NCBI GenBank assembly: GCA_903813345.2 | Contig: CAIIXF020000007.1 | Span: 11,103,730-11,167,729 of the forward strand | Reading direction: 5' to 3' | Origin: Owenia fusiformis | Taxonomy: Eukaryota > Annelida > Polychaeta > Sabellida > Oweniidae | DNA length: 64,000 nucleotides | Shown: positions 1-64,000 of the stretch, piece after piece | Numbering within the stretch: position 1 is the stretch's first letter | How the letters are laid out: the number at the start of each line of letters is the position of its first letter | Program-made: the position numbers and the translations under genes | The notes under the pieces: generated by a model | What the model was told of the DNA's origin: nothing | The model's database searches: none | The model's input: the letters and a program-made list of their open reading frames with translations, nothing else

Positions 1-75
1 GGAAGGATAGGAAGGAAAGGATACGAAGGAAGGATAGATAGGAAGGATAGGATAGGATCAGATAGGAAGGATGGA
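1..75. repeat. GGAAGGATA microsatellite
   Basis: Degenerate tandem copies of GGAAGGATA or GATAGGAAG run from the left edge of the window. The array is cut by the window boundary, so its full length is unknown. Confidence 0.9.
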
Positions 76-144
76 TGAATTTTTCAATATTTTCTTCTCT
101 ACTCTTGACTTTCTATCAGGATACCATCAGATCGATTTTCCGAA

Positions 145-900
145 ATTCCAAAACGCCATAACTTCCAAACTGGAAGTCGGATCTAAATTTGATTTAAAGA
201 TTCGGATTCCTGACAAAATTCTACCCCTAATTCACAACTCATACATTAAATTTGGCGAATTTTTATTTTGACCTACTTTTTGGACACGCCATAACTTCGG
301 AACCGGAAGTCGGATCCAAATTTGGTTTGCAGATTCTGATTTCTGAGAAAATTCTTTCCTTAATTCATAACTCAAACATTAAATTTGGAGAACTTTTTAT
401 TTTGACCTACTTTTTGGACACCATAGCTCAAAAGTGGGTCAAAATACTTTCTGACGGCAAAAGGCTAACGCTATTAGCACACTCTTGGCTACAAGTATAC
501 ACAATTTCGAAGAATATAATTAAAGTGTAGTGTCAGAATCGCAAAAATAAGAAAAAACTTGGAATTTGACCTAGATTTTGACCTAGGCATTTTGGTGTCC
601 AAATTTTGAAGCTATGTGGCTTTTGAGGTCCCCTTCTTTTAAAGGCTTTGATTATATGAAGCTGAACTCAGTCTATATTTCGTATTTTTCACTTCAAAAA
701 AATCTTTTTTCCCATTGACTTAACATGGGCACCAAATTTAGCGATTTTTGAGTTTTCAAAACGCCATAACTTCCGAACCGGTAGGCCGATCCGAATTTGG
801 TTTTCATATTCGGAATCCTGAGAAAATTTCCTATAAGACTAATATCCTGGACATTTGATTTGGAGAACTTTTTTTTGGACCTCGTTTTCGGACACTGATA
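145..900. repeat. Diverged ~137-bp repeat units
   Basis: Three related units begin near 150, 287 and 759. Each opens with GCCATAACTTC, continues with a GGAAGTCGGATC-like stretch, and closes with a GAACTTTTTATTTTGACC-like stretch. The first two are directly adjacent and the third is separated by about 340 bp. The copies differ at many sites, so the family looks old. No coding capacity is convincing here. It may be an old satellite or part of a dispersed element; I do not recognise the family. Confidence 0.6.
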
Positions 901-1199
901 TCTCGAAATCGGTTTGAGATATCAAAAAACTAAATCGACCCTAGCTTTCCTACTTTTTTATAAGGAACACAATGAAAAAAACCCGGATCAAAAATATTGA
1001 AGGACGACTGAGAAAATTGAAAAAAGTGACAAAGTACTGGATTTGACCCAGTTCCTGACCTTTGACCTAGATAAAAATTTGACCCAATTTCCCACCAACT
1101 AGATACTGAACCTAAATAAACTGTATAATGGTCTTTACTGGATACCTTATAGTTTCTGAAAAAACGGCTACGGAATAATAAGAATAATAATAATAAGAA

Positions 1200-1312
1200 T
1201 ACTGGCAAAAACAATAGACTCCAGATTTTCAATCTGGAGTCTAATAATAATAATAATAAAGAAAACTGACGAAAGCAATAGACTCCAGATTTTCATCTGG
1301 AGTCTAATAATA
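1200..1312. repeat. Twin hairpin repeat with AAT tail
   Basis: Two direct copies, about 65 bp apart, of a short perfect hairpin: AGACTCCAGATTTT followed by its complement AATCTGGAGTCT. Each copy is followed by an (AAT)n run. A hairpin plus short microsatellite tail is typical of 3' ends of some non-LTR retroposons or SINEs in marine invertebrates. That assignment is inference, since no body of an element is visible upstream. Confidence 0.55.
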
Positions 1313-1475
1313 ATTTTACAACTGGCTCTATGAGGGTTTTTTATAATAAATAGTTATACAAGTATAATACGAGGGGTGTTCAACAATAGCAATACAAATG
1401 GTATTATCTTACATCTCTCATAGGGGAAGAAGGTTTAATCCTGTTTGATCCCTATCTTTTTATGAGGTCATTGTT

Positions 1476-2365
1476 CACCCTTGGTATACGCAGCTAACGA
1501 AAATTGACCGGTACAGGTCAAAAGCTGGACCGGAACTGGTTAACGGTTTTATTTGAATTTAAAATAGCCATAACTTGCTCAATATTGACTTCCTCGTGTC
1601 TAATTTGAAATATATGATGCCTCCCGATGCTTTTAAGTACCCCAATTTTTTACAGATTTTTAAACGGACCAAAACTCTCTAAATGCACATTTATGCTCTT
1701 TTCTCTCGAGAATGACTGTCTCATTTTCACGATAACTTTTATTTAGTACTTCTAACATATAAGATCTATTTTTCCCCATCAAGGTATGATGGAAATGACA
1801 TGCTATTTACATCTTGTGAGTTTCAATGACGCGCGTTTGATTTTATAAAAAATGCCAAACTTTGTGACAAAGAATTTCATCCTGCTTGCAGCGAGAAGAC
1901 GGACCGGTTCGGGGCAATCTTCTTGCAGCGAGAAGACGGACCGGTTCGGGGCAATAGCTGATGAAATTCTTTGTCACAAAGTTTGGCATTTTTTATAAAA
2001 TTAAACGCGCGTCATTGAAACTCCCAAGATGTAAATAGCATGTCATTTACATCATACCTTGATGGGGAAAAATAGATCTTATATGTTAGAAGTACTAAAT
2101 AAAAGTTATCGTGAAAATGAGTCAGTCGTTCTCGAGAGAAAAGAGCATAAATGCGCATTTAGAGAGTTTTGGTCCGTTTAAAAATCTGTAAAAAATTGGG
2201 GTACTTAAAAGCATCGGGAGGCATCATATATTTCAAATTAGACTCGAGGAAGTCAATATTGAGCAAGTTATGGCTGTTTTAAATTCAAATAAAACCGTTA
2301 ACCCGTACCGGTCCAGCTTTTGACCCGTACCGGTCAATTTTCGTTAGCTGCGTATACCAAGGGTG
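1476..2365. mobile_element. Hairpin (foldback) transposon, 406-bp arms
   Basis: The left arm (1476-1881) and right arm (1960-2365) are reverse complements over about 406 bp with only scattered mismatches. The termini read CACCCTTGGTATACG. The flanks carry a 5-bp direct duplication TTGTT (1471-1475 and 2366-2370), as expected for target-site duplication. The 78-bp loop holds two copies, 37 bp apart, of a 34-bp direct repeat containing GGACCGGTTCGGGGCAA. No transposase is encoded, so this is a non-autonomous element. CAC termini with a 5-bp duplication would suit a Transib-like source, but that is weak inference. Confidence 0.85.
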
Positions 2366-2370
2366 TTGTT

Positions 2371-4951
2371 TGTATATTATTCATTCATAGTTTGTTGTGC
2401 AATCAATAAATGACTATCTAAATACAAACAAAATATTACGAATTTATCCTTTGTACTTTTAAAGTTACAGTAAAAATATAAGTTTAAGAGTATCCAGAGA
2501 ATCTTTTTTTTTACATCTTGCTCAAGTACTTAAAGGGTTCCGATTAGCATCCCGTATAAAAACAATATGGCGGCTCCAGGCGAATCAACTGGATCAGTCC
2601 ACTTTTAAGAAATAAGGGGAGTTCTGTAAAATCCAGTTTATTGAAATTGTCTTTGAGATAAAGTAATCCGTTTATAATGATTTTGAAAACGTTATCCAAA
2701 GAGTGATTGCGTTCAAAGAATACATGTACAACAGCCAATATAAATCCTTGTATTAGAAACCGGTTTGTCTTGCTTTGTTTCATTTGTAGGATATTCCATA
2801 TGCAAAGCTGTGTGCTATTACGTTATGGGGAAATTTAGATGCCAATTTTTCCTTATTGTACACAAATAAAAGATCCTGAAACTTCACCCATAAATGTGGA
2901 ATTGATTTGTCAAAATAAAAATCACCCTTTTATAAATGTGTGACGATCTATAATATACTTATGCTATATAACAGTTAGAGGTGTTGACACAACGACCTCA
3001 AACCTGTGAACCCTTGAGTATTATTCCGGGATCGGGCCTTTTATACTAAACGGTGAGCAACACCAGAAACGAGCGTTCGATTTGCTAAACGATATGCGTC
3101 ACCCTTTAAGTCCAAATCACTTTTTTGTCTCAAACCATTTTTCCTATTTTGGGTACTGGGAGTTAATCAAAACGTGTGAGAAATGCTTTACAGTTGGATG
3201 CAAATACATTAGAAGATTAAATTAAATATTCAAATAGGTAATATACTGATTAATGGATCAAGAAAGAGCATTGATGGTCATAGATATTGAGATATATATG
3301 GACTAAAATCCAGACTAAATTACTTTAAGACAAAATGGCTCTGAGTACCCTTTTTGTAACATCTTTACTATAACTTTACAAATAACAATTAGTAATATTA
3401 TATTTAAGTAATGTTATATTATAGTGATATTATATTATCATAATATTTGGCCAGCATTTATAACAAACAATTTCTCATATCCCTTGCCTTTAATCATTGC
3501 ACACCTCATGATGATTCCTTCATTAGCATGAAAATGAGGGCAATTGGATTTTATCTAATATTTATTGATCGACCCTCGTATCCCAGGCTACTAGGCAATG
3601 CAATACAATAGAATAATGTTTGGAATGAAAATCTGTATTTCATTAGTTAATAGCATATAAAAAGCAAAATATGAAGTAATTGATGATACATAAAAGTCAT
3701 AAAACCAAATGGGAATTGCAATTTTATAGCCTGGTATATGTTGTTTTATTGGAATTTGATGCACTGTATTGTGTTAACCATTTCAATACTTTCATGTCCC
3801 ATTTGAATATTTGATTGATGTTGGAAAAAATCAAAACTAGAAAATGGCAACTCCATGGAGTAGCAAATCACAATGAACAAAATTATAATCATTCATCTGT
3901 TCTGTTTTCCACAATATAATATTTACCATATACTCTACCCTTGATTTGCAGATAATAAATGGCAGAAATTGGGTATTTGGGTCACCGTTTAGGAGTATCA
4001 AAGGCACAACTTATAAAGACAATACTCAGTATCTTATACAGTAGGCATGATCTAATATAGTATAATATAACTATAACTAATTTCTAAATTACACCGAATT
4101 CCCTCTTAAGGCAGCCATTTTGAACTTTCTGAGGCAAAAATCAGAAAAACAATGCCATAATTGTGATCTTCCTTCAATTTGAGTATAAAATAGCCATACT
4201 TTGAAGAGATGAGGAAATTATCGAGAAATCCCACATTGGGCAGCCAGAATCAGAATAATGTTACAATATTTGCAATCAACTCTAAACTGGCTTTCATTCA
4301 ATTATAATAAAGCTATATTTCAGAAAGATCTCAAAATTGACTGACACTCCCTTTTTCCTGACCTCCCTACACAGCCCCTGGGGTCATAGCGAAAAACACA
4401 GAATATATGTCAAATAGATATTTTATTTTGCCACAAGTTCAAAAAACTTAAATTTTCACGAAAAAATTCATGCAAATTTCAAACCTTTGGCTATTGAAAA
4501 AATGAAAAAAATGAAAATCTTTTGTCCAAAACCATTTTCAAAACCATTGCAATTGTACAGTGGATTTTGAATATGTTTTAAGAGCATTCTTCGCAAAAAC
4601 TGTTTTTATAGATCAAATCTTTTTTTTGTTGGGCAAGTATGCAAAATAAAATACATCTTCACCAATGGAAACAGTGTCAAAGTACAAAAATGTTTATATT
4701 TATAATACCAATTAAATGTATCACTTCAAAAATACTCTCAGTGGATTTTTGTAAAATTGTTGTAAATTGATAATATCAGCAAATACAGTCCATACTCGTG
4801 CAGTTGTGTAGTTATGATTGTTATTGCAAGATGAATATCCGAGTATGATAATTTTGTTTACAAATCACCCTTTCATTAAATATTAGAGTGATCTGCATTC
4901 CAAATGTTCCTGGCTACCCCACTTCCTGATATAATTCATGAGGAAGCAAAA
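2371..4951. other. Intergenic, no recognised gene
   Basis: AT-rich sequence between the hairpin element and the DUF1295 gene. I see no spliced coding exons with family resemblance. A 79-codon minus-strand frame at 2544-2783 resembles nothing I know. The 3'UTR of the DUF1295 gene should occupy the right end, just left of 4952. Confidence 0.6.
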
Positions 4952-7218
4952 TTACCTGAAGAAAGGAATTAAAGATGGGGTATTTTTCAAATATTCTAAA
5001 TAACTAGGATCTTTGCCCCATCTTCTAAGTCCAGATTTCTCTAACATTGGAATGCCACTGACTCTCGTGAGAAGGAAGAATGTAAACAGTGGAGAGATGG
5101 CGCTCAGGTATTCTTTGCCTTTAAATGTTGATGATGCAGAGATGTAAAGTCCGCACCAGAGTAAGATTTCACCAAAGTAGTTAGGATGACGACATATGCT
5201 CCATAGACCTGATGATATGAACTTGCCCTGGAACAGACAAAGTCGTAAGATGGAATACCTTGACTCTACCTTGAGATGTAAGCTAGTAAGAGATATATTT
5301 TGGCAATTCAATGCAGATACACTGTAGACTCCCGAAAATTCAACATTTTTTTATCCATATCATGTTGAATAACAAATTTAGTTTCGTAAGGGGGAGGGGG
5401 TTAGTGAAAAGTGTTGATTTTTTAAATATTCAAGTGAAAGACAAATCAACATTTTAAATTTCGTTAGATGAGGGGAGGGGGTCAAATCATAATGAAATTA
5501 ACACTGCTTTTCAATGACTGTTGATAATTGGACATCATCCCTAAGGTTGTGTTGTACATTATATGGATGGTTATTGGAATATAAACACTAAACAGACATG
5601 TAACTGGAGGTATCTTTAATTTAGAGCTGTTCTTTGGGGTGAATAGGTTTAAGCTAAAGTGTCTTTTAAACTACATGTATTTCACTGTACAGCTTTGGCA
5701 TGATTATTTAAACTAAATAAATATACATATACGTACAGCATTATCTGGATTATTTCTGAAAGATGACTTCTGGTAGTCGGCTATAACCTCAAACAGAAAG
5801 CCTACAGTCCAAAGACCCCATCCTACATAGTCTCTGGTGCTAATGGGCTTGTCCTTCTCTTTAGAGTTGTGGATGAGTGTAGGTAGGAGATTGAGGAATA
5901 TCCAAGCACCTAAAATAAAAAGAAATACATGGCATTCTATTAATAATGTCAGGTCAAAATATCATGACAATTTTGGGACAAAATAATTTAACAAAACCTT
6001 TCTGTTTATTAAATGTTATTGAACATTGAAGATATATTCTCCCAAACTCAATGTTTTTCCAACAAAATCTAGCTTGCCTCCCCTAACATTACTAGTTTTT
6101 TAAATGGCACATCGATATTTTGACATAGTCACTATTGCAAATTGACTGCTGAAAATCAATATTTGACTATATAACTATATTAATAAAAGCATATTCCACA
6201 TTTACCTAAGGAATCTATATTAGATATCATTTTAAAGATATTCCAACTTACAAGATAGACCCAAATTTGTATAAATTATGAAATAATAGATTTCTGTCTT
6301 ATTCAAAACTGAAGAAAATAATTAAACAAGTATATCCCTCATGAAATATTTTTATTATAATATTACAAAGCTACATGTATAGAGTAAAACCTCTATTGGT
6401 GATTGAGGTATCTAACAATGGTGACACTATTTCCACAATTTACCTTGCATTGTCCAGGCAAATAGGAACATTGCTGGTGACTGTTTGATTTGGTTGAACC
6501 GTCTGTCTTTTCCCTCCTTCAGTATACGAGTGAACAAAAAGAGACCCAGTCTGCAAAATATAAATGGTTTAGTCCATACAGGGTTGATTAAGTTGTACAA
6601 AGAAACATTCTACATTTCATTGGAGAACAAGATTCCCTGATGACAACACTGTATAAGACATGTCATATGTCAACAATAAAAATGTTGTACCTGAATGCCC
6701 ATGTCATGACCATCCCAGTCTGCACCTGTTTCCGCGTTGAAGTTTTCCCCGACCATTCTAAACTTTTATAGGCAAGATATAGATGTGTGCAGGCACCTGA
6801 AATAATAGACAATCTTGTGTTATTTAATTTATATTCAAAATCTTTAATTTGCTCAACTAAAGGGGCCTCACTTTTTCACAGGATCCTGAAGCACCATCTA
6901 ATCATCTAATCAATGTACCCCAACCGGTGATGGTAAGGTTGGGTGATAGCCTGGGTGATGGTAAACACATGGTGTTCATATATTTCAAAGTTCTTTTATA
7001 TTTTATGCTTGACACAGATTCGCTAAAAACATTTCAATATCTGCATGGATTTCATAGTGCAGTAGAAAATACTGATAAATTATTGAAATTATGAAACCCC
7101 AAAGTTACTCACCCACTAAATCATAAAATTTCTCTGTTTTCATCAACACTGCAACGAGCCAACCTGCCCATTGTATTGTAAAATCTATGGCAGCAGTTTT
7201 TGCAAGTGTGTTCCCCAT
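4952..7218 (-). CDS. DUF1295 / steroid-reductase-like membrane protein
   Basis: Five coding exons on the minus strand: 7113-7218, 6691-6796, 6444-6550, 5737-5909 and 4952-5227. All have GT-AG borders and phases that sum to 768 nt (255 residues plus stop). The start codon opens MGNTLAKTAAIDFTIQWAG. The protein is rich in hydrophobic helices. It carries the DUF1295 hallmark TRDYVGWGLWTVGFLFEV, followed across the last junction by SGLWSICRHPNYFGEILLW. The R-x-PNY-x-GE pattern is the cofactor-binding region shared with steroid 5-alpha-reductases and isoprenylcysteine methyltransferases. The length is normal for DUF1295 proteins. The family is expected in an internal membrane as a putative NADPH-dependent reductase; the substrate is unknown. 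The gene lies head-to-head with GTDC1, 644 bp apart, so a shared promoter is likely. Confidence 0.93.
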
Positions 7219-7862
7219 GATGAACTCTAAAACTGACATGATAACCTAGTTTATAACCCCAAACTTTGAACTTTTACAAATTTGCAGGTGCTTTTGACCT
7301 CACCTTGAACTTTGATGTAGACATTGATCAAAAGTTAGACGAGGACTGATAATTCATTAAATCCTTATAAACACATCAAATATCTTATGAAGAGTTCTTA
7401 TGGATATTTTGAATGTCTAATTGTCTCGGAAATTGCTAGAAAAACGACCAAAACGAAGTTCCATTTTATTTTTACGACAATGCTATATCGTAGATGGGAC
7501 GCATCATGATAGAAAATATTTTGAAAAAATGTGTACTATGTTTTCTGTTTACAACATATAAGAAGCCTTGGTATGTTAAATGAGACATTCATATTGTGAA
7601 GTTTATATTGTGTTAACTGTTTATACGCAAAATATACGTTTAAGAACGAAATTCGCACCAAAAATTATGTATAACACATATTATCGCCCACTTGAAAACA
7701 TGGATTAATTTCTTACATTCAACTTGGAAACGGATACTCTATCAATTTATTCATCTTCCTAAAACATGGGAAGAATAAAGTCAAACTCATTCAAGCCTTT
7801 CAAATTAAGTTGAATAAGCTTTGTAGAGCCCATTTTCAGACATAGTAATTCTTCCAAGACTT
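7219..7862. promoter_or_regulatory. Divergent promoter, DUF1295 gene / GTDC1
   Basis: A 644-bp gap separates the start codons of two divergently oriented genes and must contain both 5'UTRs and both core promoters unless distant noncoding exons exist. I see no clear TATA box or CpG cluster. The assignment rests on gene layout alone. Confidence 0.5.
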
Positions 7863-10800
7863 ATGATGGATGACCACACTTGTAATATGAATAATGAGTC
7901 GATGAACTCAGAGGTTTTGCTAGTGGAACCATTCTATGGTGGTTCACATAAACAACTAATGGATTTGCTGAACAGTGAGATTGAAAAGACTGAATTATAC
8001 ACTATGTCACCCAAGAAATGGCATTGGAGAGCAAGGACCTCAGCTTTATATTTCTCAAGGAAGATAAAACAATCCGAATCATTCAAGTAAGCCACCTCTG
8101 TGAGTTTGTTCAGTTCTGTATGTTCAGAAATGGCTCATATTTGGAGTCCAATATTATTTGCATAACTCATTCCATGCATGGTCTACATCTTTCAGTTTTG
8201 CACAAAGAACACATAATATACAGGGTGGTCCAAAAAAAATTGGAACATTTGATAATTGAACTCAAAATCGTTATTTTTCCTCTAAAATGACCCAAAATGT
8301 TACTGAGTATTGTTCAGACACTTATTTATCTGATGTAAAGTTTATAGGTGAAAACAACAAAGTTAATGCATTAAACTAGACAATGTTTGATATGACCCCT
8401 CTTCTGAATTACAAATTCAAGCCTGAGACTCTGTTTTGAAATGATTCATTCAGTTTGCTGTTTGTTTGTATTTGTCCAAGTAATCTTGATTAAAAAATTC
8501 AGCTTGACCAAACTTCTTATATGTTTGCCTTGTAAGATCAAATCTAGTAACATACTCAACATTTTTTTACCTAAATTGATAGGTATCAAGTTTGTTTTGA
8601 TGGCTATTGTCGAGTGTATTACTGATTGAATATTCTCAAGAAAGAGGCCAGGGCAGCCCGTTTTGACTGGTAAATGCAGCCCCCATCCCATTTCTTGTTC
8701 TAATATGAATAATGTTCATTGAATGTATCATCAATATATGTATATCAATATCATGAAGGAGTTTCCCAGAACACAAATTATATATTATATTATATGTGCT
8801 TAGAGGTGGTCTTTAATAAAGCCTTGTGAATAACTGGTAAGATTCCCCTCTACTGAAAAGCGGAAACAATGATTTTGTCAGTTTAGTAGCTGTATGGGTT
8901 ATGCAATCACTCACCTCTGACATGTTCTTTCTTTCCTACTCTTAAATAAAAATAACGATTTTGGGTATTCTTAAGTTAACGGTTGCAAAATAGTTTTCTA
9001 GGAAACCATAGATGTTAATACCTCTTGTCAAATGAATATGATTTTATAAAATGTGTATAGCAATCATCATGTTCATTAGAGCTTTGGAATAAAGAATACT
9101 TGAAAAAGAAGCGGCTAAATTGACACGTGTATATTTGAGAAAAGGGGGTCCTATGAAATTTTGACTAGTTTTACATGAACTTTGTGGTTTTCACCTATAA
9201 ATTTTACATCAGATAAATAAGTGATTGAACTATGCTCAGTAAAGTTTTGGTGCATTTTGGAGAAAAAATAAAGGTTTTGCGTTCAATTAACGAATGTTCC
9301 AATTTTTTTTGGACCACCCTGTAAATAACCTAGCCATACATGCAGTTGCGGGTAAATATTTTCAACTAACTACGGTATGTTTGAAAATTTAGAAAATTTA
9401 GTGACCTACTTTTAAAAAGTACAAAATATTTAGATTACTGATTTTTCTCTTTTTTATAACTAGAATATAGATAGAACTTACCCTCAACTGATAATCTAGT
9501 TATTATGTTTGTAAAATTCGGAGCTATATATGCAAGGCTAGCAACAGAGTAATGTCTGAATCATTTGACATAGCTAATACTGTAGATGCTTGTTCAATTC
9601 CAGAGTGTTGTTTGCCAGTTCTGTTCTGAACCTAGCAGAGCTCATAGCTCTGAGACCTGACCTGGAGAGACTTCGAAAGGTGCTATACTTCCACGAAAAT
9701 CAGCTTGAATACCCTGTACAGAAGCAACTTGATAGAGACTTCCAATATGGTTACAACCAGATTTTGTCATGGTATGTGTTTAGCTACAATACACAGATGT
9801 TTCAAAATCATTACACATGGATTTAAAACATATTTTATATAATGTAGATAATAGAGAGTACTAGTGTTTAACACTAAATTAGACGAATAACATTAGTCTT
9901 CAGCTTCAAATGTATTTCATAGAATGATTTACTAAATTACAATTAATTGTTACATTTACTCAGATGATCTTTATTTTTCTATGTACCAAGTCATGTTTGT
10001 GACTACATTGGTGTGTTTTATTTTTTCAGTTTGGTAGCAGATGTGATCTGCTTTAACTCAGAGTATAATATGAAATCGTTCCTTAGTAACATTGTTCATC
10101 ACATGAACATAATGCCTGACTACAGACCCAAGAGTCTTGTTGAGGAAATCAAACCAAAGTGTAGGGTTCTATATTACCCAATACTTTACCCAACAGACAT
10201 TCAGCGTGAAATAGAGATATCTCAAGGACAAGGAATGTGCACTGAGCAGGCTGAGGAGACACCTGATCCTGTGTCAGACACTCATTGTGACAATATAAGA
10301 GACACCCATTGTGTTAACACAAATAATGACACCCATTATGATGACATAAATACTGACAGCCATTGCCATGACACAAAAGTTGGCACTCAGTTTACCAATG
10401 AAGGAAATCATTACCAAGTTGCATCATGGGATAGTCAATCTAAAAAGAAAAAACTGGATGTAAAAAGTGAAACACTGATTACATGTACTAGTCATGAGAA
10501 TCTAAAGAAAGAAGACAGTTCAAATCTGCCAATACATATTGTTTGGCCTCATAGATGGTTAGTGTAGAAGTTTTCATAGATATAAAGCGATATTATGTAC
10601 ATGTAGTAATAGTCATATAGAAAATATGAGAAATCAAATGGCATTTCCCATATTTCAGTTTGCACAAAATGTCCTCCTCCCCTTTCCCAAAGAGAAAGCA
10701 AAATGTATCAAAAATATATTGACATTGCAATATATTTTACATGCTTGTTTATTTAGGGAGCATGACAAGAATCCAGAGAGCCTGTTTACAGTGCTGTATG

Positions 10801-13193
10801 ATCTTCATGAGAAAGGAATCCCCTTTAAAATATCTGTACTTGGAGAATGCTACCAGGACCATCCAGGTAAACAATTAGGCTCCACGCAATTTCTAAGTTT
10901 CTTCGAATCAGATAATACTCACTTTGTCAGAAATGCAACAAAAATTACTGACTGATTAAACTCAATTTTATCAAATTACGCTATCAACAAAAATAGGTCA
11001 ATCCCTCTCATTTTCTTATAACTAAGGTTTGAAATTTGCAATTCCTGACCTCCATATTTGTAGCACATAATTCACTTTTATGTCAGCCTATATAAGTTGC
11101 TTAATTCTTTGAATTTCATATTTTGTATTAAAAAATTCTTTATTTTGAATGTTATTCCTATTGTTTGTTTTCAGCAATATTTAAAGAAGCAAAAGCAAAA
11201 TTGTCTGACCATGTGTTGAACTGGGGACACTTGGATAGCAAACAGGACTATTACAAAGCTCTCTCAGATGCGGATATTGTCATCTCAACATCCAATCATG
11301 AATTCTTTGGAGTTGCAATGTAAATAAGAAGAGGGAGGAAAACCCCAGAACATGATTCCATATAAAGATGAACCTCTAAAGGTTCAACTTTACATAGCGA
11401 TATGTTCATCTATGAATTCTGGGGCACTTGTGATTTGAACACTTGTGGTGGCAGTTTCTTAGTACATGTATAATTAGATCTAAGAAGAAATAATATGATG
11501 AAACTCAAAACTAAAAATATTGTTTATTAGTGTTACATTATGAGACCTAAAGAATAATTTTTATTAGTTTATAATGAAATAAAACTGTGAATGGGCTTCA
11601 GGACTGTCAATAGATGGCATAAAATTCAGTAGGTTTAATAGCATACTTTAACATGTAAAAAATGTTCCAAAAATCTCCCAAAATAAATTTTATTGAAAAT
11701 ATCCAAAACTTCTAATTTTAAATCTTAAAACATGTTTGTAAATAATGATGAAGGAAAATATGATATTTATTTGATATATAGAGAGAATTTGAAGTTTCAA
11801 AACAGCAATATTTACACATAAACCAATGGGCCTATTATGGAGGACAACCTAGTAGTTAACTGCCATCTATACGAGTCCTGGCTCCCATTAATAACAAGTG
11901 AACATTCACAGAACACTATTTATCATATTTTTGGGAGGGGGTACATGTCCTATCTGTTTTGTAAGGAAACTTTGATTTATAAGAGAAGACGAATCACTAT
12001 AGTATACATGTATTTTTCATTCCAGGCTAGAAGCTGTCCATTTTGGCTGCCACCCACTTGTGCCTAACAGACTTGTCTACCCAGAGATATATGGCTTCTC
12101 TCCCCATGTAAAAAGTAACTATTTAAAAATTTTCAAAATTGCTTAATTTGTTCAATCTTAATATGAGAAAAAAGCCAAGATGATTTGGATCATGTATTTT
12201 GCATAGAGATGATAAAATGGTTAAAATGCCGGTGTCCTGAATTAATTTTTAGTCTAACACTATATCTTTTTGTATAACTTTTTGTAAAATACTGAGCCAG
12301 TGTTGTACAATATAGAGTAGAATATTTTATGGTCTGAAAACGATAACATTTGTTAATAAAAAGCAGGAAGTTCAAATATTTGAAAAATCAAGGCCAACAA
12401 CTTTTTTTCAAAGTCAACTTTTTCCAAAAATATCTCTATTTTCAAGTCGCTACAAATAGTGTTTGATGGATAAAATATAGTTTCCAACTAGCTATGCATC
12501 AGGCCTTTATAGATTAATGTTAAATTGAATACTGTTATTATCTATTTAAAATGTAACGTTTCATGATTTCTTGATTGAACTCAGAAATCAAAATTAATGA
12601 TATATAAATTAAGTTTAGTTTAAATTAAATTAAACAGAAGAAAGCGTAGTAAGAAAATGGAAAGTTAACCTGTTGCCTCTATAATACAAATATTACAAGG
12701 TAGCCATTCTAAATTTTAAGTGCAGTATTTGTCTCTTTCAGAATGTTTCATGTACAACACAGATAATCAGTTGAGAAAGATGCTGGAAAATATATATAAA
12801 CACCCACATTCTGTGCGTTATCTGAATGCAAAGGTAGGATTAATCATTCTGACTGACATTGACTTTGTCTGGCTAGATTTTTTGAAGTTGAAAAATGTTG
12901 AGATTGCTTTTTCTGTTTAGATGTGTTCCTTGGGCAGAGCTCTATTGAGTGCCATTGAAACAAACAAGGCATTAACATGCAAAATGTCACCACCTGCCAT
13001 TTGTTACAAACAAAATCCATGAGATCAGCTTGAGTCACTTACTTTCCTTGTATCATGTATTTGTTTCCAGGAACTATTAAGGCCTGGGCGCTTCAGTTGG
13101 GAAACACTCAAGCATCAATATCTGGATGTTTTGTCTCCTCAAGCTAAGGACAAATGCCTAGCAGACTTTAAACAGTATGGTGAAGTTAGATGA
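7863..13193 (+). CDS. GTDC1: tRNA-queuosine alpha-mannosyltransferase
   Basis: Eight exons: 7863-8086, 9604-9771, 10030-10557, 10757-10866, 11175-11319, 12026-12114, 12742-12833 and 13071-13193. They sum to 1479 nt (492 aa) with matching phases. The N-terminal domain shows [30 protein letters not shown] and [12 protein letters not shown], the signatures of GTDC1. The C-terminal GT4 domain shows [12 protein letters not shown], with the E-x7-E nucleotide-sugar motif. Known role: GTDC1 (QTMAN) transfers mannose from GDP-mannose to queuosine-34 of tRNA-Asp. Exon 3 carries a low-complexity insert of repeated DTHC/DTHY/DSHC units (about residues 205-240), which lengthens the usual variable linker. 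The exon 6 donor must be GTAACT at 12115; the GTAAAA six bases upstream would break the frame. Intron 1 hosts a DNA transposon. An ATTAAA lies about 18 bp after the stop. Confidence 0.97.
8221..9321. mobile_element. Non-autonomous TA-flanked DNA transposon
   Basis: It lies in GTDC1 intron 1. The ends read CAGGGTGGTCC and its exact complement GGACCACCCTG, flanked on both sides by TA (8219-8220, 9322-9323). Imperfect inverted arms extend about 150 bp inward on each side; for example TTATTTATCTGATGTAAA occurs near 8323 and its complement near 9205. The interior shows no transposase. TA duplications and short perfect tips suggest a Tc1/mariner-type source. Confidence 0.8.
12961..13012. repeat. 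Dispersed AAGGCATTAACATGC repeat, copy 1
   Basis: It shares GGCATTAACATGCAAAATGT and CACCTGCCATTTGTTACA with copies near 24798, 50951 and 58873. It sits in GTDC1 intron 7. The conserved core is about 50 bp; flanks differ between copies, so this is probably a fragment of a short dispersed element. Family not recognised. Confidence 0.6.
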
Positions 13194-13270
13194 TCAATGT
13201 TGGGGCTTCTATTAAATTCATTTTATAAAATACAAGACACAGTATGAAAAATAAGTACCGTGGGTACTGG

Positions 13271-16194
13271 GCTCACATGGTGACAGAAAAAAAAGGAATG
13301 TAATTTTTTGCTGATTTTTTGTAACAAAATTATTTCAAGCCACTTGCCACTATTTTGGACTGACTGAGAGACAGATGTAGAAATCGATGTTAAGTAAAAT
13401 GGCTGAAAAAAAAACGGATATAATTTTGTTGCCAATTATTTGTGACAAAATTATTTCATACAACTACTCTTTACAGTGACATGGCTCTTTGCAATGCGAG
13501 ACACCTGAAATTATTTGTAAAGCTAGGAAATGGGCCAAAATTGAATTTCGCGAGGCAAAAATGGCGACCATTTTGAAATCAGGCAAGCTTTTGAACCAGG
13601 AGTCATAAGGGAGTTTTTTGTATTGATGTTGAACAAAAATAACTTGAAACTGGAATACTATCGACAGAGGGTTTAAGCAAATGGTCCAAAAGAGGATTTC
13701 GCGAGACAGATGGACAAATCAATGTTAACTAAAATGGCTGAAAATAAAAAAATGGATATAATATTTTGTCGATTTTTTGTAACAAAATTATTTCATACAA
13801 CTACTCTTTACAGTGACATGGCTTTTTACAATGCAGGACAGCTGAAATTATTTGTAAAGCTAGAATGGGCAAAAAGTGAACTTCGCGAAACAAGAGTGGC
13901 GGCCATTTTGAAAATAGGCAAGCTTTTGAACCAAGAGTCATAGGAGAGTTTTTTGTATTGATGTTGAACAAAATCAACTTAAAACGGGAATCCTATCGAC
14001 AGAGGGTTTAAGGTAAATGGTCCAAAAGTGGATTTTGCAATCAATGTTAACTAAAATGGCTGAAAATAAAAAAATGGATATAATTTTTCACTGATTTTTC
14101 ATAACAAAATTATTTCATACATCTACTCTTTACAGTGACATGGATTTTTACAATGTAGGACACTTGAAATTATTTGTAAAGCTAGGAAATGGGTCAAAAG
14201 TGAATTTTGCGAGACAAGAATGGCGGCCATTTTGAAAATAGGCGAGCTTTTGAACCAAGAGTCATAGGGGAGTTTTCTGTATTGATGTTGAACAGAAATA
14301 ACTTAAAACAGGAATCCTATCGACAGAGGTTTTAAAACGTGCCACTGTTATTGACGGAAAATGGATTTCGCGAGTCAGATAGACAAATCAATGTTAACTA
14401 CAAGAACACAAACGTGTACAATATGTCCCCACCTATGGGTAATCCTGTCAAATGATTATCCTAAAAATGAGTAGACAAGACTTTACCGACACAATTTGAG
14501 GACGGAGAATCCAAAATGGCCATCTTAAAATTTACCAAGAATGACAAAAAATTAGTCAGTTCTAGATTTTCATACTAAGAACCACCCCTGAAAATTTGAA
14601 ATTGATCCCTCACACAGTTAACCAGAAAACATGTAAACTGAAAATTTAAAATTGATGTACCAAACAGTTCACCTGGAAATGTGTAGACAAGACTTTACAG
14701 ACAAGATTTTAGGACAGAAAATCCAAAATGGCTGCCTTGACATTTACCCAGAATGCCCAAAAACTAATCAGTTCTAGATTTTCATAATAAGAATCATCCC
14801 TGAAAATTTGAAATTGATCTACCAAACGGTTCACCTAAAAACGCGTAGACAAGACTTTACGGGCAAGATTTTAAGACGGAAAATCCAAAATGGCTGCCTT
14901 GACATTTATCCAGAATGCCGTAAAAATTATCAGATCTAGATTTTCATACTGAGAATCATCCCTGAAAATTTGAAATTGATCTACCAAACGGTTCACCTGA
15001 AAATGCGTAGACAAGACTTTACAGACACGATTTTAGGACGGAAAATCCAAAATGGCTGCCTTGACATTTACCCAGAATGCCCAAAAACTAATCAGATCTA
15101 GATTCTCATACTAAGAATCATCCCTGAAAATTTGAAATTGATCTACCAAACGGTTCACCTGAAAACGCGTAGACAAGACTTTACAGACAAGATTTTAGGA
15201 CGGAAAAATCCAAAATGGCCGACAATAAAAAAGTGATTATGAGTTTTTGCTGAAATCTTTTTACAAAATTATCACATATACCTACTGTTAACAATAACAT
15301 AAGCTTTTACAACAAAGTACACCTGAAATTATTTATAAAGCTACTAAAAAGTTAAAGCATGAAAACTGAAAAACACCATTCAATATGATACAAAGTATTA
15401 TCGTGCGCTAACTTTTCTTAAAACATTCAAAATGGCTGACATGACTGAGCTAACAGGTCCAAAACCTAATCAGATCTAGAATGAAGTGAGCTGAACAAGA
15501 TGTTAAAGTTTTAAAAGCAACTGTGAAGCCGTTTTTCTTAAAGTTTGCAGACAAGGATTTTAGCATTTGACTTCAAAATGGCCGACAGGAAGTAGGTATC
15601 GAGTTAATTTTTTTTCATCCACATCTGCATGCACTCATAAATTATCCCTGAAAATTTGAAGGTGATATCTGCAGCGGTTTTGGAGAAAACTCCCGGACGT
15701 ACGGACGGACAGACAGACGGACAGACAGACGGACAGACAGACGGACGCGCCTAGGCCGACAATATGGCCCCACACTATGTGGTGGGGACATAAAAACAGC
15801 CCCCCACACTATGTGGTGGGGACATAAAAACGGCTGAAAATAAAAAGATGGATATAATTTTTCTCCGATTTTTTGTAACAAAATTATTTCATATATCTAC
15901 CCTTTACATTGACATGGATTTTTACAATGTAGGACACCTGAAATTATTTGTAAAGCTAGGAAATGGGTCAAAAGTGAGTTTCACGAGACAAAAGTGGCGG
16001 CCATTTTGAAAATAGGTGAGCTTTTGAACCAGGAGTCATAGGGGAGTTTTCTGTATTGATGTTGAACAGAAATAACTTAAAACAGGAATCCTATCGACAG
16101 AGGTTTTAAAACGTGCCACTATTGTTGACGGACAGACGGATGGACAGACAGACAGACGGACAAGTGAGTGATTGCAAAAGCTCACCATGTGAGC
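13271..16194. mobile_element. TIR element of ~330-bp tandem units (outer element)
   Basis: The ends carry GCTCACATGGTGA (13271-13283) and its complement (16182-16194). The body is about four units of 320-335 bp. Each has GGCTGAAAATAAAAA, TTTACAGTGACATGG, GCGGCCATTTTGAAAATAGG and ATCCTATCGACAGAGG, beginning near 13384, 13718, 14040 and 14387. The fourth is interrupted at 14400 by a second element and resumes at 15827. The tail has a GACGGACAGACGGA minisatellite, then a hairpin and an AAT run. No coding region. Repeats of this style are widespread in molluscan genomes (recollection, not a search). Confidence 0.7.
14401..15824. mobile_element. Nested ~1.4-kb non-autonomous element, copy A
   Basis: It splits a unit of the outer repeat: GTTAACTA before it and AAAACGGCTG after it rejoin to match intact units, with TA on each side. 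It opens near TATGTCCCCACCTATGGG and ends GGTGGGGACA, sharing the inverted core TGTCCCCACC. The interior has five units about 162 bp apart containing CCAAAATGGCTGCCTTGACA, then a GACGGACAGACA array (15697-15745). The right tip is repeated once in tandem. A second copy lies at 39966-41469. Confidence 0.75.
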
Positions 16195-18073
16195 TAATAA
16201 TAATAATACCACATCATTGAATCGGTATCAAGATGGACAATATTATGATAATTATGTAAAATTAATCATGAGCTTCAAGAGATGAAGTAATCATTGTTTT
16301 CCATTCAGCAAAATGTCCCTATCATTTCTTTGTGGTGACATATTGGTCAAAGAGACAGAGGAGAAGATCGATGAATAGAAGAGTGAGTGATTGTGAAATA
16401 AATAAAATACAAATAAAAAACAAAGTCTGCTTTCTACTTCCATTTATTATTCTCATCTTGAATAAAATTACTATTTTCCCTATTTATATTATTGTATAAT
16501 AGCCCACATATTATATAAATAACTTTAATATATTATGAATTACATTTACTTGCAATATTATCCTCATTGTATACATAGATTATACTGACTTAGACTGCAG
16601 GAAAATTACTTTAAATTACATAAACAGAACAAAGAACATAGAAAACAAAACACATTGTTCGTTGTTTGGCTTTTGGAATGATATTTTAATTACAATAAAT
16701 AATAATAACTACGAGTATGAAGTCTTGTGGATTCTGATCAAAAACTTCATCGCAAACAAATGTCTGCTTTTGGTGATAGTTTGGCAAAAATTAAAAAAAA
16801 CAATGGGTTGCAAAAATAAGAACATGTACTCTGATGCCTCTAATAAGTAGCAATACCATCTTTGGTAATAACATGGTGATATGCATTACACTAACATATG
16901 AAAATGAAATATAATATGTACAATTCAATGCACTTTACACAGTTCAACTACATTTGTTAAGAAAAAAGAGCTATTAACTATGCACCTCAAACATGCACTT
17001 TAATAGTCTCTAAAAACTCAATGTCTTAATTTGGTCTAATTCTACATATTAAATGATAATGTTCTCATAATTACCGCAGTGTTTCAATGTTACATGAAGA
17101 ACATTTGATAACACTTTTGCACACTGTTACTGCACACTACAGATAGCCACTTAAAAACCACTACACTGTATTTCTATTTTGGTCATAAGATTGGTGATAA
17201 GCTAACACATTGATATCTTATCCTGTCGATTAAGATATAACTCGTTTACACTATTTACTTATTAACTCTTTTGATCGTTTATTTTGTTCATCAGTTTCGA
17301 TGTTCGTATTTTATAATTTTTCATATATTTTCACATTACCTGACGTGCATTTTCAAAACATGTAATGATATAATATACTGACTTTAATATAATTTACTGA
17401 GACATTTATGGCCATTATGAATGACATAGTAAGATTTGTGCTGTCTGACTTTAGCTTATATTCTCCCTCAGTGACAATTTGACACAATGGTCACTCTAAA
17501 GACATTGAAGAACTTGATTTTAATTCCTTGTATACACTACAACCTGTATATCCAGACATCTCTCGTTATCGTTAGTTATCTCCCATCGACTCACATATTT
17601 CCAAAATATTCACCTGCTAATTCAAACACTTTTGGATTGTTTCAGTGGTGTTCAGGTGCTACTTCATTTGTAGTATGCATAGTTTTTTTCGAAATATGTC
17701 TCTATAGCCACCATACATGTAGAGTGTGCTATGCTTGATGATACCAGAGTATGGTATGACAATACAGAAGTGAAGCACATGGAACAGAAGTTCTCGATCT
17801 ATAGTGTGACATGACCAATGATTGAATGAATTGCCATTTGCCACAGACTAGCCACTGTTAATGCAAAATGAATGAATATAAATGTCACTATAAACTCTAT
17901 ATTCATTGGTCATCACTATTCAGTGTTATCAATGATATATGAATAAATACACAATTCACTGGGAATGTAATATAACTTCAGAAATAATCGAGCTTCCACT
18001 TGATACAATATCCAAAATATTGCAATAGTATTTCCAGATCTTTGTCCCAGTTTCTCTTGGTACATGGTGAATG
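16195..18073. other. Intergenic, includes ACLY 3'UTR
   Basis: The region lies between the repeat cluster and the ACLY stop codon. ACLY is read leftward, so its 3'UTR must start at 18073 and run into this region. Several TTTATT (AATAAA on the minus strand) occur, for example near 17279 and 16443, and I cannot choose among them. No other gene is recognised. Confidence 0.55.
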
Positions 18074-21000
18074 TTACATATGAGCTGGAGCGGAATTTTC
18101 CCCTGTTGTCTCAGGCATAATGTACGCAATATCATCCCAGGGATGACGGTAAAGTCCTTGCTTTAGACGCTTCTGGTCAAGGAAATGACCTGTAAATAAC
18201 CATTTTATTTCAATTATTTTTCATGTCAAATTCATATTTTAAATCTAAGAGAAAGACTTTTCATAACTATCTAGAGAATTATTTCAATATTCTCATCTAC
18301 ATGTATGAAAAATCAACTCACAAAATCTTCTTGTTCAAAGTTTTAATACTCAGTATGACAATTTCCCCATAATTTCTCTAAAAACATTTGTTAAGGAGAT
18401 ATGGTGATTATATATTAAACTGTTGGTTGTTTTCATGTTAGACTTACCAATAAATCCCATACTCCTTCCCAGCACAAAGAGACCATTGAGAGCACCATTC
18501 TCCAGGCATTCATTAGCTTCCTCTCTGTAAGTGAAACATACATTGTTAAATGTAATATGATTCCCGATCCCATTCTCATAGAGATAGACATTTATTACCC
18601 AAAGGCAAATTGATATTATAAATTAACTCAATACTGTTCCATAGCTTCTGTCTGCAATCTTATTGATGATCTGGTAATGCATTGACTTGTTTTCCTAAAG
18701 ATACCATTTATTTTTCTCATGTTTGAATACATATGTTTGACACATTATCAAAATGTTACCTTGTAAAGCATTCACTGTTACGTAGAAGATCTACCATGGC
18801 GACACCTATAAAGCCATCTACATTCAGAATGAGGTTAGGTTTCTGAAAAATACAAAATAGTACTATATATACTGTATTTTACAAAACAAAATAAAATATT
18901 ATAGTTATACAACCTTTGCAGAATGTATATAAACTGATACTAGTAAACATTTTGTAGAAAATATTCATACAGTCACAGTTTAGGTCATGCACCTACAAAG
19001 TGTACACTATACTAGTCATTAAAGTATATTGATAGTAAATAGCCATACCTTTGATGTAGTTATTTTCTCCACCTCCAGTGCATAGTCTAATAGTGGAGTA
19101 GAGGGGAAGTTTTGCTTGACAAAGTCCTTCAATATCACCACTCTCTTGTCTGGGTTGTTAATCTGGAATAAATAGTATAAAAATATATAAAGAAAGTGTG
19201 GAAGATTTCATGCCAAGGCTGAATGAATGAATAATATACATAGTAGCCCGGACAGAATTGTCCAATGGTCACTTTTTCCTTAATAAATTTTTTAATTGTC
19301 AGTATTATCAAAATCTGATTACATATTATATATTTTTTAGATCTGTTTGTTTATTGATCTGTTAGCCCTAAATAAATCTCTGTAAAATTGAGGCCCAAGG
19401 TCATACATATGTCTGTCAGTATTAGTTCTTTGTGTTCCTTATCCTTGCCTTTGTGTTTTCTGAATGAGCAAATTTAGGATATACAGTATAAGGTATTGAA
19501 CAAAACTTACAGATTTCACCCTATGTCCAATCCCCATGATGAGCTGACCTTTCTTCCTCATACTGTTGACAAACTCCATAGGAATCATACCAAGATCATA
19601 GGCCTCTGAGAACTGTTGGGCTGCAGCATCCAAGGCCCCACCAAACCTGTCACCCTGTAATCAAATATAGTAAGATGTACATAGGAGTCATACCAAGATC
19701 ATAGGCCTCTGAGAACTGTTGGGCTGCAGCATCTAAGGCCCCACCAAACCTGTCACCCTGTAATCAAATATAGTAAGATGTACATAGGAGTCATACCAAG
19801 ATCATAGGCCTCTGAGAACTGTTGGGCTGCAGCATCCAAGGCCCCACCAAACCTGTCACCCTGTAATCAAATATAGTAAGATGTACATAGGAGTCATACC
19901 AAGATCATAGGCCTCTGAGAACTGTTGGGCTGCAGCATCTAAGGCCCCACCAAACCTGTCACCCTGTAATCAAATATAGTAAGATGTACATAGGAATCAT
20001 ACCAAGATCATAGGCCTCCGAGAACTGTTGGGCTGCAGCATCTAAGGCCCCACCAAACCTGTCACCCTGTAATCAAATATAGTAAGATGTACATAGGAGT
20101 CATACCAAGATCATAGGCCTCTGAGAACTGTTGGGCTGCAGCATCTAAGGCCCCACCAAACCTGTCACCCTGTAATCAAATATAGTAAGATGTACATAGG
20201 AGTCATACCAAGATCATAGGCCTCCGAGAACTGTTGGGCTGCAGCATCTAAGGCCCCACCAAACCTGTCACCCTGTAATCAAATATAGTAAGATGTACAT
20301 AGGAGTCATACCAAGATCATAGGCCTCTGAGAACTGTTGGGCCGCAGCGTCTAAGGCCCCACCAAACCTGTCGCCCTGTAATCAAGTAAACACCTAGTAA
20401 TATAGTAAAAACTAGATTAGATTCCAAGGATCTTACAGCAAGCTCAATATACATGTGTATATAGAGGATAAGATTAAGCAGTTGCTAAAATGCTATTCGA
20501 ATGAAACTACCATTGTACTGTTTTAAGAGTCAGGAAATCTATTTCCATACTCTGCACAGTGTCACACACAAGCAAACCTCAACAACTTCTGACAGATCTT
20601 CAGATCTTCAGATCAGCTCTTCTTGAATTCTCTTATGAACTCTCTTGTCATTAATAGACTTGGAATATTCCTTGGCATACTTACAATGGTGAGAAGACCA
20701 GATGTGAGACTAGAAATGAGATCTTTCCCTGCCCTTGCACACACTATGGTGTTGTGAGCCCCTGAGACTGCTGGCCCATGGTCTGCTGTGATCATCAGAA
20801 CCATCTCCAGAAATTTGGAAGCATATGGTGGTATCCTAGAATATAAAACATATTGTGACAGTCGCTAAATAATATCTCCACACATATCTATTGAGTCTGA
20901 TTTTAATCATTTAAAAATTACAGTTGAGTTTCAATTCATTTCACAAATACAGCATGTATATGTTTTGGGATATTGCACAATAAAATGAATATTTACCTTT

Positions 21001-24000
21001 TCTGGAACCAAAGCAGAGAGAGCACACCACCGATGCCCATGTCATCCTTGAAGATCTCACTGATAGGTACTCCAGCATAGAGCAACTCTTGTCCCCTCTC
21101 ATCGCTCATACTGGTCATGAAGGAAGAAGGCTTGCGGATCAGTCCCAACTCCTATATAAAGAAACCATGATTTATGTAACACTATTCACTCCTAGCAGTC
21201 CAGGGACAGTTTGTCAAAATGGCACACCCTTAAGAGTACATGGAGTAGATATAGTACTCAATGAAAACACAATGATGCTCATTGAAAAATGGGATCAAAT
21301 CTAATGAGATGGTCCAGACTAAATTAATAGAATTTTTTAAAAATCGAGGTTGATTTCATTTGAAATTTTGGCCATCTTTCAAGTGCAATCCTTTTTATAG
21401 TGTGGGTTGAAATGGTTGAATACAATGTAAGTTCATTATCTCTACATTGCAAAATCTTCTATTGCACTGTACAAGAGTCAAATATGCCACTGGAAATATC
21501 CTATACAAAGAATTGTTTGATGGAACCTTGTCTAATATTGGTTGTGTAATTGTAATTGAATTCAAGTGTAAATTTGAAGACTTACAGCAGCCCAGGAGTA
21601 ATCCATAGGAACAGTGGGTGGAGCAACCTCTGGTTTCTCAATAATAATATGCTCTTCCACTAAGTGAGTATACACATCCCTTAAACACGAAATAATCAGA
21701 ATAATAAAATAAATATTCACACTAAGCTTGGTAATGTAGGTATGATGTATAAAATTCCATTTAATCAGAAAACAAGAATTTAAGCACCTGACTCAATGAA
21801 TTTTGAATGATTAAATGTCTTCTATCCTAACTTTTTAATTCAGGCGTAACTGTCCTCGTTTAATTTTGAAGTTTGAATGTAGAGTTTGCACAAAGTGAGT
21901 AATCGATGACATAAAGTCATAATTCAGTCCCTACTTGATCATACGTCCAAGTTCATCAAAGGTGCTTGGAACATGTGCACCTGCTGCCTTGAGTGCTTTA
22001 TTCTTGGCAAGAGCTGTCTCAGAGTCAGCATTAGCAGAGGCACCTGCATGACCAAACTGGACCTAAAGATACACATATGAATTGATACAATTTTGAACAT
22101 TCAAGTAAGTATAAAGTGTGTGTTAAGTTTGATTTTGTAATTTCAAGACAGACAAAACCTCAGCTCTTCAGTGATTTATAATCTTTTATGTTTTCCCATG
22201 TTGTGTTTCTTTTCATTATTTATATGTCGTTCAGTTATCAATGAAATCTGAAGGAGTAAATGTGAATGTCATCACAAGAATATACTGTATATTAAATGTT
22301 TTTTGTGTCTATAAGTTGAAAAGACATAGAAATTAGATCATTCAATTACCTCAGATGTGAACATCCTGGCACATGTTCCAATACACCAGGCTATTACAGG
22401 TGTGGTTAGAACACCACTCTTAATTGCTTCTACTATCTTGTATTCTTCATTTCCACCAACCTGCAGAATGAAAATCAAGTCAGAATTTGTTTATTTATCT
22501 TCTTCACATGTTTTTTATAATTGTTATATCATATAATATTTATATTTTCAATAAATTGAATTGAATATTATTTTCATGAAAAAAAGTATTTTTAACATTC
22601 CACTCAAAAGGCCAGATTGATAATTTATGAAATCGATAGATATTTTAATGAAAGTAATGTGTGTTTATTAGCCTGTGGAAAGTAAATCTAATTACATTTC
22701 ATTAAACATCAAATAATGTTTAACTGAAATAAAGTTGGCTATGATAATATGAGCCATTTTTTTACATTGATCACTATCAATGAATCTTAATTTTTTGGAA
22801 CAAAAACAACAACACTTACCTCTCCAAGGACGACAATCATCTTCACTTCTGGCTCTGCCTGGTAACGCAAAATGTGATCCATGTAAGTAGTTCCGGGGTA
22901 TCTATCACCCCCAATTGCTACGCCCTCAAACACACCATTTGTGTTCATAGAGATAATGTTGTTCAATTCATTGGACATTCCCCCTGATCTGGATACATAC
23001 GCCACACTGGAATGCACAGAAAATTTTTTATTTCAGGGAGTTAAGATTATAAAATATGAAGACTCAAAGTTCATGAGATAACTGAGTAGAATTTTTTTTA
23101 TTTGATCTTGCTGATCAGACCATATCATTTTACCAGAATCTTTGACTATAGCTAAATTGTTATGACCCAGAGACCTGGAAAACATTTAACCAATCAAGAC
23201 AGAATATCTCCAGTGTCCCATCACTGAACTCCTTACAGAACCATCTCAACTACCCCCCATAAAGAGCTGACCACAAATCATGACCCCCTCCCATTTGATA
23301 ACCATCTTGTTTGACCTACCTGCCAGGTCTGTACAGCTTAGAGTTGAGGATATTATCCAGCATACCCCCAGTGTTGCCAATCTTGAAGCATCCAGGCTTG
23401 ATACCCCCAACCTATTAAAAAACAAATATTTGTAGTTTACAGTACACATATTCACAAATATACAATAATTTATACATAAAGTTTATCTAATTAAAAACAC
23501 AATGTAATCCTTTTCTATTCCTGTAAAATCTCTTACCAACATTTAATCATAATACATCACAAATACATGTAAATAGAATACAAGGTGGTTAGAAAAATCT
23601 AGGAATGGGCAACTAATACTCATTTAACACGCTTGATGTTTACTGAAAAACTGTCCAAAACAAGAGAACATAGGTATATTTACATCTTCAATATTGTTGG
23701 TGACATTCATAACTACCAAAGAGTCATATGGATATAAGGTAAGCGAAGTAACATCTTCAAAATTTTCACATTATTCCAAATGAGTAAGGAAAATGGGTCA
23801 ATTTATCAGAGTGAAGAGAATGGGATACTCACAGTGGCTGGACCTATAATACTGACTCCTTTCTCATTGGCTGTCTTTATAAGTTTCCTGGTCATATTTT
23901 CAGGAATTCCTTCTGCTATGATTGCTATAGTACGAATCTGAAACAGATCAACAAAATATGAATACTATTGTGAAACAGGTAAGAACTCATAGCGACGAGT

Positions 24001-27000
24001 TAGATCTCATAGCAATATTGTTTTGCTTCAAGCCCTTGTGAACCACTACAAGCTATAACTCTTACCATATCTCTAAGACATACAACCTGGGTGAGTCCAG
24101 AGATTTGATGCAAGTCTACAGAATTCATAGCGGAGAATACTGATCTTCTTTTGATATTCAAATATACAAATTTTAGATGAATGGATTGATAATTTACTAA
24201 TGTTTCTTATCTCATCAGGAGTTGTCTCACTTTTTTGTCACAATATCAAAATTGGATGTTCCCTTTTTCAGTTTTAATTTTGAATATTTCAGCATTTTAG
24301 ATCTTCAATTACTTCTAGCTTTATTTGATCAAATATTATTCAGAAATCAAAATTAGGATTGTTAAGGAAAAATTGGCATGCATTCTGAAGATTGCATCCA
24401 ATATTTTGCATTCTCTTAATTGCTCACCTGAGCAAACTGCAAGGCCTCCATAGTGCTGTCATAGCCAGATCTTAAAGATGCAAAGTTAACCAACACATCT
24501 GCCTCTGGGTGCTTCTTGAAAGCATCCTCCATCTTTTTATATACTGGAAAGCAAAAATTAAAAGATGAGATTAATTCATACAAAAGTTGATAATGATGAA
24601 AATATCTCTCTGGCATAAATGAAATGAGATGTCCAGATGTGGCCCAAAAGTTTATCATTGATTAAAAAATGTTACGATTAATGGAGAGCAATACTCACAT
24701 GGTATTAATATTTCTTTGTGGCCCCAATAAAACTTCTGCTTATGGTCTCCTCTGAAAAAATCAGTACATATTCTTTATCTTACAAAACTCAACACAACAA
24801 GGCATTAATATGCAAAATATCACCACCTGCATTTGCTACAGATGCCAAACTCTAAATTCCAAACATCAACCACTGAACATTGTCCAAAGAATTTGGAGAC
24901 TATAACCATGGGCTTGTTGTGAACATTGTCCAAAGAATTTGGAGACTATAACCATGGGCTTGTTGTGGTAACATAATGATTTGAGTTATTTTCATTGTCA
25001 TAGTCTGATCTCTGCATGGTGGATTTAGTACCCATTTCAAAGTATCCATTTTTAGACAAACTCTGTTGATACTGACCATAAATCACAAAAAATTGGTAGT
25101 TTTCAAAAAGGGCTATAGTACATGGATATGTGTTGATATTTTGGTCATGTAGAAATATAACATACATTTCAGTTGATAAACATGGACAATTCATTGCTAG
25201 GTTTCCACTTGAACACTAAGATTAAAGTATTATTTACTTCACTTACACAAAAGGATATATCATAGCAACAACAGATGGGGTCTTCCTAGAGCATGAATAA
25301 TCAAAATCAATCATGCCCTGCACAGCTCTGGACTGCATTCCCCATACAATGGCCCTTGTGTTGTTGGTGAACAGTGGCTTGGATGGTTCACTTGTTACTA
25401 GGCCATTTGCATCTGGTGTGATCGAGGTTGATGATCGTTTCTCTAGTTTTGTGAGATCGACTTCTGAACCTTTGCGGCTGCTTGCTGGGGATGGCTGACT
25501 CTGTAGATTGGAAACATGTCATATTCAAGGTAAAGTTTTTAAAAGTATCATACATTAGGAATTTGTAACAAGATGTTTATAAAATAAAAATTTACAACTG
25601 TCAGCAGAAGTCAGAACATGAATGCTCTGCCAAGATGAATACTGAACAGTGCTGTCACAAGAAATAGCATGCATTTTGCAAAATGAAGGAAGATCAATCG
25701 CATCAAAATAGTTTTTATTTGGCGATGTGGAATAACTCATAACATATCTGTGAAACATTGCTACAGTTGTTGACTATAATAGTACAGATGTTTAGCATTG
25801 ACATGTCAGTATGATTGCAATCCAAAAATGCAAAAACAGATTAAGTCTTATATTGTTTTACAATCCCAAAAAAGTACCAAATAAACAAAAATAAACAAAA
25901 ACAACCAATTCTGAAGAAACTCATGCATGTCAAATGCATAAACATGTCATTTTTGAGAATGCAGTGATTGTCCAAAGAAAATAAGTTTGTTGTGTAATGT
26001 GTATCTACATTAATTATAAGGATATAAGTTCGTTGCACATGGTTATGATACAGAAGCAACAAAAACAGAAAAAATGTTGATGAATATGTTACAGTAAAAT
26101 AAATCCTTGAGGGCACAGAGTACAGAATTAATAAGGAAATAATATATCTCATACATATGCAGAAGCCTAAGAAAACATTTTTGGTATTGAACCATTATTT
26201 GGTGAATGTGCGACTGTGCATCAGATTGGGTTAACAACACAATGTTGGAAACAAGATGAGGTGAGAAAAGATAGTAAACATAGAGATTTAACTTATATTA
26301 GGACACTACGCTTACCTTAGGCTGTTAGCATAGAAAATAAATATATTTAAATGAATTACACATACTTGTAGCTCTAAAAATGTAATTTCACACTCATGTA
26401 AAGAGAGCAGAAATGTGACACTTTCAGATAAGAGCTAGATATTTGATGGAATAAAACAAAGTTAAGATGAACATTCTCTATTGTTCTCACTTTTATTAGG
26501 TGTTTTTAATTATCTATACAAAAAGTGATCAATTTGTTATGTTTCGTCATTCTTAATTACTCTACATATATGAGGTTATCAAGGTAACTTATTTCATACA
26601 ATCTAAAATGTTGGCTAGTCTCACCTCTGATCCGGCTAGTAAGAAATTAGCTGTGGTGGAGCGTCCCAGTGGTGCATGTGTGGGTATCTCATTCTTCCCT
26701 AGGGCCATTCCAACAATAGATGTCATGTGTGTCTCTGGTCCAAACACATGTAGAGGAACACCAAGGTCTAAACCTGAAGTCAAATATTAAAATGTTGGGA
26801 AAATGCATTGTTAAATTTTTATTCTAAATTGCTAAACATGGCTTTGAACATTTGTTTATTCTTATCCAATAATGTTTCATAATGATACCATTCGACAATC
26901 TTCAAGTCTCATTAAAATATATCTTACTCCTGTTAATGTCACTGACGCATCAGATACACCCAAAACTGAAGTGACCAAACACCTTAATTATTATTTACCT

Positions 27001-30000
27001 AATTCTCTCATGACTTTAAGTCCACCCTGGTAGTTAGGTCCTCCCCTCCTTACATATATAGACACATTATATTCACTCAATTTCTGCTGGAAGTCTCTCA
27101 ATGCACGAACTATGCCCTGAAATAGTTTTATAATTAATTGCTATCTATTTCAAATTCCAAACAACACATATATTTTTGGCTGCATGCGAGTAGTATTATA
27201 TGGGAAAATTGGACATTTATACAATTCAATCAGAGCCAGCAAAGTCGCAAGGAGCACATATAAACTTATATAAAGATTGTTTTAAGGAAAGGGGGAGGGT
27301 TACATTTGAAATATTGAATTACTAATCTGGTTTGATACACTTATGTCAGAATTGTTTCTTACAGAAAAGGGAAATAGACTTCTAAAAGTGGCTGAAAGGC
27401 TCCACAATTATTTCATCTCATGGAACATACCTTAAATGTTGCTGCAACATTTGTGAAGTTTGCAATACCTCCTCCAATGATAAGTACTTTTCCTGGAAAC
27501 ACATATCATAAAATGAATAAGATAAATATTCTGAATGTTAGATGGGTAATATCAAAAACGTCTCACTTTGATTACTGTTCTTATGACACACAAGGCAACA
27601 CTAGCAGCTGAGAAAAATATTATTTAATACTAACTAAACTTTATCGAGAAAATATGAATTTTTGTTTCACATATTGAAACTAATAGAAATAACTTGCCCG
27701 AAGTGATGTCATATTGTTGGGTTACCATAGTAACCATAATATCACCCAATTCAATGGTTGGATCTTTGGATCTAATCTTTTGTTAATAACCCAAAGTAAG
27801 TTTTAAAAAGATAAACACAGGAGTATTGAAATTGCAATATCTTTGTTAATACTTCTGGATAACCCCGTAAATACAAAGTGCTTTTCTTACCGTCCTTGTG
27901 TTTCTCTGTGGATGTCATGAGGCCAAGAAGTGTCTTAGCATATTCGAAGGTCTGCCCTTCTGTAGGTGCTCCGGAATATTCTCCATAGTTAGCCAGCTCA
28001 GATGCACCGCCCATGTCACATATGGTATCCCTTTAGCAGAAAAAATCACCATATATACTCTCCCTTGATAATGTGTTTCTTCCGAATTATCTTCTTCACA
28101 AGCCCGAGACATGGTTGCCATCTATTGCCACTTACAGTCACTTTATTTGACTGTACTGACGACTTACATGAGTTGTACATTAGACTTCAAAATACATCAG
28201 AGTTGATTTGTGAAATGTAAAACTTACGCATATATGACCGAAGCCCCACCACCAGCCACCATTGTCCAGATTCGACCATTTCTGTTCAATATTGTCAGCT
28301 TAAGAGAAGCACCACTCTTGGCATCTAAGTCAGCAATATAGGCCTCCTAGAAATACATGTATTGTATTTGAATCAATGAGCAATAGCTAGGGACCTGATT
28401 AAATATAAATGTGGGAATTTTTGCATTCAAATGACATTTAGTTGGGTGTTATATCAAGTTTTGCTTCAAAAATGCAATGAAAAAGTATATCTTGACCTGG
28501 CCCAATATTCAAAGTGTATCCAGGGTGATTCAGAAGTAAGATCAAAGATATTGCCATTTTTATTCTACTGGACCAACCATTTTTAATACTTGGTACAGAT
28601 GTTTCCCTAACATCATTGAGTAACTACCTCAAGACTACGGATTCAAGTATTTTATTGGACAAAATCACGGTTGCTATAGTAACAGAATGTGATGTCACCA
28701 GGGGCAAAATATTTGTATTAGTAAAAAATGAAATAATCAAAATAAATATGATGATAACCTTGAACATTATATTTTTTCAAAATCATGAAAATTTTAATTC
28801 ACAATTATTATGAAGATTACATCTAACTAATTACAACCATTAATTTAAAGCACCATTAATCATATATCTTAAAGGCTCAATGCTTCAACTGACCTCTGGT
28901 AAAAGATCTCTGCCAAAGGGGGGTGGGAATTCAATGTCCCCCCACTTGGATTTACACACAAACTCAGCACATTGGTCGATTTTGGCAGCTAGATCAAGCA
29001 CATAGATCTTTCCACCAGTCAATACTGTAAAACAGAAATGGTACAAAATCAAGAAACGCATCTATTATGGACATTAATAAATTGCATCAATTCATTGTTG
29101 AATTGTCTCAAAAGCTATTGAGTTGAACTGTATGGCATTCTGTGTAAAAGAGTGACTCAAACAGTTTGAGTAATTTTACACATATTCCATTTCATAACTG
29201 CTAACTGCTAAGCTCCCCCACAAATTTCCAAAGAAATGGGTGACATATTTGCTAATGACATATGGTAGGATAATCGGTTAAGATATTTAAGTCAGTGTGA
29301 TAAATTTGAAGAACACCCACTGTTTTCATACACATAAGAACATAATCTGAAGAAATATTTAAGATCGTCAGATTTCTAATATAAACAACAATAATTCATT
29401 AATAATATATAACACTGGGGATCCATAGAGAAATGTCTATGATTCACTTTCAAGATAAAATAGACATCCCGTCCTTAAGATTAAATAACATAAACACACA
29501 AACATACACAGGACTTAATAAATGAGATAAGCTCTGATAAAGCATTTGCAATAAGAATTTATGGTAGAAAACTGGGCCTTCGGACACTTCAATAAAGTAC
29601 AGTTTAAAACCTGAGAATAAGTGGCATAAGTATTCTGTTCTATTTTTCTATATCACATTAACTCCCATTTTACTTGGATCTCTTAAAGTGAACACTTTTC
29701 TGTTCCCATTACATAATCTGCAAATTGTACTATTCACTTTAGAAAGGCTATAATTGCATAAACATATAGTATTACATACCTAGTGGGTTAATTTCCATGT
29801 AGGTGAAGTAAAGATCCAAATAAACTTTGTATAGAGAGGACACAAAACCACATAGAATTCTAAAATAAAAACAGGGAGTTAGTTTATTAAAATACCATTT
29901 TACACACAGCTCAATTGATAAAATTCTTGGTATTATTTATCATTTCAAAAAGCATGAGGGATCCATGAGATTAAAACCTAATTATAAAGAAGTACATAGA

Positions 30001-33000
30001 CATTGTATATATACAGGCACTTGAATATGTATGAGGTCCTTCAATAAAATTAATGATGAATGATTCAATAAATCTACAACACTATCACAAGTAACATCTT
30101 GAATTACACATACATATTTCAGTGTGTTATTGGAAAATATTAAATGTACATATCTGGTATATTCATACTAGTTTGAGTTGTCCATTAATACATTCACTTA
30201 CTGTTTTTTATCATCTGGTACATTTTGTAGTAGTTTTGTATTGATGTCTTCTGTACTGGGAGATGTGTCTATTGGAATGTCTAGTTTAACAGCCTGAAGT
30301 GGGAAATAATACACAAGTCTAACATCTATGGTTTCATTTAAGAAGTTGCAAAAGATACATTTTTAGATGAACATCTGATCATGAATCATGTAGTGTTGTC
30401 GCGATGTGCAATAACCGTACATCGATGTTCTGTTTCAGACATCAATGCACCACCAGAATCACTTTTAGCGATGAATATTGCGATGCATCGATCAATCGGG
30501 ACAACGCTAGAATCAAGACCCTAAATTGATAATACTCATGATAACTTAGAAATGTATAAAATGATTGGCATTTGACATTTCTTGATCTCGGGTGTTTAAG
30601 TGTTTAATGTTGTTTTTGTGATGACCTGATTTAATAATTGATTTTTTGTAGTAAATACTTACATGTTTGGTATGAACCATTTAGTATTCAATAAAATACC
30701 TCATTAATATACACTCAATAAATACTATACACTACATGTGTATAAACACTTAATATGGTCTATTCTATATTGTTACATCATCAATTTAGCCTCCATAGAA
30801 CCCATATGTACAACTGGTATGGTATTTATCACCCAAAGTTTATTTGCAATCCTTATTAGTTGGATTAAGTGATTTGTCATATCTTTGCAATTTTCGTAAT
30901 GACTTGGGGTACAGCAAATATACTCTATCTCACAACTGATAATAATATGAGTTCTTTAGCCTACTATACTAATATAAAATGATCTACCATGATATTTTGA
31001 TATTCCTTTTCGCAAATTAAAATAAGATATTTTAGCATATTTTGGTCATGAATATACAAATTTTGCCACAAGAGTTCTTATAATTCAGTGTTGTTCAAAT
31101 TTGAATTTCGAATTCAAATTGAAACCCGTTGAGGGACAAAGACAACATTCAAAGCTACTTTTCAGCTTCATATTTCAATATATTGGGAGTGTGATTATAT
31201 TCTTACCTTGGAATCTACATCTCCGATGTCTACCCCACCCTCATGGTGGAACAATATTGTGTCTCCATCTCTGCCAGATAGTATACAAATATAGAACTCT
31301 TCATTTTGTTCATGTGGTACAAATGGTTCAATTATAAATGTCTTTAATTTGCCAATGGCTGTTCCAATCTGAAAAAAGAATGACAGATAGAGGATATCCA
31401 TAGAGTGGTGAAAATATGGGGTTTATCTTATACAGCTTAGATATTTTGTTCATATGGCACTACCATCTACAACTATATGGAGAACTTTCGTTTGCTTAAG
31501 ACCATGCTGATGTGAAAACTACAGATGTTAGCGATTATTCACTAAGAGGAATGGAATATGGGTTTTATCCTATCTATGAGCAATAAAATATATCCCAAAT
31601 GAACTAAGGATTTTAAATTTGTTATGATTTTTCAATTGTCAACTTGATGAAAATAGATTTTCAACACAAACAATCTTATTGACAAATCTCAACTGGGAAT
31701 AATGGAAAGATTATTGAAAGGGCTATGTTATATTGTATAAATAGAGAGAAGGGAAACAATTGTTATTATAATGTTATTATTAGCAAGGTAGTGCAACAGA
31801 AGTGTAAGTTAATAAAGGATAATTAAATTACAGTCTATATTAATAATTATATGAATAATTACATACTATGCTACAGTATATAGGCAATATTAGTATTCTC
31901 CAAACCATACTTTCAACTGTCTTCACTTATCTTTACAGTTGAAAATATAGCAGGTCTTAAATGTCGAACATTTTTGACATTTTTATTAGATTTTCTACAG
32001 AAATATAGAATTACAATTTTTTTTCATATCGGAAGTTGTTGTTGTTGTCATTTTTGCATGAATCAATATTCTATGTCCCCTGGAATCGTTTTCTCTACTA
32101 AGGTTTAGGAAATAGAGAATATCAAAGAACGCCAAGAACTATTGTTATTTGTGAGGGCATATAGGAAATCAATAAAAATGTGTCAATAGTTTACACAGTC
32201 TGGGATTAAAATAGTTTCACAGAGGTGACAATTGATCTTCATGGAAATAAATCTTCTAAATCGTTCACAATATCCAATATTCTGTTTTCCATTGATTATG
32301 ATTTCTCTGGTACTGTATAAATGTAACAGAATGTTATTAGTAAATGATTGTAGACACTTGTATATACACCCTGTGGAGAAAGTGGGGGTGCTGCGTAATT
32401 TGTAATCTACAGAGACAATAACAAAACATGGAAATCTTTATACATTTTCTAATATAAGATAACATTGATTACTGATAATCCCCATATATAACCAACACAA
32501 TTGATAATCCCCATATACGACCAAGTCAATGGATATTCCCCATATACGATCAACACAATTGATATTCCCCATATACGACCAACACAATTGATAATTCCCA
32601 TATGCGACCAACACAATTGATAATCCCCATATAGGACCAACGCAATTGATAATCCCCATATAGGACCAACACAATTGATAATTCCCATATACGTCCAACA
32701 CAATTGATAATCCCCATATACGACCAATACAACTGATAATCCCATTATACGACCAACATAATAGATAATCCCCATATACGACCAACACAATTGATATTCC
32801 CCAATATACGACCAACACAATTGATAATCCCCATATACGTTCAACACAATTGATAATCCCCATATTCAACCAACACAATTGATATTCCCAATATACGACC
32901 ATCACAATTGATAATCCCCATATATACGACCAAGACAATTGATAATCCCCATATACAACCAACACAATTGATAATCCCCATATATGACCAACACAATTGA

Positions 33001-36000
33001 TAATCCCCATATATGATCAACACAATTGATAATCCCCATATACGACCAAAACAATTAATAATCCCCATATACGACCAACACAACTGATATTCCCCATATA
33101 CAACCAACACAATTGATAATTTCCATATCTGACCAACACAGTTATATGTTGAACAGTCCAAGAAATACAAGATACAAGATACAATCTCAATACCATGAGA
33201 TCAATAATGCCAAGATATATTGGCTTCATTAGATCACATTGACCAAAAATCCCACACTTCATCGAACCTTTTCCATTGGTTAAATTTCCCTAACTGAATT
33301 TGTCCTCTCGATAATTGGATAATAGTCCAATTGCAAGTAATAGTTCTATTTATTTGGCAGCGTATTAACGGAATGTTTGAATGTCTCCAGAGATTTACAT
33401 TCTAAATCTATATCTTTGATCAAATTGGAGTGTATTGATTTTCTTAGGCAAATAGAGTTTTCCGGATTAGAATTCAGATGTTCATTTCACGGAAGATTGG
33501 CATTGTAATCCTGTGACAACAGTCTTATTCGGCGGGGGGGGGGGCTCTCTACTCTTGTTCTAAGATGTTGAAAATGTCATTAAGAATGCATGATGGATGT
33601 TAATCATTTAAAGATATAAATAATGTGAGGAAATAGTAAAAGATAATGTTACACAACGAAAGGCATCAGTGCACAATGTAGACATAATACAGGATGTCCT
33701 ATCCAAAAACAAATGCTGTTTGATTACATTAGAGGGCTAATGGCTGTTATTCTAATCTTATTTTAATTCATTATGATATATTTAATTCACACAAACTATA
33801 GACTTGGATGTAAAGATTTTCTATGATTATCGGATTGTTGAAGAAAAAATGAACTAATCACCTTTTAAAATTCAACTTTAACTTGTCATACCGCTTATAC
33901 ACTAGGCGAAGAATATTTTTTGTTGATATTTTTAGAAAAGAAGTTCTATATTACCCCTTTAAGAATGGATGAAATGCAAGTTATCATGTATCAAATGCTT
34001 AATCGTAAAGAACATACCAAGTATGGGGGAAATGATATGACAATATATCGGAAATCTGTCTCGTTTAATGAATGAATGAGCTCTTGTGAATACTAAAGAT
34101 CTCAATTAATATTTTGAGACTTTCATCTCTCTAAATTAAGCTTATCAATTTAATTAAGCAGTGCAGATTTATTCTTCAGAAAATATAAAATTCTTTCTCA
34201 GTATATTCTGCTCTTACTGGTAAGTGGTAATCTATATTATTTCATATTATAAATCAATAAACATTATACTCGTAAACTAACAAAAGGAAGCCTAGGAGGG
34301 ACAGCCATACCTCTTGTATATTTGTTCTTTTTTATTTTCCTCATTCCACACTAATCAAGGGGAACCAGGTGTTGATTTTTCCTGAGTTAAACATTTCTAA
34401 AATCCCTTTAGAAATTTTTACCATTTTAAAGGTTTCATTTGTTGGTGTCTGTGCATTTTTGAAGTGTCTGACCAAATTGCATTTTATATTGGTAATATAT
34501 TAGTAAGACGGGGCACCAAAGTACATAACCCTACAAATTATGATTGCTGTTGACCCTTTGTTGTATTTACTTACTTTAAAGTCTTGATTGATTCTAGTAG
34601 AAAGCCATTCTTTAACACCAGCAAAGTCTGTGTTCACTTTAATTAATCCAAGCTTGCCTCGCCTCTTAATCAACTGGTCAGGCTTCACTACAAGTTTCTG
34701 GAAATATAAAACATTGCAAATTACATTAATTAATTTGATTTTTTCAATGAGAGCATTGACTCAAGAGAAAATCTGAAAAAATCGAAAGGAAAATTTCTAT
34801 ATACTTACACTATTTCAATGTCAACAGTGATCTCCCAAGGATTTTTTCTCAAGTGGGTGCAAAATTCTCATTTTCACAATTCACACTGAAATTGCTCAAA
34901 ATTTGACCATATTTCATGATTTTTCTCATTTTCAAGTGGGTGCAAATGGATTTTTAGGTGGGTGCAAGCCTGTTTTTAAAATCTTAAGTTGGTGCTGCGC
35001 TCACTTGCTTTAATGCTGGGAGATCACTGGTAAATAATAAAAACACGATGGCAAATTCACATCAGTAATAGGATTTTGCATCATATAGGTCTGAGACTAA
35101 TTAATTAAGATGAGGGAGGGAGGATCAACATCTAAAGGGGTATGGGAGAAATCTTTGAAAATATTGAATGTGTAATAACTATCCTCTGAACACATGGATC
35201 CAGACATCATTTCCTGTATTCCTGTAAGTCAATATTGTCTAAAACAGAACAGAATGACTGTTGTCTGGAACCTGTATTCAGAAAACAGAAATGGTACACT
35301 TCAGAGTGTTATTTCAAAGCTACATGTACATGTATTTAAATATTACATTTGTATTTAAAGATCACAGCTGATTCACTGACATATGATGTGATTACTTCAA
35401 TCATTTTGATAACAAGTTATTATATAAATCATGAGTATGTGACATGATATTTTACAATCAATTAAAAATAAGTGTGCCACTATTATGTTAACTCTTTAAG
35501 TTGGAGATATGTGGTGGGCATTATGCCTATACAGGTTAATTGTCCCCGGGTAATTGGCTGTTTCAGCTTAACTTTTTGGGGAAAAGAGATGACCATTTTT
35601 TCTTTAATAAATATCTAGCTGAAAAGTGGTGAAATCCTCATAGGTCTAGAAAAAGTCTTTGGTACAAGGGGGAGTAACATGGGTAGGAGTATTTAGCAAA
35701 TATGGGCCGTATAAAAGGGTGAAGCGACTCAGTGCTTAAACTGACATATAGCTGATACCAAGCTTTGATCAAAAATAGAATATTGATACTTTGAATTGAT
35801 TTCCACAGTAACCTCTTGAGAAGATTGTGTACATGTAATTAAAGAGAACCTTTTATAATTAGGGTTAATGGAGACACTAAGAAATTAAAAATTTACCTGA
35901 GTTTTTAAAGAACAACCAACCCATATGAATGATAAATGATGACCTTTAAGGTGTATGGTGACTTTTGATAACACATAATTTAGCATTAATCAAATAGATC

Positions 36001-38832
36001 AAGACAGGCTCTTGACATAACTTGAACATGATTATGAGAAATTAAAATGAGATAAAGTTACATGTAAATTATGTTCTTCCTTCCTGTGAAAATGTTTTAT
36101 GAAAGTACTTTGAAAAAGGAAGATATGAATCTTAGATACGCTTGGCATATGTGCAGGAAAAAATTGATGTATTAGTTAATAATCAATAGTAGACTATCAA
36201 TTGTACGAGTACATGTATATGTATATATATGGTACCTTTTCTATCAGTAAGAATATAAATCTTTAAACAAATTTTGAAGTACATTCATTTAAGAGAAACT
36301 CAGGATAGGTGTGGCAATTTTTAGTAGTCCTTCTATGAATCGTATTTTAAACATCAAAGCATTAATTCATAATCTAATAGGTAACTTTTTACTGTTTTTC
36401 AATTTTGAAATGTTAAGTTTAATAATTCTAAACTATAGAGTAACAGTTCTATATGAAAATATCAAAATCTAAAATATCTTGAAATAAATAGAGGTTATTT
36501 AATGGGAGGGATGGAATATGAATTTCATTTCGAGGGAAAATATGATATTTTCCGGGGCCAATATCATATTTTCTCAAGGAAAAAAATCATATTCCATCAT
36601 GACCATCAATAACCTATTTATACCATAATATTTTTCTGAAACTTGTTTTGTATGTCGTCACCCAATGATGGTGGCATTAAATGTGAAATCGAATTTATCG
36701 AATGACATTTTCAACTTTTATTAACAAATTTTAAAATAGAAATAATGTATAATACTAAAATGGATCGTTATATGCCATTGTAAAACAATAAATGTATTAA
36801 GTCTCATGAAATTTTCTGATAGTTCTGATACGGGATCTGATACGGGATTTGGCTGATACAGGATCTGATATAGGATATTTTGAATATTAATTTTATTCCC
36901 TGTTATTTTCCTGTGGAAAACATGTTATTATGGAATAATGTAGCATAATATTAAAACAATCATTACCTCGTCAGATTAATTTGGAAAAGAATAACTCTTT
37001 ATGAGAATTCATAATTTTAATACATTGACAAAATAGTTTTATATTGATTTGGGCTACATGTTTAAGTTATGGATTTGATACATGTATAAGGTTAATATTA
37101 TAAGTTATTGAATGATTTGAAGTGCAATACAGGATATATTCTGCTTGAGAAATTCTGTATTGGAAGTCAAGTGACAATACAGAAAATCAAGACAGAATAT
37201 ATCCTGTATTGCACTTCAAATCATTCAATAACGTTTTTATCGTGTGATCCTCTGTATTGCTACTGAGATTGTCCCCTCCGTACCAATAGTTTCTGTATTG
37301 CGACGGAGATGATCAACAGGGACAATCTCAGTAGCAATACAGATTGGTACAGCACAAGAACTGACCAATCTGAGGGCTTCATTTTATCAATCATACGATA
37401 AAACTGTTACTTTAAGATAGAGGGAATTGGCCTAGTTGACCATCCCTTTGAATTGGAATGTTTGAAACCCTATTCATTGCCAAACTTAGTAAACATTTAC
37501 TGTTTTTTTTCCTGAATTAGTCCTATCTTATAATTGTTAAAACGTTTTAGGACCCTAGTCATAGCCAAGATGTCTAAGCTTTAAAACGTTTTACAACCGA
37601 GTGTAAATCCATCAGTTTTAGTTAAGAGCTCTTAGCCCGTTTTTTTTGCGTTGCGCCGAACGAAACATTTGAAACTTTCCATTTACATATGTCGCATGGT
37701 CCTTTCTTTTGTCTTATCCCTTGTTCCCAATATCATCCCAAAATTATTGAGAACTTATTTGCCTGGCGATTTATCATAATCGTAATTTGTGCATAAAAAT
37801 CTTCCTGCTCTCTTTCATGCTTTTAACAATGCTGTCTTTAGGACATATTTTTGTGAAACCGATGCATTCTTTAGTACAAAGTAAAGAAGTGGGAAAGGAA
37901 TAGCTATATTGACAGAACCGTCCTTCAACCAGTACTGAACTGCTTTTTTCATTTTACATGTATACCACCTACATATCTCTAAGACGTTTTAGAAAAACAG
38001 GTGTAAACTCAATCATATTTCGTAAGACATCTTGAAAATGGTGGTGTAAACTCAACATAATTTTTCTATAACGTTTTAGCCAAGACGTCTTGGAATGCTG
38101 CGTGTAGTGTAAATAGGGCTATTATGCTACAATTACAATATTATAAGTAATAAAAAATGTTTGAAGGTGATTTAATTCAATTTTACTCAAAGCACATTTT
38201 AATTGTCAATGAACTTTACTTAACCTTAAATAAATAAAATGGCTCAATATGTTTCAACCTAGATTGGATAAAAAATATACAACTGATTTGCCTATATAAT
38301 TATTGGTACATTTGAATACAATAAACTATACAGTTTTAGTACTAACTACATGATTGTGATTGCAAATCTACAAGAATTAGCAACATTTATACAACAAAAA
38401 TGTGCTAAGTCTATCTTCCTAATGGATGGTTTAGGCCCACAAGTATTATTTGTCTGTTTTGTTATATATGCCAGATCATTCAATTGATATTCAAATTAAC
38501 AAATAAATTATTGTAATTTTTGTGTACAGGGTGTCAAAAACTGCACCCCCTCTACCCTGTAATAAAAAAAGAAGAAAACCTGGTACTTTTTCAAAAAAGT
38601 GCTAAGTCCTGCTAAAAGTCCTGCTAAACAAACAACTGACCTACAGAGGCCTTAATAGTTTAAGCAAAAATCACTTTACCTCTGTAAGGAGCCAGGGGTG
38701 TTCTCTGGCTAAGTTCTCGAAGTCTGTATCTGAGTTAACGACAGCGCACCTACTGCTGACATTGCCTGCTTCACCTAGGAACTCATTCAAATACCTCTTC
38801 CCTGTTGCTTCATATATTGCCTTAGCAGACAT
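18074..38832 (-). CDS. ACLY: ATP-citrate lyase
   Basis: Twenty-seven coding exons (minus), summing to 3309 nt = 1102 aa (human 1101): 38680-38832, 34575-34697, 31207-31368, 30202-30293, 29780-29859, 28894-29024, 28228-28346, 27891-28030, 27431-27492, 26999-27116, 26625-26773, 25247-25500, 24699-24751, 24428-24543, 23833-23937, 23320-23411, 22820-23006, 22350-22460, 21935-22062, 21586-21679, 20997-21151, 20685-20835, 19511-19654, 19049-19162, 18760-18842, 18448-18524, 18074-18189. It makes cytosolic acetyl-CoA from citrate, CoA and ATP. The ATP-grasp part shows [14 protein letters not shown] and [14 protein letters not shown]. The phosphohistidine motif FGHAGA puts His at about 754 (human 760). 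Citrate-synthase-like residues His894 ([13 protein letters not shown]), His969 (GIGHRVKS) and Asp1020 (LNVDG) match human 900, 975 and 1026. The regulatory loop in exon 12 has SSRKGSEVD, a possible basophilic-kinase site. Exon 23 is partly multiplied. Confidence 0.99.
19570..20393 (-). repeat. Eight-copy 103-bp array of the ACLY exon 23 acceptor
   Basis: Period is exactly 103 bp. The exon-start landmark (CACC, once CGCC) recurs at 19651, 19754, 19857, 19960, 20063, 20166, 20269 and 20372. On the minus strand each unit holds intron end TTTGATTACAG, then the first ~75 nt of exon 23 ([20 protein letters not shown] and a few more codons), then TATGTACATCTTAC of intron. Only the 3'-most copy continues into the complete 144-nt exon. 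A unit of 103 nt shifts frame and reading through meets TGA at each junction, so inclusion of extra copies would disrupt ACLY. Copies are almost identical, implying recent expansion. Confidence 0.95.
24794..24845. repeat. Dispersed AAGGCATTAACATGC repeat, copy 2
   Basis: Matches the core at 12961, 50950 and 58871 with a few changes. It lies in the ACLY intron between exons 12 and 13. Immediately after it, a 46-bp segment starting GAACATTGTCCAAAGAATTT is tandemly duplicated (24876-24967). Confidence 0.6.
26316..26321 (-). other. Possible 6-nt ACLY microexon
   Basis: In the intron between ACLY exons 11 and 12, which are joined in phase 0, the minus strand reads TATTTTCTATGCTAACAG, then CCTAAG, then GTAAGCG. 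This is a good acceptor and a good donor around six bases that would add Pro-Lys in frame to the phosphorylated linker. Human ACLY is alternatively spliced in the same linker. Chance occurrence is quite possible. Confidence 0.25.
30391..30509. mobile_element. hAT-type MITE
   Basis: 119 bp with ends TAGTGTTGTCGCGAT and (inverted) TAGCGTTGTCCCGAT. It is flanked by 8-bp near-identical direct repeats GAATCATG (30383-30390) and GAATCAAG (30510-30517). The TAG tip and 8-bp duplication are hallmarks of the hAT superfamily. It sits in the ACLY intron between exons 3 and 4. Confidence 0.85.
32460..33145. repeat. 29-bp minisatellite, ~23 copies
   Basis: Tandem units with core CCCCATATACGACCAACA, period 29 bp, in the ACLY intron between exons 2 and 3. 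Variation is mainly single substitutions and rare 1-bp indels. Because 29 is not a multiple of three and most units lack stops on the minus strand, reading frames cycle and stay open for long distances, producing repeats of [20 protein letters not shown]. These frames have no start context, splice links or family resemblance, so I treat them as non-coding. Confidence 0.95.
34825..35029. mobile_element. 205-bp MITE with CAGTGATCTCCCA ends
   Basis: The 13-bp termini CAGTGATCTCCCA and TGGGAGATCACTG are perfect inverted repeats. The interior contains three copies of AAGTGGGTGCAAA or AGGTGGGTGCAA. The CAGTG tip suggests hAT, but I could not find a convincing 8-bp target duplication. It lies in ACLY intron 1 of the coding exons. 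Confidence 0.65.
36483..36620. mobile_element. Palindromic hairpin MITE
   Basis: The left arm AAATAGAGGTTATTTAATGG... and right arm ...CATCAATAACCTATTT are inverted repeats. A second inner pair surrounds a short centre (GAAAATATGATATT against AATATCATATTTTC). It is about 135 bp in total and lies in the large ACLY intron between exons 1 and 2. No target duplication is obvious. Confidence 0.65.
37100..37400. repeat. Nested CAATACAG hairpins
   Basis: A near-perfect hairpin (37104-37232) has arms AATGATTTGAAGTGCAATAC and complement, with an inner CTGTATTG/CAATACAG pair. It is followed by a second hairpin (about 37252-37345) with CTGTATTGCTACTGAGATTG and complement. The flanks hold a further inverted pair, TTTATCGTGTGAT near 37236 and ATACGATAAAA near 37393. 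The shared CAATACAG word suggests one composite element. Confidence 0.7.
37530..38115. repeat. Degenerate AACGTTTTAG / GTGTAAAC repeat cluster
   Basis: Scattered related words (AAAACGTTTTA, AAGACGTTTTAG, AAGACGTCTTGG, GTGTAAACTCAA) occur several times in both orientations over about 580 bp. It looks like an old, eroded dispersed element. Assignment is not possible by eye. Confidence 0.4.
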
Positions 38833-39965
38833 CTTGGTTCGTTAGTAATAGTGCTGCAATAAAGAATTTCAGTTTTACTACATTTTACCCTGTTGCTTAG
38901 TCTTAATATAAGCCCATGATGTAACGCAGGTAATTCAGAATATATCTGTCCTTGATGCATGAGATCACATGATTTAGTATTATTGGTAGCTTCTAAATTG
39001 GGTTATAGCAGGGGGAAGAAGGAAGTATGGATTCTGGACACCTGCTTAGGAGGATGTGATGATCCAGGTCATCTTGGTTTTCCAAGAAATAAAAATCAAC
39101 CAGAAAGTGAGAATGCCCTGAGATAAACTTTTCCTCCTTGGAACATACATGTATGTATGCAAAATATAACTAGACTTGTATGTAAGCCTTGACCTATTTT
39201 GTAGATCTTTTCATTAGACTGTTTACAATTGGAGTAAGGAGTTGTATACTGTTTGATTAATCTGGACATGTTAATAGAGACACGGAAATAAAGAATAAAA
39301 GAAAGTAAATAATATAAAGCTCAAAGCTACGATTGTTTTAGATCAAAATGTCATTTGAAATGCCTGTATTGATTTGCTGTTAGTAAACATCATTGAGAAA
39401 TTGATTTTTGAAGATACATGTCTCTTATGATCCCAAGGGTGTGATTTCTGTAGGACTGATATCATTCATGAATTTACAGGGTTTGATTTGAGCAGTGGCA
39501 AGTAGCAAATACATTATTGCTATCTAAACACAGTATTTGAATTTGCAACTTGTTCTTATGACTTGTATGGTAAATACAAACATTTACTAAGTAGTCAAAA
39601 TGTTAGCTCAGACCATGGGCTTTCAACTAGAAGGGTAGGCAACTTCCCATATTTCATTCATATATTAAGTATTGCCTTTGAGTTTTCAAAATTGGAAAAT
39701 GTACACATTCCAAGAAAATCTTATTTTGTACTTTTATGGATGATTTAAAGAATTAACTCAAAAAAGAAAACATGATTATCTAAATACATGTGGATATTTT
39801 AATAAAAAATGGAATACATCATAATTATGACAATATAGAAAGTGAACATTCTCCCACAAATTATGTTTTAATTGGAATGTGTTCTTGAATAATTGTCTTT
39901 TCCATGAGATTGAATTATTTTATGCTTTAATCATATTGAAAATTGATTTTTATTCAAAACAATAT

Positions 39966-41469
39966 TAAAAAATGTGTACAAAATGTCCTCACCAATGGGT
40001 GATCCTGTCAAATGGTTATCCTGAAAATGAGTAGACAAGACTTTACCAACACAATTTGAGGACGGAAAATCCAGAAAACATGTAAACAAGACTTTACAGA
40101 CAAGATTTTAGGATGGAAAATCCAAAATGGCTGCCTTGAAATTTACCCAAAATGTCAAAAAACTAATCTGTTTCTAGATTTTCATACTAAGAATCATCCC
40201 TGAAAATATGAAATTGATCTACCGAACAGTTCACCTGAAAACGCGTAGACTTTACAGACAAGATTTTAGGACAGAAAATCCAAAATGGCTGCCTTGACAT
40301 TTACGCAGAATGCAAAAAAACTAATCAGATGTAGATTTTCATACTAAGAATCATCCCCGAAAATTTGAAATTGATCTACAGAACGGTTCACCTGGAAATG
40401 CGTAGACAAGACTTTACAGACAAGATTTTAGGACAGAAAATCCAAAATGGCTACCTTGACATTTACCCAGAATGCCAAAAAACTAATCAGTTTTAGATTT
40501 TCATACTAAGGATCATGCCTGAAAATTTGAAATTGATCTACTACATATCAAATATTTTCCACATTAGAAATGATTATGTATAATGATTATCTAAAGTGTC
40601 CCATAAGCCTTTGAAGGCTGGGTGCACTCTCGTTTGTATTGATTATATATGTATGTGAAATTGTGCACGAGACACTGAAATAAACAAATACTTACTTACT
40701 TACTTACTAAACGGTTCACCTGAAAACGTGTAGACAAGACTTTACAGACAAGATTTTAGGACGGAAAATCCAAAATGGCTGCCTTGGCATTTACCCAGAA
40801 TGCCAAAAAACTGATCAGATCTAAATTTTTATTCTAAGAATCATCCCTGAAAATTTGAAATTGGTCCACCAAATGGTTCACCTGAAAACGCGAAGACAAG
40901 ACTTCACAGACAAGATTTTAGGACGGAAAGATCAAAAATGGCCGACAATAAAAAACTGATTATAAGTTTTTGCTTATTTCTTTTTACAAAATTATCACAT
41001 ATAACTACTGTTAACAATAACATAGGCTTTTACAAGAAAGTGTATCTGAAATTATTTATAAAGCTACTAAATAGTTCAAGTATGAAAACTCAAAAACACC
41101 ATTCAATATGATACAACGTATTATCGCGCGCTAACTTTTCTTAAGACACTCAAAATGGCTGCCATGACTGAGCTAACAGGTCCAAAACCTAATTAGATCT
41201 AAAATGAAGTGAGCTGAACAAGATGTTAAAGTTTTAAAAGCAACTGTGAAGCAGTTTTTCTTAAAGTTTGCAGACAAGGATTTTAGCATTTGACTTCAAA
41301 ATGGCCGTCAGGAAGTAGGTTTTGAGTTTTTTTCATCCACATCTGTATGCACTCATAAGTTATCCCTGAAAATTTGAAGGTGATATCTGTAGCGGTTTTG
41401 GAGAAAACTCCCGGACATACGGACAGACGGACGGCCAACAATATGGCCCCACACTATGTGGTGGGGACA
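39966..41469. mobile_element. ~1.5-kb non-autonomous element, copy B
   Basis: Same family and layout as 14401-15824: opens near AATGTCCTCACCAATGGG, has several units with CCAAAATGGCTGCCTTGACA, and closes with GCCCCACACTATGTGGTGGG then GACATA. It lies upstream of the ACLY start codon, within the presumed 5'UTR intron. It is itself interrupted at about 40541-40708 by another insertion. Confidence 0.75.
40541..40708. mobile_element. Retroposon-like insertion with TTAC tail
   Basis: It interrupts copy B between TGAAATTGATCTA and AAACGGTTCACC, which are continuous in other units. The insert, about 167 bp, ends AATAAACAAATA followed by (CTTA)n. A polyadenylation-like signal and simple-repeat tail are typical of a truncated LINE or a SINE 3' end. 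The family is not identified. Confidence 0.6.
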
Positions 41470-42390
41470 TAACATGTACATTTATCTAATACTTTTTGAA
41501 ATATTACCATAAAAGGGAAGCACAGTATTGCTCATTTTGAAGGTCTCATGTTTATTACACAGAGTTGCATACCCTACTTAGTTGAAAGCCCATGCTCAGA
41601 CTTTGAACTTGTTCAATTTCATTTCTAAACCAGTATGACTGTTTGTTTGAAAACCTTATAATTTGTATATCGTAAAGCCAAAGAATCCATATTTGGTATC
41701 AAAGATGAACATCTCTCTTTTCTCCAAATGAACTAAATATAAGGACTACTAATGCATCATTTTAAACTAAAGAGTTATTCTCTTTTCGAAATTATCATTG
41801 TTTGTATCATATATTACTACCCTTTTCTGGTAACTTTCTACTATTTCAGAAATTGACATTTCAATCTATAAAACAACTGATTTGTGATAATAATAGTTTG
41901 TATATAATCACAGGATGTGTCCTGGGGAGACATGTCTTATTTATCCCACTTTGAGGTGTTTGAGGTAATAAGTAGGTTAACTTTGAAATACCGTAGTTGT
42001 ATTTTCATCAGCAGACAGGGCATAGCTTTACATCCCAGCTGAGCAGTGAGATATATTATTTTGCATTAGCAATAGTAAAAAATTCAGGCAATTGCAATCT
42101 ATTTGATGATTTAAACAAGAGAAGGAGCATATTTTTTCCCTGTTTCTGGGATCAAGATTCAAAAATATACATGTGGACAAATATATGCAAGGAAACAAAA
42201 CTGACATGTATAATATACCTGCCTGAGGGCCATAGGCCTCAGGATAATCACAATATCCGGATTACAGCACATATAATGTGTCAATTGCGTTGATATTTTC
42301 CAACCTCTAAATAAAATATTTTTGTGATCATATCCCAAAAAGATGATGTTAGAATGTTTTATCCATGAAATCAAATTCTTTTACTGTGCA

Positions 42391-42756
42391 TATGATTTGT
42401 CAAATATTTGTATCCTCCTGCACACATAAACAATCATTGTAGCGTTATTTGTTGAAAATTGTGCTAATGCCAATGAGTGCCTTTACCTAGTACATTTCAA
42501 ATGATAGACTACGAAAATATTGTTATTTCTGTTGTGAATTTGTGCTGTCAAATATTCGGTATTTTCCAACTATTAAAATATCAGTTATGTACAAATCTAA
42601 TTTCGAATTATCATTTTGAGAAATAAAACATTATGAAATTAAACAAATGCAAAAAAAGTAATGATTGTTATATAAATTCTTAATAATTACATGTATGAAA
42701 AATACATGTGTTAGCATGTGTCAACAGGAGGATACAAATATTTGTCAAATCATCTA
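42391..42756. mobile_element. MITE with 29-bp inverted ends
   Basis: The left end ATGATTTGTCAAATATTTGT continues into ATCCTCCTG. The right end CAGGAGGATACAAATATTTG continues into TCAAATCAT. These are perfect inverted repeats of about 29 bp, 366 bp apart. No transposase is present. Target duplication is unclear. Confidence 0.65.
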
Positions 42757-43191
42757 GTAAGCAAAATCCACAGAGAACTATTTACTAGAGGTGTCACACT
42801 GACCCAAATCTCCACAAACAACTACATGTAATTACAAATTTCAGGTCAGAACACTCAGAAATATCGGAAATTGTCGGAAAACATATACATATTCCCAGCA
42901 AAAACTTCTAAATATACATTCTTCCCAAACAATTTAATGCTTCGTTTTACCTTTATATGCTTATTGAGTCAAGGCTTGCTCTATTGACTTCTTTATTTTC
43001 TAGACGAATTCCTGTGCTTTGTTTCTATAATTTTCGTTTATTAAAGCATAATAATGTTGTTTCAGTTGCGACTAATAAATTTGTTTTAATTTTTTCTTCT
43101 GACCCGACCCGAAATTACAGTGAGTGAAAGAACACAAACAAAAAACGATACAAAATCTGTAAATTAGCCTATAGTCTAGTCAGTCTTAGAC

Positions 43192-43262
43192 GTGGATCCA
43201 CGGCTCTAGTGACTTATTTGACTATCGGAGTTTTGATAGGGTCACTAGAGCCGTGGATGCAC
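43192..43262. repeat. 71-bp strong hairpin
   Basis: The 22-nt arms (43192-43213 and 43241-43262) pair with one mismatch around a 27-nt loop; the arm core is CACGGCTCTAGTGAC. The size resembles a pre-miRNA or a small MITE. No family is recognised. Confidence 0.6.
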
Positions 43263-43749
43263 CTGTATTAAAATCCTCAAACTTCAGAAAAATAAATTTT
43301 TTTTGAACCCAGCGCTACTTTGGAGTTGATTTCTTTTGATTCCCATTTGTTTTTTTTTAATATATTTGTCCCAATGTAATGTTATATGATAAATTGTTAA
43401 ACTTACCATACAAAAGTTGTTATGCACGATGTAATTGCGCTGATACTATAGGAAAATCATCACTTTATAAATTATTTCAAAATTTTCTATGGCGGCACGA
43501 GACTTCGCGAGAAGAGATAGGTAATTCCCTAATGTATACGATGCCATCTATTTTACTACATAAAGTTCATATCAATCAGACTGCAATATTCAACAGTGAA
43601 TCCCCGGGAGTGAATCACACATGTTGAAGTTTAATTAAGGAATTCTCATTATAGACAGTGACTTTTATTATAGTTTCTAGTTTTAATAAGGAATACCAAA
43701 CAGAGATAGTGACTCTTAATTGTTTAGACCATATGCAGATTAATTTAGT

Positions 43750-43778
43750 CACGTGACTTGTGACATCACGCATGCGCA
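43750..43778. promoter_or_regulatory. E-box, CRE-like and NRF-1-like motif cluster
   Basis: CACGTG (43750-43755), TGACATCA (43761-43768) and GCATGCGCA (43770-43778) lie within 29 bp. E-boxes bind USF/MYC/ChREBP-type factors and GCATGCGCA is the NRF-1 core, both typical of promoters of metabolic genes. The cluster lies between the ACLY coding start and the SUMO gene, so it may be an alternative promoter or intronic enhancer of ACLY. Function is inference. Confidence 0.4.
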
Positions 43779-44431
43779 TAAATTATGTAGGTCAACTCAA
43801 TTTTGAGAATTCGTTCGAATTTCTCTAACCTGAAAAATGCAAAGACACTTCTTGATATAATTTCCACGAGAAACATGATTACAACTAGGGTCAATTTGAA
43901 GACAAACAACGTCGCTACATAGTGGTCCAAAAAATTTAAAGATTAAGGTAAGGAGCTCCGAGAAAAAGCAAAAACAACCGATCCGTTGTTTTTCAGAATC
44001 TCAACTTGCCTAGGGTTTTTTATGCTTGGTGATGCGCCTCTGGGGCCATGACAAATCTCAGATATATATATAAAGGCCCAGAGGCGCATGAATGCACCTA
44101 AGTCAGTCTAAACGTACTCATAGAAGTATTTCATGAGTAAGAAATATAGACTAAGCTTACTGTCTCTTATTTATATTTACCATCAAAGCCCAATGAAGTA
44201 AGTATCAATTAAATTTCAATGACATTAAATAAATGATGAAATGCTATTCACTTTGAGAAATTGACCCCCTCCCATCCTAATCAACCACCACATGAAATAA
44301 TTTGTAAATCAAAACAAAGTTTTAGTACCTTTCTATAATGGTGCTAGCTGTAAAAGTATAGGCTAAAATCTCATGCCTCCGGTAAATATTCATTCTTGAA
44401 ATACTAAAGAATATTTATATCAAAATCTTAC

Positions 44432-44520
44432 CTCAATCTGTGTTGACAATTCTGAGAAATCGAAGTTTGAAGTTAGACAAATATATCACACCACCACACA
44501 CGCATCGGCTGATGTGGAAA
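44432..44520 (-). other. ACLY: Likely noncoding first exon of ACLY
   Basis: On the minus strand CAGATTGAG is followed by a strong donor GTAAGATT (44431-44424). A matching acceptor TTGCAG lies at 38854-38859, giving 21 nt of 5'UTR before the ACLY start codon at 38832. A noncoding first exon is also found in vertebrate ACLY. The 5' end of the exon is not visible, so the right boundary is a guess. This would place ACLY head-to-head with SUMO copy 1. Confidence 0.5.
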
Positions 44521-44639
44521 TGACATTTGGTGTCCTTGAACTTTCGTAACTTTTTTTTGTATATTAAAATATCTAAATACCTTAAAACATATGCATTATT
44601 TATTTTTGATATATAATTACAACATAGATAGCCGGAATA

Positions 44640-44757
44640 TTCATAAGAACTTACTTTTTAGAAAAAGCTAATTGGGCTACCTTAAGCTTTACCCATCGTG
44701 CAACTTAATTTTAACCGCCATTTAAAAAGTGCCCGGATATAAGTGCAGCGTGACAAA
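44640..44757 (+). promoter_or_regulatory. Proximal promoter/5'UTR of SUMO copy 1
   Basis: Conserved with the equivalent region of copy 2 (55321-55452): GGGCTACC, CTTTACCCATCGTGCA, TTAACCGCCA, TTAAAAA and CAGCG...GACAAAATG recur in the same order, whereas introns have largely diverged. A weak TATA-like GGATATAAG lies at 44735. Conservation between duplicates suggests the core promoter and 5'UTR. It also faces the presumed ACLY first exon, suggesting a divergent promoter. Confidence 0.55.
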
Positions 44758-47700
44758 ATGACTGACGGAGTAAGTTTAGTGTATATCATGTATATCTCTT
44801 GCAGTGAATAATGCACAACATATATATCTATATAATTACATAGTAGATTTTTTTCTCTACATTTTGATACCAAATATGTACAAGTTTGATAAAGTCGCTT
44901 CTTACTATTTCAGGACAAAGCAAAGGAAAGTGTCGATGAGTACATCAAACTGAAAGTTCTTGGACAGGTAATAATTTCTCATCATGTATTGTATAAAAGA
45001 AGGCGAATAACAAAGAAAAGAGATCGTTCTTTATCTGATTTGGATTGCTGGAGTATGTCTTGTCAATTTATATGTAATTTGCTTTGCAGTAATTACTTTT
45101 ACATTGGTTTGAATTATTGTCAAAATTGAAACAAAAACAAAGGAATTCACAGCACTTCTTGTGATTTGTCTTTGACCTATGACTGCTGACCTATACTGGC
45201 GATTACTAGAGTGCTGCTAACTCGATAAAAGGCTGGCGCTGGCTTGAATTGTCTATGGTTCTAGCCTGGATAAAGATACCAGTTCTTCAACTCGACAATG
45301 GGAAGAACTGCTCTAGGGCGAAGGGGTGTAACGTCGACACCGTTTTGGGGTAACTTCGACATGTGGGGTAACTTCGACACCCTGTTGTTTATTTGCTCTA
45401 ATTTCTGATCTAGGGGGAAGCCATGTTTTTTTTCTCGCATGGATTGAGATCTCGCGAGATTTTAATTTTTTCAGAAATCAAACACGGCGGAAAACGGAAA
45501 TTCTACTTCTAATACGTATGTGTCGAAGTTACCCCGTCTATTATGTCGACATTACCCCACACGTCGACATTACACCCCTTCGCCCTACCTAAGTGACTAA
45601 TATGTCATGATATGACATCTAAAGAGTCGATAAAAGATATATATATACACCATTTTGCTGACATCATCAGGACCAACTGCCTTACAATTCCCATTACTAC
45701 ACTGTAGTTCTAAGTAGAAAAATACGAACTCAATTCATTGTTAAAATGTGTTACAGAAACAGGTGTATTTCTTTGCTGGGCCTTATTATCATTGTTGTTT
45801 TATGTTACTTAGGTCCAAAGCCTTCTCTATTTCCGGCTTTGAGTGATTGTTACAGCCTTAGTAATTCAATATTTCTAAATCATGGTGACACACGCACAGT
45901 TGTAATGGCATAATATTATATGAAACATACCTTTATTCATACATTTGCAGAATATCAGCTGCTCATATCCCCGTCATATATATTTTATTAATTAAGCTAA
46001 GTGGAATTTCATTTCAAAAATGGCCTCCATTTTTCTGCTGAGTGAGCTGTATAAATGGCGGTATAATCCTTGAGTTTGAGGTTCTTTCCGAAAAGAAATT
46101 TTGAAATATCTTAATCCAGTCAAGCAATGCTTCAACCTCAATATAATTAATATTCTAATAAATATTTATAAAACCTATTTAATTGGAGATCTAGGTGCAT
46201 GTGACAATTTTTCTAGATTACATACGATATCAATGAAGTTGCATTTAGCTGTAAGCTAGAGACTCGAGTAAGTTTTATGGGTCTCAACAGTACACAGAGA
46301 ATTTAAGAAACCCTTGGGGTTCATTTCTGGCTTATTTTTGCGACTTAAATTATACATTGTAACCATATTTTGCAGGACCAAAGCGAGGTACATTTTAAAG
46401 TAAAAATGACAACACAGATGGGTAAACTAAAAAGAACATACAGTGAACGACAGGTTTGTTTGTTATAAGGGAAACCTAATGCAAAATCAGTTTAAATCTT
46501 TAGCAAACTACTTGTGTAATGCATATTAAGTCCATTTCAATGTTTTATTACAGTCCAAGATCAATATCGTCAATGACAACAGAATCTGAATTTGGGATAA
46601 TTTACAAAGACAACAGCATATGGTAAATTATATAAAATTCAGATTCCGTTGTCATTGACGATATAGAAGACGCTATTATTGTGGCGATTCACGACCCAAT
46701 TTGATTGAAGAGTGTATGACTGATATATATGAATGTATGGATAATTAGCTCTTATAAATCAAACTGTTTCATTATTCTAACAAATTGGTTAATAAGAGAT
46801 TTAGGGGTGTAAAGTGGTTTAAATATTTAATCAAATACCAATTATTCTACATTGTTTCTCTTACTGACTAGTTAAAAGTAAGATGTCTTTTTAAAAGATT
46901 AAATTGGTCTATTATAAATATTTCAACTGTGTCAATATATGCTCTTATTTTTTCTGAATCTTTAAGGATACAAAATCGACCAAAAGAATTGGCAGAATTA
47001 TTGAAAATTGAAAACCCATTATTGAAACATAGAAACATTTACAAAATTTGTCAAAGCACTGTTTGCTAGTGAAAAGCTTGGCAGATGAATCCATATCATT
47101 TCAAGTAGAATTTATTTCTCAAAAGCAATATCAAAGTATTTTACTTATTTATTAATATCCGCTTTTTATTATTATTCCAGGGTGTCCCATCAAACAGTTT
47201 ACGATTTTTGTTTGATGGAAGGAGAATAAATGATGATGAAACACCAAAACAGGTAAACAAACATCATTATTATTCAAATTCTATTGATTCCATTCTTTGT
47301 CATAGATTAGCATATACTTGTCTTCTTAATAACAGACCTACCATGGCCCTTAAATCTACCATATTTTTCAAGGGAATTTGACAAGTCTGGCCTTGATTAT
47401 TGGAATCACACTTTCTTTTACTCTCAGTTTCATGGCCAGGAAAATGTATTTAACCGTATGAACGTTGGGAACTGATTAGTTTTGTACATTATGAGGAAAT
47501 GTTAAAAGTGACTTTAAAAGACTATCTACAAGATCAAATCTGATTTATTGCATCTCAATTGATATTTTATTACTCTGACTTTTAAGAATTAGTGGGCGTA
47601 AAGACTTCTTCCTTGGTGGGCAAAATGTTAACTTTTAAGACTTTTGATTAATGCACTGGTTTTCTAGACTGAGTATATTATTATATAGTATTAGGGTTAT

Positions 47701-48577
47701 ACATCATATTTGGCACAATTGAACCTTGTTCAATGAATGTTATTTCATTCTAATAAGTTTCATTTGGGTTACTCCAAATTGTCACAAGTTTATGGCCATT
47801 TTATAAAACATGCTCCAAATGTCAAAACAGACCAAAATCACCCAATATGAACCTCCAGAAGATAATGTTTATATTTACAACCCTAAAAGCATCAGAGGGT
47901 TGAAACAAGAGATAAGAAGGAAAACCCAATTCGTTTGACAAGACTGGCATTTTGAGCAAGTTTTGTAAAATGCTCATAAAATCTGGACCATTTTGAGTAG
48001 ATCAATGAAACTTGGTGGATTGAAAGAATATTGAACTAAGTTCAAATGCCAAATGTGACTCAAAACCCATACTTGATGACGGAGTTATAAAGATTTGTTT
48101 GGGTTACATTTTTGACTCCCCCTTTAGTTCTACAATAGGTTTAATGAAAGATAGCAAGGAGGATTGGCAGCCAGAATGCAACATGGATATACTCTAACAA
48201 AGCTAGCATCAGTCCTTGAGTCGGTATTTCTCATTTCAAAATTTCAATCGATCGTTCATTCTCCCTGCAGCTGTAGAAATATACAGGCATGATCATCAAA
48301 ATCACATCACTTGGAGATTAAAAAATATCGAGTTGGAATTCTGGCTTCCAATCCTCCTTGAAAAGATAGCCAGAAGTTGAAATTTAGCAAATTACAACCA
48401 AGCACATATTGGCAGGGTTCAAAAATTGTTAAAACAAGACATCATCAAACTGAGGGTTTGGTTTGTATAATATTACATTACATTGACCATACACTAAATA
48501 ATACCAATCTTTTTCAGCTTGAAATGGAAAATGATGATGTCATAGAGGTATATCAGGAACAAACGGGTGGCTTGTAA
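44758..48577 (+). CDS. SUMO1: SUMO1-like small ubiquitin-related modifier, copy 1
   Basis: Five exons: 44758-44769, 44914-44967, 46376-46453, 47181-47252 and 48518-48577. They total 276 nt (91 aa) and are all in phase 0. The protein begins MTDG, then [20 protein letters not shown] on the beta-grasp fold, then [12 protein letters not shown] and [13 protein letters not shown]. The match is to SUMO1 ([20 protein letters not shown]) rather than SUMO2/3 (QFKIKRHT, DVFQQQTGG). The Gly-Gly needed for conjugation is followed by a single Leu, so a SUMO protease need remove only one residue. No N-terminal psi-K-x-E site is obvious. The stop is followed by a 3'UTR intron (acceptor GGTTTCAG at 48751-48758). 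It is the older-looking of two tandem copies in structure, but which copy is ancestral is not decidable here. Confidence 0.97.
45316..45585. mobile_element. 270-bp MITE with GGGCGAAGGGGTGTAA ends
   Basis: The ends GGGCGAAGGGGTGTAA and (inverted) TTACACCCCTTCGCCC are perfect, flanked by TA on both sides (45314-45315, 45586-45587). The subterminal regions hold repeated GGGGTAACTTCGACA words and their complements. It lies in SUMO copy 1 intron 2 and is absent from copy 2, so it inserted after the duplication or was lost there. Confidence 0.8.
46564..46664. repeat. 101-bp hairpin in SUMO copy 1 intron 3
   Basis: The 42-nt arms (46564-46605, 46623-46664) pair with four mismatches around a 17-nt loop. 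The arm core is TCAATGACAACAGAATCTGA. It is long for an animal pre-miRNA and could equally be a tiny palindromic MITE. Confidence 0.7.
47688..48075. mobile_element. Old foldback element
   Basis: The left part (47688-47830) and the reverse complement of the right part (47945-48075) share a series of words in order: ATTTGGCA, GTTCAAT, AAGTTTCATT, CATTTTA-AAAC-TGCTC. Mismatches and indels are common, so the insertion is old. It lies in SUMO copy 1 intron 4. Confidence 0.5.
48156..48361. mobile_element. MULE-like MITE with 9-bp target duplication
   Basis: The ends AAGGAGGATTGGCAGCCAGA and (inverted) TCTGGCTTCCAATCCTCCTT differ at one site. The flanks carry AAAGATAGC at 48147-48155 and again at 48362-48370. 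A 9-bp duplication is typical of Mutator-like elements. It lies in SUMO copy 1 intron 4, with no counterpart in copy 2. Confidence 0.7.
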
Positions 48578-48758
48578 CATCAGATTAGAAAGGTAATTGT
48601 TCTTGGCAAGATTTTTACTCAACTAATGATGTACTAGATAGTTAAGTTTTTCATTTTCAACCAAAGTAATTAATATCACTGTTTGAAAAATCGTGTTTCT
48701 TGGTATTTGCTACTCCGTAAAGTTACCAATTTCTTATTTTATATATGTCTGGTTTCAG

Positions 48759-48912
48759 CTTGAACTAGATCATTGACATTTGAATAAAGTATATCCTGAA
48801 CAAAATTGGAGGATTTTAAGAACTGATTTTAGACTCTCCACAAGGCATGTGTTCTCAACTTGAAATACACATCACACATTGGATATTTCTTATTAAACTA
48901 GTAGGGAAATCT
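48759..48912 (+). other. SUMO1: 3'UTR exon of SUMO copy 1
   Basis: It starts after acceptor GGTTTCAG. It contains AATAAA at 48783 and ATTAAA at 48892. The part 48791-48902 matches 58029-58140 of copy 2 at 111 of 112 positions. This is the most conserved part of the duplicated locus. Confidence 0.75.
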
Positions 48913-48924
48913 AGAGAACTGCGG

Positions 48925-50290
48925 CATGGCCATCATGACTATCTACTGCTGCCATGGCCAACGACGATGGATTTAAAGTGTTAATAGCCATTGAAAAGTT
49001 TCTATAGATGAACCCCGGTTGTTATGAAGGATACTGCCTTGGCTGGGAGATTAGCATAGTGCAAATATCTCTAATCAATTGTTAATTGTAAAAAGTCAAG
49101 AAGTGAAGTACGAGTCATTTCAATATTTTCAAAGATTGTATAGAATTCATTATTGTTTCTCTGATATACAATTAACAATTGGTTATCAAATATATATGTG
49201 TACATTGTAAATATGTGTCTTAGGAAAGATGTACAGTTGTGGAAGTTGAGGAGATTGGTGCACAGTTCTACATTCGGAGGACTCGATTTGAACTAAGTTA
49301 AGAATGTGTATTGTGTTATTTTTATTCCTGGAGCCAAATATGTATACTGTACTTATTGATATGATTTACGACCTATCAGCTTTAATGCAAATATCTGGAA
49401 ATACTTTCTTTTTAAGTTGAAACCAACTAATTTTGTAAGGAGATGTGCCATTTATGAAAACACAACTGATAATCAATGATCGCCATAGAATAATGTGTCA
49501 TGTACGTTTCAATGTATCCATTGTCTTACTCAAATTTCATATGTTTTAGAGCTCTGAACTGGCACTTTAAAAGAATGAAAGAATGCATTATGACTTTGAT
49601 TGTTACCATAGCCATTGACAATGGATTAAATATTAATAGCCATTTAAAAGATCCAATAGATGAACCCAAGTTGATGTTGAGGATGCTGTCTTGGCTTGGA
49701 GAATAGCATAGTGCAAATATATCTGATCCTAATCAATTGTTCATTGTAAAAAGTCAAGAAATGAAGTTAAATGTATGTGTTTCCCTTTTCGGGATCATTT
49801 CAGTATTTTCAAAGGTTAAACGGAATTCATTATTGTTTCTCTGATATACAAATAACATTTGGTTATTAAAACAAATATGTGTACATTGTAAATATGTGTC
49901 TTAGAAAAGATGTACAGATTGTGAAAGTAAAGGAGATAGGAGCACAGTTCTACATTCGGAGGGGGGGGGCTCAATTTGAAATTAGAAAAAGTGTATTGCC
50001 ATATTTATTTCTGGAGCCAAATGTTTATACTGCACTTATATTGATGATTTACGACCCACCAGCTTTAGTCGAAATATCCAGATATCTTATTATTTTAAAG
50101 TTGAAAGCAACTACATTTGTAAACAGTGATGTGCCATTTATGAAAACACACCTGATAATCAGTGATCTCCATAGAATATTACTTTCATGTAAAATTCAGT
50201 GTTGTTTTTATGATCAATCTGTGGTCTTACTCAAATATCATTACATACGTGTTTAAGAACTCTGAAGTGGCACTTTAAAAGATATGTAAG
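48925..50290. repeat. Tandem ~0.67-kb duplication downstream of SUMO copy 1
   Basis: Two diverged units (about 48925-49590 and 49591-50290) share TGGCTTGGAGAATAGCATAG-like sequence, AAAAAGTCAAGAA, ATGTGTACATTGTAAATATG, ACAGTTCTACATTCGGAGG and TATGAAAACACA in the same order. Part of the same sequence lies downstream of SUMO copy 2 (58160-58320). An open frame of 125 codons in the second unit is closed in the first, so I regard the repeat as noncoding. Confidence 0.75.
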
Positions 50291-50949
50291 AAATAAAAAT
50301 TATTTTGATGTAGTTTTATAATTGTATATTATATCAGTCTTTTTTGTCAATTATGTTAATTATCAACCTACTTGATGTTCAACATCAAAATTGGTTGTTT
50401 CATGGGAAATGTGAAAGATTGCATCTAAACTGGAAATAATCTCTAGGAATACTCATCTGCAACATTCCACTATCCTCACTTGATGTATTTAGCTTTTTAG
50501 TTTGATATAAAATGTATGAATAGTGATCAATACTAAATATACAAAAATTTGAGGCAATTGACCAGAGAATACTTCCTTTAGTCCATGTATATTATATCCG
50601 TTTGTAATAAAGATCATTAAAAATAAATGACAACGTTTCTTTGAATTTAATAGAAATAATGGTTTTGAAAACATGAATTAGCATAATCTAGTGAACTTGG
50701 GAAAAATATTCTGCATTTAACACCGTCCTGAAACAAATCTGATATTAGCTTCCAGATCACTGCAAAAGATGTTGATAGGATCTCTACTGAAATCTACCTC
50801 TTCTGGCAAATACAAGATGTGGTAAACCATATTTAGATAGGATCAGACTGCTATCTTTACCATCCAAACTACAATGAAAAATCGTAAAGATAAGAGATTA
50901 TTTCTGGTTGCCTTTCATGTATTTCATAAAATACATTTCTAATGAGTAG

Positions 50950-51110
50950 ACAAGGCACTAATAACATGCAAAATGTTACTACCTACCATTTGTTACAGAC
51001 ACTGACTACCAACCACCGAATGCCAAACGCCATCCATAAAAAAGACTAACAATATGTCACCACTTGGGGTGACATAAGTTGTAACCTATCGCAAAGGGTT
51101 GAATGAGCAG
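50950..51110. repeat. Dispersed AAGGCATTAACATGC repeat, copy 3
   Basis: Longer copy of the family seen at 12961 and 24794. Its extension (CAAACGCCATCCATAAAAA, GGTGACATAAGTTGTAACC) also occurs after 58871. Its equivalent position downstream of both SUMO genes shows it was present before the SUMO block duplicated. Confidence 0.65.
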
Positions 51111-51186
51111 TTATATTGACGAAGATCTTTTCACTGGTTCATAGTTCACCAATCATGTAAAAGGAACAACGGCTCCAAAACATAGT

Positions 51187-53250
51187 TCCCCGACTGCCAT
51201 ATTCTGCAATCAGAACGAGTGACAACGTACTTAAGACGACCTGGACGCGCTGGGGACACACTACGAACGGAAGTGTCGTACTTCAATCCTACTAGGGACG
51301 TATTACGACGTTGCGAAGTCAGGCTTAAATTTCAGCCGTCAGAACCCCAATCTAGTTCGTTTGTAGCTCGTTCATTCTGTTCGTAGACAGACCCAACTCG
51401 ACCGAATAACGTCCTTCCCGTTTATAAAGGTTCATAGTAGGTTCTCATAAAGTTCTAATTCTAATTGTGAACTGGTTTAAACTGATTAAGGACGTAATTG
51501 AACTGCTTGGATACGTTGTGTAGACGAGACGAACGCACACTTTAACCCGATCTAAACTTGATACCATCGTACTGCAGACGGAATAAAGACAAGATGAACG
51601 TATTAAAAACTGCTTATGAACGAATTAACAAAAATAGCTATCACACCAGAACCAGTTGTCAATGCGTTGTCCAAAACGTTGCCGAATCGGTTTTAAACTG
51701 TGTGCATACTGAATGAACGTAGCTACAATGTTCTGCGGTCTGTTTACAAACTTCATTGACTTTCCCGGACGGGGAATGTGATTTAGAATTTTGAATCATT
51801 CAAAATTCGATGGCGACCATACCGTTCTGTAATGAGGTCATGATGACCTTCTAGACTAAGGGACGTGTTATACGACGTTGCACACCGACGTGGTGCGACC
51901 TGAACGAACTGCGATTGAGATGGACGTATTGAAGACTGTTTATGAACGAAGTAGCTAATTATTTTAGACATATTTCCCGACCACAGCCAGATTGAGCCCG
52001 TTTTACGATCTTTTCGTATGACTGGCAAGAACGGGTAAGAAGAACTAGTTTGGTGTTACCAATACTTTGGTTACCCTACTGTGTACGAACGGATAAGACG
52101 GACGAACTAAGAACCTTTTGGGGTCTAGACTTCATGAACGTACTCAACGGGTAGGTCCTAAAGAACCTTTTCAAAATTTTCTTTGGTAGTTCGGCAATCA
52201 GAACGAGTGACAACGTACTTAAATCTAGCTGGATGTACTGCAGAATGTACGAACGGAACTGTTGTACTACTCGGGACGTATTAGGAGCTAGTTGAATTAC
52301 CCAAATGCGAGTAGGTAGTTACCAGTTTCACCACCAGGTGGCTGATTCGGGTCAATTAACATGGCAGGTATATAAGAAAGTTCCCTTAAACTTGAATATT
52401 ATCAATTTAAGTGGCTCAATTTTCATATAACCCTTATGTGTCTGATACTTAGACTAATGAAAATATGTCCAGTAAAGCAAAATAGTATCTGTCCACTAAA
52501 AGAAAAGATATTTCATTTTTTGTGATTTTATAGCATGGGGTCTATGGCGAATCTCCCCGAGCTAGAAGTCACATTTTCAAAGAAAATAAATTTTTCAAAG
52601 TTGATAAACACTTTTTAAAACCACATTTCTAGATGTAATTTTACATGTAGATTTCAAATATGATATTACTTTGACTGAATTTTGAATTTTTAATGACGTA
52701 AATCAAGATTATTTCTACTCGCATCTGGGTTATTGTCTGGCAATGTATTGGGGTGTATTAAGAACGAGGTAGAACTAACGATTTAGAAAAAATAGCTGTC
52801 ACACCAAACTAGTGGTCACTGCGTTCTTCAAAACGTTGCCGAACTGATTTGAAACGTTGTGCGAATGGAATGAAAGTAGATGCAACTTTCTACGGTCTAC
52901 TTACGAACTTCATGGACGTGTTCGGACGGTGAGGTGATTTAGAATTTTAATAATTTCGTTGGCGACCATACCGGTCCGGTAATTAGATCATATGACGACG
53001 TACTTCAAACAAGATGGTCCTCTCGACTTCAAACGTGAATTGTCTCACTTCGACCCTACTGGAGACGCGTTAACGACGTTGTGCACACCAGCATGGTGCG
53101 ATCTGAACGAACTGCGAATGAGATGGACGTATTGACTGGTTATGAACGAAGTGGGTGATTATTTTAGACATATTTCCCGACCATCTGCCAGATTTAGCCC
53201 GTTTTACTACTTTTTGTACGACTGGAAAGAACGGTCGAGACCTTGTTTGA
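51187..53250. repeat. CpG-rich ~1-kb tandem repeat pair
   Basis: Unit 1 (51187-52190) and unit 2 (52191-53250) each begin GCAATCAGAACGAGTGACAA. Both contain ACGTTGCCGAA, GGCGACCATACCG, CTGAACGAACTGCGA, GAGATGGACGTATTGA and TTTTAGACATATTTCCCGAC in the same order. CpG is clearly more frequent than in the surrounding AT-rich DNA, with many ACGAACG or GAACGTA words. No open frame is shared by both units. It lies between the two SUMO blocks. Family not recognised. Confidence 0.8.
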
Positions 53251-53617
53251 TGTACCATGGGGGCTAAGTAGTTGCCATTGGCATACCTGTCAAGTAAAAA
53301 TAAATATAAGATCTGAATACTTTTTGAAATCGGGAATTTTTAAAGAAAATTCGGGTGAAAATCGTTTTTTCTTGCAACTTGGGATTTCCATGAAAAAACG
53401 AGATTTCTAAAAATACATCTGGAGTAAAATCTGGGTTTCAAAACTAAATCGACAATTTGAAAAAATCTGCCTTTTTCAATAACTTATACATGTTAGATCA
53501 AAATAGACATTCAACGAATTTCATGCAGAAGCACGATTGACAGCGTCATTGCATGTTCTGGTTCATTTTCACTGCGAATAAGCAGTGTTTCAGTTAAAAA
53601 TAAATCGTGTGAAATTA

Positions 53618-54322
53618 TTGAAAGGAGGAGGGAAAGTATCGCAACAAATTTCGGACAGCCATATGTTGGATTTTGGCTATTTTCTATGGATTTAAACAGG
53701 ACCATGGCCAATGCAAATACCTCCAGGAAAAGCACTCATAGAGATGATAAAATAATTTCTACTTTGAGACATGGAAGATGCAAACAACCCACCCACATGT
53801 TTTTTCTGAAATGTTTTCCTGATTTTCAATCCCTTCAACCCCTGCTTTTCTTGTATCAATATGTTGTGTTTTGACACACAGTTAATCCCTTTAAAGGAAT
53901 AAGTGATTCCTTTTAGATAAAGTGGAAAACAATATTTCCCATGTTATTTTCCCATAGGGAAAAATCATGCGATCCATTGCTTTCAGCTAATTTCACCTTA
54001 AAAAACCTCGAAGGAATCACTTATTCTTTTAAAGGGGTTAAGTGTGTGTCAAAACACAACTCATTAATGCAAAAAAGTTAAAAAAGCAGGGGTGGAAGGG
54101 ATTGAAAATCAGGAGAACAATTCAGAAAAACATGTAGGTGGTTTGTTTGCATCTTCCGTTTCAAAGTGGAAATTATTTTATCATCTCAAGGAGGGCTTTT
54201 CCTGGAGGAAATGCATTGGTCTTACATATGGACCTGTTTATAAATCCACAGAAAATAGCCAAAATCCAACATATGACTGTCCAAAATCTGTTGCGATACT
54301 CTCCCTCCTTTCTTGTCAAAAC
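53618..54322. mobile_element. Foldback element, copy 1 (~705 bp)
   Basis: The left arm runs from AAGGAGGAGGGAAAGTATCG to GACACACAGTTAATCCC. The right arm is its reverse complement and ends at CGATACTCTCCCTCCTT. The centre (about 53916-54009) is not paired. Each arm also contains a small palindrome around AGGAATAAGTGATTCCTT. No transposase. The overlapping open frames on both strands are by-products of the palindrome. Confidence 0.8.
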
Positions 54323-54454
54323 GACCTGCTCCGTCACATTGACTTTTGTCGATGACACCCAGGCGGCCCATGTAACTATTTCTTGGGATCGTATCTTCAC
54401 ATATGGATACCCTGACGTCAACTTGCGTGTACTGACAAATAGGACTTTTGTAAA

Positions 54455-55173
54455 AGGAGGAGGGAAGTTAGTGCAACAGATTTTGGACAGTCATATGTTT
54501 GATTTTGGCCATTTCCTGGGGATTTTAACAGGTGCATATGTTAGGCGAATGCATTACATCCAGGGAAATCACTTCTAGAGATGATAAAATAATTTCGACC
54601 TTGAGACAGGGTAGATGCAAACAACCCACCCACATGTTTTTTCTGAAACGTTTTCCTGATTTTCAACCCCTTCCATCCCTGCTTTTTTAATTTTTCTTGC
54701 ATCAATATGTTGCATTTTGACACACAGTTAATCCCTTAAAAGGAATAAATGATTCCTTTTAGATAAAGTGGAAAACAATATTTCCCATGTTATTTTCCCA
54801 TAGGAAAAATCATTGCTTTCAGCTAAGTTTGGTCACCCATAATGGGTATCTTTAAAACCCCTGAAGGAATCACTTATTCCTTTAAAGTGGTTAACTATGT
54901 GTCAAAATGCAACATAATGATGCAAGAAAAATTGAAAAAGCAGGGATGGAAGGGGTCGAAAATTAGGAAAACATTTCAGAAAAAACATGTGGGTGGGTTG
55001 TTTGCATCTACCCTGTCTCAAAGTTGAAATTATTTTATCATCTCTAGAAGTAATTTTCCTGGAGGTAATGCATTGGCCTAACATATGCAATTGTTTAAAT
55101 CCTAAGAAAATGGCCAAAATCCAAAATATGACTGTCCAAAATCGGTTGCGCTAATTTCCCTCCTCCTTGGTCC
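54455..55173. mobile_element. Foldback element, copy 2 (~720 bp)
   Basis: Same family and structure as the element at 53618-54322: ends AAAGGAGGAGGGAAGTTAG and ATTTCCCTCCTCCTT, with the same internal words (ACAACCCACCCACATGTTTT, CCTTTTAGATAAAGTGGAA). The two copies are only about 130 bp apart, in the same orientation. Target duplications are not evident. Confidence 0.8.
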
Positions 55174-55452
55174 CATTGATTAGTATACCGTTGCAATGCA
55201 AGTTTTATGTATTATTGCATTAACAAGCTATTTTTGGCACTATTTTCACTGTTTGCGATGCAGATGTATATTAGATCTGGACATTGTGCTGGTATGAGTT
55301 ACAGCATAACTTGGCAAAATGTTCATAAAACTTGCTGTTTAAAACAGCTAATATTGGGCTACCGCTGGCTTTACCCATCGTGCATCCTGAAGGTTTAACC
55401 GCCACTTAAAAATAACGTGGATTAAGTGCGTGGATATCATTACAGCGACAAA

Positions 55453-57676
55453 ATGACCGACGAAGTAAGTTTAAGGAATATCTCTTGCGCAATCATAACA
55501 AATATCATGAATATCTACATCACCACATGGTAGGAATTTTCCTCTAAGTTTTGGTACCAAATATGTACAAGTTTGATCATGTTGCTTCTTGATATTTCAG
55601 GACAAACCAAAGGATGCTCAGTACCTCAACTTGAGAGTTGTTGAACAGGTAATAATTTTATAAGGTCGTGTATTGTATAAAAGAAGGCGAATACCATAGA
55701 AAACAGATAATTCACTATCTGATCTGTAATATTGGATTATGTCTTGGCAGTCACGTTATTTGTCAGTTGTAGTTTACTCTGTCAAAATTGAAAAAAAACA
55801 AAGTAATTTAAAACAGTTTGCCGACATTATCAGAACCAAATGTATTTCCTTATTACCACACACTTCAGTTGTAGGTAGAAAAATAAGAACACATTCATCG
55901 CCCAATATATTATAACGGAAACGCAGATGTTTTTTGTTTGGCTTAATGTATAATAATATATGCCTTATTGGTATAAAAGTAGATTTGGGAAACCCTGGGT
56001 TTTCATTCCTGGCTTAATTTTGCTCCTTATATTGTATATTGTAACCATATTTTGTAGGACCAAGGCGAGGTACATTTTAAAGTAAAAAAGACAACACAGA
56101 TGGGTAAACTAAAACAAGCATATGCTGACCGAAAGGTTGGTGAAAACTAAGGCAAAATCAGTATGATTTTTGAGAAAACTTCTTGTGTAATACATATAGG
56201 GAGAATAGAGATTTCGCTTATAAGTGAAAGCACAACTTACATGTTACTAATATTTGAAATTATTCGAACTTATGATCGGACAAACGTATGACACGTACTT
56301 CAAGGGAATAAAGCAACATCATACGTTTGTCCGATTATAAGCTCGAATAATAGTTGTTTCAAATATTAATTGTATGACATATACAAGACCAATGTTAATG
56401 CTACTAGAGGTAATTGGACCAATAGGCCTTACTTTTTATACATGTTTTTCTATTTTGAAGAATTCGATTTGTGATGTATATTTCTTAGTTTTCCAAAGAA
56501 GTCTACAAATTTTCCGTTGCTGTTTAATCTTTACATCGTAATTTCAATCACCACCATCGCTTTTCAAACGAGTTACCCTGAAATATCAAAACGTCATACT
56601 ATTTTCATACTTGTAGAACTTAATGTGGCTGTCATTCACCATTTATTAAGTAGTAAAAAATAATTTGTTACATCGGTGACAAAATGTTTCTAGTTTCCTG
56701 CCGAATCTCCAGTCTCGCATCATGCAAATGTAATTTTAGGCGATCTGTCTGCATGTGGTGTTCACACTTGGTAGTCGTTTCGCGACAACAGCTTTAACAG
56801 ATCTACCTTTGTTTTTTCCAGGGCGTTCCAAAAAACACTTTACGATTTTTATTTGATGGAAGTAGAATAAATGACGAAGATTCACCAAAACAGGTAAAAA
56901 ACGTCATTATTGTTTAAATTATACTGATTCCATTCCTTATTAATTATATATAGGCCTATTCCATACTTGTCAACCTATAAAAAAATGGTAACTTTGAAAA
57001 TAAAAATATTGATGATTTACAGTATGTTTTTCAAAAATCGTTGTTCTTCGTTGCGATTTTTTTTAATGAACTGCCTACCTTCTCTGTAACATTACAATAA
57101 CAGCTATGGTAAACTTAATATGTGGCTTGAAAGTGGGGTATATCATTTTGAATTAAGACCGTACATTTTCCAGAAATTGAGTAAAAATAAAACTGTAACT
57201 CTTATAACCTTTGTCAATGACATGTCAGTATTCCTATTTTTGAAGAACTTATGGGATTGTATTTAAAGATTTGCTAGCTAAAGGGTTCTAACAACTGACC
57301 TATGATTGCAAAGTTTTATTTTTGCTCGTCGAACTCAAGTAAAATATTTTTTCCTTTATAATTTAGGCGTTGAGAAAGATTTTGTCCCCTTATACTTATA
57401 CTCCTACCTCTTCTAAAATAGCTTTTATAAAAGCATTTGGAAATAGAGATCAATTCTGTTTTAAGTTATTATATTAAGTTGGGATAGAGTCTTGAAGCGC
57501 CATTGGTTAAACGATTAGCTGAAGTTGAAAAAATTGAGTGTTTCATCAAACTGAAAGTCCTGTAATATTACGGTGTAACAAACACTCCGAATAAATTTTG
57601 GTGTTGTATTCTTCAGCTTGAAATGGAAGATAAAGATATTATAGAAGTATACCAGGAACAGACGGGTGGCTTATAA
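55453..57676 (+). CDS. SUMO1: SUMO1-like modifier, copy 2
   Basis: Five exons in phase 0: 55453-55464, 55601-55648, 56058-56135, 56822-56893 and 57617-57676. They total 270 nt (89 aa). The sequence is MTDE, then [53 protein letters not shown] and [12 protein letters not shown]. The beta-grasp core and the Gly-Gly-Leu end are intact. Against copy 1, exon 2 is two codons shorter and has several changes (YLNLRVVEQ for YIKLKVLGQ), while exon 5 is nearly the same. All splice sites are canonical and there is no stop, so it looks functional. The upstream region, exon pattern, 3'UTR intron and 3'UTR match copy 1, which shows a DNA-level duplication rather than a retrocopy. Confidence 0.96.
56249..56367. 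repeat. Hairpin in SUMO copy 2 intron 3
   Basis: Arms AATATTTGAAA...CGGACAAACGTATG and complement CATACGTTTGTCCG...TTTCAAATATT, with small indels, enclose a loop of about 28 nt. It has no sequence in common with the hairpin in intron 3 of copy 1. Confidence 0.65.
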
Positions 57677-57733
57677 CATCAGAAAGAATAGAAAGGTACT
57701 GGTTGTTGAATTGTAATTTTAGAATTAATGACT

Positions 57734-57894
57734 CCTCCGTCACAATTGCTCTACGGCGGCCTCAGATTCAGAAAATCGATTTAAAAAATCGACATAGCCT
57801 AATACTGTCAGGCCCTGCTTTCCCTATATTGTATGCTTCTAATTTCTCTCGATTGTGTGAAGCTACGGTCGCCGTAGACCAAATGTGACAGAGG
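57734..57894. mobile_element. CTACGGCGGCC MITE, copy 1
   Basis: The ends CCTCCGTCACAATTGCTCTA and (inverted) GACCAAATGTGACAGAGG are imperfect inverted repeats continuing into CGGCGGCC / GGTCGCCG. It is 161 bp and noncoding, and lies just after the SUMO copy 2 stop, in the 3'UTR intron. Confidence 0.75.
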
Positions 57895-57995
57895 TATTAC
57901 TAGAATTTAACATATGTAATATAATGCTAAAACTGGCAAAAATATTCTAGCTTTCATCATTTTGCTCAAATGATTTTATATTTCTCTGGTTTCAG

Positions 57996-58150
57996 CTCAA
58001 ACTAGATCATTGACATTGAACGAATTATATATCCTGAACAAAATTGGAGGATTTTAAGAACTGATTTTAGACTCTCCACAAGGCATGTGTTCTCAACTTG
58101 AAATACACATCACACATTGGATATTTCTTAATAAACTAGTGGGGAAATGT
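57996..58150 (+). other. SUMO1: 3'UTR exon of SUMO copy 2
   Basis: It starts after acceptor GGTTTCAG (57988-57995). It contains AATAAA at 58130-58135, the one place where the 112-nt conserved block differs from copy 1 (ATTAAA there). Confidence 0.75.
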
Positions 58151-58322
58151 ATGGAGAGGAGGGGTGTACAGATTGTTGAAGTAGAGAAGATTGAAACAGA
58201 TTAATTTAGAGCACAATTCTGGATGCGGAGAACTCTGAACTCAATTTAAAAACATGTGTCCTATATTTATTCCTATTTATACTGTATTTATTAATATGAT
58301 GAACGACCCACCCATGACTTAA

Positions 58323-58464
58323 GCCTCAGTCGCATTTGCTCTACGGTGGCCGTAGCGGCACAAAATCAATATAGAAAATCTTCATCGTACTGCTTATCCC
58401 AATACTTTATGCTGAGAAATCAACGGCCGCCTTACGGTTGCCGTAGATCAAATGTCACTGAGGC
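58323..58464. mobile_element. CTACGGCGGCC MITE, copy 2
   Basis: GCCTCAGTCGCATTTGCTCT at the left and (inverted) GATCAAATGTCACTGAGGC at the right, with internal CTACGG/CCGTAG. Same family as 57734-57894 and 59243-59413. 142 bp. Confidence 0.75.
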
Positions 58465-58870
58465 AGTGGTTGCCAAATGAATAGATGGACGGTATGGTGA
58501 AATTTGGTAGGTACTGTATCTTATGATTGTTTCTTTTCTTTCCCATACACTTCTCAGGCGTGAGATTTATTTAAAAAAGGCGCAACGTCACGAGCGCGCA
58601 AAAGTCAATATTTTATAAATCAAGAAACGGGGGTCTACACTGTCTGTTTTAATTACTTGTGGCGTTATTATCACAAAATTAATGTAATTGCTGGCACCAT
58701 TGTTTCTATTATGCTCTAGTTCTGTGGCTCGAACTGTGAGCATTTGCTCATCAATTTCTAAAACCTTTCTCAAAAACTAGGTACAAGGAATGATGAATAA
58801 AGATAAAAAAATATTTCTGATTGGCTTTTGTGTTCAATGTATTTCATAGACTATAGATTTCTAACTAGAG

Positions 58871-59040
58871 TAGACAAGGCATTAACATGCAAAATGTCAC
58901 CACCTGCCATTTGTTACAGACAGCATGGGCAAGCCCATGCAGACAGTGACTGCCTATCAAGAACGCCAAACACCGTCTATAAAAAGGACTATAACAATAT
59001 AAAAAGTGGTGGTGACATAAGTTAACCGCTTGCAAATGAT
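58871..59040. repeat. Dispersed AAGGCATTAACATGC repeat, copy 4
   Basis: Core as in the other three copies, with the extension shared with 50950-51110 (GCCAAACACCGTCTATAAAAA, GGTGACATAAGTTAACC). It marks the right part of the duplicated SUMO block. Confidence 0.65.
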
Positions 59041-59242
59041 TCAAGGAGCAGTCGTATTGACTAAGATATTTTGAATCTTGATTCATAGATGAGGGAGAGT
59101 TCAGCCATCGTCATGTATGATATATATAAGGAATAAAGGCCACAAACAACTCAGACCTAGTCTTGCACCAAGACCTACGGTCCCCCGTATATAATTCTTT
59201 CCAAACAGTGGTTATGTGAATGCCACTGGGATGCCATTTATG

Positions 59243-59413
59243 CCTCAGTCAGTCACATATGATCTACGGCAACTGTACGACGGACATAGCTTCCAAAATT
59301 CGAGAGAAATATGCAATATAAAATATATGGATAAGCTGTATGATGTAGATTTTCAATCGATTTTGTGAAGCTACGGTCACCGTGCGCCCGCTGTAGAGCA
59401 AATGTGACCGAGG
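59243..59413. mobile_element. CTACGGCGGCC MITE, copy 3
   Basis: Left GCCTCAGTCAGTCACATATG and right GTAGAGCAAATGTGACCGAGG form imperfect inverted ends. The right half is the best preserved. 171 bp. Confidence 0.65.
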
Positions 59414-59550
59414 TTTTACTATTTTTATTGGGATGGTAGACTTTATATAATACTGATTTTTTAATGGTAGTACATGTTTATCCCCAAATAACTTAAATAT
59501 GGTGTTAATGTTACACATTTGTTTCATTTTATTCAATACAATACAAGCAC

Positions 59551-59812
59551 TACAATTCGATTCATAATTTTGAGAACTTTGAATCTAAAAAATAAGCATA
59601 AAGACCTGCATTTTGATAAAATAACATGGCTGAAACTCCCTAAATTACAAAAGGGCACAGCTAAGTTGCACATTATACATAACTATCTGAATCATACAAA
59701 AATTAGGTCTTGTACATATATTTCTATTTTGTCATATACTATTGCAGTGCAGTCCTTTGATTGCCTATTTTTTAGATTCAAAGTTCTCAATGGAATTATG
59801 AATTGAACTTAA
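59551..59812. mobile_element. Foldback MITE with ~55-bp arms
   Basis: The left arm contains GAGAACTTTGAATCTAAAAA followed by ATA. The right arm contains its exact complement, TTTTTAGATTCAAAGTTCTC. The pairing extends outward to ATTCATAA / TTATGAAT and inward to GACCTGCA / TGCAGTCC. It lies in the gap between SUMO copy 2 and the ankyrin gene. Confidence 0.65.
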
Positions 59813-60742
59813 GTAAGCTACATACTGTATGTTATAAGACTGAAATGACAGTTTACCTACCTACCTCCATAATATACTCATTACATCACATTTCTTGCAA
59901 AGAAGAATGGTCATTTATTATAAACCATGGCATATTTTGCTCCATCAAGGAAACCCGACTGGCCAGGTTCATGATGCCCTAAACTGTTGGTGGAAGAAAA
60001 GTTTTTGAACAGGAATAGGGGCACGTACATGTAATTGCTAAACTTTGAATTTGTGAACCTCTTTCTGTTCAACCTTTAACATCACCAATCTGGTGCCACA
60101 AACAGAATCAAAATGTGGTAGGTTTATTGGAAAGATCTGTTCTAAAAACAATACATTTATTCCATATTCTTCAATTCTTGAGGATTATTTAGCTTTTTTA
60201 TACTAGTTTAAATAGTTTCTAACAGTCTAATCACTATAGATACAAGAATTACCATTATAATCATACACAGACATGATATTTTTTAATAAATGCTACGGCC
60301 TAGAGCCCTAAAACAATCATATGGCAAAGGCAGTTAAGATTAATGGCCCACCCTGAATGAATACAGTGGCACTTAATACAGTGACACAAAATGTGTTCTG
60401 TTGTCGTTGTCATTATCATATGGCTAAGCCCAGTGTATTCTGTTTTGAAATGACCAATTAGGCTAAAAATATAAACAATTGCAAACTCCATATTCATGCA
60501 GGTAAAAATGTAAAAATTCAAAAATTAATTATATATCATTAAATTAAATGCCATCATTAGATGGACACATAATACGTATTCCCTGATAAATATTTTATTA
60601 ATATAGCAGTGTTAAATGCTCAATAAATAACAATTTAAATGCTGATTAAGTCTTTTGATTTCCAAATACACAATTTCAATCATTACTGCAATCACCATTG
60701 CACATATAGTAAGTATATTTATTCTTGCATTGTTTGACTATT
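59813..60742. other. Intergenic / 3'UTR of ankyrin gene
   Basis: AT-rich, no coding exon recognised. The ankyrin gene is read leftward, so its 3'UTR begins at 60742. Minus-strand AATAAA candidates (TTTATT on plus) occur at about 60593, 60719 and 59917. Confidence 0.5.
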
Positions 60743-63688
60743 TTATTTTTTCTCAAATAATTTCAAAATCTTGTCGTGTTTATGTGGTTTGGTTGCCATT
60801 GTAACCACTGTTTCACCAACACAATTTTTCAAGTCAGTCTTAGCACCTAGTTCAAGTAACCTCTTAATCATTGGTATTGCCTTGTCATCTGCTTCAGCAA
60901 TTTGTGCCTCGGTGAATGTTTCACCCGAATATCGACACAAAATCCCAGAAATAAGTTCATGGAGTGGTGTAGATTGGTCAGCCTGGGTTTGTGCATTCAC
61001 GTCAAAACTAAACTTTGAGAACAGTTCAAACATATCTAAGGTTGGTTTGCTACGGAACACTTCATGAAGAATGTTGTGTCCACTTTCGAACTTGCATTTG
61101 GTTGGGTCTGCCTTATTATCCAATAAATATTTTGTCATTTCAACATTATGGGATTCCAAAGCAACCTAAAAAGAAATAAGTTCATCATTATGCTTAATCA
61201 TTTATGCATACGCAACTATACCAACAAACTTATGTTGTATTATGAGTACAAGTCTCTAATAATCACTTGTTCCACACAATGCTGCCATTGTATCTTTGAC
61301 GAAAATATGAATGTCAATGTTGAAAATTATACAGTTGAGTTTTACGCATGCATGTTATTTTCTCATATGTTCCCTGGTCTTGCAACAACCCCGTATTCCC
61401 TCCCACTTCCATTCCCTACAGTTAAGAAAATAGATAGGGTGATTATAGACATGACGCAAGACAAAGACCCTTGAAGATGACAATTTTTATCTACCAGTAT
61501 TGCACTTGTCTTGTGATAAGGATGTTCTGTGTTTACATCCACATTACGGTTCAGTAGCCATTCAACCATTGGAATGTGACCTCCTGTGATGGCCTTGAAC
61601 AGTGTAGGAGTACCCTCATTGTCTGTTGCGTTCACTTGGCCCTCACAACCATTCTTGGCAAGATACTCAGCCAATGGAATATTACCAGAGCTGGCTGCTA
61701 GGTGCATAAGAGGTTGCCCACTGAACATTCCCTGAAAAATAATGTTATTCTTATTTGTAATTAAGTTGTAGGTACTAGCAGGCTTTGATTTGAGTTTCCT
61801 TGTGTTTTTCCAAGAGGCAGACACATTGAAATTCAAGTGGGATGAGGAGAACTATCATGATTTAAACAAAGTTTGTCTGGCAAATTGCAGTTTTTGATTT
61901 AAGGATCATCCCTGATAATTGTTGAGAGGGAGGACTGATAGAACTGAATCAATATTTTAGCATATTTTATGTCCCAAAATTCATTGTTTTGTTGTTCCTT
62001 TTATTGCCTGTTTCACTCATGGCTCCATTAATGTTTATGAAGAGATACAGTAGTTTAAAAATTAACTTCTGAATCATATTTTTACCTTTACATCCAATCC
62101 AGCTTTTACCATAGTTTCAACAAGCTTTACAACTGCTTCCTGTGCTTGCTGATCTGTGTATGCGTACATTGACTGCTTCACAGTGAACGCAATCTCTAAT
62201 GGAGTCATACCTTCAATATTTCTTGCATTTAAGTTTGCACCTCTTTTAATTAACTTTTCAACAGTCTCTAAGTCCATTTTTGATACAGCGTGATGTAGTG
62301 CAGTGAATAGTTTACGGTTTGTGGCATTAACATCAGCTTTATGTTCAAGTAGGAAGTCAACTATATCCGCTTTCTTGTTGTTAATTGCAGCTTGAAGAAC
62401 TGAAGCTCCTCGCTTGTTAAGTGCATTAATATTAACTCCATCCTTGGTGATAGCACTTTTTATGGTATCTGTGTTGAACAACGATGCCACCATCTTATCA
62501 ACAGATTCAAAGTATGTTTTAGCATTGTCCAAAATGTCAACAATCTTTGAGAACTTATTTTCAGTAGCGATATCCCGAACAGACTTTCCATCAGCACCTC
62601 TTGGATTTAGAATAAGGATGTAGTTGTCTCGCAATTTTTCAAAAAATTTAACATTGTTTTTCCTGGCCATCTTCAAGAGGAAATTGTCAAGTATGCTGAC
62701 AAAGGATTCCTCACCTGGCATAGCAAAGCCCTGTTCATCTTGGAACACAGCGCTTTCGTATGGTAGCTTTCCTTGTCTATTTTCCACCCATATAGCATGT
62801 ACACCTTCATCAAGGAAATACCTGAGAAGTTCCTCTCCCCCTGGATATGGTGAATCAATGGCAAGATTAACGGCATTACCCCCAGTGAAACCCTGATGTA
62901 TATCGGCACCCTTTGACACTGCAAACTTAACCATATCCAACTCTGGATTTGAGAACACCAAAGGAACCCCATTTCCATTTTTAGAGTTAATGTCTGCACC
63001 TTTGGATAACAGGAGCTCAACAATCTCTTTATAACCTCCCTGGTAAGCCACATACAGTGGGGTCACTCCTTCATGCATCCCTATAGCATCTATCTCAGCA
63101 CCATGAGTAAGCAAGTCAGTTATAACAGGCTCCATGTCAAATCCATACTTCGCAGCATGATGTAAAGCAGTTGTTCCCTAAAACACAATTTAGAATTTCA
63201 TTCAATTTGAGAGAAGTCATTTATGTGTGATTCGGTGAATGATGTGGTTATAACCTGTACATATTTTTAATCACAGAATAATGCATTTAATTTCACATTC
63301 ATTTGTTTTTATCATCATGGATATTTTCAAAGTAAATATTGTACTTCAAAATGTTGTTCAAAATACAAGCTGGTATAATTTAGCACCCCAATCTAAATAT
63401 CTATAACATCCACATTTGCTTGGCATTTTCAGAAACTATAACTCTCCAATCCACCTATACTAGGCATTCTACATGTTCTAGGCATATTACAAAGTCTGTC
63501 CTTAATTAGCATAAATATATGAGAACACCTACGGATGAGTCTCTCTTGTTTGGATCTGCCCCTTTGCTGAGCAAGTACTTGAGGATATTGGGATGTCCAC
63601 ATATAACTGCCTGGTGGATGGGTGATATCCAGTTACCCTCAAGGAAATAATCAGAATCTACATTGATGTTCTCCTTCTCTATTAAAGT
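60743..63688 (-). CDS. Ankyrin-repeat protein, 3' part (5' end outside window)
   Basis: Four exons, all phase 0: 63533-63688, 62086-63177, 61495-61731 and 60743-61165 (stop at 60743-60745). They give 635 residues. The first exon seen starts after an acceptor and opens TLIEKENINVDSDY without a start codon, so the N-terminus lies to the right of 64000. Multiple ankyrin repeats are visible, for example SPIHQAVICGHPNILKYLLS, TPLYVAYQGGYKEIVELLLS, ALHHAVSKMDLETVEKLIKR and TPTLFKAITGGHIPMVEWLL. A central region of about 130 residues (from EESFVSILDNFLLKMARK) is helical and not clearly ankyrin. The C-terminus has a split repeat with an insert (GILCRYSGETFTEAQIAEAD). No kinase, channel or death domain is seen in this part. 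Function is unknown; such proteins usually act as interaction scaffolds. Confidence 0.92.
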
Positions 63689-63739
63689 CTGAAAGTACAC
63701 AGAACATGTATTACATTCACATATGAACTTGAACGATCA

Positions 63740-64000
63740 TCCATGGGAAAGCTAAACTTAAACAAGAACTCGCCCACAAACACTCTTAGCTTAACTCACT
63801 CACAAACACTCTTAGCTTGAACAAGAATTCACCCAAAAACACTCTTAGATTGAACAAGAATTCACCCATAAATACTCTTAGCTTAAACAAGAATTCACTT
63901 ACACTCTTAGCTTAAACAAGAATTCACCTACAAACACTCTTAGCTTAAACAAGAATTCACCCACAAACACTCTTAGCTTGAACAAGAATTCACCCACAAA
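63740..64000. repeat. ~33-bp minisatellite CACTCTTAGCTTGAACAAGA
   Basis: At least seven tandem units with core ACTCTTAGCTTRAACAAGAA followed by TTCACCCACAAA run to the right edge of the window. The array lies upstream of the first visible ankyrin exon, hence in an intron. Its end is not seen. Confidence 0.85.

Follow-up and report, generated by a model that had tools for sequence, protein, structure and literature searches.

Ectopic gene conversion has been described between linked paralogues such as BMP8A/B, DDX19A/B and TUBG1/2 in the excerpts of PMC2720389 used here, and a raised GC content of conversion tracts has been reported from Drosophila (PMC3924832, excerpts). Human SUMO1 gives rise to the transcript SUMO1V2, which is spliced after the stop codon in exon 5 and leaves the protein unchanged (PMC9911741, excerpts). 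Further, exon skipping can yield non-conjugatable SUMO, as in the SUMO alpha isoforms: exon 2 or 3 is missing from SUMO1 alpha and SUMO2 alpha, and later SUMO1 database variants either lack exon 4 or carry an extra exon between exons 4 and 5 (PMC9911741 and PMC13174819, excerpts).

Here, we analysed a window of 64,000 nucleotides (the whole stretch of Owenia fusiformis DNA under study) that holds two SUMO genes, A and B, in tandem on the same strand. The pair resembles the linked paralogues in the excerpts of PMC2720389 and PMC3924832 in showing local near-identity within an otherwise diverged linked pair, and identical tracts were sought by permutation both here and, with Geneconv, in PMC2720389. 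In contrast to the pairs in the excerpts of that study, the SUMO tract is only about 103 bp long, is single, is confined to a noncoding 3′ exon and has flanks that are 13-19% diverged; moreover, those cases were confirmed with orthologues, whereas the SUMO tract is known from one genome. Among the matches listed from the literature on SUMO 3′UTRs, SUMO in molluscs, conversion and UTRs, and exon duplication, as far as their excerpts go, none described this case, which is no proof of its absence from print, and the letters of the block gave no literature match. We propose that about 103 bp in the last, noncoding exon of the two genes were probably homogenised recently, through ectopic gene conversion or comparable templated copying of a short stretch, a reading to which we give somewhat more than even credence.

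Two tandem SUMO genes are predicted to end in a separate noncoding exon

Both SUMO genes were predicted from the sequence to consist of five coding exons with AG/GT borders, followed by a noncoding exon 6:

44758..44769, plus strand: SUMO gene A, exon 1 coding part (ATG, GT donor)
44914..44967, plus strand: SUMO gene A, exon 2 (AG/GT borders, open frame)
46376..46453, plus strand: SUMO gene A, exon 3 (gene model; Pfam Rad60-SLD on the joined protein)
47181..47252, plus strand: SUMO gene A, exon 4 (gene model)
48518..48592, plus strand: SUMO gene A, exon 5, last coding exon (QTGGL end, stop at 48575, donor 15 nt past the stop)
48759..48909, plus strand: SUMO gene A, exon 6, 3′UTR (ATTAAA at 48892; 3′ end set by hand just beyond the signal)
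55453..55464, plus strand: SUMO gene B, exon 1 coding part (gene model)
55601..55648, plus strand: SUMO gene B, exon 2 (gene model)
56058..56135, plus strand: SUMO gene B, exon 3 (gene model)
56822..56893, plus strand: SUMO gene B, exon 4 (gene model)
57617..57695, plus strand: SUMO gene B, exon 5, last coding exon (QTGGL end, stop at 57674, donor 19 nt past the stop)
57996..58147, plus strand: SUMO gene B, exon 6, 3′UTR (AATAAA at 58130; 3′ end set by hand)

Both proteins are SUMO-like: they matched Pfam Rad60-SLD (E 1.2e-21 for protein A and 2.7e-20 for protein B) and carry the diglycine end QTGGL, and the best PDB matches of protein A, the one of the two that was searched, were SUMO2 and SUMO1. 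On these models the near-identical block falls in a UTR exon of its own, which an intron separates from the coding exon in both genes. With a donor only 15 or 19 nt past the stop, nonsense-mediated decay is not expected under the usual 50-55 nt rule. Exon 6 would simply provide the 3′ end and the poly(A) signal for both SUMO mRNAs. SUMO1V2, as presented in the excerpts of PMC9911741, offers a precedent for post-stop splicing in a SUMO gene; SUMO1V2 and the present models share a splice past the exon 5 stop, but the downstream exon here appears to be a decayed exon 5 duplicate.

A 103-base identical tract lies in an otherwise diverged pair

We found that positions 48791-48902 of gene A and 58029-58140 of gene B are the same at 111 of 112 bases. 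The sole difference, T in A and A in B at 48893, sits in the poly(A) hexamer, just as an earlier note made from the letters alone had claimed; the hexamer reads ATTAAA in gene A and AATAAA in gene B. The two copies lie on the same strand, about 9.2 kb apart, in linked homologous partners:

48790..48892, plus strand: identical 103-base tract, copy A (change-point and longest-run analysis)
58029..58140, plus strand: copy B of the block (111/112 bases the same as in copy A)

The whole genes were compared in nine BLAST segments, which gave 1676 sites after redundancy was dropped; segment 49842-50060, representing the second copy of a duplication downstream of A, and sites reusing B positions were left out. 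Identical sites off the block amounted to 228/270 in coding and 1038/1294 in noncoding sequence, that is, to a divergence of 15.6% and of 19.8%, the latter leaning towards similarity because only alignable sequence was counted. The claim that this piece of 3′UTR is more conserved than the coding sequence holds. The same note had counted about 10 differences over 72 positions of a coding exon and had called the introns largely unalignable. The 10 mismatches were recovered, but in what is exon 5 of the present model and together with 65 matches and 4 gap columns. The statement on introns fits intron 5, which is alignable only at its ends (the last 23 bases, 21/23 the same, and about 37 bases past the exon 5 donor), but is too strong in view of the 1294 noncoding sites that do align. 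The note had also named molluscs as the relatives to search, whereas the source is probably an annelid: a published Owenia fusiformis syt1 primer (PMC8111721, excerpts) has an exact 20-base match in the assembly, in what by eye resembles the membrane segment of a synaptotagmin gene. An elav1 primer from the same paper and a mitochondrial cox1 fragment had no match. Between proteins A and B, 17 of the 73 residues compared differ, and the corresponding codons of exons 1, 3, 4 and 5, with exon 2 (indels) and the stop codon left aside, gave a dS of 0.33 and a dN of 0.126. Third positions of exons 3-5 differ at 15/69 sites and fourfold sites at 2/18, so that the neutral rate is only roughly known.

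The longest mismatch-free run between SUMO A and B covers 103 aligned bases (48790-48892), while the next longest among the 1676 aligned sites covers 25, and the best 103-site window clear of the tract has 94 matches. When the mismatches were permuted over all 1676 sites, none of 20,000 permutations gave a run of 103; within the better-kept island 48736-48913 (177 sites, 10 mismatches), 17 of 20,000 did so. Chance as the source of the 103-base identity is ruled out by the permutations and the run comparison, a test which marks the tract as special and on which copying and constraint would score alike. Flanking divergence, proposed earlier as a check for a conversion tract, revealed sharp edges: 7/53 sites differ just 5′ of the tract and 3/21 just 3′, followed by 27/140 further 3′.

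Exon 6 of gene A looks like a decayed copy of coding exon 5

Aligned without gaps from the splice acceptors, exon 6 and exon 5 of gene A match at 32 of 54 positions. When both strands of the window were scanned (127,892 positions), three places attained this score, namely the two exon 5 copies and A exon 6 itself, as did none of 100,000 letter shuffles. The gapped alignment of A5 with A6 starts from base 1 of both exons, extends over 69-70 bases and scores 37 (shuffles: mean 18.5, 0/2000 as good), with the exon 5 stop TAA placed on a TAA of A exon 6. Read in its former frame, A exon 6 gives LELDH*HLNKVYPEQNWR, as compared with the 18-letter exon 5 peptide. For the other exon 5/exon 6 pairs, shuffles scored as well in 1/2000 (B5/A6), 8/2000 (A5/B6) and 931/2000 cases (B5/B6). 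Exon 6 of gene B matches exon 5 at 17/54 positions without gaps, its homology being weak or lost in the left part, and the rest is common with A exon 6. The first 70 bases of A exon 6 thus look like a decayed exon 5 duplicate, old stop included.

In tandem exon duplication a second copy of an exon stands behind the first, in the same phase. Significant homology starting at the splice acceptor, by which such duplications are recognized, is present for A5/A6. In contrast to the usual situation, the second copy here seems to have lost its coding role and to serve as the 3′ terminal exon. The simplest history behind the A5/A6 homology would be a doubling of the last coding exon that predates the gene duplication, after which the first copy kept the coding end and the second the poly(A) end. 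Intron 5 gave no signal of being an old UTR remnant, since 625/2000 and 1524/2000 shuffles scored equally. Whichever explanation of the block holds, a decayed exon copy of this kind would illustrate how duplication can turn one coding exon into two, one still coding and the other supplying UTR and poly(A) signal. Moreover, exon 6 shares its start phase with exon 5, so that skipping of exon 5 would yield a SUMO without diglycine. Such a gene A isoform, ending in LELDH, is a predicted product and differs from the SUMO alpha forms in the excerpts of PMC9911741 and PMC13174819 in that the diglycine end is replaced by LELDH.

Gene conversion or selection on a 3′UTR RNA element

The earlier note had offered two explanations of the identity, a recent conversion or strong selection on an RNA element. 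With chance excluded, both stay in play, and the conversion half is the favoured one; positive evidence for an RNA element amounts to little beyond the identity and the right edge of the tract. In our judgement, which is not a computed figure, conversion is the likelier of the two and extreme selection on a 3′UTR RNA element the less likely.

Under conversion, one SUMO copy, either A or B, would recently have overwritten the other over the tract while the remainder kept its old divergence, and the identity would stem from copying rather than constraint. The tandem same-strand layout suits such an event. The left edge of the tract lies inside decayed coding sequence, where no functional border is apparent, which also favours conversion, as do the folding, Rfam and assembly searches, which gave no hint of an RNA gene. 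Against it stand the flanks, diverged by 13-19% where conversion normally wants high identity, the loosely known neutral rate, and the finding of one such tract only over the 1676 aligned sites of the SUMO pair. We also looked at base composition: GC is 0.33 in the tract and 0.337 in the window, and the 100-base flanks have 0.31 and 0.43 in A and 0.29 and 0.40 in B. The tract shows no clear trace of GC-biased conversion when compared with the window and these flanks.

Alternatively, purifying selection on a 3′UTR RNA element, acting in stability, localisation, translation or poly(A)-site control, may have kept the copies identical since duplication and so maintained a shared control of the two mRNAs. 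We regard this as possible but rather doubtful. The entire tract is unchanged while its flanks diverged. Its right edge falls at the poly(A) signal, as is more readily expected of an element acting in the RNA than of a tract ending at random. Furthermore, the lone difference of the block swaps ATTAAA for AATAAA, hexamers that are both functional in animals, and the acceptor stretch (21/23) and the first exon 6 bases have likewise diverged less than intron 5 has over most of its length. On the other hand, near-complete constraint would be needed over 103 bases, partly of dead coding sequence, while 17/73 residues of the proteins changed, and a UTR constraint stricter in both copies than that on SUMO itself would be odd. 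Gene A carries one further signal of relevance here:

48783..48788, plus strand: additional AATAAA of gene A, just 5′ of the block and lacking in B

If this AATAAA were used, gene A transcripts would lack most of the block, which is ill-suited to an indispensable element.

The block also showed no fold beyond chance and no Rfam family, which speaks against the RNA element. Relative to shuffles, the fold stability of copy A had z-scores of -0.75 on the plus strand, where 50/200 shuffles folded as well, and -0.52 on the minus strand; copy B gave -0.54 and -0.55 on the two strands, and the longer exon 6 stretch gave 0.17. This test speaks to structured RNA, and an unstructured element is compatible with its result. 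Rfam returned 0 matches at the gathering score over the whole window, with weak matches only (E 1.9 and 4.8). The suggestion that a small RNA is embedded in the block finds no support in these values as far as known families are concerned. A set of 3′UTR motifs and 24 miRNA seeds was searched for in the block, and apart from the poly(A) hexamer a single miR-375-type 7-mer was present; one seed site against 0.32 expected in random stretches is uninformative. On the minus strand, each of the three reading frames over the block contains a stop.

The exon history and the RNA element could be combined, in that a dead SUMO exon copy might have become a 3′UTR regulatory RNA element that is conserved to the last base in the two paralogues, places both mRNAs under a common control and is usable as an alternative last exon for a non-conjugatable SUMO as well. 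We consider this combination unlikely. If conversion is correct, the locus is a clean case of a short tract mimicking ultraconservation and a warning for paralogue-only scans; if selection is, it carries an unusually strict 3′UTR element on the SUMO system.

Reverse transcripts, dispersed repeats and RNA genes

A short cDNA, primed at the poly(A) tail of the mRNA from one SUMO gene, might instead have overwritten the 3′ end of the other gene. Such cDNA-mediated conversion would account for a tract that abuts the poly(A) signal and ends within one exon, and SUMO mRNA seems to have been reverse transcribed in the past, to judge from intronless SUMO-like copies at other loci. However, the 21 aligned bases that begin with the hexamer, where the tract should start, contain three differences, and exon 5, which directly precedes exon 6 in the mRNA, is unconverted. 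This route is improbable in our view.

Least probable among the explanations weighed is that the block is a dispersed repeat or a small RNA gene inserted into both genes, as its sharply bounded, identical unit might suggest. A DNA search of the 498,259,871-base assembly placed the block in at least two places, copies A and B, which were the only ones among the matches listed. A pattern search with its 20-base core, allowing at most 3 mismatches, gave 5 matches, of which the block accounts for two, whereas the reversed control pattern gave 24, and the first part of the block is homologous to exon 5. An insertion of this kind is largely refuted by the assembly and core-pattern searches. A 24-base near match in another locus (L017) looks like chance, given that the reversed control pattern was commoner (24 vs 5). 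Viral and prokaryote contigs contained no match to the 20-base core, which is no surprise.

Two intronless SUMO-like frames were detected elsewhere in the assembly, one (L003, G000:C10:32359969-32360169) 69% and the other (L004, G000:C2:13516693-13516887) 66% identical to gene A exons 3-5. Both look like retrocopies, and neither contains QTGG in the frames scanned. When about 1.5 kb on each side of them was compared with the exon 5-exon 6 stretches for a shared UTR, no match extending the gene into the block was found among those listed. The 3′ side of L004 enters a dispersed repeat, and at least 41 of at least 44 matches touch that part only.

Repeats in the window

Directly downstream of gene A, 48931-50292 is a direct duplication with units of about 650-700 bases that are 76% alike, each of them in part similar to the sequence 3′ of gene B. 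Between the SUMO genes, just upstream of B, 53621-55168 holds two adjacent self-complementary repeats of about 700 bases. Farther away, 1476-2365 forms a near-palindrome in which some 890 bases are 92.6% self-complementary. A tandem array with a period of 103 bases and copies 93-98.5% alike lies at 19577-20388, and another, with copies 86-89% alike, at 32471-33147. Finally, arrays of related repeats occur about 24 kb apart at 13368-16132 and 39970-41472, being, for example, 92.5% alike over 733 aligned bases.
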